A stretch of DNA of 31,572 nt, from the IMG/VR virus record IMGVR_UViG_3300031825_000057, positions 1 through 31,572 of that record; one strand, written 5' to 3'. Shown piece after piece: positions 1 to 31,572 of this stretch. Origin of the DNA: a virus. The notes below the pieces were generated by a model. The model made no database searches. It was not told the origin of the DNA and was given only the letters and a program-made list of their open reading frames with translations. A program made the position numbers and the translations under genes. Within the stretch, counting starts at the first letter, position 1, and every line of letters begins with the position of its first letter.

Positions 1-277
1 ATCGATCGCGCCAGATCTTCTCGATCGCATCGGCCTTGCCAGCGTGGCCGAATACTTCGCGCACCGGGCGGCGCCTGGTGATCGCGTCGATGCAGCGCTC
101 ATAGATCCCGCGCGCCACGGTGTTCTTCATGCCGCTGTTGCAGATCACGAAGATGGTTTCGCGGGCGAACTCGCCGGGGTCGGTGGGCTCCTGCAGGTCC
201 TGGGCCCAGGCGATATCGGCCTCGGCCTGCTCGCCCAGCAGTGCCCGGATCTGGCGGAAGTCGGCGGCGGTGATCAC
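1..277 (-). CDS. Unknown phage protein, C-terminus cut by window edge
   Basis: The gene reads leftward from a GTG start at 277 that overlaps the stop of the upstream DUF1643 gene (GTGA). At least 92 residues are visible and the rest lies outside the window. The protein is mixed charged and hydrophobic, with an acidic helical start (ITAADFRQIRALLGEQ) followed by a segment with VICNSGMKNTVARGI. I recognise no named family with certainty. The context is the distal end of the leftward early operon. A diverged, truncated copy of its first ~27 codons sits at 1231-1313, also starting with GTG and also coupled to an upstream stop, so this gene start has been copied or exchanged in the past. Confidence 0.75.
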   Translation of the reverse strand, partial: MITAADFRQIRALLGEQAEADIAWAQDLQEPTDPGEFARETIFVICNSGMKNTVARGIYERCIDAITRRRPVREVFGHAGKADAIEKIWRDR

Positions 278-795
278 GCCGCAGCTCCGTGCATAGCCGC
301 TTGAATCGTGTCGCTGTCGAACGGCATCAGCCTGCAGCTGGACGGAAGCATCAGCGGGTGCTGCGGATAGCCGCTGCGAGTGATGCGCAGGCACTGCAGC
401 TTCACGCCCATGGCGCGCAGCTTCGGCAGCACGATCTGGGGCCGCTCCAGGCCGGCTACGTTGGAGCCCCAGGCCAGGCACACCGCGGTGCTCTCGTTTA
501 CGGCCGCGCAGATGTGTTCATCGTTGTCAGGCCCGATCGGGTAGCCGGCGCGGCGCAGGTCCCGCGGGTCCGTGGCCCGATAGGCGAAGAGATTCACCAC
601 CTCGAGCTCGCCGAAGTCGTGGGCCTGCGCGAACTTCACGCAGCGCCGGATGGTGGCGTCATCTACCGAGGCATCGGCCGTGCTCGGGTTGAGCATGACG
701 AACAGCAGCGGCGAGCCTTCTCCCCACTTGCGCCAGAGCCGGTAGCGGAACTTGCCGCAGGCGCTGATGACGGCGTGTTTGCGCATGTCGGTCAC
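274..795 (-). CDS. DUF1643 domain protein
   Basis: The 173-residue product matches the DUF1643 family, a phage and bacterial family of unknown biochemical role. Family hallmarks are visible: LLFVMLNPSTADA near residues 30-42, DDATIRRCVKFA soon after, then VVNLFAYRATDP. The start is taken as the GTG at 795, because it overlaps the stop of the upstream 47-codon gene (GTGA) as elsewhere in this operon; an ATG lies three codons further in. Its own stop overlaps the GTG of the next gene. DUF1643 genes are common in phage accessory operons beside ASCH, methyltransferase and DUF5131 genes, which is the case here. No catalytic role can be claimed from sequence. Confidence 0.85.
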   Translation of the reverse strand: MTDMRKHAVISACGKFRYRLWRKWGEGSPLLFVMLNPSTADASVDDATIRRCVKFAQAHDFGELEVVNLFAYRATDPRDLRRAGYPIGPDNDEHICAAVNESTAVCLAWGSNVAGLERPQIVLPKLRAMGVKLQCLRITRSGYPQHPLMLPSSCRLMPFDSDTIQAAMHGAAA

Positions 796-935
796 CGCTT
801 GTCCTTCCCGCGCACAAAGACCGTGGGAATCCTGTCGCGCAGCGAGCGATAATCCTCGTCGCTCCATTTGAGCTCGGCGGCGCCGATGTGAATCTGCGCC
901 CGCTCGTTCTTCCTGGCCTTAGGCCCATCAATCAC
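792..935 (-). CDS. Small unknown protein, possibly 5'-truncated
   Basis: A 47-residue product, basic at its N-terminus, with a compositionally normal C-terminal part (IHIGAAELKWSDEDYRSLRD). The stop overlaps the GTG of the DUF1643 gene, which supports a real operon member. The GTG at 935 is the only plausible local start. The same frame stays open upstream to 1313 through what looks like inserted DNA, so the original 5' end may have been lost when the forward cassette at about 940-1230 arrived. Function unknown. Confidence 0.5.
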   Translation of the reverse strand: MIDGPKARKNERAQIHIGAAELKWSDEDYRSLRDRIPTVFVRGKDKR

Positions 936-971
936 AAGTTTTATACTGCTCGCTACGGCGGGCTGAACACA

Positions 972-1208
972 ATGGTAAGAAGAGAGCAGCACACTTCTGC
1001 GGAGATCCGCGCCGAGGTGCATCGTCTGTTGAACCAGACTACCTATTGGCCTTCCGCTTTGGAGGTGCCGTTGCCGGTGCCGACGGAACGCAATCCCGAA
1101 AAGGGTGGCGCCAATTGGGATATGCATTTCAGGCATGCCACGGGGTTCCAAATCGAGATTGGCCTGGCGCTGCTGCAGGTGAAGATGCGCTGGGACCTGA
1201 AGGGCTAA
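972..1208 (+). CDS. Forward-strand accessory gene inside the leftward operon (unknown)
   Basis: A 78-residue protein with an ATG start, coded against the direction of the surrounding operon. The reading is protein-like (TSAEIRAEVHRLLNQTTYWP, later GGANWDMHFRHATGFQ) and the DNA from about 920 to 1100 is visibly less GC-rich than its neighbours. A TATACT hexamer at 942-947 could be a -10 box, but the -35 region 17 bp upstream (TTAGGC) is weak. No terminator is obvious. It lies between a truncated copy of another gene and a small coupled gene, so it looks like a late-acquired cassette (a moron). Function unknown. Confidence 0.7.
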   Translation: MVRREQHTSAEIRAEVHRLLNQTTYWPSALEVPLPVPTERNPEKGGANWDMHFRHATGFQIEIGLALLQVKMRWDLKG

Positions 1209-1230
1209 GCCAATCGCGATCGCTGGGCGC

Positions 1231-1313
1231 AGCCCCTCCGCCCATGCGATGTCATCCTCGGCCTGCTCGCCCAGGAGCGCGCGGACGCGGTGGAAGTCGG
1301 CGGCGGTGATCAC
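1231..1313 (-). pseudogene. Truncated 5' copy of the left-edge gene
   Basis: From a GTG at 1313, overlapping the stop of the ASCH gene, the reading VITAADFHRVRALLGEQ followed by an AEDDIAWAEGL segment matches the first ~27 residues of the gene at 1-277. Similarity stops at about 1231, where unrelated sequence begins. The nucleotide sequences of the two copies clearly differ, so this is an old duplication or the remnant of a related gene rather than a recent copy. The frame stays open leftward to 792, but the downstream reading is not similar to the other copy. Confidence 0.7.
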
Positions 1314-1879
1314 GCGACAGGCCTCCATGCGAGTTCCCTGCCGCACACGCCGCGCCAGGTCCAGCCGCCGCCATTGAAGTCGATCCAGCGGGCGCGCACC
1401 GCTTGCTGCCACTGATCCCGATCGGCGCCTTTGGCGTAATGCCAGGAGGTATGGCGCAGGAGCAGCTCGATCTCGGTGCCGTCGCGCGGCGCGCTGGTCA
1501 TCGGCAGCCAGCCTTCCAGCAGGTCATAGCTGAACTCGATGCGCGTGATGATCGTGCCTGGCAGACAGCCCTTGTGGGTGCTGCAGAACATGTCTATGAA
1601 ATCATCAGGCGACATGCCGGAGAAACCTTCACGGCGAGTCTCGCGCCAGCCGTACCTGTCCTTTTCGGCCATGGTTGCCAGTGGCTCGCGGCGTGTGATC
1701 AGGGTTCGCACAGGCTCGCACAGCTTATGAACGGTCTCGCCCTTTTTCAGGCCCATGCCCTTTTCAACTGGCTGGAAGAGGTCGCCTGCCTTCAGGTTCA
1801 ACCAGCCCATGCGACGCGTTACGTCCTTAGTGCCAGCCAGCACCTGGGCGGTGGTCAGGGCAAAGCTCATGTTTTTCAT
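1310..1879 (-). CDS. ASCH-domain protein with extra C-terminal domain
   Basis: The 189-residue product starts MKNMSFALTTAQVLAGTKDV followed by TRRMGW, the usual opening of phage ASCH-domain proteins. ASCH is a PUA-like fold thought to bind RNA or modified nucleotides. From about residue 120 the sequence GWLPMTSAPRDGTEIELLL begins a second domain resembling the small DUF551-type phage module, so this looks like a two-domain fusion. The ATG at 1879 overlaps the stop of the upstream membrane protein (ATGA). It may take part in RNA or nucleotide handling beside the methyltransferase and DUF1643 genes; that role is inferred. Confidence 0.75.
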   Translation of the reverse strand: MKNMSFALTTAQVLAGTKDVTRRMGWLNLKAGDLFQPVEKGMGLKKGETVHKLCEPVRTLITRREPLATMAEKDRYGWRETRREGFSGMSPDDFIDMFCSTHKGCLPGTIITRIEFSYDLLEGWLPMTSAPRDGTEIELLLRHTSWHYAKGADRDQWQQAVRARWIDFNGGGWTWRGVCGRELAWRPVA

Positions 1880-2148
1880 AGATCGAGCAGCTCGTCCAGC
1901 GCCCGCAACCGCGGCCGCACCAGCCACAGCCAGATGCCAAGCAGACTGCTGGCGAGGAAGGCGAGCTGCTGCGCGAACAGGGGCCACTGGCCCTGCATCC
2001 AGGAGGAGGCGAGCCAGGCCATATTGCTGACCAGGTAGGCGACGAACCCCCAGCCGGCGCGCGGGCCGTTTAGGGCGAGCAGCACGGTGCCCAGGACGCC
2101 GAAGGCGGCGGCGATGATTTCGATGGCCAGGGAGTGCAGGGCGGTCAA
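1876..2148 (-). CDS. Small multi-pass membrane protein, PnuC-like
   Basis: A 90-residue hydrophobic protein with three likely membrane helices: around 5-25 (IEIIAAAFGVLGTVLLAL), 33-52 (WGFVAYLVSNMAWLASSW) and 58-78 (LFAQQLAFLASSLLGIWLWL). The pattern resembles half of a PnuC-type nicotinamide riboside transporter, a size seen in other phage proteins of this kind. The start is taken as the TTG at 2148: it overlaps the stop of the DUF5131 gene (TTGA) and is preceded by GGAG. Its stop overlaps the ATG of the ASCH gene. The transport role is inferred from pattern only. Confidence 0.65.
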   Translation of the reverse strand: MTALHSLAIEIIAAAFGVLGTVLLALNGPRAGWGFVAYLVSNMAWLASSWMQGQWPLFAQQLAFLASSLLGIWLWLVRPRLRALDELLDL

Positions 2149-3155
2149 GGCGCGGCCTCCGGATAGCTGTCGTGCGTCACACCATCGAGCAGGCGGCCGG
2201 CGGCGCGCTTGCCAACTAGATCCACTAGTGCGGCAGGGGAGGGGCTTGCGCCGGTCAGCGGAACGGGCACCAACTTGCGCGTGCTCCTCGCGACCTCGGC
2301 CATGGTCCGCTCGGTCGGCGCGTGCTCTCCCCACTGCTTAAACAGGAACGGCACGCCGGCAGCCTTGCACTGATCGCGCAGGCTGCGAGCCCAGTCAGGA
2401 TGCATCGGGCGCGCGCCGGGGCCGCTCTCTCCGCCGACGATGACCCAGTCCACGGCTGGTCCGCGTGGTCCCATGCGACTCGTCCCGCTCGGGAGCCAGT
2501 TGTCGCCCGTGACCGCGTTCAGCCGCAGTGGCGGATCGATTGGACCTGGGGCAGGGTTCCGCGTCGGCAAGGCTGGCAGCCGGCGCAGGTCGACAGGCCC
2601 CAGCAACGGCTCCGTCGACAGGAACCTCACCCGCGCAGGCGTGGCCAGCAGCTTCGGGATGTCGCGGTCGGCCTCTTCCTGGTTGACGATGGTGGCGCCG
2701 AGCCAGACGTTCGGCCACGGCCAAGTCGGCGGTTCGACGTTGGTGTGAAGGAACATGGCCCGCAGCGAGTCCATCACCATCCGCTCGGCGTTTCCGATCC
2801 GCTTCGTCAGCAGCAGCCAGTCGAGGTTTGGCGTCTCCGAGATCAGATACAGCAGATCGGCGCGCCAGTCGGCGTCGACCTCGTTGTCGAACACGTCGGC
2901 TAGCGACGCGCAGAACACCCGCTGGCGCCGCCCGTGCTGGGCGAAGAACTCGGCATGCGCCTTGTTCCACTTGACAGGGTCGCCCCATGTCTTCGTGCGC
3001 TTCCTGGGCTGGCCAGGGCCCCACTGGACCACGTGCAGCCGCTTGTCCTGCCGCGCCTCAGCGTAGCAATGGTCGCAGCCGGGGGACACCTTCGTGCAGC
3101 CCTGCCACGGATTGAACGTGTGATCGGCCCATTCGATTTTCGTGTTCTCAGCCAT
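2145..3155 (-). CDS. Phage Gp37/Gp68 family protein (DUF5131)
   Basis: The 336-residue product opens with KIEWADHTFNPWQGCTKVSP, then GCDHCYAE: a C-x7-C-x2-C cluster typical of this family and reminiscent of radical-SAM iron-sulfur binding. Further family features are VFCASLADVFDNEVD, LLLTKRIGN, FLSTEPLLGP and WVIVGGESGPGARPM, ending with VPFLFKQWGE. The family is widespread in phages and its reaction is unproven. The ATG at 3155 overlaps the upstream stop (TGATG). The three-Cys-motif partner gene often found beside such proteins is not adjacent here. Confidence 0.9.
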   Translation of the reverse strand: MAENTKIEWADHTFNPWQGCTKVSPGCDHCYAEARQDKRLHVVQWGPGQPRKRTKTWGDPVKWNKAHAEFFAQHGRRQRVFCASLADVFDNEVDADWRADLLYLISETPNLDWLLLTKRIGNAERMVMDSLRAMFLHTNVEPPTWPWPNVWLGATIVNQEEADRDIPKLLATPARVRFLSTEPLLGPVDLRRLPALPTRNPAPGPIDPPLRLNAVTGDNWLPSGTSRMGPRGPAVDWVIVGGESGPGARPMHPDWARSLRDQCKAAGVPFLFKQWGEHAPTERTMAEVARSTRKLVPVPLTGASPSPAALVDLVGKRAAGRLLDGVTHDSYPEAAP

Positions 3156-3430
3156 CAATCCTCTCCCGGTCTTCTGATCACGTTGATGAACTCGCCGTCC
3201 TTGTCGGAGCCGAGCTCCACATACCCGCGATCGCGCAGCCACTCGAAGGCTTCGCGCAGCGCCGGGGACGCCTCGGCCAGGGCAGCGACCTCCTGGCAGG
3301 TTTCGTCAACCAGCCCGAACACGGTGCGGTGTTCGTCGCCTGGAACGCCTTCGGATTCCAGCAGCTCGTACATTGCTTCGTCGGCGATCTCGAAGGCGTG
3401 GGCGATCTGCTCGGGGGTGTGCGATTTCAT
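3155..3430 (-). CDS. Small acidic helical protein (unknown)
   Basis: A 91-residue, acidic, mainly helical protein (MKSHTPEQIAHAFEIADEA at its start; REAFEWLRDRGYVELG near the end). The C-terminal part, with a helix followed by RGYVEL, could be a small winged-helix-like fold, but no family was recognised. The ATG at 3430 overlaps the stop of the upstream gene (ATGA) and its stop overlaps the DUF5131 start. It belongs to the leftward early operon. Confidence 0.75.
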   Translation of the reverse strand: MKSHTPEQIAHAFEIADEAMYELLESEGVPGDEHRTVFGLVDETCQEVAALAEASPALREAFEWLRDRGYVELGSDKDGEFINVIRRPGED

Positions 3431-3747
3431 GCCGTTTCCCGGATGAAGCTGCGCTGCTCTGGCGCTTCGCGCAGGACGGTGAGGCTGGAAAACCCGCCGG
3501 GCTCCTGGCCATACCAGTTGAACGTCTCGGTCTTTTCGCCGCCGCCGTCGAACCGCAGCGTCACGAAGGCGTCGACCTCGCCCTTGGCGATTGCAATCAC
3601 TTCGGCGTACTGTTGGATGCTGACCGGCTCGTCCAGGTTGTTCCAAAACGAATTGAGCAAGGTCGGCGGCATGATGCAGCGGTCATATCGCACGCGCTGG
3701 CCGACCGCCATGCGGCCGAAGCGATCGAGTTGGCGGCGGCGGCTCAT
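3427..3747 (-). CDS. Unknown early-operon protein
   Basis: The 106-residue product has a basic N-terminus (MSRRRQLDRFGRM) and a central region with alternating hydrophobic residues (AEVIAIAKGEVDAFVTLRFD) suggesting a small beta-rich fold. No named family was recognised. The ATG at 3747 overlaps the methyltransferase stop (ATGA), so the gene is translationally coupled to the methyltransferase. Any role in DNA modification is only suggested by position. Confidence 0.75.
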   Translation of the reverse strand: MSRRRQLDRFGRMAVGQRVRYDRCIMPPTLLNSFWNNLDEPVSIQQYAEVIAIAKGEVDAFVTLRFDGGGEKTETFNWYGQEPGGFSSLTVLREAPEQRSFIRETA

Positions 3748-5432
3748 GCCACCATCCTTTCCGGCTCGACCTCGTCGCCGAAGTTCGCTGCGGTGACAGC
3801 CTGCTGCAGCAGCGGCGGGACCATGTTGCCGATCAGGTGCACCTGCCGGCTCTTGCTGAACACCCTGCCGTCGGCGCCGCGCGTGAGGATGTACTGCTGC
3901 GGCACGCTCATCGCGTTGGCCAACTCGCGCGGCACCAGCATGCGCAGATGGATGTCGACGACGACGTAGGGATCGCCCTTGATCCAGACAGTGACCAGCG
4001 CCAGGCGGTCCTTCGTGGTGACCGTGGTCATCGGCTCGTGCAGGTCCGCCCACTGCCCGCCGCTGCCGTGATAGCGCATCAGGAAGGCAGCGCAACGCAG
4101 GGCGCCGGCTTCGGCCTCCGGGCTAAGGTGGTATTCAACGAGGGCATGGTGCTCTCCGCCGGCGCTGATCGTTCGCAGCGGCTCGCGCAGGTCCCGCGCG
4201 CTGCAGTTGCCGCGCAGGTGTGCCAGCGCTGCCGTCACGATCCGCTGCTGCGAACCCTTGCCGGTCGCGGTGGAGAACGGCGCATTCGCTGACCGGCCGG
4301 CGCCCTCGTACCAGCCGCCGTTCGCCTGCTCGATGAACGCGGTCACCGCGGCCAGGGCGTGCGCGGCGCCGGCCGGGCGCGCGTAGTTTCCGCCGCCCGT
4401 GATCGTGGGAACCGGGTCCGTGATCGCGCTGCCCTGGCTCTGGCCTCGAAACTTGGCCAGGAACGGAGTCGCCAACATGAACTCCCCTCGGCGCGCCGTC
4501 GTCACCGTGCGCAGCGGCTCACGGATGCTGTGCACGCGCGCGCTGCCGGAGTGCGTCACCGGCACGATGAAGGGGTCCGCGCTGTCCAGGACGAAGGTTT
4601 TCAGCCCGCGCGCGACGCGGCGCATCGTCGCCTCGGCCAGCGGCTTCTCGCGATCGAAGATGCTGCGGCCCTTGATGCTCCAGTCAATGCACGTGTGCGC
4701 TGCCACCCACTTCTTCTGCCCGCGTTTCGGGTTCTTGAAGTGAGTCGGCTCCGGCCAGATGATCGGCCGGCCGTCGCAACGCGCGATCATGAACAGGCGG
4801 GTGCGGGTGGTCGGCACGCCGTAATCGGCGGCGCACAAGACGCGCCACTCGACGACGTAGCCCTGGGCGCGGAATATGGCGACGAACTGCTTCCAGGTCT
4901 TACCGAGGCGCCTGGGGTCAGGCACCAGGAACTGCTGGCGCCGCGGCACGACTTCGCCTGGCTCGGCCAGGGTCCCGTCGACCTTCACCACGCGGCCGGT
5001 GGCCTTGTCTCGCTTGGCGATCAGGCGGCACCATTTCAGAATCTCGCGGACGTTTTCGAGGGTGATTACCTCCGGCCTGACGGTGCCGGACCACTTCACG
5101 CCGACCCAGGACAACGAGCGCGTTTCAGCGTCGCGCGGCTGGCCACCCTTGGCCTGGCTGAAATGGGTGCAGTCCGGGCTCAGATGCAGGTAGCCTGCCG
5201 ACTGGCCGCCGCACAGTTCCCGCGGGTTCAGCCGCCGCACGTCCTCGCGGTGGTGCTTGCACTGCGGGTGGTTCACGGCATGACACTGGATCGCGTCGTC
5301 GCTGTGGTTGGCGGCGATGTCGACGTGCCGCGCGATCGCCTGCTCGATGCCGGTGCAGCTGCCGCCGCCACCAGCGAACAGCACGATGACCAGCTTGGCG
5401 GCCAGATTGAGCGTGAATTGCGGCGTCAGCAT
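3744..5432 (-). CDS. C5-cytosine DNA methyltransferase
   Basis: The 562-residue protein has the ordered motifs of C5-cytosine methyltransferases: the SAM-binding loop at about 16-28 (IVLFAGGGGSCTG), the catalytic loop at 84-90 (LSPDCTH, nucleophile Cys88; PDC replaces the usual PPC, as in related phage enzymes), ENV at 126-128, TTRTRLFMI at 208-216, and a C-terminal GNMVPPLLQQAV. Between the last two lie repeated blocks ending in REPLRTVTT, DPVPTITGG, REPLRTISAGG and EPMTTVTTK, a target-recognition region found in phage multi-repeat enzymes. No restriction endonuclease lies beside it, so protection of phage DNA from host restriction is the likely role. The ATG at 5432 overlaps the upstream stop. 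Confidence 0.95.
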   Translation of the reverse strand: MLTPQFTLNLAAKLVIVLFAGGGGSCTGIEQAIARHVDIAANHSDDAIQCHAVNHPQCKHHREDVRRLNPRELCGGQSAGYLHLSPDCTHFSQAKGGQPRDAETRSLSWVGVKWSGTVRPEVITLENVREILKWCRLIAKRDKATGRVVKVDGTLAEPGEVVPRRQQFLVPDPRRLGKTWKQFVAIFRAQGYVVEWRVLCAADYGVPTTRTRLFMIARCDGRPIIWPEPTHFKNPKRGQKKWVAAHTCIDWSIKGRSIFDREKPLAEATMRRVARGLKTFVLDSADPFIVPVTHSGSARVHSIREPLRTVTTARRGEFMLATPFLAKFRGQSQGSAITDPVPTITGGGNYARPAGAAHALAAVTAFIEQANGGWYEGAGRSANAPFSTATGKGSQQRIVTAALAHLRGNCSARDLREPLRTISAGGEHHALVEYHLSPEAEAGALRCAAFLMRYHGSGGQWADLHEPMTTVTTKDRLALVTVWIKGDPYVVVDIHLRMLVPRELANAMSVPQQYILTRGADGRVFSKSRQVHLIGNMVPPLLQQAVTAANFGDEVEPERMVA

Positions 5433-5632
5433 GCGGCGCCTTTTGGAGCGGTAGGCGCGACGCACAGCCACCGGCGGTTATTGCCACTCCAGTAAGTGAC
5501 GCGGTGCTGCTCGCGCAGGCGCGCCAGCGTCTCTTTGGTGGCTTCGATGCCCCAGCCGGTTTCGTGCACCAACTGGCCCTGGGTGACTGGTTCGACGGCG
5601 ATCAGCTTGAGGAGGGCTTCTTCGCGCGTCAT
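5426..5632 (-). CDS. Small winged-helix-like protein
   Basis: The 68-residue protein reads like a minimal winged helix: EEALLKLIAVEPVTQGQLVH (helices 1-2), then GIEATKETLARLREQHRV (recognition helix), then a short wing (TYWSGNNRRWLCV). It probably binds DNA. The ATG at 5632 overlaps the stop of the next gene upstream (ATGA), and its stop overlaps the methyltransferase start, which suggests co-expression with that enzyme. No specific family was identified. Confidence 0.7.
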   Translation of the reverse strand: MTREEALLKLIAVEPVTQGQLVHETGWGIEATKETLARLREQHRVTYWSGNNRRWLCVAPTAPKGAAC

Positions 5633-6096
5633 GCCCGCTTCTCCGGGGTGGATGCGATGAGCAGCGGCGCTCGGCGCTCCACGCGCCGGCCGTCCACCAG
5701 GCTGGGCAGCGCGAAGGCGGCCATCGCGTCGGGGCGGCCGCTGAACGGGCGCAGCTCGGCGCCGTCATAGTGGCCCTCGGGCACCTGGTACTTGCTCGCT
5801 TGCTTCGGCGCCGCGGGCACCGGGCCCCAGGCGTAGAACGATGGCATGGCGCCGGGCGTGGTGTTGTGCGCGCGGCCGCGCGCCACCACGTTGTTGACGA
5901 TGGTGCTGGCCAGCGCGCGCGTGAGCGCGCAGCGTTCCGCGACCTGGGCCACGGTGATGGGGCGCTCGCGGGTGGCGCTGCGCAGCGCGAGCTCGACGGC
6001 CTCGCGCGCCGGCGACCTTGGGCGGCCGCGTGGGTCGGCGGGGCGCGGCTGCTCCATCGGGTAGTGCCGGCCGACGTCGGACAGGCGGGCGGTCAT
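5629..6096 (-). CDS. Putative HTH DNA-binding protein
   Basis: In this 155-residue product, residues ~30-75 form a helix-turn-helix-like segment (RPITVAQVAERCALTRALAS, then TIVNNVVARGR), after a proline/arginine-rich start. The C-terminal half is rich in Pro and Ala and unassigned. A start further upstream is possible, but the ATG at 6096 gives the usual 4-base overlap with the upstream HD-domain gene and is preferred. Probably a DNA-binding early protein; target unknown. Confidence 0.65.
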   Translation of the reverse strand: MTARLSDVGRHYPMEQPRPADPRGRPRSPAREAVELALRSATRERPITVAQVAERCALTRALASTIVNNVVARGRAHNTTPGAMPSFYAWGPVPAAPKQASKYQVPEGHYDGAELRPFSGRPDAMAAFALPSLVDGRRVERRAPLLIASTPEKRA

Positions 6097-6722
6097 GGCT
6101 GCAGCGCCTCGGCCGCCCGCTGGTCCACCAGTTCGCGCAGCAGCAGGTATTTGTTGACGAAGGCATCGCGCATGGCGCGCCACGGCAGCACCGACTCGTC
6201 CGGGTTGATGCGCTCAGGCCATGGCTGCACTTCCTTGCCGGGCGTGTCGAGCACGGGCCAGGGCCGGTTCACTTCCGGATCGAATGGCATCAGGTCACGC
6301 CGCTCGGTGGCTAGCGCGATCTGATCGCACGCCTTGATCTCCTTGCGGTGCGCGGCGAAAGTGGTGCGCAGTGCGAAGTGGTGCCGCACGTTGAGCGCGT
6401 GGTTGCCTTCGAATTCGTCCCAGCGCGGGCCGATGACCATCTTGGCCGGGCTCGACATGTCGGAGGCGTAGGCCTCGTGCGCGTCGTGCATCAGCATCGC
6501 CAGGCGCAGGATGGGCGTGGCGCCGCGCTGGTGGCCGATGCGCTCGACCAGCAGCGAGTGCTCGGCCACGCTGTAGGGGCGACTGCAGGCGCCGGTATAG
6601 CGGTTGATCTGCGCCAGGTGGTGGGCGATGTCTTTGATGCGCGGCGGGTTGCCGAGCAGCACGGACGGGCCCGACAGGATGTAGTCCTGCCCGCCGGCGG
6701 TGAGCATCCAGTATTCGCTCAT
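6093..6722 (-). CDS. HD-domain phosphohydrolase (YfbR-like)
   Basis: The 209-residue protein has the metal-binding pattern of HD hydrolases: His55 (SVAEHSLLV), His79-Asp80 (LMHDAHEAYASD) and Asp133 (ACDQIALATE). This layout is that of YfbR-like 5'-nucleotidases, which dephosphorylate deoxynucleoside monophosphates. Such proteins are frequent in phage early operons, where they probably adjust nucleotide pools; the substrate here is inferred. The N-terminal part (LGNPPRIKDIAHHLAQINRY) is typical of phage members. The ATG at 6722 overlaps the upstream stop. Confidence 0.9.
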   Translation of the reverse strand: MSEYWMLTAGGQDYILSGPSVLLGNPPRIKDIAHHLAQINRYTGACSRPYSVAEHSLLVERIGHQRGATPILRLAMLMHDAHEAYASDMSSPAKMVIGPRWDEFEGNHALNVRHHFALRTTFAAHRKEIKACDQIALATERRDLMPFDPEVNRPWPVLDTPGKEVQPWPERINPDESVLPWRAMRDAFVNKYLLLRELVDQRAAEALQP

Positions 6723-6919
6723 GGCTCGAGCTCCGGTGCCGCGCCGAGCGCCGCGCGCCGCGCCGTGAACTCTTTGCGGAAAAGCCGCCCGGCTTCAGTG
6801 GTGAAGGGATAGGGGCAGGCGGCGTTGACGTCGCTGAAGCGCTTGGCCGCTTCGGCCGCCTCGCGCTTGATCTGCTCAATGGGGATGATGGGTTCCATGC
6901 TGAGTTTGAGGCCGGGCAT
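6719..6919 (-). CDS. Small unknown early protein
   Basis: A 66-residue charged, helical protein (EQIKREAAEAAKRFSDVNAA, then RLFRKEFTARRAALG). No family recognised. The ATG at 6919 overlaps the upstream stop (TGATG) and its own stop overlaps the HD-domain gene start. Its composition fits a small structural or adaptor protein; function unknown. Confidence 0.65.
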   Translation of the reverse strand: MPGLKLSMEPIIPIEQIKREAAEAAKRFSDVNAACPYPFTTEAGRLFRKEFTARRAALGAAPELEP

Positions 6920-7200
6920 CAGACGGCCACTCCAAGAGCGTCGCAGTAGATGCGCTGCGCGGTCCGAGCGACGCCGAAGAAGTCATGCTGCAGCGCGAGG
7001 CGGCGCATGGTTTCGAGGTCATCGCGCGGCACTGGCGGGCACTCCTCGCCGTCGACGGTGTGGTCGCAAGTCTCGCTGCGCCGATGCGCGAGCTCTTTGG
7101 TGATTTCTTCCGTGCTGAATTCGGCCAGGCTGGTCTCGACGTACTCGGTGTGCGTCGGGGACCGATACCTCGGCTTTGCGGCTGCTGTTGCGGTGGCCAT
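6919..7200 (-). CDS. Unknown early protein (93 aa)
   Basis: A 93-residue protein with a basic, low-complexity start, then SPTHTEYVETSLAEFSTEEI and a C-terminal helical part (DDLETMRRLALQHDFFGVA). Cys and His appear in RSETCDHTVDGEECPPV, but this does not make a clear zinc motif. The ATG at 7200 is preceded by GGAGGAATAGGA, a strong ribosome binding site after a 16-nt gap, so the gene is initiated independently. Function unknown. Confidence 0.7.
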   Translation of the reverse strand: MATATAAAKPRYRSPTHTEYVETSLAEFSTEEITKELAHRRSETCDHTVDGEECPPVPRDDLETMRRLALQHDFFGVARTAQRIYCDALGVAV

Positions 7201-7216
7201 TCCTATTCCTCCGGGG

Positions 7217-7555
7217 TTATGCAGGCAGGGCCTGCGTTGGTTGTTGCGGGTTGGGCCGCTGCCAGCTGGGCGGCAGTGGCAAGAGGTCGCAGCTGACGAC
7301 GCGGGCGCGCACCTCGCCGTCGCGGGCCGTGATGCGGTTGACCGCCAGGCGCAGGCCGCGCCCGGGGCGCAGGTCGGCGCCGTGCTCGCGCACGAAATCC
7401 AGCGCCTTGTCGCCAACCCAGATCGCCGACAGGCCGCTCGGGAAGGTGGGCGACGGCGACGGCTCACGCAGTGCAAACAGCACGCCCGCGCGCCCGTCGC
7501 TGGTGCGGCACGACGAGGGCGTCATGCACAGGAAGAAGTTGCCGGCGAGTTCCAT
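7217..7555 (-). CDS. Conserved-looking phage protein, unknown
   Basis: The 112-residue product has an N-terminal part with FFLCMTPSSCRTSDGRAGVL and a C-terminal part with GADLRPGRGLRLAVNRITAR followed by DGEVRARVVSCDLLPLPPSW. The latter reads as a small beta-barrel (OB-like) and resembles hypothetical proteins of Burkholderiales phages. Nucleic-acid binding is conceivable but not shown. The ATG at 7555 lies 5 nt after the upstream stop. Confidence 0.65.
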   Translation of the reverse strand: MELAGNFFLCMTPSSCRTSDGRAGVLFALREPSPSPTFPSGLSAIWVGDKALDFVREHGADLRPGRGLRLAVNRITARDGEVRARVVSCDLLPLPPSWQRPNPQQPTQALPA

Positions 7556-7560
7556 GGCGC

Positions 7561-7920
7561 TCAGGCGGTCGGGCCCGGGGCGCCAGCGGAATCGGGCTGG
7601 CCAGGGCCGCGCCGATGCGCGCGCCCGTCGTAGCTGGGCTTGAGGCTGGCGCCGATGGCGCGCAGGTGGGGGCGTGGGCGCGGTGCTGCGGTCGGATGCG
7701 CCGCGGTGTGCGCTATGCCGTCGTCGATCAGGCGCCGCATGAACGGGTCGCGCTGCGTGTCGCCGGCCTCGGCCTGGTCGTGGTGGGCGGCTTCATGCCT
7801 GTTGCGCGCCATCGCACCGGCCATCGCGCCGGCCGCAAAAATGCAGAGCACGCAGAACAGCGCGACAACCGGGGTGCTGAAGGCGTCGGTCAGCATGGCG
7901 CCGAGATCGATCATGTTCAT
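7561..7920 (-). CDS. Single-pass membrane protein (unknown)
   Basis: A 119-residue protein with one membrane helix near residues 15-40 (TPVVALFCVLCIFAAGAMAG), then a long soluble His/Arg/Pro-rich tail, so it is probably anchored by its N-terminus. The ATG at 7920 has the site GAGGTAA upstream; two codons later another ATG occurs. It is followed downstream by soluble unknowns and preceded by two other exported or membrane proteins, forming an envelope-associated cluster (7561-8809). Function unknown. Confidence 0.65.
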   Translation of the reverse strand: MNMIDLGAMLTDAFSTPVVALFCVLCIFAAGAMAGAMARNRHEAAHHDQAEAGDTQRDPFMRRLIDDGIAHTAAHPTAAPRPRPHLRAIGASLKPSYDGRAHRRGPGQPDSAGAPGPTA

Positions 7921-7925
7921 GGCGG

Positions 7926-8258
7926 TTACCTCTGTGCGAGTTGGTGGGCGGGGATGGTGATGACGCTGCGCGGCTTGCGCGCGGGCCGGTCGGTGCACAC
8001 CAGGGCGCCATCCGGCAAGGTGACGTAGCCGGCGCGGGCGGCGCGGCGGCTTGCGCACACGGCGGCGCCCTGGGCGTCGATCTGCGCGAGCTCGCTGGCG
8101 GTGAGCGGAGTCAGCGCGGCGCGCGATGGGGCTGGCGCCTTGGCCGACGGGGCGAGCAGCACCAGCGCCCACAGCGCGGCGACGGCCAGCACCAGCAGGA
8201 TGCGCAGCTGCGCCGCGCGCTGCTGGCGCACCTGCGCGAAGGTCTTGCGGATGTTCAT
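7926..8258 (-). CDS. Single-pass membrane or exported small protein
   Basis: A 110-residue protein with a basic N-terminus (MNIRKTFAQVRQQRAAQLR), a hydrophobic stretch (ILLVLAVAALWALVLLAPSA), then a soluble domain with two Cys (VCASR and VCTDR). The topology suggests an inner-membrane anchor with the rest in the periplasm, where the Cys pair could form a disulfide. The ATG at 8258 overlaps the upstream stop (TGATG). A GTG four codons earlier is possible but less likely. Function unknown. Confidence 0.65.
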   Translation of the reverse strand: MNIRKTFAQVRQQRAAQLRILLVLAVAALWALVLLAPSAKAPAPSRAALTPLTASELAQIDAQGAAVCASRRAARAGYVTLPDGALVCTDRPARKPRSVITIPAHQLAQR

Positions 8259-8809
8259 CACAGTCTCCACTCCAGCGAAAAATGCACCGCCGCGGGCTGG
8301 CCGGGCGGGACCATGGCCGAGATCCGGACGCCGAGCCGGTCGGTGATGCCCACGCGCACGCTCGGCACGAGCACCGGCAAGATCACGCGCTTGAGGCTCA
8401 CCGTGCGGCAGCCGTTGGCCTTGTCGCAGCGCACGGCCTGGTAGTCGCCCGCGCCGTCGGTGAGCCTGTCGTAGCCGCTCATGGCGGCCAGCGTCAGGCC
8501 GAAGCGATCGGCGCTGTCGGTCACCGTCCAGCCCACGTAGGCCGAGGTGCGATACAGGCTGTTGCGAAACGCGCCCACGGTCAGGCCGTTGCTCCAGCGC
8601 GCATAGGCGCCGATGTTGTTGTTGTTCCAGCCGTAGCTGCCGTCCGGCGCCTTGCCGTCGTCGTGGTGCACGCTGCGCAGGTGCAGGCCGATGACGGCGG
8701 GCGCGGGCAGCAGCTGGGCCCGCGCCGGCGCGCCAAATGCCAGGCAGGCGGTGGCGACCGCCAGGACGGCGGGCAAGGCGAGGCGGGCGCGGCGGATGAG
8801 GGGGCGCAT
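8258..8809 (-). CDS. Secreted, probable outer-membrane beta-barrel protein
   Basis: The 183-residue precursor has a clear signal peptide: basic start (MRPLIRRARLALP), hydrophobic core, and a likely cleavage after APARA at residue 31. The mature part has alternating hydrophobic/polar strands with many Gly and aromatic residues (GAYARWSNGLTVGAFRNSLY, then TSAYVGWTVT and later VPSVRVGI) and ends with FSLEWRL, consistent with a strand finishing in an aromatic/hydrophobic motif. It resembles small 8-stranded outer-membrane barrels such as PagP; that likeness is a judgement. Its place in an early operon suggests a host-envelope modifying accessory gene. Confidence 0.7.
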   Translation of the reverse strand: MRPLIRRARLALPAVLAVATACLAFGAPARAQLLPAPAVIGLHLRSVHHDDGKAPDGSYGWNNNNIGAYARWSNGLTVGAFRNSLYRTSAYVGWTVTDSADRFGLTLAAMSGYDRLTDGAGDYQAVRCDKANGCRTVSLKRVILPVLVPSVRVGITDRLGVRISAMVPPGQPAAVHFSLEWRL

Positions 8810-9117
8810 CACGGCGTGCCCTTCAGTGCGTCGCGCACGTCCTGCTGGATCTTGGCGAGCGGGTTGGCCAGGCGGTCGACGGCGGCGCGCCGGCGGATGT
8901 CGGCCAGGAACGGCTCGCGTGCGGGCTTCCAGATCTCGGGGTTGTTGGAATGGCGCGGCGGGTGCTGGTACTGGGGGTGCTGCCACCAGCTCGCGCCCAT
9001 GGCGGCGATGGCGGTGCAGCGCGCGGCGTAGTAGCTGTCGCTCTCACCCGGCAGGCGGGCGACTTCGACGGGCGGCTGGGCCGGCGGGAGGGCCAGGCGC
9101 AGGGCGGGGCGACTCAT
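8809..9117 (-). CDS. Unknown early protein (102 aa)
   Basis: The protein has a proline-rich start, then DSYYAARCTAIAAMGASWWQ and a charged helical end (REPFLADIRRRAAVDRLA). No family recognised. The ATG at 9117 overlaps the upstream stop (ATGA), and its own stop overlaps the secreted-protein start. The sequence around its start belongs to a repeated gene-junction motif seen again at 9602 and 9838. Confidence 0.65.
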   Translation of the reverse strand: MSRPALRLALPPAQPPVEVARLPGESDSYYAARCTAIAAMGASWWQHPQYQHPPRHSNNPEIWKPAREPFLADIRRRAAVDRLANPLAKIQQDVRDALKGTP

Positions 9118-9133
9118 GACGTGCTCCCGGTGG
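9114..9133 (-). repeat. Gene-junction repeat, copy 1 of 3
   Basis: On the plus strand CATGACGTGCTCCCGGTGGC (9115 onward) covers the end of one gene and the start of the next. Near-identical copies lie at about 9602-9625 and 9838-9858 (one base differs, GACGCG), followed in the last two by CTTG. A shorter related version lies at 9357. The copies encode the shared endings ATGSTS, ATGSTS and ATGSAS. Confidence 0.8.
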
Positions 9134-9359
9134 CGTTGGCGATGGCGGCGCGCGCTTCGGTGATCCTGTGCAGCGCGGATCGCGCGTTCTCTTCAGCCCA
9201 TTCCATTTGCTGCGCGGCCTTCTCATTGGCCCCGTGCTCGGCGTGGTGCATTGCGGCGTCGCAGTTCCCGCTGGCATCGCCCGCAGCCCCTGCTGCAGCG
9301 CGGACGGCATTGATGACGGCCTGCAGAGCCACGCGCCCCGGCGTGTGCTGCGCGCTCAT
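9114..9359 (-). CDS. Small Ala-rich helical protein
   Basis: An 81-residue, Ala-rich, probably all-helical protein (VINAVRAAAGAAGDASGN, then KAAQQMEWAEENARSALHRI). It begins MSAQHTPGR, nearly the same as the next gene upstream (MSAQHSPGP), and ends ANATGSTS, like the genes ending at 9601 and 9837. This shared start and end, with unrelated middles, points to exchange at gene boundaries. Function unknown. Confidence 0.65.
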   Translation of the reverse strand: MSAQHTPGRVALQAVINAVRAAAGAAGDASGNCDAAMHHAEHGANEKAAQQMEWAEENARSALHRITEARAAIANATGSTS

Positions 9360-9604
9360 GACGCACCGCCTTCCTGGGCCTTGGCAATGGCGGCGAACTC
9401 GGCTTCCGTCTCGGCGCAAATCCGCGCGTATTCGCGGCCCGCTTCCCAAAAGTCGCGAAGCTCTGGCCCGTTGTAGGGGTTGCCAGCGCCTGTCTTGAAT
9501 GCACGCACACCACGGCGAAACGCCGGTGAGTCGATGCGCTGACTACGAAGGCGACGAATGCGCGCCGTCTTGGTTTCTGGCCCCGGCGAGTGCTGCGCGC
9601 TCAT
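9356..9604 (-). CDS. Small unknown protein (82 aa)
   Basis: An 82-residue protein with a basic first half (KTARIRRLRSQRIDSPAFRR) and an acidic C-terminal helix (EYARICAETEAEFAAIAKAQ). The central NPYNGPELRDFWEAGREYA resembles small phage proteins containing a 'ribosome modulation factor-like' Gly/aromatic pattern, but this is only suggestive. The ATG at 9604 overlaps the upstream stop (ATGA). Confidence 0.65.
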   Translation of the reverse strand: MSAQHSPGPETKTARIRRLRSQRIDSPAFRRGVRAFKTGAGNPYNGPELRDFWEAGREYARICAETEAEFAAIAKAQEGGAS

Positions 9605-9840
9605 GACGTGCTCCCGGTGGCCTTGGCGGCTTCGTGGTCACGCAGAAAGCCAAAGCCCTTCGTGCTGAGGTACAGCGGCCAGGCGATCGCGCACGCCATT
9701 GAGCGCACGAAATTCACCTCGCCATCGTTGGTGTACACCGACGGCGCCCGCTGATAGTCGACGTTCCACGCTACGCCGAAGGTGAGCAGTGCGCCCAGCA
9801 GGTACGCGCAGAAGATGGCGGTGAGAGTTCGCTCTTTCAT
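9601..9840 (-). CDS. Small membrane protein
   Basis: A 79-residue protein with an N-terminal membrane helix (MKERTLTAIFCAYLLGALLT, then FGVAW) and possibly a second hydrophobic stretch (MACAIAWPLYLS). The last residues (AAKATGSTS) repeat the ending of neighbouring genes. The ATG at 9840 overlaps the upstream stop. Function unknown. Confidence 0.65.
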   Translation of the reverse strand: MKERTLTAIFCAYLLGALLTFGVAWNVDYQRAPSVYTNDGEVNFVRSMACAIAWPLYLSTKGFGFLRDHEAAKATGSTS

Positions 9841-10283
9841 GACGCGCTCCCGGTGGCCTTGTTCTCCGTCTTCTTCACGTCCACCGCGATCAGCAGGGCT
9901 CGGCCGTGCTTGAGGGTTACGGTCTGCTCGTCGCGGAAGCTGTCCTTGCGCTCGATTTCCTTGAAGCCGAGGGCTACGAGCGCATCAAACAGTGCGTTGT
10001 CGGCGCCCAGCGACGGCCCGTGGATGCGGACTGTCTTGCCGCCGTCGCGGCCATCGATGTCGCGCCAGGACAGGCGGATTCCGCGCTCGACCAGCGCCGG
10101 CAGGAACTCATCGAGCAGCGCGAGCTTCTTGCCCATGGCCTTGATCTCGGCCAGCCGGCTTCGGTGCTGGTAGTTCGCGCGCGCGATCAGCAGCTCTTCC
10201 AGCGTGCGCGGCTCCCGCCCGTTGAACTTGAGGTAGCCGGCCTGGAAGTCGTCGACCAGGCGGAACGATGGGGCGCGGTTCAT
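9837..10283 (-). CDS. Unknown early protein (148 aa)
   Basis: The protein has an N-terminal helical part (MNRAPSFRLVDDFQAGYLKF, then EPRTLEELLIARANYQHRSR) and a C-terminal alpha/beta part that includes RIHGPSLGADNALFDALVAL and RALLIAVDVKKTENK. The second half reads like a compact beta-alpha-beta domain, unassigned. The ATG at 10283 overlaps the stop of the upstream zinc-motif gene. It is among the first genes read from PL. Confidence 0.7.
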   Translation of the reverse strand: MNRAPSFRLVDDFQAGYLKFNGREPRTLEELLIARANYQHRSRLAEIKAMGKKLALLDEFLPALVERGIRLSWRDIDGRDGGKTVRIHGPSLGADNALFDALVALGFKEIERKDSFRDEQTVTLKHGRALLIAVDVKKTENKATGSAS

Positions 10284-10582
10284 GCTGCGCTCCCGCACTC
10301 GGCGAGGTGCGCGACCATGGTCTCTTGCGTGGCGCACGTCTCGCAGACGGTCACCGTTACGGGCGGCATCATCGGCGCGGCCATGTCCTCGTCGGGACCC
10401 ATGATCGCCGCGAGGCCGTGGTGGCCCATCATCACGCCCATGGCGTCCTGGCGCTGCGCGGCCCGCACGTCGATGCCGAAGCGCTCCACCGTCAGCTTCC
10501 AGAACAGCGGCAGGCCGCTATTGCCGACCGGCTTGTGGCAGAGGCCGCACTTCGCGTGCTTGAGCAGTTCGGCGCGCTTCAC
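10280..10582 (-). CDS. Small protein with paired CxxC motifs
   Basis: A 100-residue protein with C12-GL-C15 near the start and C80-ET-C83 near the end, which together could bind one zinc ion. Between them lies a Met-rich segment (MGVMMGHHGLAAIMGPDEDM). The GTG at 10582 overlaps the upstream stop (GTGA), which sets the start. Zinc binding is inferred; partner and role unknown. Confidence 0.7.
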   Translation of the reverse strand: MKRAELLKHAKCGLCHKPVGNSGLPLFWKLTVERFGIDVRAAQRQDAMGVMMGHHGLAAIMGPDEDMAAPMMPPVTVTVCETCATQETMVAHLAECGSAA

Positions 10583-10887
10583 GCTGCACCGCCCATCAAC
10601 GGCTCGCGGCTCAGGCGCGCGGCTTCGGCGGTGAAGTTGGCCTGCGCGCAGGCCGCCTGCGCCAGCTCGCGCTTGCGGAACACCTTGACGGCGCGCACCT
10701 CGTTGCGCAGGAACTCGGTGGCGCCCGATCCTGATTCCCGTGAAACATGAAAGCCGTTGGCGCGCTCGACGACTTGCCAGGGTTCCCCGGAAACGGCGGG
10801 GGCCGGCGGCGGTGGCAGGCGAAAGCCGAGCGGCGCTGCGCTGCGCTGGGCGCGCGGGCTGGGCGACTGGCTGGGGGTGTCTGGCAT
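10579..10887 (-). CDS. First gene of the leftward early operon (unknown)
   Basis: A 102-residue protein with a Pro/Ser-rich start, then a small folded part: EPWQVVERANGFHVSRES, TEFLRNEVRAVKVFRKRELA. It has the strongest ribosome binding site of the operon (AGGAGG at 10893-10898, 5 nt before the ATG at 10887), as expected for the promoter-proximal gene. The predicted PL start site lies near 10906, so the leader is only about 19 nt. Function unknown. Confidence 0.75.
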   Translation of the reverse strand: MPDTPSQSPSPRAQRSAAPLGFRLPPPPAPAVSGEPWQVVERANGFHVSRESGSGATEFLRNEVRAVKVFRKRELAQAACAQANFTAEAARLSREPLMGGAA

Positions 10888-10912
10888 GTCCGACCTCCTG
10901 TGTTGAGGCCCA

Positions 10913-10940
10913 ATAATATCCCTTGGATACGATAAGTCAA
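10913..10940 (-). promoter_or_regulatory. Leftward early promoter PL
   Basis: Read on the minus strand, TTGACT (10940-10935) and TATTAT (10918-10913) are separated by 16 nt, close to a sigma-70 promoter. The predicted start is near 10906. One operator fills the spacer and another abuts the -35 box, so repressor binding would occlude polymerase. It drives the operon from 10887 leftward. Confidence 0.85.
10917..10929. promoter_or_regulatory. Operator OL1
   Basis: TATCC-CTT-GGATA is a perfect 5-3-5 palindrome inside the PL spacer, starting 5 nt after the -35 box. The same arrangement occurs at PR (12828-12840). Confidence 0.85.
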
Positions 10941-10953
10941 TATCCCAGGGTTA
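10941..10953. promoter_or_regulatory. Operator OL2
   Basis: TATCC-CAG-GGTTA matches the operator consensus with one mismatch. It abuts the PL -35 box, and its centre is 24 bp from OL1. It also lies between PL and the start of the rightward gene at 11006. Confidence 0.75.
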
Positions 10954-11005
10954 ATTATTTTGCGACAATGCAGCCGCCCCGCACGGTGCGGGGAAGGAAA
11001 GCCCA

Positions 11006-11482
11006 ATGAAAGTGGAATGGATCGAGCCCGGCGCGGTGCTACGCCTTCAGGCCGAAACGCCGGCCGAGCTCAATGTGATTAGCGTTCTCTACACGGGGCC
11101 GCTGCGCGGCGCACGCGAGCTGGGCGAGCTGGAGGAATCCTCGCCCTTCAAGGGCGCCCGCACCGGCACCGTCATGTTCCGTCCCAAGCCGTGGCTGCTC
11201 AACGGCCTGGAATGGGATATCCGCAACCAGCCGGCGATCCAGGCGGTATTGGTCATGGCCAATGGCCTGGCGATGACCATGCAAGAACACGATCTATGGC
11301 ATCAGCTCGCGCATGAGGACGCACGGCTGCACACGCATGGCGAGATTGGGTCGGCCTACTTCGCGGCGCTGTGCGCCGCGCAAGGAATCAGCCTGGTGGA
11401 CCCGGGTCCAGAGCCGGTGGATGCCATACGCCCGGCCCGTCCAGCGACTGCAGATACACCGAGCGAATCACCTCGTAGGTGA
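11006..11482 (+). CDS. Unknown protein divergent from the early operon
   Basis: A 158-residue soluble protein with an ATG after GGGGAAGGAAAG, a good ribosome binding site. It contains SVLYTGPLRGARELGELEES and QEHDLWHQLAHEDARLHTHG (several His and Asp/Glu, but no recognised metal motif). The C-terminal ~25 residues are Pro-rich and overlap, tail to tail, the leftward gene ending at 11388. Being divergent from PL with the OL operators in between, it may be expressed in the lysogen or be repressor-controlled; no clear promoter of its own was seen. Function unknown. Confidence 0.7.
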   Translation: MKVEWIEPGAVLRLQAETPAELNVISVLYTGPLRGARELGELEESSPFKGARTGTVMFRPKPWLLNGLEWDIRNQPAIQAVLVMANGLAMTMQEHDLWHQLAHEDARLHTHGEIGSAYFAALCAAQGISLVDPGPEPVDAIRPARPATADTPSESPRR

Positions 11483-11660
11483 AGCCCTGTTCCTTGTAGT
11501 CGAATGAAGCCATGATGCGGTTGTCGGCGCACCATTGCAACAACTGCGCCTTCGCGTTCCCGCCGCGAAAGTAGGCGTTGGCAAAGTCGACCCAGTCGAA
11601 CGTGTCGGGCTTGGCGCGGATTGCGTCACGCAAGTGATCGAGCGGGCCGCCGAAGCTCAT
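11388..11660 (-). CDS. Unknown protein of the lysogenic operon (90 aa)
   Basis: The 90-residue protein starts MSFGGPLDHLRDAIRAKPDT and continues FDWVDFANAYFRGGNAKAQL, followed by a basic/aromatic end (FDYKEQGFTYEVIRS). It reads as a normal folded small protein for the first ~70 residues; the last ~20 (Pro/Gly-rich) overlap the convergent gene at 11006-11482 by 95 bp. The ATG at 11660 lies 3 nt after the stop of the small upstream gene. No family recognised. Confidence 0.7.
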   Translation of the reverse strand: MSFGGPLDHLRDAIRAKPDTFDWVDFANAYFRGGNAKAQLLQWCADNRIMASFDYKEQGFTYEVIRSVYLQSLDGPGVWHPPALDPGPPG

Positions 11661-11663
11661 CGC

Positions 11664-11804
11664 TCACCCCGCGCCCAGCAAGTCGTTGCCGCTGCGGCGG
11701 CCGGCTCCGCTTCGGAATGCCTGGCTGCCCACGAGGAGGTGTTCTGCCACCCAGCCGAAGTCCGGATGGATGCCGTGGGCGGCTGAATCGTCGTTACGTT
11801 GCAT
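11664..11804 (-). CDS. Small gene with strong ribosome binding site (46 aa)
   Basis: A 46-residue product (MQRNDDSAAHGIHPDFGWVA, then EHLLVGSQAFRSG). AGGAGGAG lies directly before the ATG at 11804, a very strong ribosome binding site, and the stop is followed 3 nt later by the ATG of the 90-residue gene, so the two are probably co-translated. Composition is mixed and polar, with no membrane helix. Function unknown. Confidence 0.65.
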   Translation of the reverse strand: MQRNDDSAAHGIHPDFGWVAEHLLVGSQAFRSGAGRRSGNDLLGAG

Positions 11805-11825
11805 GTCTCCTCCTGGTGCGTGGCT

Positions 11826-12335
11826 CTAAAAAATATTCAGCAGGTTCAGCCCGCCCGCGTGCTCGGCTCCGCCGGCCCGGGTGCAGGTGGCGTTCCAGGT
11901 CTTGACGAACCGGTTGCCATCGCTCTCGCTTGTCTGGAGTGTTTCCGGGGGAACGAAAACCGCTTTCGCCGGCACGATGGCGCCGAAAGAGTTCTTGGCC
12001 CGGTACTCGTAGCAGGCGCCGCCGCCCGGGAATAGCACGAAACTCTCCATCTTGAAGCTGCTTGGGTCCTTTGCCTGCTTTTTGAGCACGCGCCCGGCGG
12101 CGATCGCGGTGTTCAGCTCCTTGTCCGCCTGGATCTCGGCAGCGCTCTTTGGCTTCTTGCTGGAGGCTGATCCTCCTCCGCCGCCTGCACAGCTATAGGC
12201 GAGGACGCCCACGATGGCCACCAGCACGATGCCGCCTATTCCGATTGATTTTTTGGGCTTGGCGCCGCACTGGGGGCAGACCTTGGCCTCGCTGCTGATC
12301 TGTTGTTTGCATTCGTGGCATGTGATCAGTGCCAT
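11826..12335 (-). CDS. Zinc-ribbon membrane protein
   Basis: The 169-residue protein begins with a zinc ribbon (Cys6, Cys9, Cys20, Cys23; ITCHECKQQISSEAKVCPQC), then a membrane helix at about 31-49 (IGIGGIVLVAIVGVLAYSC), a Gly/Ser linker and a soluble C-terminal domain with two further Cys. This resembles many small bacterial zinc-ribbon membrane proteins whose outer domain carries FKMESF and WNATC. The ATG at 12335 has GGGGGAGAG upstream. As it follows the repressor gene and is co-directional, it is probably expressed in lysogens and could be a superinfection-exclusion or host-conversion factor; this is inference. Confidence 0.75.
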   Translation of the reverse strand: MALITCHECKQQISSEAKVCPQCGAKPKKSIGIGGIVLVAIVGVLAYSCAGGGGGSASSKKPKSAAEIQADKELNTAIAAGRVLKKQAKDPSSFKMESFVLFPGGGACYEYRAKNSFGAIVPAKAVFVPPETLQTSESDGNRFVKTWNATCTRAGGAEHAGGLNLLNIF

Positions 12336-12382
12336 GACTCTCCCCCTCATCACCAGACCGTGGCACGAAATGCGCCTCGTTG

Positions 12383-12766
12383 CTAGCCTGTTGTTCCGTT
12401 GTCTTTGGCTGGTTGAGCAAGCGCATCAAGGAGCCGAATTGCTGTTGGCCACTGGTCCTTGGGCAGGCTCTCCATCAACTCCAGCACCTTTGCGCGAGGA
12501 TCTTCCCCGCCGTGCAGGTCGGCATAAGAGGGCGGGGTGTCCATCCAGCCGCGCTCAAGGCCGAGTTTTTCCTCAATTTCTCGCGCTGTCCCGTCTCCCA
12601 TTTCATAGAGTGTTCCGCGATCACTGCGGATGCTCCGGTTCTGAATTTGCGACAACCGCGGATTCGTTGCGTCCCAGCCAAGCTTTAGGTTTAGCGCGGC
12701 GATAGTTCCATAGCGGCCAATGAGCTCTTTAAGCCTCGCTCGGCGTGTTTCGAACACTGTTTGCAT
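12383..12766 (-). CDS. Putative phage repressor, short form (XRE-type)
   Basis: A 127-residue protein with an N-terminal helix-turn-helix: TRRARLKELIGRYGTIAALN, then a recognition segment with NPRLSQIQNRSIRSD, and GTAREIEEKLGLERGWMDTP as in XRE-family phage repressors. The usual S24 peptidase (LexA-like) domain is absent; the C-terminal ~45 residues are a short helical part (AKVLELMESLPKDQWPTAIR) that may serve dimerisation. Without the self-cleavage domain, SOS induction by autoproteolysis is not expected. It lies next to three operators, with Cro divergent, as in lambda immunity regions. The ATG at 12766 is preferred over upstream in-frame starts because the latter would run into the operators. 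Confidence 0.8.
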   Translation of the reverse strand: MQTVFETRRARLKELIGRYGTIAALNLKLGWDATNPRLSQIQNRSIRSDRGTLYEMGDGTAREIEEKLGLERGWMDTPPSYADLHGGEDPRAKVLELMESLPKDQWPTAIRLLDALAQPAKDNGTTG

Positions 12767-12779
12767 CGCCTTGATTTGA

Positions 12780-12792
12780 TATCCAAGGGGAT
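12780..12792. promoter_or_regulatory. Operator OR3 (degenerate)
   Basis: TATCC-AAG-GGGAT keeps one perfect half-site. Its centre (12786) lies exactly 24 bp from OR2 (12810), which itself is 24 bp from OR1 (12834). It sits just upstream of the repressor gene, where it could control repressor synthesis. Confidence 0.6.
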
Positions 12793-12803
12793 TGATCCAA
12801 AAC

Positions 12804-12816
12804 TGTCCTGGGGATA
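12804..12816. promoter_or_regulatory. Operator OR2
   Basis: TGTCC-TGG-GGATA matches the consensus with one mismatch and abuts the PR -35 box, exactly like OL2 at PL. Confidence 0.8.
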
Positions 12817-12844
12817 TTGACTTTGGATATCCAGGGGATAAGAT
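12817..12844 (+). promoter_or_regulatory. Rightward early promoter PR
   Basis: TTGACT (12817-12822) and TAAGAT (12839-12844) are separated by 16 nt. The predicted start of transcription is 12850-12852, at or one base before the cro start codon. Confidence 0.8.
12828..12840. promoter_or_regulatory. Operator OR1
   Basis: TATCC-AGG-GGATA is a perfect palindrome starting 5 nt after the PR -35 box and overlapping the -10 box by two bases. It is the PR counterpart of OL1. Confidence 0.85.
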
Positions 12845-12851
12845 AGCCGTC

Positions 12852-13205
12852 ATGTTGCTCAATCAATGGCTAAACGGTGCGCGCGGTCGCGGCGCGGCAC
12901 TGGCGCGGCACCTGAACATTCCGCCGTCGATGGTCACGAAGATGGCAGCAGGCGAAAAGCAGGTCCCCCTCGATCACTGCCCCTACATCCAGTCCTTCAC
13001 CGCCGGCGCCGTAACGTGCGAAGAGCTGCGGCCCGACGCCGCGGCGTACTTCGCGCTGATCCGTGCCCAGGCGCAAGCCAAGGACGTGGCCCTGGTCCAG
13101 CCGGGCCTGCGCCTGCCGCCCGGTGTCACCCGCGACCGCCGCGACCCAACGCGCGTCAACCCGTTCCCCGATCTGGACCATCGCGCGCCGGCAGGGGAGC
13201 AATGA
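12852..13205 (+). CDS. Cro-like YdaS-family regulator
   Basis: The 117-residue protein begins MLLNQWLNGARGRGAALARH, then LNIPPSMVTKMAAGEKQVPL: the helix-turn-helix of YdaS-type proteins, which occupy the cro position in many prophages. The C-terminal ~45 residues are Ala/Pro-rich and variable. The ATG at 12852 has no ribosome binding site, and PR transcription should start within a base or two of it, so the mRNA is probably leaderless. Expected role: early repressor of PR and of the lysogenic repressor gene, acting at the TATCC-N3-GGATA operators. Confidence 0.8.
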   Translation: MLLNQWLNGARGRGAALARHLNIPPSMVTKMAAGEKQVPLDHCPYIQSFTAGAVTCEELRPDAAAYFALIRAQAQAKDVALVQPGLRLPPGVTRDRRDPTRVNPFPDLDHRAPAGEQ

Positions 13206-13206
13206 A

Positions 13207-13431
13207 ATGAACGTGCGATCAGCCACCGTGATCGAGGCAACCGAGGGCGAGATCGACGGGGGGACTACGTCGCCCAGCCACATCGGCCTTGACATGTTGT
13301 GTGCCGTGGCGCGGGCGCCAGACGGCGAAGTGTTGCTGACGGTGTTCGAGAGTGGTTCGGCATGCGCCGTCCAGCTCTCGTCCCAACAGGCCGAGATGGT
13401 CGCCGCGCAGCTTACTGGTCGAACCCAATGA
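13207..13431 (+). CDS. Unknown early protein downstream of cro
   Basis: A 74-residue protein (VIEATEGEIDGGTTSPSHIG; later ACAVQLSSQQAEMVAAQL) with the feel of a small two-domain alpha/beta protein; no family recognised. The ATG at 13207 lies just after the cro stop, with a short stop-containing ATG at 13202 ignored. Its 3' end overlaps the convergent gene at 13412 by 20 bp. Confidence 0.7.
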   Translation: MNVRSATVIEATEGEIDGGTTSPSHIGLDMLCAVARAPDGEVLLTVFESGSACAVQLSSQQAEMVAAQLTGRTQ

Positions 13432-13627
13432 TGGTGACGAGCGTCACAAGCGTGCCGGCCTTCGGCTTCTTCTTGGCCCGGCTCAAGTACATCGCCACGG
13501 CCTGCAGCAACTCGGCGCGCGTCATGCGCCGGTACGCCATGACGTGGTACTTCACGCCTCGAGCCTGGTCGTTGACCACGTTCAGGACATTTGGCGCTTC
13601 CATGGGGCGAGTGTATCCACGGGCCAT
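13412..13627 (-). CDS. Small leftward gene between cro and replication genes
   Basis: A 71-residue product from the ATG at 13627 (MARGYTRPMEAPNVLNVVND), or 63 residues from the ATG at 13603. Content is protein-like: VKYHVMAYRRMTRAELLQAV, then AMYLSRAKKKPKAGTLVTLV. The first ATG overlaps the stop of another leftward frame (TGATG), favouring 13627. It runs against the surrounding rightward genes, so it needs its own promoter, which I could not identify. The helix with RRMTRAELLQAV is compatible with a small nucleic-acid-binding protein; this is weak. Confidence 0.55.
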   Translation of the reverse strand: MARGYTRPMEAPNVLNVVNDQARGVKYHVMAYRRMTRAELLQAVAMYLSRAKKKPKAGTLVTLVTIIGFDQ

Positions 13628-13667
13628 CACTGGTGCCCATCCTGTCGCCAATATCGATGCAGCGCAT

Positions 13668-13781
13668 TCAGTGCACCCAGCCGCTCGCCGGCATGCGCCA
13701 CGTCCTGAGCGCGCCGCGCCGGGCCCACTTGAACACCCGAGCGCCGCGCGCCTGGCGTATCGAGCTGATGAATCGTTGCAC
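13668..13781 (-). CDS. Possible very small basic protein (37 aa)
   Basis: From a GTG at 13781 with AGGAGG 9 nt upstream (13796-13791), 37 codons encode a strongly basic peptide (MQRFISSIRQARGARVFKWA, ending ASGWVH). The ribosome binding site is the main support. An alternative leftward frame ending at 13629-13627 (reading GERLGALNALHRYWRQDGHQ) overlaps it, also coupled to the next gene by TGATG; only one of the two is likely real. Confidence 0.35.
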   Translation of the reverse strand: MQRFISSIRQARGARVFKWARRGALRTWRMPASGWVH

Positions 13782-13855
13782 TTTCCTTCGCCTCCTGGGC
13801 GGAGTGTGGGCGCGCGGTTCCCCTTTTTCCACATCCACGACGGAGCCTGACGGAT

Positions 13856-14341
13856 ATGAATGAGACGGACGCGATCAAGACGATGGTCAACGATTACCCC
13901 GGCGGCGCCGAGGCGCTGCATCAGCGCGTGTGCCCCGACAAGTCGCTGGAGAGCTTCAAGAAGGAGCTGCGCGGCGATCCGGGTTTCAAGATGGGCGTGC
14001 AGCATGCGGCGTTGATCACTGAGTACTGCCACGCGGCGGGAGTTTCCAGCGCGGCGGCCTACGTCACCGCCTTGGCCTCGCGCGTCGATGCGACGGTGCA
14101 GTTCGGGCGCCAGCCCAAGCGGGCGGGCGTCGTGCTGCAGGACATGAACGTGATGATCGCCGAGCTGTCGGACGTGATGCGCGAGGTGGCGGCGGCGGGC
14201 CTGGATGGGGTGTACACGGCCAACGAAATGAAGCGCATCCAGCGCGAGGCGACCGAGGCCATCACGGCGCTGCAGCAGCTGATGGCGGACGTCGAGGCCG
14301 CGCACAACGCCGGCAAGCCGCCGCACCTGCGCTCTGCATGA
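13856..14341 (+). CDS. CII-like phage regulatory protein
   Basis: The 161-residue protein starts MNETDAIKTMVNDYPGGAEA, followed by LHQRVCPDKSLESFKKEL, a layout typical of the 'phage regulatory CII family' found downstream of cro in many proteobacterial prophages, with a helix-turn-helix in the first ~70 residues and a helical oligomerisation region after (VMIAELSDVMREVAAAGLDG). GGAG lies 11 nt before the ATG. By position and family it may decide between lysis and lysogeny by acting on repressor expression; that is inferred. Confidence 0.75.
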   Translation: MNETDAIKTMVNDYPGGAEALHQRVCPDKSLESFKKELRGDPGFKMGVQHAALITEYCHAAGVSSAAAYVTALASRVDATVQFGRQPKRAGVVLQDMNVMIAELSDVMREVAAAGLDGVYTANEMKRIQREATEAITALQQLMADVEAAHNAGKPPHLRSA

Positions 14342-14460
14342 TGTGGCGCGCTTTTTTTTGCCGGTGCGATTTTTGTAGGCGTGCGCCGACGCCAAAGTCG
14401 GACGGGGTTGATGAGGCTGGAGGCGGGCGCGATTGGCGCACTGCGGAGGTGCGGGCGTGA
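14338..14460 (+). CDS. Small Cys-rich protein (40 aa)
   Basis: The ATG at 14338 overlaps the CII-like stop (ATGA) and the frame ends at 14460, overlapping the next GTG. The 40 residues start MMWRAFFCRCDFCRRAPTPK; the Cys spacing C-x-C-x2-C could bind metal, but three Cys are few for a zinc site. End sequence TAEVRA. The double coupling is the main evidence for a real gene. Confidence 0.5.
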   Translation: MMWRAFFCRCDFCRRAPTPKSDGVDEAGGGRDWRTAEVRA

Positions 14461-14516
14461 TCAACGAAGCCGGCGTGCTGGGGCCTGCGCGTGCTGATTC
14501 TGAGGTGCCGGCGTGA
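14457..14516 (+). CDS. Tiny coupled ORF (19 aa)
   Basis: A 19-codon frame from GTG (MINEAGVLGPARADSEVPA) overlaps its upstream stop by GTGA and its own stop overlaps the GTG of the next gene. It may be a true micro-protein or just a translational bridge that carries ribosomes to the downstream gene. The start region repeats the sequence GAGGTGC(G/C)GGCGTGA found at three junctions here. Confidence 0.35.
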   Translation: MINEAGVLGPARADSEVPA

Positions 14517-14908
14517 ACCGCGAGCGGGTGGAGGCCCTCATCGAGCGCGTGATGGCGCAGCATCCCGTCCACGGGACGCCAGCGGCGCAATTGCGGTACT
14601 TCGATGCAGTGCATCAGGAGCTCGCGCCGCACGCCCGCAATTTGGAGCGGGAGAACGAGAGCCTGCGCGCGCAGGTTGCCGGCCTGACAAAGCAGCTGCA
14701 GGCGCGTTGGCGCGAGGCCAGTGAGAAAGCGCCGAAGTACCGCACCGTCTACACCTGCCCGAAATGCAGCAACGTGTATCGCGCTGGTGATCAGGATGTG
14801 ACCATCTTCGCGCAGAGCGGATCGGTGTACTGCCGGAAGTGCAATCCCAGGGCCAATCCTTGGGGAGCCAATTCTGTGATGCAGGAAACGCGCGAGGTGC
14901 GGGCGTGA
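14513..14908 (+). CDS. Coiled-coil zinc-finger protein
   Basis: A 131-residue protein: an N-terminal helical part (RVEALIERVMAQHPVHG), a coiled coil at about 38-68 (ARNLERENESLRAQVAGLTK), then a four-Cys zinc site with Cys82-x2-Cys85 and Cys107-x2-Cys110 (TCPKCSNVYR; VYCRKCNPR). The GTG at 14513 overlaps the tiny upstream frame. It lies directly upstream of the replication protein and could assist it; no family name is certain. Confidence 0.65.
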   Translation: MNRERVEALIERVMAQHPVHGTPAAQLRYFDAVHQELAPHARNLERENESLRAQVAGLTKQLQARWREASEKAPKYRTVYTCPKCSNVYRAGDQDVTIFAQSGSVYCRKCNPRANPWGANSVMQETREVRA

Positions 14909-15009
14909 TCGAACAGCGCCTGATCCACGACCAGCGCACAGCGCTCGCGGCGAGCCTTGACATGCCAGCTCTGTTCGATGCCATGGAACTGGAGTCGGCC
15001 ATCGCATGA
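14905..15009 (+). CDS. Small coupled gene (34 aa)
   Basis: From a GTG at 14905 overlapping the upstream stop, 34 residues (MIEQRLIHDQRTALAASLDM, ending MELESAIA) form an acidic helical peptide. The stop overlaps the ATG of the replication gene. Both overlaps and normal codon use support translation; function unknown. Confidence 0.5.
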   Translation: MIEQRLIHDQRTALAASLDMPALFDAMELESAIA

Positions 15010-15875
15010 GCGCCCGCTGCACAGGAGCCGTCTTCGAGCGCTATCCCGCGGGCGGGGGCGAGTTCGCGCTCGCGCTCGCGCTGGCGGACAACGCGCATCA
15101 GGACGGCTCGCACATCTTCGTGAGCGTCGAGACCATGGCGCAAAAGAGCCGCCAGTCCGTGCGCGCCGTGCAGGCGCACCTGCGCAAGATGCTGGACTCG
15201 GGCTGGCTGCTGGTCACTCGCGCCGGCGGCGGGCGCGGCAGGTATGCGCAATATCACATCAGCCCGGCTTGGCTAAACGGTGCAGAACTTGCACCCTTTA
15301 TTTCATCGCCGATGGCGCCTGAAAAACGGGCAAAGGGTGCAGATTCTGCGGGGTTTGATGCCGCAGAAAGGGTGCAGAACGACGCACGAAAGGGTGCAGA
15401 TTCGTGTACTCCCTATATAACCGAAAGAACCATATTCCCCCCTACCCCCCCTGCGGGGGGCGGGCGCGGCGATGACGAAAACCCAAAACCGAAAGCCCGG
15501 GCGCCGGGGTTCGATGCCATCGCAGCCGGGTACCCTCGGCGTGCCGGCATCGACGCGGCGCGCCGGGACTGGAACGCCCTGGCGCCCGACGCGCTGCTGC
15601 AGGCCGAAATTGCCCGCGCCCTCCAGGCGTGGATTCACTCGGCCGAGTGGCAGCGCGATTCCGGTCGGTACGTGCCCAAGTTCGGCCGGTGGCTGCGCGA
15701 CAAGCGCTGGCTCGACGCGCCCGGGTCGGGTGCGCCACCACCAGCGCCCGCGCCCATCCCGGCGCCGGTCGTGGTGCTGACGCGCGAGCAGCTCGAGGCC
15801 AACGGCAAGCGAGCCCGCGAAGCGATCGCGAAAGCCCGCGCGCTGATGGGCGAAAGGGTGGCGGTAGCGGCGTGA
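15006..15875 (+). CDS. Phage replication protein (HTH N-terminal domain)
   Basis: The 289-residue protein starts with a winged helix-turn-helix like that of many phage replication initiators: FALALALADNAHQDGSHIFV, SVETMAQKSRQSVRAVQAHL, then DSGWLLVTRAGGGRGRYAQY. A low-complexity middle (100-160) coincides with the candidate origin repeats. The C-terminal part (residues ~170-240, AAGYPRRAGIDAARRDWNAL through YVPKFGRWLRDKRWLD) matches the domain seen in lambda O-like and DnaT-like phage proteins that contact a helicase loader. No helicase or loader gene follows, so it probably recruits host replication proteins. Confidence 0.75.
   Translation: MSARCTGAVFERYPAGGGEFALALALADNAHQDGSHIFVSVETMAQKSRQSVRAVQAHLRKMLDSGWLLVTRAGGGRGRYAQYHISPAWLNGAELAPFISSPMAPEKRAKGADSAGFDAAERVQNDARKGADSCTPYITERTIFPPTPPAGGGRGDDENPKPKARAPGFDAIAAGYPRRAGIDAARRDWNALAPDALLQAEIARALQAWIHSAEWQRDSGRYVPKFGRWLRDKRWLDAPGSGAPPPAPAPIPAPVVVLTREQLEANGKRAREAIAKARALMGERVAVAA
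15279..15401 (+). repeat. Candidate replication origin iterons
   Basis: Three direct copies of AAAGGGTGCAGA lie at 15332-15343, 15367-15378 and 15389-15400. Upstream, GGTGCAGA (15279-15286) faces its inverted form TGCACCCTTT (15290-15299). An AT-richer stretch (TATATAA, 15414-15420) and a long G/C hairpin follow. Iterons inside the initiator gene are the layout of lambda ori within gene O. Confidence 0.65.
15445..15460 (+). repeat. G/C hairpin in replication gene
   Basis: A C-run (15445-15451) and a G-run (15455-15460) are separated by TGC, forming a strong hairpin just downstream of the iterons and the AT-rich stretch. It may shape the origin or pause polymerase. Confidence 0.55.
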
Positions 15876-16444
15876 AGATCACCATCAAGCACAACTTCCC
15901 GGAGGTGCAGCGTCAGCTGGACCAGCTGCAAAAGGACGTGGCGGGCAAGGCGTTGGCCAGCGCGGTGAACAAGACCATGGCCCAGGCCAAGACCAGCATG
16001 AGCCGGGAGATCCGCAACGAGTTCAACATCTCGGCCAGCAAGGTGGGCGCGGCGCTGCGCGTCAACAAGGCGAGCTTTCGCAATGGGCTGTACCGCATCG
16101 AGGCCTCGCTCGAGTCGCCCACGAAGCGCGGGCGCGCCATCAACGTCATCAACTTCCAGGCCCGGCAGACCTCGGCCGGCGTGAGCGTGAAGATCAAGAA
16201 GGGCGGTGCGCGCAAGGTGATCCGGGGCGCCTTCATCGCCAACCAGGGGCGCACGGTGTTCCAGCGCGTGGGCAAGGCGCGGCTGCCGATCAAGGCGGTG
16301 CAGACCATCGACGTGGCGCAGATGTTCAACACGAAGCGCATCAACGCGCGTGTCGTGAAGTTCATGGAGACGAAGTTCCCCGAGCTCTTCGCGCACGAGG
16401 CGAAGTTCTACCTCGATCGGTTCAACCGAGGCGGTGCAAGGTGA
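15872..16444 (+). CDS. Minor tail protein Z-like
   Basis: The 190-residue protein starts at the GTG at 15872, which overlaps the replication stop (GTGA). Features of the phage minor tail Z family: SAVNKTMAQAKTSMSREIRN, EFNISASKVGAALRVNKASF and a beta-rich middle (QTSAGVSVKIKKGGARKVIR), then FIANQGRTVFQRVG. In lambda, Z completes the tail end. Here the gene lies upstream of the terminase and far from the tail genes, which is unusual but seen in some Burkholderiales phages. Confidence 0.75.
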   Translation: MKITIKHNFPEVQRQLDQLQKDVAGKALASAVNKTMAQAKTSMSREIRNEFNISASKVGAALRVNKASFRNGLYRIEASLESPTKRGRAINVINFQARQTSAGVSVKIKKGGARKVIRGAFIANQGRTVFQRVGKARLPIKAVQTIDVAQMFNTKRINARVVKFMETKFPELFAHEAKFYLDRFNRGGAR

Positions 16445-16558
16445 GCATGCCCACCCCCGTCGCGGGTCCTTCCCAGCAGCCTCCCTCCACGGGTCGAAAC
16501 GAGCGCGGAATCGGGCTAGTTTGTGGGGGTGGACTTTGTTAAGGCATGGGTTAAGTGC

Positions 16559-17107
16559 ATGAGCAAGGTTAACCTGATCTCGCAAGCGGAGTACGCGAAG
16601 CACCGCGGCTGCAGCGAAGCCGCGGTGAGCAAGGCCATCAAGGCGGGCCGCATCAGCTTGATCGACGGAAAGATCGACCCTGTGGCGGCGGATGCGCAGT
16701 GGGCGAGAAACTCGCGGGTTCGGGCTGGGTCCGGAAGGCCGCCGGCTGGTCCTGGCGCGCTGCCGGGGCCGCTGGCTGGGGATGGCGAGGATCCGGACAC
16801 GAAGCCCGGAGGCGACGACTACTGGAATTCGCGCTCGCGCCGTGAAGCGGCCGAGGCCGAGCTGGCCGAGATCGAGTTGGCCGAGCGCAATGGGCAGGTG
16901 ATCTTGGTCAAGGCTGTCGAGGCGGTCTGGGCGCAGGCCCTTGGCGCGACCCGTGAGCACTTGCTGCAGGTCCGCGCCCGGCTGGCGCCCTTGCTGGCGG
17001 CTGAATCCGACGCCTTCAAAATCGAGCAGCTGCTGGACGCCGAGCACAGCCAAGCGTTGCAGCACCTGGCAGGCGTGCAGCTGCAGACACCGGGCCCGGC
17101 GGCATGA
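16559..17107 (+). CDS. Terminase small subunit
   Basis: A 182-residue protein with an N-terminal DNA-binding helix-turn-helix (LISQAEYAKHRGCSEAAVSK, then AIKAGRISLIDGKID), a Pro/Gly-rich linker, and a helical C-terminal part (SRREAAEAELAEIELAERNG) as in Nu1-type small subunits. It recognises the packaging site and recruits the large subunit. The ATG at 16559 is preferred; a GTG at 16523 is in frame, but neither has a good ribosome binding site. In lambda-like phages the cos site lies just upstream; 16445-16558 could hold it, but I see no motif that proves it. Confidence 0.8.
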   Translation: MSKVNLISQAEYAKHRGCSEAAVSKAIKAGRISLIDGKIDPVAADAQWARNSRVRAGSGRPPAGPGALPGPLAGDGEDPDTKPGGDDYWNSRSRREAAEAELAEIELAERNGQVILVKAVEAVWAQALGATREHLLQVRARLAPLLAAESDAFKIEQLLDAEHSQALQHLAGVQLQTPGPAA

Positions 17108-19063
17108 GCGCGCGCGACCTTCCCGCCGACGAAGCCCGCGCGATCGAGCTGCTGGCCCGACTGAAGGCGCGCTTCCTGGCTCCGCCGCCGCGGGTGGACA
17201 CGGCCGAGTGGGCGGCGCAACACCGCTACATCGCCAAAGGCAGCGAGCGCGGGCAGTGGCGCAACGAGCGCACGCCCTACCTGGTCGAGCCGATGCTGGC
17301 GGCCAGCGCGTTCTCGCCGTACGAGCGCATCGTGCTGATGTTCGCCACGCAGCTGGGAAAAACCGAGGTCCTCTACAACTCGATCATGCAGCGGATCCAC
17401 ACCGACCCGCAGGACATGATGATGGTGCAGCCGACGCTGCAGGACGCGCAGGACCATAGCGGCCAGCGCTTCCTTCCGACCATCCAGCAGACGCCCATCA
17501 TGCAGGGCCTGGTGGCCATTCACCGCAGCCGCGACGAGTCCAGCAGCTGGCGCGCGCGCACCATCCAGGGCGGCTTCGCGATCTTCTTCGGCGGAGCCAA
17601 CAGCGCGAGCTCGCTGGCATCCAAGCCGCTGGGCTTCGCCGTGGCCGACGAAATCGATAAGTGGCCCGCCGACGTCGACAACCAGGGCCCGCCGCTCGCG
17701 CTGCTCGAAGAGCGCATGTCGAACTTCAGCCGGCGAAAGCTGATCGTCGCCAGCACGCCGACCATCAAGGGCGCCAGCGCCATCGAGGCCGAATACCTGG
17801 CCAGCGACCGGCGCCGCTATCACGTGCCGTGCCCGCACTGCGGCGAGCGCCAGGTGCTGCTGTGGGGCGCGGGCAAGGACTGGGGCCTGCAATGGCTGAA
17901 GGACGCGGGCGGCGCGGCACGGCCCGAGACCGCGGTCTACATCTGCCAGCATTGCGGCGCGGCGATCGACGAGCACCACAAGACGGGCATGCTGGCCGAT
18001 GGCATCTGGATCCCGGAAGCGCCGGGTGCCGGCCGCGGCAAGCGCGCCGGCTTCTGGCTGAACAAGTTGTACTCTCCGCTCGGGTGGCGCAGCTGGGCCT
18101 CGCTGGTGGAAAAGTGGGAGGCTGCGCAGCAGGCGAAAAAGACCGGCCTGTCGGGCCCGCTCAAGGAGTTCGTCAACTCGTCGCTGGCTGAGACCTGGGA
18201 AGAGAAGGGCACCGGCGCCGACAGTGACGTGCTGCGCCGGCGCGCCGAGGATTACGAGCTGGGAAAAGTGCCCGGGCGGGCGCTGCTGCTGACGATGGGT
18301 GTAGATACCCAGCCCGACCGGCTCGAGGCGCGGGTGTGGACGTTCGGCCGTGGCGAGGAAAGCTGGCTCGTCGACCGCCATGTGATCTATGGCGACCCGA
18401 ACCTGGATGAGGGCACGCCCGGCTCGCCCTGGACCCGACTGACAGAGATCAGGCGCACGCCGCTGCTGCACGCGGGCGGGGCCCAGATGCTGATCGAGGC
18501 CACGTGCGTGGACTCCGGCGGGCACAACACGCACGCGGTCTACACCTACTGCCGCAATCACGCTCACGCGCACGTGCTGGCCATCAAGGGCGCCAGCACC
18601 TACGGGCGGCCGGTGCTCGGCAAGCCCAGCATGATCGACATCAACTGGCGCGGCAAGACCATGCCGCGGGGCGTGAAGGTGTGGCAGATCGGCACCGACA
18701 CTGCCAAGCACCTGCTCTATGGCCGCATGCGCTTGAGCGCCGCCGGGCCCGGCTTCGTGCACGTGCCGTCCGCGCTGAAGGACACCGACGAATTCGAGCA
18801 GATGACGGCCGCCAAGCTGCTGCCGGTGGTGGTGCAGGGAAAGCACTCGATGCGCTGGATGACGCCCCAGGGCAAGCGCGAGGAGGGCGGCGACGGCATG
18901 GTTTACGCCTACGCCGCGGCGTGCTACCTGGGCATGCAGACATTCCGCGAGGGCACCTGGGCCCGGCGAGAGCAAAAAATTGTTCCACGGGAAGCAGACC
19001 TTTTTGCGCCTGCCGCCCAAGCGGCCGATGCGCCCCCAAACAAACCCGAAGAAGAAAGACGCC

Positions 19064-19441
<378 letters not shown>

Positions 19442-19444
19442 GCT

Positions 19445-19840
19445 ATGCGACTTCAATACATCGACACGGACTGCCGATCGGGCCCATACCCCGTGCCAGT
19501 CGGAGTCTGCATCGATGCGAAGAGTTGGGCCGCTGAGATGAAGCGGCTCGGGCTGGTTGGGGAAGGGCAGTTCTACGATTACACAGATCACCATCGGAGA
19601 ATCGTCAATGCAGACGGCTCGATCCGGTGCTATGTATGCTTCCCCAAGCTGCATCAATTGCCGTCGTTGGGCGCACAGATAGAGGCGATCGCGCATGAAG
19701 CGATGCACGCCTGGCAGTCGATCCGCGATCACATCAACGAACGCACCCCGGCTCATGAGCAGGAGGCCTACATGGTCGGGTGGATCACGGCGTGGGTGTT
19801 CGGGCAATTGAACGTGGCCGGGCTGTTGAAGCGGAAGTAG
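19445..19840 (+). CDS. HExxH-motif phage protein
   Basis: A 131-residue protein with the zinc-protease-like motif HEAMH (residues 84-88) inside QIEAIAHEAMHAWQSIRDHI, and a downstream acidic EQEAY (105-109) that could supply a third ligand. Two Cys (RCYVCFP) precede the motif. Similar small HExxH proteins occur in head regions of many phages, with function unknown; the fold may be a minimal gluzincin-like domain or a non-catalytic relative. The ATG at 19445 lies 3 nt after the previous stop. Confidence 0.7.
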   Translation: MRLQYIDTDCRSGPYPVPVGVCIDAKSWAAEMKRLGLVGEGQFYDYTDHHRRIVNADGSIRCYVCFPKLHQLPSLGAQIEAIAHEAMHAWQSIRDHINERTPAHEQEAYMVGWITAWVFGQLNVAGLLKRK

Positions 19841-19875
19841 GAGCTGCGCGGCGGCGCCTGGATAGGCCCGCCATA

Positions 19876-19937
19876 AAAAGTTGTCGCAGCTTCTGCCTAG
19901 AAATGCGACAAGCGCCTCTGCACAGTGCGGGACTATG
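19876..19937 (+). promoter_or_regulatory. 5' hairpin element, copy 1
   Basis: TTGTCGCA (19881-19888) pairs with TGCGACAA (19904-19911) around a 15-nt loop containing TGCCTAGAA. CACAGTGC follows (19921-19928), then the ATG of the gpW-like gene at 19935. The same element, with the same 54-nt distance from dyad start to start codon, precedes the protease/capsid gene. Confidence 0.85.
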
Positions 19938-20141
19938 TCCTTCACAACCGCAGACCTTGCAGCGCTCGACCGCGCTATCGCGGCCTCTGAGCTCGAAGTC
20001 GAAGTCGCAGGCCGCCGTGTCAAGTTCGACAGCTTCGATGGCCTGAAGGCGCGGCGCGACTTTGTCGCTGCGCAGCTGGCCGAGGTCTCGCGGCCGACCG
20101 GCTCCTTCCGCTACCGCTTCACCACCTCGCGGGGCGACTGA
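19935..20141 (+). CDS. Head-tail joining protein, gpW-like
   Basis: A 68-residue protein (MSFTTADLAALDRAIAASEL; then VEVAGRRVKFDSFDGLKARR) with the length and two-helix/beta-hairpin pattern of lambda gpW-type connectors. gpW sits in the portal ring and is needed before tail joining. The start at 19935 is chosen for GCGGGA upstream and because the hairpin element lies at a fixed distance. The stop overlaps the portal ATG. Confidence 0.8.
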   Translation: MSFTTADLAALDRAIAASELEVEVAGRRVKFDSFDGLKARRDFVAAQLAEVSRPTGSFRYRFTTSRGD

Positions 20142-21697
20142 TGGCCGCTAACGCGCTGGACCGAGTCATCGGCTACTTCGACCCCAGCAGCGCGCTGCGG
20201 CGCGTCGTCGATCGCATCCGCCTGCAGCGGGCTTACGAGGCCGCCAGCCCGCGCGATACATGGAAGCCGCGCCGTGGCGGTGCCAGCGCCCAGGCCGATC
20301 ACTTTGCCGACGCCACAATGCTGCGCGCCAAAGCGCGCGCCCTGGTGCAGAACGTGCCTTACATCGCCAGCAGCATGGACGCGCTGGTGGCCAACGTCAT
20401 CGGAACCGGCATCATGCCGCGCTTCACCGGCGACCAGGGCGACAAGCTGAACAAACTGTTCGCGCAGTGGGCCGACGTCTGCGACGCCGACGGCCGGCTC
20501 GACTTCTTCGGCATGCAGGCCGCCGCTTACCGCGCCATGGAGCAGGACGGCGAAGTGCTGGTGCGGTTGCGCCCGCGCCGCCCGGCCGACAACCTGCCGG
20601 TGCCGCTGCAACTGCAGCTGCTTGAAATCGACTGGCTGGACAGCACCCGCAATTCGCTGCTGGGCGGCAGCGCCGGTGTGCCCGCCGGCAACGTGGTGAT
20701 CGAAGGAATCGAATACGACTCGATCGGGCGCGTGGCCGCATACTGGCTATGGGACCAGCATCCCGGCGACGCCACGCTGCTGCGGGGTTTTCGCAACTTC
20801 AGCAAGCGGGTACCGGCCTCGAGCATCATCCACTTGTTCGATCCCAAGCGACCGGGGCAGGGTCGCGGCATCACGCGCCTGGCGCCGGTAATCACGCGCA
20901 CCCGCGACACTCAGCTCTACGAAGACGCCGAGATCGCGCGCAAGAATTTGGAAGCGCGCCTGTCGGTGCTCGTCAGCGGCGACGCCTCGATGATGGCCAA
21001 CGAGAATCAGCTGCTCGCCACCGGCAACGGTGCGGCAGACACCAACGCCGCCCGTCGCACTGGCGATCTTGGCGAGTTGGCCAGCGGCAGCATCACCGAA
21101 GTGCCTCCCGGAAGCACCATCGAGACCGTGGAGCCGAAGGCCGCGGGCGGGTACGTCGAGTACGTCAAGCACCAGTTGCACATCATCACTGCGGCGCTGG
21201 GGGTCACTTACGAGATGGCCACCGGCGACATGAGCGAGGTCAATTTCAGCAGCGCGCGCGTGCGCCTGCAGGACGTGCGGCGCGGCTTCGAACACACGCA
21301 GTGGATGATCGTCATCCCGCGCCACACCCGACCGTGCGCCGACGCCTTCGCCCGCGCGGCAATCGACGCAGGCAAGGTACCCGAGGGCGCGAAGTACGTG
21401 CTCGAGTACGACACGCCGAAATGGGACTACGTCAACCCGGCGCAGGAGGCCAACGCCGACGCGCTGCAGGTGGCCACCGGCCTATCCAGCCTCAGCGCCA
21501 AACTGCGCGCGCGCGGCGAGAACCCCGACAAGGTGTTCGCCGAGATCGGCGCCGACTTCAACCGGCTGGGCGACATGAAGGTCGGCAACCAGTCGGTGCT
21601 CGACATCCTGTTCTTCCTGCAAAAGGGTTCGGTTCGAATGGCTGATCTGGCCGCGGACGATGGCGCGCCTGCCAGCGGGAAGGCGGCGAAAAAATGA
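20141..21697 (+). CDS. Phage portal protein (lambda family)
   Basis: The 518-residue product matches lambda gpB-type portals: DRIRLQRAYEAASPRDTWKP, ARALVQNVPYIASSMDALVA (stem region), GIMPRFTG, LEIDWLDSTRNSLLG, FDPKRPGQGRGITRL and GVTYEMATGDMSEVNFSSAR. The portal forms the dodecamer through which DNA enters and leaves the head. Its ATG at 20141 shares a base with the gpW stop (TGATG). Many lambda-like portals are followed by a separate protease; here a protease/capsid fusion follows after a hairpin element. Confidence 0.92.
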   Translation: MAANALDRVIGYFDPSSALRRVVDRIRLQRAYEAASPRDTWKPRRGGASAQADHFADATMLRAKARALVQNVPYIASSMDALVANVIGTGIMPRFTGDQGDKLNKLFAQWADVCDADGRLDFFGMQAAAYRAMEQDGEVLVRLRPRRPADNLPVPLQLQLLEIDWLDSTRNSLLGGSAGVPAGNVVIEGIEYDSIGRVAAYWLWDQHPGDATLLRGFRNFSKRVPASSIIHLFDPKRPGQGRGITRLAPVITRTRDTQLYEDAEIARKNLEARLSVLVSGDASMMANENQLLATGNGAADTNAARRTGDLGELASGSITEVPPGSTIETVEPKAAGGYVEYVKHQLHIITAALGVTYEMATGDMSEVNFSSARVRLQDVRRGFEHTQWMIVIPRHTRPCADAFARAAIDAGKVPEGAKYVLEYDTPKWDYVNPAQEANADALQVATGLSSLSAKLRARGENPDKVFAEIGADFNRLGDMKVGNQSVLDILFFLQKGSVRMADLAADDGAPASGKAAKK

Positions 21698-21705
21698 TCC
21701 GCTCG

Positions 21706-21767
21706 AAAAATTGTCGCAGCGTTTGCCTAGAAATGCGACAAGCACATCAGCACAGTGCAGGCTCATG
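21706..21767 (+). promoter_or_regulatory. 5' hairpin element, copy 2
   Basis: TTGTCGCA (21711-21718) pairs with TGCGACAA (21734-21741), with loop TGCCTAGAA as in copy 1 and CACAGTGC after it (21751-21758). The ATG at 21765 lies 54 nt after the start of the dyad. About 47 of 57 bases match copy 1, with invariant stems and loop core. Confidence 0.85.
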
Positions 21768-23810
21768 ACCAAGCCGCACACCCCCACGCCCAGCGCCCGC
21801 GCCGTAGCGGACATGCCGATCCAGTTGCGCGAGGCGCAGATCGTTCCGGCCAGCTTCAACGAGGCCGAGCGCACAGTCGACGTGGTGTGGACCACCGGCT
21901 CGCGCCGCCGCGCCTACGACTGGTACAACGACACACCCTACGAAGAGGAGCTTGTCGTCACCACGGATGCCGTGGACATGAGCCGCTTCGAGGCGGGCAC
22001 CGTGCAGGTGCTCGATGCGCACCGCGTGTACGGCGGCGTCGCCGGCATCCTGGGCATCGCGACGCGCGGATCCATCGAGGGCGGCGAAGGCAAAGCCACG
22101 CTGCGCCTCTCGGGAAATCCCGCCAACGCGGGCATCGTCGGTGACATCAAGGACGGGATCATCCGCGCCATCAGCTTCGGCTATTCGGTTCAGCGATACG
22201 AGATCACCCGCGCCATCGACCGTACCGACGGCGTGAACATGCCGCTGTACCGCGCCGTCGCCTGGACGCCGCAAGAAATCAGCTTCGTGCCGGTGCCGGC
22301 TGACGCCAACGCATCCACCCGTTCCCAACCCTCGCGCGGCGCGCCGTGCGAATTCATCCGGGCCGCCGCCCATTCTTCGAAAGAACCCACCATGACCGAA
22401 GCTGAACTTCAAGCCCAGCGCGACCAGGAAGCGGCGACCCGTGCCGCCACCAGCAACGCTGCCACCGGCGCCACGGCCCCCGCCGCCGCCGCTACCACTG
22501 GCGCCGCTGCCACCGCAGCCGAGCGCCAGCGCGCCGCCGACATCACCGCGCTGTGCACCCGCCACCAGGTGCCCGCCGACAAGGCCACCAAGTACATCAC
22601 AGACGGCACGTCCGTCGATGCCGTGCGCACCGCCATCCTGGACGATCTGGCCACGCGCGACGCCGCGGCCGGCAACGGCGCGCGCAACGTCACCCGCGTG
22701 CACACCGTCAGCGACGAAACCCAGACCCGCATGGCCGGCCTGGAAGAGGCGTTCACGCATCGCGTCGACGCGAGCGTCAAGCTCACCGACAACGGGCGCC
22801 AGTACCGCGGCATGAGCCTGATGGAGATGGGCCGCGAGCACCTGGAGCGCAGCAACGTCGACACGCGCGGCATGGACCGCATGACGCTGGCCACGCGGAT
22901 CCTCACCTTCCGCTCGGGCGGCTCCCTGTCCACCAGCGATTTCTCCAGCCTGCTGGCCAACGTCGCCAACAAGCGTCTGCGCCAGGGCTACGAGGAAAAC
23001 CAGCCCAGCTACCAGCGCTGGGCCCGCCGCGCGCCCGACGCGCCGGACTTCAAGTCCATGAGCGTGGTCAACCTGGCCGGCGCGCCCGACCTGCTGCAGG
23101 TCAATGAGCACGGCGAGTTCAAGTACGGCGCCATGACCGACGGCAAGGAAACCTATTCGATGCTGACCTACGGGCGCATCGTCAGTCTCACGCGCCAGGC
23201 GCTGATCAACGACGATCTGCGCGGCTTCGACCGCCTGGTCGGCGCCTTCGGCAACAGCGCGGCTCGCCTGGAAAACCGCACCGTGTACTCCATCCTGACG
23301 GCCAATGCGGCACTCAGCGACGCGGTCGCTCTGTTCCATGCCACCCACGCCAACCTGGCGGGCGTCGGTGCCAAGATCGACGTTACGACGCTGGGCGCGG
23401 GCCGCGCTGCGATGCGTCTGCAAAAGGGCCTGCAGGGCGAAGAGCTCAACCTGGCGCCTTCGTACCTGATCGTGCCCGCCACGCAGGAGAACCTGGCGTA
23501 CCAGTACACCAGCGCCAACTACGTGCCGCTGCAGCCCGACAAGGTCAACGAGTTCCGCGCCGGTGGCCGCACCGCGGTGGAGCCCATCGTCGAGGCCATC
23601 CTGGACGCCAGCAGCACCACCGCCTGGTACCTGGCGGCCAACACCGGCCAGGTCGACACGGTGGAGTACTGCTACCTGCAGGGCGCTGCCGGCCCGGTCA
23701 TCGAGTCCGAGATGGGCTTCGAGGTCGACGGCATCTCCTACAAGTGCCGGCTCGACTTTGCGGCCAAGGCCATCGACTTCCGCGGCATGTACAAGAACCC
23801 CGGCGCCTGA
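21765..23810 (+). CDS. Prohead protease / major capsid protein fusion
   Basis: The 681-residue product joins two head functions. Residues ~20-190 are a U35-type prohead protease: His86 (LDAHRVYGG) and Ser137 (RAISFGYSV) are the likely catalytic pair. An Ala/Thr-rich linker, probably the scaffold/delta region, runs from ~210 to 260. The rest is the HK97-like or Mu gpT-like capsid subunit: LTFRSGGSLSTSDFSSLLAN, RRAPDAPDFKSMSVV, MLTYGRIVSLTRQALINDDL, and ending GFEVDGISYKCRLDFAAKAI. The ATG at 21765 follows the hairpin element. An internal ATG at 22392 (residue 210) could yield a capsid-only product of 472 residues. Confidence 0.92.
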   Translation: MTKPHTPTPSARAVADMPIQLREAQIVPASFNEAERTVDVVWTTGSRRRAYDWYNDTPYEEELVVTTDAVDMSRFEAGTVQVLDAHRVYGGVAGILGIATRGSIEGGEGKATLRLSGNPANAGIVGDIKDGIIRAISFGYSVQRYEITRAIDRTDGVNMPLYRAVAWTPQEISFVPVPADANASTRSQPSRGAPCEFIRAAAHSSKEPTMTEAELQAQRDQEAATRAATSNAATGATAPAAAATTGAAATAAERQRAADITALCTRHQVPADKATKYITDGTSVDAVRTAILDDLATRDAAAGNGARNVTRVHTVSDETQTRMAGLEEAFTHRVDASVKLTDNGRQYRGMSLMEMGREHLERSNVDTRGMDRMTLATRILTFRSGGSLSTSDFSSLLANVANKRLRQGYEENQPSYQRWARRAPDAPDFKSMSVVNLAGAPDLLQVNEHGEFKYGAMTDGKETYSMLTYGRIVSLTRQALINDDLRGFDRLVGAFGNSAARLENRTVYSILTANAALSDAVALFHATHANLAGVGAKIDVTTLGAGRAAMRLQKGLQGEELNLAPSYLIVPATQENLAYQYTSANYVPLQPDKVNEFRAGGRTAVEPIVEAILDASSTTAWYLAANTGQVDTVEYCYLQGAAGPVIESEMGFEVDGISYKCRLDFAAKAIDFRGMYKNPGA

Positions 23811-23819
23811 TCTTCACGC

Positions 23820-23843
23820 GGTGAGTGGCCTGGGCCACTCACC
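23820..23843 (+). terminator. Hairpin after capsid gene
   Basis: GGTGAGTGGC and GCCACTCACC form a perfect 10-bp stem with a CTGG loop, 10 nt after the capsid stop. There is no T-run, so it may be an mRNA-stabilising or processing hairpin or a partial terminator rather than a full stop. Confidence 0.6.
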
Positions 23844-23880
23844 CAGACCGACCCCCTCCATTACCTGAAAGGCATTCGAA

Positions 23881-24384
23881 ATGAAAAAGTCTCTGATCTG
23901 CATCGCCCTGGTCGTCGCGGCCATGGCAGGTGCCGCGGTTGCGCAAGCGGCCGGCGTCAATCCTGTGGACGTGCTGCAGCATGCGCTGGCGGCCAACCCC
24001 GACACGATGCTGGGCCTTGCCGGCCTGGGCGCCGCGGGCATCACCAACTTCGTGCAGGAAGGCGAATGCCTGGATCTCGATCCGGGCGCGGCCGTCGCCT
24101 CCGGCACCGGCCGCCTCTTTGGTGCGGCGCTCTTTGGCGTGGCATCGGTCAATGCTGTCGCCGGAACTCCCAGTACCTTCTGCGTCCGGGGCGTGGTCGA
24201 GATCGCAAAGACCAGTGCCCTGGCCATCGCCGTGGGCGACCGGCTGTTCTGGGACGCGGCCAACAGCGTCGTCAACAAAACCAGCGTGGCGCAGCAGCAG
24301 GTCGGCATTGCGGTCGCGGCGGCGGCCAACCCGTCGCCCACCGTCAAGATGCTGCTGATGCCGGCCCTCCCGGTCGCGACCTGA
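23881..24384 (+). CDS. DUF2190 head decoration protein with signal-like N-terminus
   Basis: The 167-residue protein has its DUF2190 domain from about residue 53 (ITNFVQEGECLDLDPGAAVA, then SGTGRLFGAALFGVASV). DUF2190 proteins decorate or cement capsids. Ahead of it lies a typical bacterial signal peptide: MKKSLICIALVVAAMAGAAV, then AQAA, with a cleavage-like AQA, followed by a 25-residue linker. Capsid proteins should not be exported, so the extension is odd. The ATG at 23881 is supported by GAAAGG upstream. Confidence 0.85.
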   Translation: MKKSLICIALVVAAMAGAAVAQAAGVNPVDVLQHALAANPDTMLGLAGLGAAGITNFVQEGECLDLDPGAAVASGTGRLFGAALFGVASVNAVAGTPSTFCVRGVVEIAKTSALAIAVGDRLFWDAANSVVNKTSVAQQQVGIAVAAAANPSPTVKMLLMPALPVAT

Positions 24385-24400
24385 TCGCCAGGAGCCAGCC

Positions 24401-24709
24401 GTGAGCTTTGCCGCCGCCGAGGCCCGCGCCAACGCCTCCGTGCTTGCACGGCTGGCGAATGCGACCGCCAGTTTCGGCGCGGCAGAGTTTCCGGTCATTT
24501 TCGACAACGGCGCCGCGGCGGTCATGCAGGGCATGGCCGACGCTGCCCAGCCCGGCATCCGCATCCTCGATAGCGATCTGGGCGCCAAGACGCAGGGCGA
24601 CGTTGTCACCGTCACCTACAACGGCGTGGTCACCGTCTACGCCATTCGCAATGTCCTGCCGGACGGAACCGGCTTCACCGAAGTCGCACTCGAGCTCGCA
24701 CCGGTATGA
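24401..24709 (+). CDS. Head-tail joining protein (FII-like)
   Basis: A 102-residue protein starting at a GTG (24401) with CAGGAG upstream. It has an N-terminal helix and a beta-rich core (GAAEFPVIFDNGAAAV, GDVVTVTYNGVVTVYAIRNV, TEVALELAPV), the length and strand pattern of small head-tail attachment proteins such as lambda FII. The position between decoration protein and tail terminator supports this. Stop overlaps the next ATG. Confidence 0.7.
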   Translation: MSFAAAEARANASVLARLANATASFGAAEFPVIFDNGAAAVMQGMADAAQPGIRILDSDLGAKTQGDVVTVTYNGVVTVYAIRNVLPDGTGFTEVALELAPV

Positions 24710-25146
24710 GCAAAAGCAAGCACCAGGCGATCGTCACCGCCATCGCCGCGCTGTTCATCGTGGCGCCGGCGCTGGCCAATGGCCGCGTCTTCGAAGGCCG
24801 CAGCTACGCGCTGCCGATCGGCTCCGCCAGTCAGATCCAGGTGTTCATCGAAGACTCGACGCCCGAGGCCGAGATCATCACCGGCGCGCCGGTGGACTGG
24901 ACCACCCAGATCACCGTCCTGATCAAGGCCCGCCGTAGCGCCAGCGAATCCGCCGAGGTGGTGGCCGACGCGGTCTGGGTCGACGCCTACGCCCGCGTCA
25001 TGGCCGACCAGGCGCTGGGCGGCCTGGTGATGCTGCTGACCCTGGGCGACATCACGCGTGATCGTGACGAGGCCGACACCGACGTCGCCGCGATCACCTG
25101 GCGGTTTGCCGTCACGCACCGCACCGATTCCAACGTCATCTCCTGA
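24706..25146 (+). CDS. Tail terminator / minor tail protein U-like
   Basis: The 146-residue protein begins with a helix (KHQAIVTAIAALFIVAPALA) that looks like a signal peptide but is the usual first helix of tail-terminator proteins, then GRVFEGRSYALPIG, a beta-sheet core (VDWTTQITVLIKARRSASES) and DAYARVMADQALGGLVM. Such proteins cap the tail tube and join it to the head. The ATG at 24706 overlaps the upstream stop (ATGA). Confidence 0.75.
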   Translation: MSKSKHQAIVTAIAALFIVAPALANGRVFEGRSYALPIGSASQIQVFIEDSTPEAEIITGAPVDWTTQITVLIKARRSASESAEVVADAVWVDAYARVMADQALGGLVMLLTLGDITRDRDEADTDVAAITWRFAVTHRTDSNVIS

Positions 25147-25159
25147 AAGGCTCGATGCC

Positions 25160-25378
25160 ATGAACTTCAAGAACAAACCCGCGGCGCCGGCCGACCAGGC
25201 CCTCGCCGAGCCCTCCGCCGGCGGCAGCTACCTGCGCAACGCCGACGGCTCGCTCACGCTCGTGGAGCGGACCGAGCCCGTGCACGGCCGCGTCCAGGCC
25301 TCGCGCGAGGCGCTCGCTCAGCGCATGGGCGAAGGCGCGCAGCCCGCCGCCGCTTCCCTCAATACCGATCAGGAGTAA
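25160..25378 (+). CDS. Small structural-region protein (unknown)
   Basis: A 72-residue protein (MNFKNKPAAPADQALAEPSA, then LVERTEPVHGRVQASREAL), mainly unstructured with an acidic C-terminus. GAAAGG precedes the ATG at 25160. It lies between the tail terminator and tail tube genes; similar small proteins occur at this place in related phages, with no known function. Confidence 0.65.
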   Translation: MNFKNKPAAPADQALAEPSAGGSYLRNADGSLTLVERTEPVHGRVQASREALAQRMGEGAQPAAASLNTDQE

Positions 25379-25381
25379 GAC

Positions 25382-26350
25382 ATGCCGCGCTACACACGCA
25401 ATTACGTACTGCTTGCCAAGACCGAGGTCACCTATGGCACCGACCCCGTGCCCACCGGTGCGGCCAACGCCATCCTGGCCAGCAAGCCGCAGATCACGCC
25501 GCTGTCGGCTCAGAACGTCAACCGCGACATCATGCGCGGCTTCATGGGCGGCAGCGAGCAGCTGGTGGGCAACCGCTTCGTCGAGTGCAGCTTCGACGTG
25601 GAGGCGGTTGGCTCCGGTGCCGCGGGCACGGCGCCCGCATGGGGCCCGCTGCTGCTGGCCTGCGGATTCGCCGAAACGGTCACGGCTGCCACCCGCGTGG
25701 ACTACACGCCCGTCTCCAGTGCGTTCAACAGTCTCACGCTCTACTGGTACGACGACGGCATCCTGCACAAGATCAGCGGCGCGCGCGGTGACGTCAAGTT
25801 CAAGTTCACCAGCGGCGGCATTCCGGTGATGTCGTTCAGCGTGAAGGGCTTGTACAGCACGCCTTCGGCCGCGGCCAATGCCACGCCCACGCTCACCGCG
25901 TTCAAGACCCCGCTGGTCGTGGCCGAGGCCAACACCAGCGACCTCACGCTGGGCAGCACGCACAGTGCCGCGGGCGCGCCGGCGCTGGTGGGCGGCACGC
26001 CGTATCCCTCGCTCGGCCTGGAATGGTCGCCGAACAACCAGGTCGAATACGTGCCGCTGCTGGGCGGCGAGAGCATCGAGATCGGGGACCGCGACGCCTC
26101 GTGCAGCTTCCAGCTCGAGCTCACCGCTGCGCAGGAAGCCACGATGCTGGCCTCAGTGACCGCCGCCACCCTGACCAGCGTGGGCATCGTGCACGGTGTG
26201 ACGGCTGGCTACAAAAGCCTGGTGTTCCTGCCTTTCACCCAACTCGTGAACCCGCAGAAAAACGAGCAAGCGGGAAAGCGAATGATTGGCTTCGACGGCC
26301 GGGTCGTCCCCTCAGCGGGAAATGACGAAATGCGCCTTTGCTTTTCTTGA
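25382..26350 (+). CDS. Major tail tube protein
   Basis: A 322-residue protein matching tail tube subunits of siphoviruses (Phage_tail_2-like): YVLLAKTEVTYGTDPVPTGA, then many beta strands (FVECSFDVEAVGSG; GDVKFKFTSGGIPVMSFSVK) and an Ig-like C-terminal part (SLGLEWSPNNQVEYV). It polymerises around the tape measure. CAGGAG lies before the ATG at 25382. The C-terminus (FDGRVVPSAGNDEMRLCFS) ends just before the homing endonuclease gene and appears complete, so the endonuclease inserted without breaking it. Confidence 0.9.
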   Translation: MPRYTRNYVLLAKTEVTYGTDPVPTGAANAILASKPQITPLSAQNVNRDIMRGFMGGSEQLVGNRFVECSFDVEAVGSGAAGTAPAWGPLLLACGFAETVTAATRVDYTPVSSAFNSLTLYWYDDGILHKISGARGDVKFKFTSGGIPVMSFSVKGLYSTPSAAANATPTLTAFKTPLVVAEANTSDLTLGSTHSAAGAPALVGGTPYPSLGLEWSPNNQVEYVPLLGGESIEIGDRDASCSFQLELTAAQEATMLASVTAATLTSVGIVHGVTAGYKSLVFLPFTQLVNPQKNEQAGKRMIGFDGRVVPSAGNDEMRLCFS

Positions 26351-26355
26351 CAGAC

Positions 26356-27120
26356 ATGCAGCAATCGGGCGTCTACGTCATCGAAAACCAGTGTACCCGC
26401 AAGGTGTACGTTGGTTCGGCCTACCGCATGGAGTACCGCCGCCAGCGGCATTTCAAACAATTGACGGAAGGTCGGCATCACTCCAAAAAGTTGCAGCGCT
26501 CGTGGGACAAGCATGGCCCCGGCGTGTTTCGGTTTCGGCCGGTGCTGGTCTGTTCCAAGGCAAACCTGTTGATGTACGAGCAGATCGTCATCGATTGGCA
26601 TGACGCCTATCGGAAAGGCTACAACTGCCTGCCGCGTGCTGGCAGCCGCGCCGGAATGAAGGCCTCCCCTGAGCATCGGGCAAAGATTGCCGAAGGGCTC
26701 CGCAAGTCGGGGCGTATTTGGGGGCCACCTAGCCCGGAAACGCGCACCAAGATCGGCGCAGCCAGCCGGGGCCGCAAGGCCAGCGCCGAGACGCGCAAGA
26801 AGCAGTCCGAGGGCAGGCGCGGCTACCGGCACATGCCCGACGCCATTGAGAACATGCGGGCCGCGCAGAGTAACCGCAAGCCCGTCAGCGACGAAACGCG
26901 CCAGCGCATGTCCGATGCGGCCAAACGGCGTCGCGAGCGGGAGCAGGCAGCCGGCATCGAGCGGCAGTTTTCGCCCGAATTCATGGCCCACGTGGTCCGC
27001 CCCGGGCAGAAGCGGGACCTCGTCATCACGGAAGAGACGCGGCGGCGGAAGGCTGCCGCAGCCCGGAACCGGCGGGACCTGGCGCGCAACGAGAAAGGTC
27101 AGTATGTCGCGCCGCGTTGA
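26356..27120 (+). CDS. GIY-YIG homing endonuclease with NUMOD3 motifs
   Basis: The 254-residue protein has an N-terminal GIY-YIG nuclease (GVYVIENQCTRKVYVGSAYR, with a helix KKLQRSWDKHGPGVFRFRPV) and at least three NUMOD3-type DNA-binding repeats: SPEHRAKIAEGLRKSG, SPETRTKIGAASRGRKAS and SDETRQRMSDAAKRRRE. This is the family that homes into phage genes and introns. Here it is free-standing between tail tube and a promoter. The ATG at 26356 lacks a ribosome binding site; upstream TTG starts are possible. It is basic, as expected. No intron boundaries were found in the neighbouring genes. Confidence 0.9.
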   Translation: MQQSGVYVIENQCTRKVYVGSAYRMEYRRQRHFKQLTEGRHHSKKLQRSWDKHGPGVFRFRPVLVCSKANLLMYEQIVIDWHDAYRKGYNCLPRAGSRAGMKASPEHRAKIAEGLRKSGRIWGPPSPETRTKIGAASRGRKASAETRKKQSEGRRGYRHMPDAIENMRAAQSNRKPVSDETRQRMSDAAKRRREREQAAGIERQFSPEFMAHVVRPGQKRDLVITEETRRRKAAAARNRRDLARNEKGQYVAPR

Positions 27121-27145
27121 CTCGGCCCAGCCGGGCGGATACACT
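27117..27145 (+). promoter_or_regulatory. Strong promoter after the endonuclease gene
   Basis: TTGACT (27117-27122), a 17-nt spacer and TACACT (27140-27145) form a near-consensus sigma-70 promoter. The -35 box contains the endonuclease stop codon. The predicted start is near 27152, where the first leader hairpin begins. Confidence 0.75.
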
Positions 27146-27151
27146 GCCCCT

Positions 27152-27397
27152 GTCACGCCCGTAGGCGTGATCGGGATTGGCGTCCTGATGCACCGCTGCG
27201 ACGAAAGCCGCAGCCTCTCCGCAGGGTCTGCGGCTTTCGGATCTGAGCCTCCAGTTTTTGGCGGCCCGGATGGGAGGCCCGCAAGGGCCTGCCGGTTCGC
27301 GCAAGCGGTGCCCGGTACGCCAACCCGTTCGGGCTGCCGCCCTCGATTGGCGTCTTGGGCGGCGGTTTTCCAAAACCGCACCGCTTGGAGGCCAACC
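27152..27397 (+). ncRNA. Structured leader RNA, candidate regulatory RNA
   Basis: About 245 nt between the promoter and the ATG at 27398. Perfect hairpins: TCACGCC/GGCGTGA (27153-27170), a 12-bp stem CGAAAGCCGCAG/CTGCGGCTTTCG (27202-27213 with 27228-27239), GGCCC-GCAA-GGGCC (27276-27289), CCGTTCGG (27325-27332) and GCGGTTTT/AAAACCGC (27362-27379) right before GGAGG (27387-27391). GGCGGC (27260-27265) and GCCGCC (27337-27342) can close a multi-branch fold. ACGCCAA (27317-27323) can pair with either of two TTGGCGT copies (27177-27183 or 27347-27353). This resembles phage control RNAs such as C4 in organisation; identity is not proven. Confidence 0.65.
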
Positions 27398-27739
27398 ATG
27401 GTCGTCAATTTCCCGCATTCACCCATTGCCATCCGCCCGGATCATGATGCCGAGCAGCTGCGCAGCACCATCACTGACCTGGACGCCTGGTCACAGGGCG
27501 GCTTCGCGCAGATCGCGGCGATCGCCCGGCTGACCTATGCGGCCTTCGAGCTGCCGGAAACGCTGGAACACCCCGACCGCGTCGCGCACGCGCTGGCCAA
27601 CATCGCCAGCATTGCTGACGACATGATGAACTGCATCACCGCCTCGGCCGAGGCGGTGGGCTGCAACTGGCAAGACCCGCGCCAAGCGGCTCGCCACAAT
27701 GCCCGGCGCTCCCAGCGCAGTCAACCCACAGCTCAATAA
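27398..27739 (+). CDS. Accessory protein behind the structured leader (unknown)
   Basis: A 113-residue, mainly helical protein (AEQLRSTITDLDAWSQGGFA, then QIAAIARLTYAAFELPETLE; DDMMNCITASAEAVGCNWQD). Similar short helical proteins occur behind such leaders in prophages and other mobile elements of beta- and gamma-proteobacteria, but no function is known to me. It is not a tail protein by content although it sits among tail genes. The start is set by GGAGG 6 nt upstream. The same frame is open through the leader, so longer annotations are possible but unlikely. Confidence 0.7.
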   Translation: MVVNFPHSPIAIRPDHDAEQLRSTITDLDAWSQGGFAQIAAIARLTYAAFELPETLEHPDRVAHALANIASIADDMMNCITASAEAVGCNWQDPRQAARHNARRSQRSQPTAQ

Positions 27740-27762
27740 CCCCCATACAGGAGATCAAGAAC

Positions 27763-28104
27763 ATGGCATACAAACTGGCGATCGAGGATCTTGTCGGCGT
27801 AAAGATCGAAGGTAAGACCAAGGCGAAGGACGGCAGTGACAAACCGTTCAAGTTCGTGCTCGTTTGCGAACGGTATAGCAACGAGCAGATGAAGGGCTTG
27901 ATGGCGGACAAGGACGAAACCGCCTTTGCCTTCTTCGAAAAGGTCGCGCGCGACTGGCAGGGGCAAAAGCTGGTGGTCGACGAAGAGGGCAATCCGGCCC
28001 CCTTCAACGTCGATGCGCTGCGCTTGCTCTTGAGCATTAGTGGGATGGCCAGCTTGTGCTGGCATTCCTACGTGCAGCAGGTCGCGGCCACCGCAAAAAA
28101 CTAG
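27763..28104 (+). CDS. Tail assembly chaperone (gpG-like, zero frame)
   Basis: The 113-residue protein (MAYKLAIEDLVGVKIEGKTK; FVLVCERYSNEQMKGLMADK; ALRLLLSISGMASLCWHSYV) has the size and place of lambda gpG-type chaperones, directly upstream of the tape measure. GGAG lies before the ATG at 27763. Its last codons GCA-AAA-AAC-TAG form a slippery site right before the stop, so a fraction of ribosomes shift to -1 and make a longer fusion. Confidence 0.85.
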   Translation: MAYKLAIEDLVGVKIEGKTKAKDGSDKPFKFVLVCERYSNEQMKGLMADKDETAFAFFEKVARDWQGQKLVVDEEGNPAPFNVDALRLLLSISGMASLCWHSYVQQVAATAKN

Positions 28105-28133
28105 AGGAGGCGGCGCGTCTCTGGGCGCGCCGC
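28095..28133 (+). promoter_or_regulatory. -1 programmed ribosomal frameshift signal
   Basis: Slippery heptamer A-AAA-AAC at 28095-28101 in the correct phase, followed directly by the zero-frame stop TAG (28102-28104). After 8 nt a perfect 8-bp stem GCGGCGCG/CGCGCCGC (28110-28117 with 28126-28133) forms the stimulatory hairpin. The -1 frame continues into the next coding part. Confidence 0.92.
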
Positions 28134-28502
28134 GAGTTCAAGAACGAAGCGGAGCATGTCAATCACGATGCCGAAGCGACAGACAAACTCGATGAGCAGT
28201 TCGCCTTCTTCGGCATCCGGACCGAGGGTCCGGTGGACGCCCCCGAGCGTTTGCTGCCGTTCTACCTCTTCCCAGAGAACCTGCCGGCCTGGCAACTTTT
28301 CATGGCCGTGCAAACGCAGTGGCGCGGTGGCATGGCGCGCGAGGGCCTTGATTACCCGGGCGTGCACGCCGTCATCGACCAGCGCCGCTCCTGGCGGCTG
28401 CGCCGGCGCCAGCGATTCGCCGAGATCCAGGTCATGGAACGCGCCAGCCTGGATGCATGGGCCGAACAGGCTGCAGATGACAAAGCGGGGAGACGGTCGT
28501 GA
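28101..28502 (+). CDS. Tail assembly chaperone extension (gpT-like, -1 frame)
   Basis: After the shift the -1 frame encodes 133 more residues (LEEAARLWARREFKNEAEHV; ERLLPFYLFPENLPAWQLFM; AIDQRR-like VIDQRRSWRLRRRQRFAEIQ) to give a 246-residue fusion. No good independent start exists near the junction, so this part is made only through frameshifting, as the lambda T domain is. The extension should bind tail tube protein while the G part coats the tape measure. The stop overlaps the tape-measure GTG. Confidence 0.88.
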   Translation, partial: LEEAARLWARREFKNEAEHVNHDAEATDKLDEQFAFFGIRTEGPVDAPERLLPFYLFPENLPAWQLFMAVQTQWRGGMAREGLDYPGVHAVIDQRRSWRLRRRQRFAEIQVMERASLDAWAEQAADDKAGRRS

Positions 28503-31500
28503 GTGAAGCCAAGATCATCATCAGCGCCGAAGACAGGACCGGCGCCGCGCTGAATTCGGTAGCCGCCGGAGTCTCGCGAGTGGCCGGCCTGGTGGAGGCG
28601 CTGGGAGTCACGTTGTCCGTCGGCTACTTCGTGGACCTCATCAGAGGATCGATCGATGCGGCGGACCGCCTTGGCGACCTGAGCAAATCCACCGACATTG
28701 CGGTGGAAGACCTGGCCGGGCTGAAGCTGCTGGCAAAGCAGTCGGGTACCGACCTGGAAGGCCTGGCCAAGGGCATCAATCGGATGTCGGTTGAAATTGG
28801 CAAAAACCCCGAGAAGTTCCGCGCGCTGGGCGTCACCGCAAAGGACAACGCTGGCGCGTTCAGGCAGTTTGCCGACGTCTTCAAGTTGCTGCCGGACGTC
28901 AATCAGCGCAACGCGCTGGCGCAGGCCGTGTTCAACAGGTCCTGGCACGAATTGGCGCCAGCGCTTTCCGAGGGCAGCAAGAAAATCGGCGAGGTCATGG
29001 AGAAGGGCGCTCGGCTGTCGGCCAGCACCAAGGAGCTGACCGCTTCGTCCGACGCCTTCAACGACAAACTGGCCGAGCTCACTGGAACCGGCGGCCTGTT
29101 GAATCGCCAGATCGCGCCGCTGCTGCCGCTGCTCAATGCAATGGCTGATGACCTGATCGACCTGCGCGATAACTCGGCAGATGCCGACGGCCAATTCCAT
29201 GTGCTCGCCGAGACGTTCCGCGCCATGGTTGTTTTCGGCGGAAACGTGGCATTCGCTTTCCGCGGTATTGGTCGGGAGCTGGGCGGGCTCATGGCGCAGG
29301 CCGACACGCTGGGCGTCAGTCTGCCGACCATGATGCAGGGCCCCGCAGCGATGGCTGCAGCAATGATCAAGGCGACAGTCTCGGGCGAGGGCAGCGCCAA
29401 GCGCTTCGCCGCGATCGGCGAGCAGATGCGGGAAGACGCGCGCAAGGACCGCGAAGAGTTCGACAAGTGGGAGCGCAAGATGATGAGTGTGTCGACCGCG
29501 TTGACGGCGGTCGGCGACACCTCGGACGCGCTGTCCCGCAAGCTCAACCGCGACGCCGCGAACGAACACGCACGCCAACAGGCAGCAGCGGCTGCCAAAG
29601 CAGCAGCGTTCCTGGCAGACCAGCAGGCCACCAAGGACGCGCAGAGCGGCTACGACGCCCTCATCAAGCGCATCAACGAAAAAATCGCGGCCGAAAAGCA
29701 AGAGCTGGCGACCAATCGCGAACTGACCGAGTTCGAGAAGTTCGAGGTCAAGACGCTGGCGGAGATGGACGCGACCAAGAAGACGCTGACGGCCACGCAG
29801 AAGGCGGCGATCCTCGGCCACCTGGCAGAAGCCAAGGCCTTGGACCTGCTGACGCTGGCCCGCAAGGAAGATGCGAAGCAGAACATCGCCCTGAACAAGT
29901 TCTTCCTCGATCAAAACGCCGAACTGGCGGCCGACGACAAAGCCCGCACCGACGCGCGCGACCAGGTCAACAAGGCGATCTACGACCAGACCCAGGCGCT
30001 CGCCGACAGCAATGCGATGCTCAAGATGGAAGGCTCGCTGCTCGGGGTCACCGACCGCGAGCGCGAGATCGCGCTGGGCAATTTGAGAATAGATTTGGAG
30101 CTCAGGCGCCAAGAGGAAGAGCTTGGGAAAAACCTGCTGCTGAACGAAGAGCAGCGCGGCATTGCGCGCGCGCGGCTGTACGGCAACGCCGAGACGCAAA
30201 GGGCCATGGTGGCCGAGCGCGCCAGCATCGACGAGTTTCAGCGCGTGTGGGGCTCCATCGACCAGACCGCGCACGACACGTTCGTGAACATCTTCGAGGG
30301 CGGCACCAACGTTTTCAAGAAGCTGGGCCAGACGCTGAAGGCCTCGCTGCTCGATCTGCTTTACCAGATGACGGTCAAGAAGTGGATCTTCCAGATCTAC
30401 GCCAACGTCAGCGGGGGCGCCACCGGCGCCATGGCGGGCCAGGGCGGCATGTTCGGAATGGCCAGCAACGGCTTTTCCCTTTACAACGGGATGTCAAGCG
30501 CCGGCACCATCGGCTCGCAGGTCTTCGGCGGCTCCATGTCGGTGGCCAACGGCGCCGGCACCATGTTCGCCAACGCCGCGGGCACCGGCATCGACGGCCT
30601 GCTGGCCACCAATGGCGCGTATGGCACCGCTGCAGGCAGCGGCGCGGGCGCCGGGGCAGGCGGTGCGGGTGCGGCGGCTGCGCCCTTCGCAGCCATCTTG
30701 TTGCCGCTCTTCGCCGCCTACGCCGATGGCTTTTTCTCCGGCGAAAAACGCGGTGGCGGCCAGTACGGCTACAGCCTCGACGGAACAACCGTGGCCAACG
30801 CCAGGCGCGGCACGCAGCAGGCGGCCAATGGCGTAGGCGCGACGTACCTCGAGGGGCCGGACGGTGGAGACCCGGCCGCAGAAGCCACCAAATTGGTGAT
30901 CAACAGCACGGTGGCCGGCATCAACGATGCACTGCGGTCCTTCGGCAGCCAGGCCACGCTCACCGGTTACCAGGCCGCCTACGAAACCTCGCAGCAAGGC
31001 AAGGGCGGCGTGTTTGCCGGCGGCAGGCTCAGCACGGGTGCGGCGTTCGGCGAGTCCGGCGCGGGCAGCAACGAGCCCGGGAGCAATGGCGCCGACCCCA
31101 GCCGATCGCTGTACGAGATGTGGGGCGCGCAGATCGGCGCGTTCGGAACTACGGGCTTAGACACCAACGGTTCGCCTGAGAAGCTGGCTACCGATGCCGC
31201 GCAGTCCTACATCGAGGCCATCCAGGCGTCTGCCGGCCTGATCCCGCGCATCGTGCGGGAGCAGTACCAGCGTGACTTGAGCGGCAGCACCAGCGGCTAC
31301 ACGTTTGGGGCGACGATGGGCGGCGGCGATGGCGCGGAGAGCGTCACCGACCCGACCGTCACCACCTTCAGGCGCGTGTACGACGACGCCATGAAGGCGT
31401 CTGCGCGCGAGCTCGGCCTGCTGCCAAAGCGGATCCTGGACCTGGTGATCGACGTCGACCCCGAGGCGCTGTCCGCCGAAGCGACGGCGGCGCTCTCGAC

Positions 31501-31572
31501 CAAGATCCAGGCGCTGGTCAACAACGTCAACGGTTTCCACGCCATCGTGGACACGCTGCCGGTAAAGGAGCT
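28499..31572 (+). CDS. Tail tape measure protein, 3' end outside window
   Basis: The frame from a GTG at 28499 (overlapping the upstream stop) is open to the window edge, at least 1,024 codons. It has the profile of lambda-type tape measures: an N-terminal part with AAGVSRVAGLVEALGVTLSV, a region DLSKSTDIAVEDLAGLKLLA typical of the prophage tail length family, a long helical, coiled-coil middle (INEKIAAEKQELATNRELTE), then hydrophobic, Gly/Ala-rich stretches (GTAAGSGAGAGAGGAGAAAA; PFAAILLPLFAAYADGFFSG). The protein sets tail length and is ejected at infection. The region VNIFEGGTNVFKKLGQTLKA is the usual C-terminal-half motif. Confidence 0.92.
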   Translation, partial: MSEAKIIISAEDRTGAALNSVAAGVSRVAGLVEALGVTLSVGYFVDLIRGSIDAADRLGDLSKSTDIAVEDLAGLKLLAKQSGTDLEGLAKGINRMSVEIGKNPEKFRALGVTAKDNAGAFRQFADVFKLLPDVNQRNALAQAVFNRSWHELAPALSEGSKKIGEVMEKGARLSASTKELTASSDAFNDKLAELTGTGGLLNRQIAPLLPLLNAMADDLIDLRDNSADADGQFHVLAETFRAMVVFGGNVAFAFRGIGRELGGLMAQADTLGVSLPTMMQGPAAMAAAMIKATVSGEGSAKRFAAIGEQMREDARKDREEFDKWERKMMSVSTALTAVGDTSDALSRKLNRDAANEHARQQAAAAAKAAAFLADQQATKDAQSGYDALIKRINEKIAAEKQELATNRELTEFEKFEVKTLAEMDATKKTLTATQKAAILGHLAEAKALDLLTLARKEDAKQNIALNKFFLDQNAELAADDKARTDARDQVNKAIYDQTQALADSNAMLKMEGSLLGVTDREREIALGNLRIDLELRRQEEELGKNLLLNEEQRGIARARLYGNAETQRAMVAERASIDEFQRVWGSIDQTAHDTFVNIFEGGTNVFKKLGQTLKASLLDLLYQMTVKKWIFQIYANVSGGATGAMAGQGGMFGMASNGFSLYNGMSSAGTIGSQVFGGSMSVANGAGTMFANAAGTGIDGLLATNGAYGTAAGSGAGAGAGGAGAAAAPFAAILLPLFAAYADGFFSGEKRGGGQYGYSLDGTTVANARRGTQQAANGVGATYLEGPDGGDPAAEATKLVINSTVAGINDALRSFGSQATLTGYQAAYETSQQGKGGVFAGGRLSTGAAFGESGAGSNEPGSNGADPSRSLYEMWGAQIGAFGTTGLDTNGSPEKLATDAAQSYIEAIQASAGLIPRIVREQYQRDLSGSTSGYTFGATMGGGDGAESVTDPTVTTFRRVYDDAMKASARELGLLPKRILDLVIDVDPEALSAEATAALSTKIQALVNNVNGFHAIVDTLPVKE

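Follow-up and report, generated by a model that had tools for sequence, protein, structure and literature searches.

Repeated dyads before the connector and capsid genes of a phage as putative operators of Mor-type activator-dependent late promoters

Genes and dyads of the head region

The window is the whole stretch of DNA analysed here, 31,572 bases from one virus record. On its plus strand, the terminase gene ends within a 125 aa HTH regulator gene of the Mor family (positions 19064–19441, recognition helix IHRATVYR). A connector gene (head-tail adaptor Ad1, gpW-like) is found at positions 19935–20141 with a match to phrog_2545 (6.5e-16), and a major head and protease fusion gene is situated at positions 21765–23810 with matches to phrog_4523 (1.4e-224) and Phage_capsid_4. 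The portal gene lies between the two sites described below.

Two perfect dyads, TTGTCGCA-N15-TGCGACAA, are present at positions 19881–19911 (site 1) and 21711–21741 (site 2), both on the plus strand, where a sequence-only reading had placed them at 19881 and 21711. The half-sites are GTCGCA (19883–19888) and TGCGAC (19904–19909) in site 1 and GTCGCA (21713–21718) and TGCGAC (21734–21739) in site 2. The start codons at 19935 and 21765 lie 54 nt from the beginning of their dyads, CACAGTGC is present at 19921 and 21751, and a T-run is absent at both dyads, all of which agrees with what that reading had claimed. It had also described an element of about 57 nt; two copies do exist, but the conserved unit is longer and consists of an A-tract, the arms, the interior and a -10 box. 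The A-tract is found at positions 19875–19879 in site 1, where it is a possible partial UP element, and at positions 21706–21710 in site 2. Each dyad contains a weak -35-like hexamer, TAGAAA (19898–19903 in dyad 1, 17 bp from the -10 box, and 21728–21733 in dyad 2). The -10 box of the putative connector-gene promoter is CACAGT at positions 19921–19926 with a predicted +1 at about 19932–19935, and that of the putative protease/capsid promoter is CACAGT at positions 21751–21756 with a predicted +1 at about 21762–21765. All of these signals are on the plus strand.

When the window was searched for a 27 nt pattern that combines the arms and the core, tolerating as many as 3 mismatches, just these two dyads were recovered, and shuffled sequences gave an average of 0.02 matches. 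A third site following the arm and -10 rules with up to 2 mismatches was not found in the window.

Other sequence features were observed in the window. A 131 aa open reading frame at 19445–19840, between the regulator gene and site 1, displays the sequence HEAMH (HExxH, zinc-peptidase-like), and its sole matches are phrog_1365/882, which are of unknown function. At positions 19096–19143 a tandem GCCGTC repeat is translated as a Ser-Pro repeat within the regulator's N-terminal part; it is absent from aligned relatives. On the minus strand, a 29 nt repeat is found at 9113, 9600 and 9836 at the ends of three successive small genes, which have in common a C-terminal ATGSTS/ATGSAS sequence and a GGGAGCACGTCATGA start/stop overlap. 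This looks like a repeated translation-coupling cassette.

Copies of the element in related phages

Exact-pattern searches of viral and genome contigs were too strict and yielded one match (L003), and it was protein searches that revealed the family. With the protease and portal proteins as queries, 135 loci were obtained, and further loci came from regulator searches. The 217 distinct copies, read in gene sense, were gathered by exact arms, so the conservation of the arms is partly by construction. The general form of the element is GT[C/T/G]NCA, 12–16 nt, and the inverted arm. There are 110 distinct copies before the connector gene and 100 before the protease/capsid gene, and the same two places are occupied in more than 100 contigs with diverged interiors. 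The relatives are mainly Burkholderiales phages and prophages, and named hosts are Delftia, Acidovorax, Rhodoferax, Massilia, Undibacterium and Curvibacter. The stems, claimed to be invariant, are so within the window, i.e. in two copies from one phage, but across relatives the arms vary, in step with the adjacent regulator. Within a phage, the two copies are alike in arm type and in the length of the spacer (71 of 71 phages), as is expected if one protein reads both copies.

Most of 48 whole contigs scanned carry two copies. Five of the 48 have a third copy before other late open reading frames, one of which matches a phage holin family (Phage_holin_8, 2.1e-6); the remaining ones are putative lysis genes, being lysis-like by eye. 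The nearest named phage, Stenotrophomonas phage S1, shows no such dyad at either place, and a comparison of the regulator with named phage records gave no match.

More distant sequences were also observed. L003 comes from a distantly related phage whose head module is of another kind, and has a single GTCGCA site (1469–1495), an ARST helix and a Pfam Mor match of 1.6e-11; its -10-like sequence, GACAAT, is displaced by 1 nt. More distant Mor-like proteins from bacterial genomes (L243–L250) have no such element within 1.2 kb downstream, and their sites may be of another geometry. In L083 (coordinates of about 1480–1590), the region before a protease/capsid gene has the right half-site (GTGAGAC) alone, with no clear partner at the usual spacing.

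Promoter signals and start codons

The -10 box is situated 12–17 nt after the right arm in 97–99% of copies. Positions 12–17 read TANNNT in connector copies (T 0.91, A 0.99, T 0.99) and mostly CANANT in protease copies (A 0.97, T 0.98). A at position 13 combined with T at position 17 is found in 99% of connector copies (n = 110) and 97% of protease copies (n = 100) vs 2.6% of background positions. At a spacing of 17 bp, the dyad interior shows at least 3 of 6 matches to TTGACA in 88 of 115 cases, with far fewer at other spacings. Most copies display a weak -35 of this kind (3–4 of 6), e.g. TGGAAA, GGGAAA, TAGAAA and similar sequences. The conserved loop core is thus explained by a weak -35 inside the dyad. 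On the other side, an A-tract precedes the left arm; among 197 distinct copies, position -5 relative to this arm is an A in 96%. Numbered from the predicted +1, the dyad extends from about -50 to -24.

The predicted +1 follows the arm by 24 nt; the majority of start codons are found at 24–26 nt, mostly 6–8 nt past the -10 box. A Shine-Dalgarno sequence of at least 4 nt is found for 14 of 174 start codons that lie 20–27 nt after the arm. Among other genes, it is present in all 32 tail tube controls, in 3 of 4 cement genes and in 7 of 16 copies of the attachment gene. The -10 and Shine-Dalgarno counts derive from related phages. With the start codon at the predicted +1 and usually no Shine-Dalgarno sequence, a leaderless mRNA is predicted. 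Where the start codon is distant, the -10 box does not follow it: five third copies keep the -10 position with the open reading frame starting 55–79 nt away, and in some connector genes and third copies start codons are 39–79 nt away with the -10 box unmoved. The constant 54 nt in the window would thus be best explained by start codons placed at the transcription start, and not by an RNA leader. It had been argued that a normal promoter would not fit between the dyad and the start. This does not hold: given a leaderless or near-leaderless mRNA, there is room for a -10 box between the dyad and the ATG.

The Mor-family regulator and its recognition helix

A profile of the regulator family has matches to Mu Mor (1rr7, 6.9e-9) and Mu C (3.8e-4), and the alignment of the regulator sequence covers most of the Mor chain, the HTH included. 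Three relatives tested exceed the cut-off of Pfam Mor PF08765 (1.6e-11, 3.1e-9 and 1e-7), and the window's own regulator alone is below this cut-off. Of the 102 connector copies with enough upstream sequence, 100 are immediately preceded by a Mor-like gene, and the distance from the end of the HTH domain to the left arm has a median of 7 nt. At the protease copy a Mor-like gene adjoins in 1 of 99.

The recognition helix, written x1-R-x2-T-V-Y-R, was compared with the arm, written GT-p3-p4-CA, in 112 distinct pairs. In these pairs x1 = H goes with p4 = G in 7 of 7, and x2 = A or P goes with p3 = C without exception. x2 = R pairs with p3 = G (GTGCCA, GTGACA; also L078) and x2 = V with p3 = T (L221; L172), and with x2 = T the p3 base is mixed C/T/A. 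The helix/arm types are His with GTCGCA, Ser/Gly with GTCTCA, Arg with GTG.CA and Val with GTT.CA.

Changes in helix and arm were followed on a tree built without the two helix residues. The best tree shows 4 changes for x1 = H and 5 for p4 = G, 7 for x2 in T/V/R and 6 for p3 not C, and the directions agree; only 2–3 of the helix/arm switches are on branches with good support, a number too small for a sign test to reach significance. One well-supported small clade contains L080 and L072 (HA, GTCGCA), L184 (GA, GTCTCA) and L178 (SR, GTGACA). A second, likewise well supported, contains L195 and L211 (SR, GTGCCA) with L221 (SV, GTTTCA). In both clades, then, specificities differ among the members and the arms differ accordingly. 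In a later sample, L240 and L242, the latter a distant protein, fit the rule, and the helix SRST with GTTCCA and GTTTCA (L239, L241) breaks it. The same sample adds N as a residue found with G (L238), besides H. The helix/arm recognition code is thus real, although it has exceptions. One of the options raised from the window had been that the dyad is a DNA site for the Mor-like protein encoded at 19064, and this option is strongly supported by the co-evolution of arm and recognition helix.

Comparison with known systems

The middle promoter Pm of phage Mu has two 5-bp repeats with a 6-bp spacer and a centre at -43.5, and almost no -35 (1–2 matches) (PMC4390567, PMC4287176); an A/T-rich region lies upstream of the Mor site (PMC4390567). 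Pm and the present sites share a Mor-family protein, a dyad over or in place of the -35 region, a recognisable but poor -10 and an A/T-rich upstream flank. Unlike Pm, the present sites have 6-bp half-sites, a 12–16 bp spacer, a centre near -36/-37, a weak -35 inside the dyad and a start codon at the predicted +1. They also differ in being putative promoters of head genes and possibly lysis genes, whereas Pm is one middle promoter. Of the features that define Mor/C promoters, the dyad at the -35 region and the recognisable -10 are found here, and an absent -35 and the Mu geometry are not. Since the Mu geometry was tested and is lacking, the protein family is assigned to Mor/C and the promoters are treated as a new variant.

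The Mu late promoters Plys, PI, PP and Pmom use the activator C and a shared dyad, and neither Mor nor C activates the other's promoters (PMC4287176). The arrangement proposed here is similar to that of C in that a Mor/C-family protein would serve several late promoters through a shared dyad. It differs in dyad geometry and in that the head module is lambda-like and has the regulator gene between its terminase and connector genes; one regulator gene is seen and a Mor-to-C cascade was not found.

Cluster K mycobacteriophages carry a 13-bp start-associated sequence that could pair with rRNA and has been proposed to act in translation (PMC3203893). These start-associated and extended start-associated sequences are also repeated inverted-repeat elements placed right before start codons, of many genes in that case. 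The present element differs from them in its -10 box, the lack of a Shine-Dalgarno sequence and the Mor-like regulator.

Proposed mechanism and alternatives

We consider both dyads to be operator parts of promoters that depend on the phage's own Mor-family activator and give leaderless or near-leaderless mRNA, with a probability of about 0.85. A Mor-family dimer, or higher oligomer, encoded at 19064–19441 would read the two 6-bp half-sites GTCGCA, which flank the weak -35 hexamer. The bound regulator would recruit the host main RNA polymerase to the poor -10 box, CACAGT. Transcription would begin at the ATG or within about 3 nt of it, so that the connector (19935) and protease/capsid (21765) mRNAs would be leaderless or near-leaderless. 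Some relatives would have a third promoter of the same type before a putative lysis gene. Conservation of the element, the fixed -10/-35 spacing, the link to the regulator gene, the co-evolution of helix and site, and the identical arms and spacing within a phage are what sequence comparison establishes. Binding, the sense of the regulation (activation, not repression), the precise position of the start site and leaderless translation are what we infer.

The same DNA site and protein could instead serve repression, or both activation and repression, e.g. if late head promoters are shut in lysogens. The dyad overlaps the -35 region, which is also a place where repressors bind, and the regulator gene adjoins its own site. 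However, both hexamers are poor, so low basal activity is expected, and the characterised Mor/C proteins are activators (PMC4390567, PMC4287176). A repressing regulator is therefore unlikely.

It had also been suggested that the dyad acts at the RNA level, as a transcribed 5′ hairpin serving as a translational repressor or processing site for the head genes. Perfect stems near start codons are consistent with this, as are hairpins in a 101 nt context with a folding z of about -1.7 and -2.0, but the isolated 63 nt elements fold no better than shuffles. Compensatory stem changes, the check proposed for such an element, do occur between phages. They are equally predicted by a symmetric dimer on a DNA palindrome and so do not decide between RNA and DNA; stem covariation by itself cannot separate an RNA hairpin from a DNA operator. 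In the plausible imperfect copies the mismatches are mainly A-C, C-A, A-G and C-T instead of G-U wobbles, with one G-T (a few of the imperfect matches listed are chance ones). Inner positions, the first inner pair excepted, pair no more than shuffled columns, and the bases just outside the arms are mostly unpaired, the commonest pair being C-A. Rfam 15 gave no match over either dyad at E-values up to 10. The predicted transcription start comes after the dyad, the -10 box keeps its distance from the dyad even in third copies with a distant start codon, and the arm sequence tracks the HTH recognition helix. In view of the mismatch types, the lack of inner covariation, the Rfam result, the promoter signals and the third copies, control by RNA structure is thus unsupported and appears very unlikely.

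A packaging or replication signal, i.e. a pac-like site for recognition by a protein of the virion or by the terminase, might be suggested by the position of the first copy shortly after the terminase and Mor-like genes. Such a role is highly improbable, as there are two or three copies per genome, each with a -10 box and a late gene, and the site type follows the Mor-like helix. Chance duplication or a mobile repeat, which two near-identical copies in one genome could suggest, can practically be dismissed given the more than 100 contigs with diverged copies at the same two places and the 0.02 expected by chance.

Implications for late gene control

The best reading of the sequences is that these are Mor-type activator-dependent late promoters of a new geometry. 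An earlier description of late control in this phage group was not found in the papers searched. The activator and its promoters would give a testable late-gene control circuit for the group. Leaderless translation is predicted for a highly expressed capsid gene, which to our knowledge is unusual in proteobacterial phages. The relatives offer a natural series of activator/promoter pairs with a site specificity that may be read from two helix residues. On balance, it seems probable that the members of a large Burkholderiales phage family each use one Mor-type activator as a late head-gene switch, with a partly readable two-residue/two-base code whose repeated changes would have left naturally insulated activator/promoter pairs, and that their connector and capsid mRNAs are leaderless.

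Follow-up and report, generated by a model that had tools for sequence, protein, structure and literature searches.

Results

The window, the whole stretch of DNA analyzed here, comprises 31,572 nt and spans positions 1 to 31,572 of the viral record IMGVR_UViG_3300031825_000057 (IMG/VR). Within it, a tail tube gene (25382-26350, PF18906) is followed by an endonuclease gene, a leader, and an open reading frame (ORF) of 113 amino acids, after which two tail assembly genes are found (27763-28104, and 28056-28502 with a DUF1799 domain). The leader contains a match to the C4 antisense RNA family (RF01695). C4 RNAs act via two short segments, a' and b' (PMC5320573), and the features below, all on the + strand, are named after these segments and their targets.

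26338-27120, +: GIY-YIG/NUMOD3 homing endonuclease, the other half of the inserted block (domain match; gene-order comparison)
27117-27145, +: sigma-70-type promoter TTGACT-N17-TACACT (sequence; same offset from b1 at other C4 loci)
27152-27171, +: first leader hairpin of 8 bp, the counterpart of the first c4-a1b1 stem (model match, fold)
27177-27183, +: b1 target TTGGCGT, within GGGATTGGCGTCC at 27173-27185 (covaries with b' in 91/92 loci)
27190-27197, +: a1 target GCACCGCT (complementarity to a'; a1b1 duplex energy)
27202-27239, +: leader hairpin of 12 bp, placed where isrK has its terminator hairpin (fold; isrK match below threshold, 23.8 bits)
27254-27344, +: C4 antisense RNA, RF01695, with closing stem 27260-27274/27324-27341 (52.9 bits, cut-off 45)
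27302-27311, +: C4 a' segment CAAGCGGTGC in the P3 loop (match to its own a1 and a2)
27317-27323, +: C4 b' segment ACGCCAA (complementarity to b1 and b2)
27347-27353, +: b2 target TTGGCGT (covaries with b' in 83/84 loci)
27362-27379, +: hairpin in the b2-a2 interval (compensatory changes within the nearest C4 subtype)
27378-27387, +: a2 target GCACCGCTTG, overlapping the Shine-Dalgarno sequence (10-nt match to a'; 2/5000 shuffles)
27387-27391, +: Shine-Dalgarno sequence GGAGG of the controlled gene (sequence)
27398-27739, +: controlled ORF of 113 amino acids, from an unnamed all-helical phage protein family (family searches, AlphaFold model)

The distance from the end of the tail tube match to the start of the chaperone gene was 22-75 nt in 12 related contigs with tail tubes 45-49% identical to that of the window, several of which are close to one another and hence represent fewer than 12 independent cases. 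In the window, the same distance is 1413 nt and is occupied by the endonuclease and the C4 unit. Judged from gene order, the block of endonuclease, C4, and ORF is an insertion after the tail tube gene and ahead of the tail chaperones, in agreement with the first-pass annotation, which had placed an inserted unit among tail genes. The endonuclease is a free-standing GIY-YIG homing endonuclease with a NUMOD3 motif, situated beside the C4 cassette, and was possibly the vehicle of the insertion.

Two other regions of the phage were also observed. The first tail chaperone ORF carries a canonical -1 slippery heptamer, A AAA AAC, right before its TAG stop (28095-28104), and the second chaperone ORF (DUF1799, 28056-28502) lies in the -1 frame relative to the first; the pair likely undergoes programmed frameshifting, as in gpG/gpGT of lambda. 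At 12383-13205, a YdaS (Cro-like) gene on the + strand faces a putative repressor ORF encoded on the minus strand, and this is probably the main immunity region of the phage. The phage having its own YdaS/putative repressor region at ~12.4-13.2 kb, C4 is therefore probably not its main switch.

The Rfam covariance model RF01695 aligned over its full length (1-87), above the gathering cut-off and with an E-value of 1.2e-7 in a search of the whole window. It had been guessed earlier that the RNA might be C4 or a cousin of it, with the remark that a strong Rfam match would make it known; the match identifies C4 itself, and the RNA is thus of an already known kind. The closing stem P1 and the hairpins P2 and P3 were recovered through model alignment, folding, and covariation in P2, and a' and b' were complementary to two targets, one upstream of C4 and one at the ribosome binding site downstream. 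Among C4 loci, the P2 stem was paired in ~96% of cells with covariation at 5/5 pairs, and both stems together were 98% paired. A GG at 27260 opens P1 at the place where, by sequence, RNase P processing to a C4 RNA of ~77 nt is expected.

No second promoter of this kind occurs in 26000-29000, where 0.4 would be expected; the one present lies 28 nt ahead of b1. Promoters of at least 9/12 at 27-30 nt before b1 occurred at 44% of 95 C4 loci, compared to 2% in shuffles. The leader folded with a z of -6.35, and none of 200 dinucleotide shuffles folded as well. Its hairpins comprise 27152-27171, 27202-27239, P2 and P3 of C4, and 27362-27379, the last of which lies just ahead of the ribosome binding site. 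The near-consensus promoter, the hairpin-rich leader, the hairpin before the ribosome binding site, and the 113-residue gene that had been noticed on first reading were therefore all recovered. The hairpin at 27202-27239 is not followed by a U-run, and an intrinsic attenuator is not evident there. The hairpin at 27362-27379 is conserved with compensatory changes in the nearest C4 subtype (L043, L044, L081, L092, and L101), and these changes are its support, as sequence by sequence it is only weakly above shuffles.

Two further Rfam families matched upstream of C4, both below their cut-offs: c4-a1b1 (RF03163) at 27139-27191 with 28.1 bits (cut-off 46.7, E 6e-5), and isrK (RF01394) at 27152-27240 with 23.8 bits (cut-off 50). 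The segment of the leader upstream of C4 would act like c4-a1b1, though it is not filed as a member.

The b' segment ACGCCAA is complementary to both copies of TTGGCGT, b1 and b2, as the first-pass annotation had claimed. The annotation missed a longer match, that of a' to a2, in which CAAGCGGTGC is perfectly complementary to GCACCGCTTG at 10/10 bases, a length reached by 2/5000 shuffles of the downstream stretch; the last base of a2 is the first base of the Shine-Dalgarno sequence (27387). It also missed the pairing of a' with a1 over 8 nt, which 147/5000 shuffles reach. Both targets have b ahead of a, as is required for a' and b' to pair simultaneously. The a1b1 duplex had an energy of -41.5 kcal/mol, and 0/1000 shuffles were as strong, while the energy of the a2b2 duplex alone is unexceptional (63/1000 shuffles as low). 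When the window was scanned for duplexes with a'-b' of C4, a1b1 ranked first on the + strand, but by a small margin; duplex energy alone therefore proves little, and the argument is carried by a comparison across C4 loci. A candidate second trans target at 1396-1437, composed of GCACCGCTTG at 1396 and TTGGCGT at 1431 (35 nt apart), was rejected as chance because its order is reversed and it lies inside a gene on the opposite strand.

For the comparison, viral contigs were scanned with a pattern that fixed only the conserved bases of C4 itself and left out the targets, the first two bases of b', and the sequence of the P3 loop, which identified 119 stretches. Of 92 distinct loci, 91 had a b' whose first two bases were complementary to b1, compared to an average of 32 and at most 44 in 2000 shuffles; for b2, the count was 83 of 84, compared to an average of 27 and at most 40. 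These shuffles leave the relatedness among loci in place, yet at least seven different pairs of b' dinucleotides occur. The covariation that had been named earlier as a check was thus found for both targets. For 84 distinct P3 loops, a' matched the a2 and the a1 of the same locus over 7 nt or more in 60% and 65% of cases, compared to 3.3% and 3.7%, respectively, for the targets of other loci.

The start codon of the 113-aa ORF lies 71 nt past b', typical of other C4 loci (60-75 nt). The genes controlled at many of these loci were antirepressors of the Bro-N, KilA-N, Rha, or P22_AR types. C4 was also found near a primase (L101), near a recombinase/integrase (L043), and ahead of head genes in a phage that encodes a DNA transposition protein (L081).

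The 113-aa protein had no family match in Pfam, PHROG, NCBIfam, or PADLOC, no known antirepressor, Icd, or Kil domain, and no match to a defence system or a solved structure. Single-sequence searches of phages, plasmids, and viral or genome contigs identified no relatives of the protein, and no DNA relative of the C4 unit was found among annotated phages. The first relative was the second gene behind another C4 (L063), and relatives were found in eight contigs in all, exclusively by way of other C4 loci, a motif pattern, and alignment searches. A C4 lies close upstream of the relative in four of the eight (L122, L129, L130, and L063/L132), one of which, L063, had been fetched because of its C4. 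In L131, the RNA before the relative is sRNA-Xcc1, and in L126 and L127 no RNA family matched beside it. The relatives are distant (25-45% identity), and the invariant residues of the family (M1, D29, Q33, I39, A84, E85, G88, and C89) are kept in the ORF of the window. The AlphaFold model is all-helical with four helices (pLDDT 83), and it had no significant fold match.

Other RNAs were seen around members of this protein family. Directly before the relative in L128 (3884-3960) is a sub-threshold match to the antisense RNA of R1162-like plasmids (43.9 bits, cut-off 55), perhaps a third antisense RNA type at a gene of this family. In the prophages of L129 (2333-2401) and L132 (6024-6090), C4 and the 113-aa family have an int-alpA RNA (RF02996) at a distance of ~1-2.5 kb.

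The occurrence of the 113-aa family behind C4 and, once, behind sRNA-Xcc1 led to an analysis of the latter. In L131 (1466-1676), the loop of the third sRNA-Xcc1 hairpin, CTTTGTGT, has two complementary copies of ACACAAAG, one at the Shine-Dalgarno sequence and one upstream. Among 69 distinct loops from viral contigs, matches of at least 7 nt to the own downstream copy occurred in 54% (2.9% across loci) and to the own upstream copy in 62% (4.8% across loci). Most genes behind sRNA-Xcc1 in viral contigs, including the loci from L150 on, look like phage antirepressors, and the six tested carried Bro-N, KilA-N (twice), AntA, P22_AR_N, and Rha domains. In these contigs, sRNA-Xcc1 has the C4 layout, and the results suggest that it works in the same way; they come from a viral-contig sample that favours phage contexts and need not extend to integron copies. 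The RNA has been described as integron-borne and linked to virulence (PMC12189769 and references there), and it is so far catalogued as a trans-acting sRNA. In a literature search that covered few subscription-journal papers, no paper was found that names sRNA-Xcc1 together with "antirepressor".

Discussion

The leader promoter, b1/a1, the C4 fold, b2/a2, and an a2 extending over the Shine-Dalgarno sequence of the 113-aa ORF are all present as read from the sequence. We consider it very likely that the cassette is a complete C4 antisense-RNA unit of a temperate tailed phage, adjoining a homing endonuclease gene, with the tail tube gene on one side and the tail chaperones on the other, and that translation of the small ORF is blocked by the RNA. 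What is new is the location in a tail module and the protein family under control.

The unit resembles the C4 of P1/P7 in its fold, its a' and b' segments, its a1b1 target upstream and a2b2 target at the ribosome binding site, its own promoter, and the small gene behind it. It differs in lying in the tail module, whereas that of P1/P7 lies in the immunity operon, and its gene is not icd/ant. The immI arrangement, in which C4 is followed by icd and antirepressor genes, was not found: the ORF has no antirepressor family match, and the next genes are the tail chaperones. The P3 loop is 16 nt long, compared to 7-11 nt given for a' (PMC5320573). C4-like Group 1 sRNAs of Acinetobacter baumannii share the fold, a presumed RNase P processing, and a variable a' loop (PMC5320573), although they are chromosomal and multicopy. 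The leader shares with c4-a1b1 and with isrK of Salmonella Gifsy-1 its position before C4 and the b1 hairpin GGGATTGGCGTCC, while it scores under both cut-offs and its second hairpin has no U-rich terminator after it. A processed ~80-nt RNA (STnc1160) has been described downstream of IsrK, in a system likened to seqA/CI/seqC of P4 (PMC4825925). The CI RNA of P4 is likewise processed and pairs with two copies of its target, seqA and seqC, that lie on either side of it (PMC4825925), but it acts by transcription termination. An upstream copy, a loop, and a copy adjacent to the Shine-Dalgarno sequence also characterize sRNA-Xcc1 (RF02221), once with the same 113-aa family behind it, although it has another covariance model and forms a separate family in Rfam.

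By analogy with P1/P7 C4 (PMC5320573, PMC8546580, PMC12197685) and with the comparison of Gifsy-1 and P4 (PMC4825925), the leader would be expressed in the lysogen, driven by its own promoter, and cut by RNase P at the GG of 27260, yielding a mature RNA of ~80 nt. This RNA would act in trans, with a' and b' pairing to a2 and b2 such that the ribosome binding site is blocked and the ORF is left untranslated. Pairing with b1/a1 would shut off its own leader, in an attenuation like that of P4 CI, and would also stop this promoter from running into the downstream tail genes in the lysogen. The 113-aa protein may have to stay off in the lysogen, and might be freed when an infecting or induced copy outpaces C4. 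An RNA-based control of an accessory gene, as first proposed for this locus, is supported by the covariation of the targets and the pairing of a' with a2 at the ribosome binding site.

The genes behind P1 C4 and P4 CI encode Icd and Kil, respectively. On this analogy, the 113-aa protein may be a small lytic-phase, host-takeover, or growth-inhibiting factor. As a tentative alternative, to which we give a real but minor share of belief, the same C4 control could act on an antirepressor-like or immunity protein instead. The antirepressors under many C4 loci favour such a product, while the 113-aa protein lacks their domains, its helical model has no fold match, and the phage keeps its own repressor region apart, at ~12.4-13.2 kb.

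The first-pass annotation had read the two pairings of ACGCCAA as mutually exclusive folds. Both pairings are real, and the minimum-free-energy fold of the unprocessed leader does pair a'b' with a1b1 in cis, as would be expected of a cis-acting riboswitch or attenuator, where pairing with 27177 or 27347 in the same transcript sets expression. We regard this as improbable: the same double complementarity occurs throughout the C4 family, of which the P1/P7 member acts in trans as a processed antisense RNA (PMC5320573, PMC8546580), the position of a2 at the Shine-Dalgarno sequence suits antisense blocking, and beyond C4 no ligand-type core was seen. The two pairings are best explained by a processed antisense RNA that has two targets.

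The antisense unit could also be a decayed remnant in a selfish, endonuclease-driven insert, its RNA kept by descent and its ORF free of functional control. A single known copy, the sub-threshold c4-a1b1 match, the neighbouring homing endonuclease, and the distant relatives of the ORF would fit such decay, which is nonetheless very improbable, given that the four target segments, the promoter, the Shine-Dalgarno sequence, and the ORF are all intact, that a' and a2 still match over 10 nt in a lineage-specific loop, and that the ORF retains the family-invariant residues. Ordinary GC-rich intergenic DNA, in which many chance hairpins are expected, is refuted by the Rfam match over the cut-off and the covarying targets, along with the fold z of -6.35, and carries next to no weight.

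The functional C4 unit favoured here is an unusually clear case, as each pairing segment is legible from the sequence and testable by a two-base swap, and it presents C4 as a cassette able to enter an operon of structural genes and to govern a small, uncharacterised protein. Of the findings, the link to sRNA-Xcc1 most deserves to be followed up, and it gives that RNA a concrete, testable function, the repression of the phage antirepressor gene directly downstream. More broadly, C4 is probably one form within a broader class of portable "antisense lock" cassettes, each composed of a leader copy, a three-stem RNA, a Shine-Dalgarno copy, and a gene. In such a class, sRNA-Xcc1 would be another form that silences prophage antirepressors, one small helical protein family would be locked by either RNA, and the cassette of this phage would have moved into the tail operon with a homing endonuclease.
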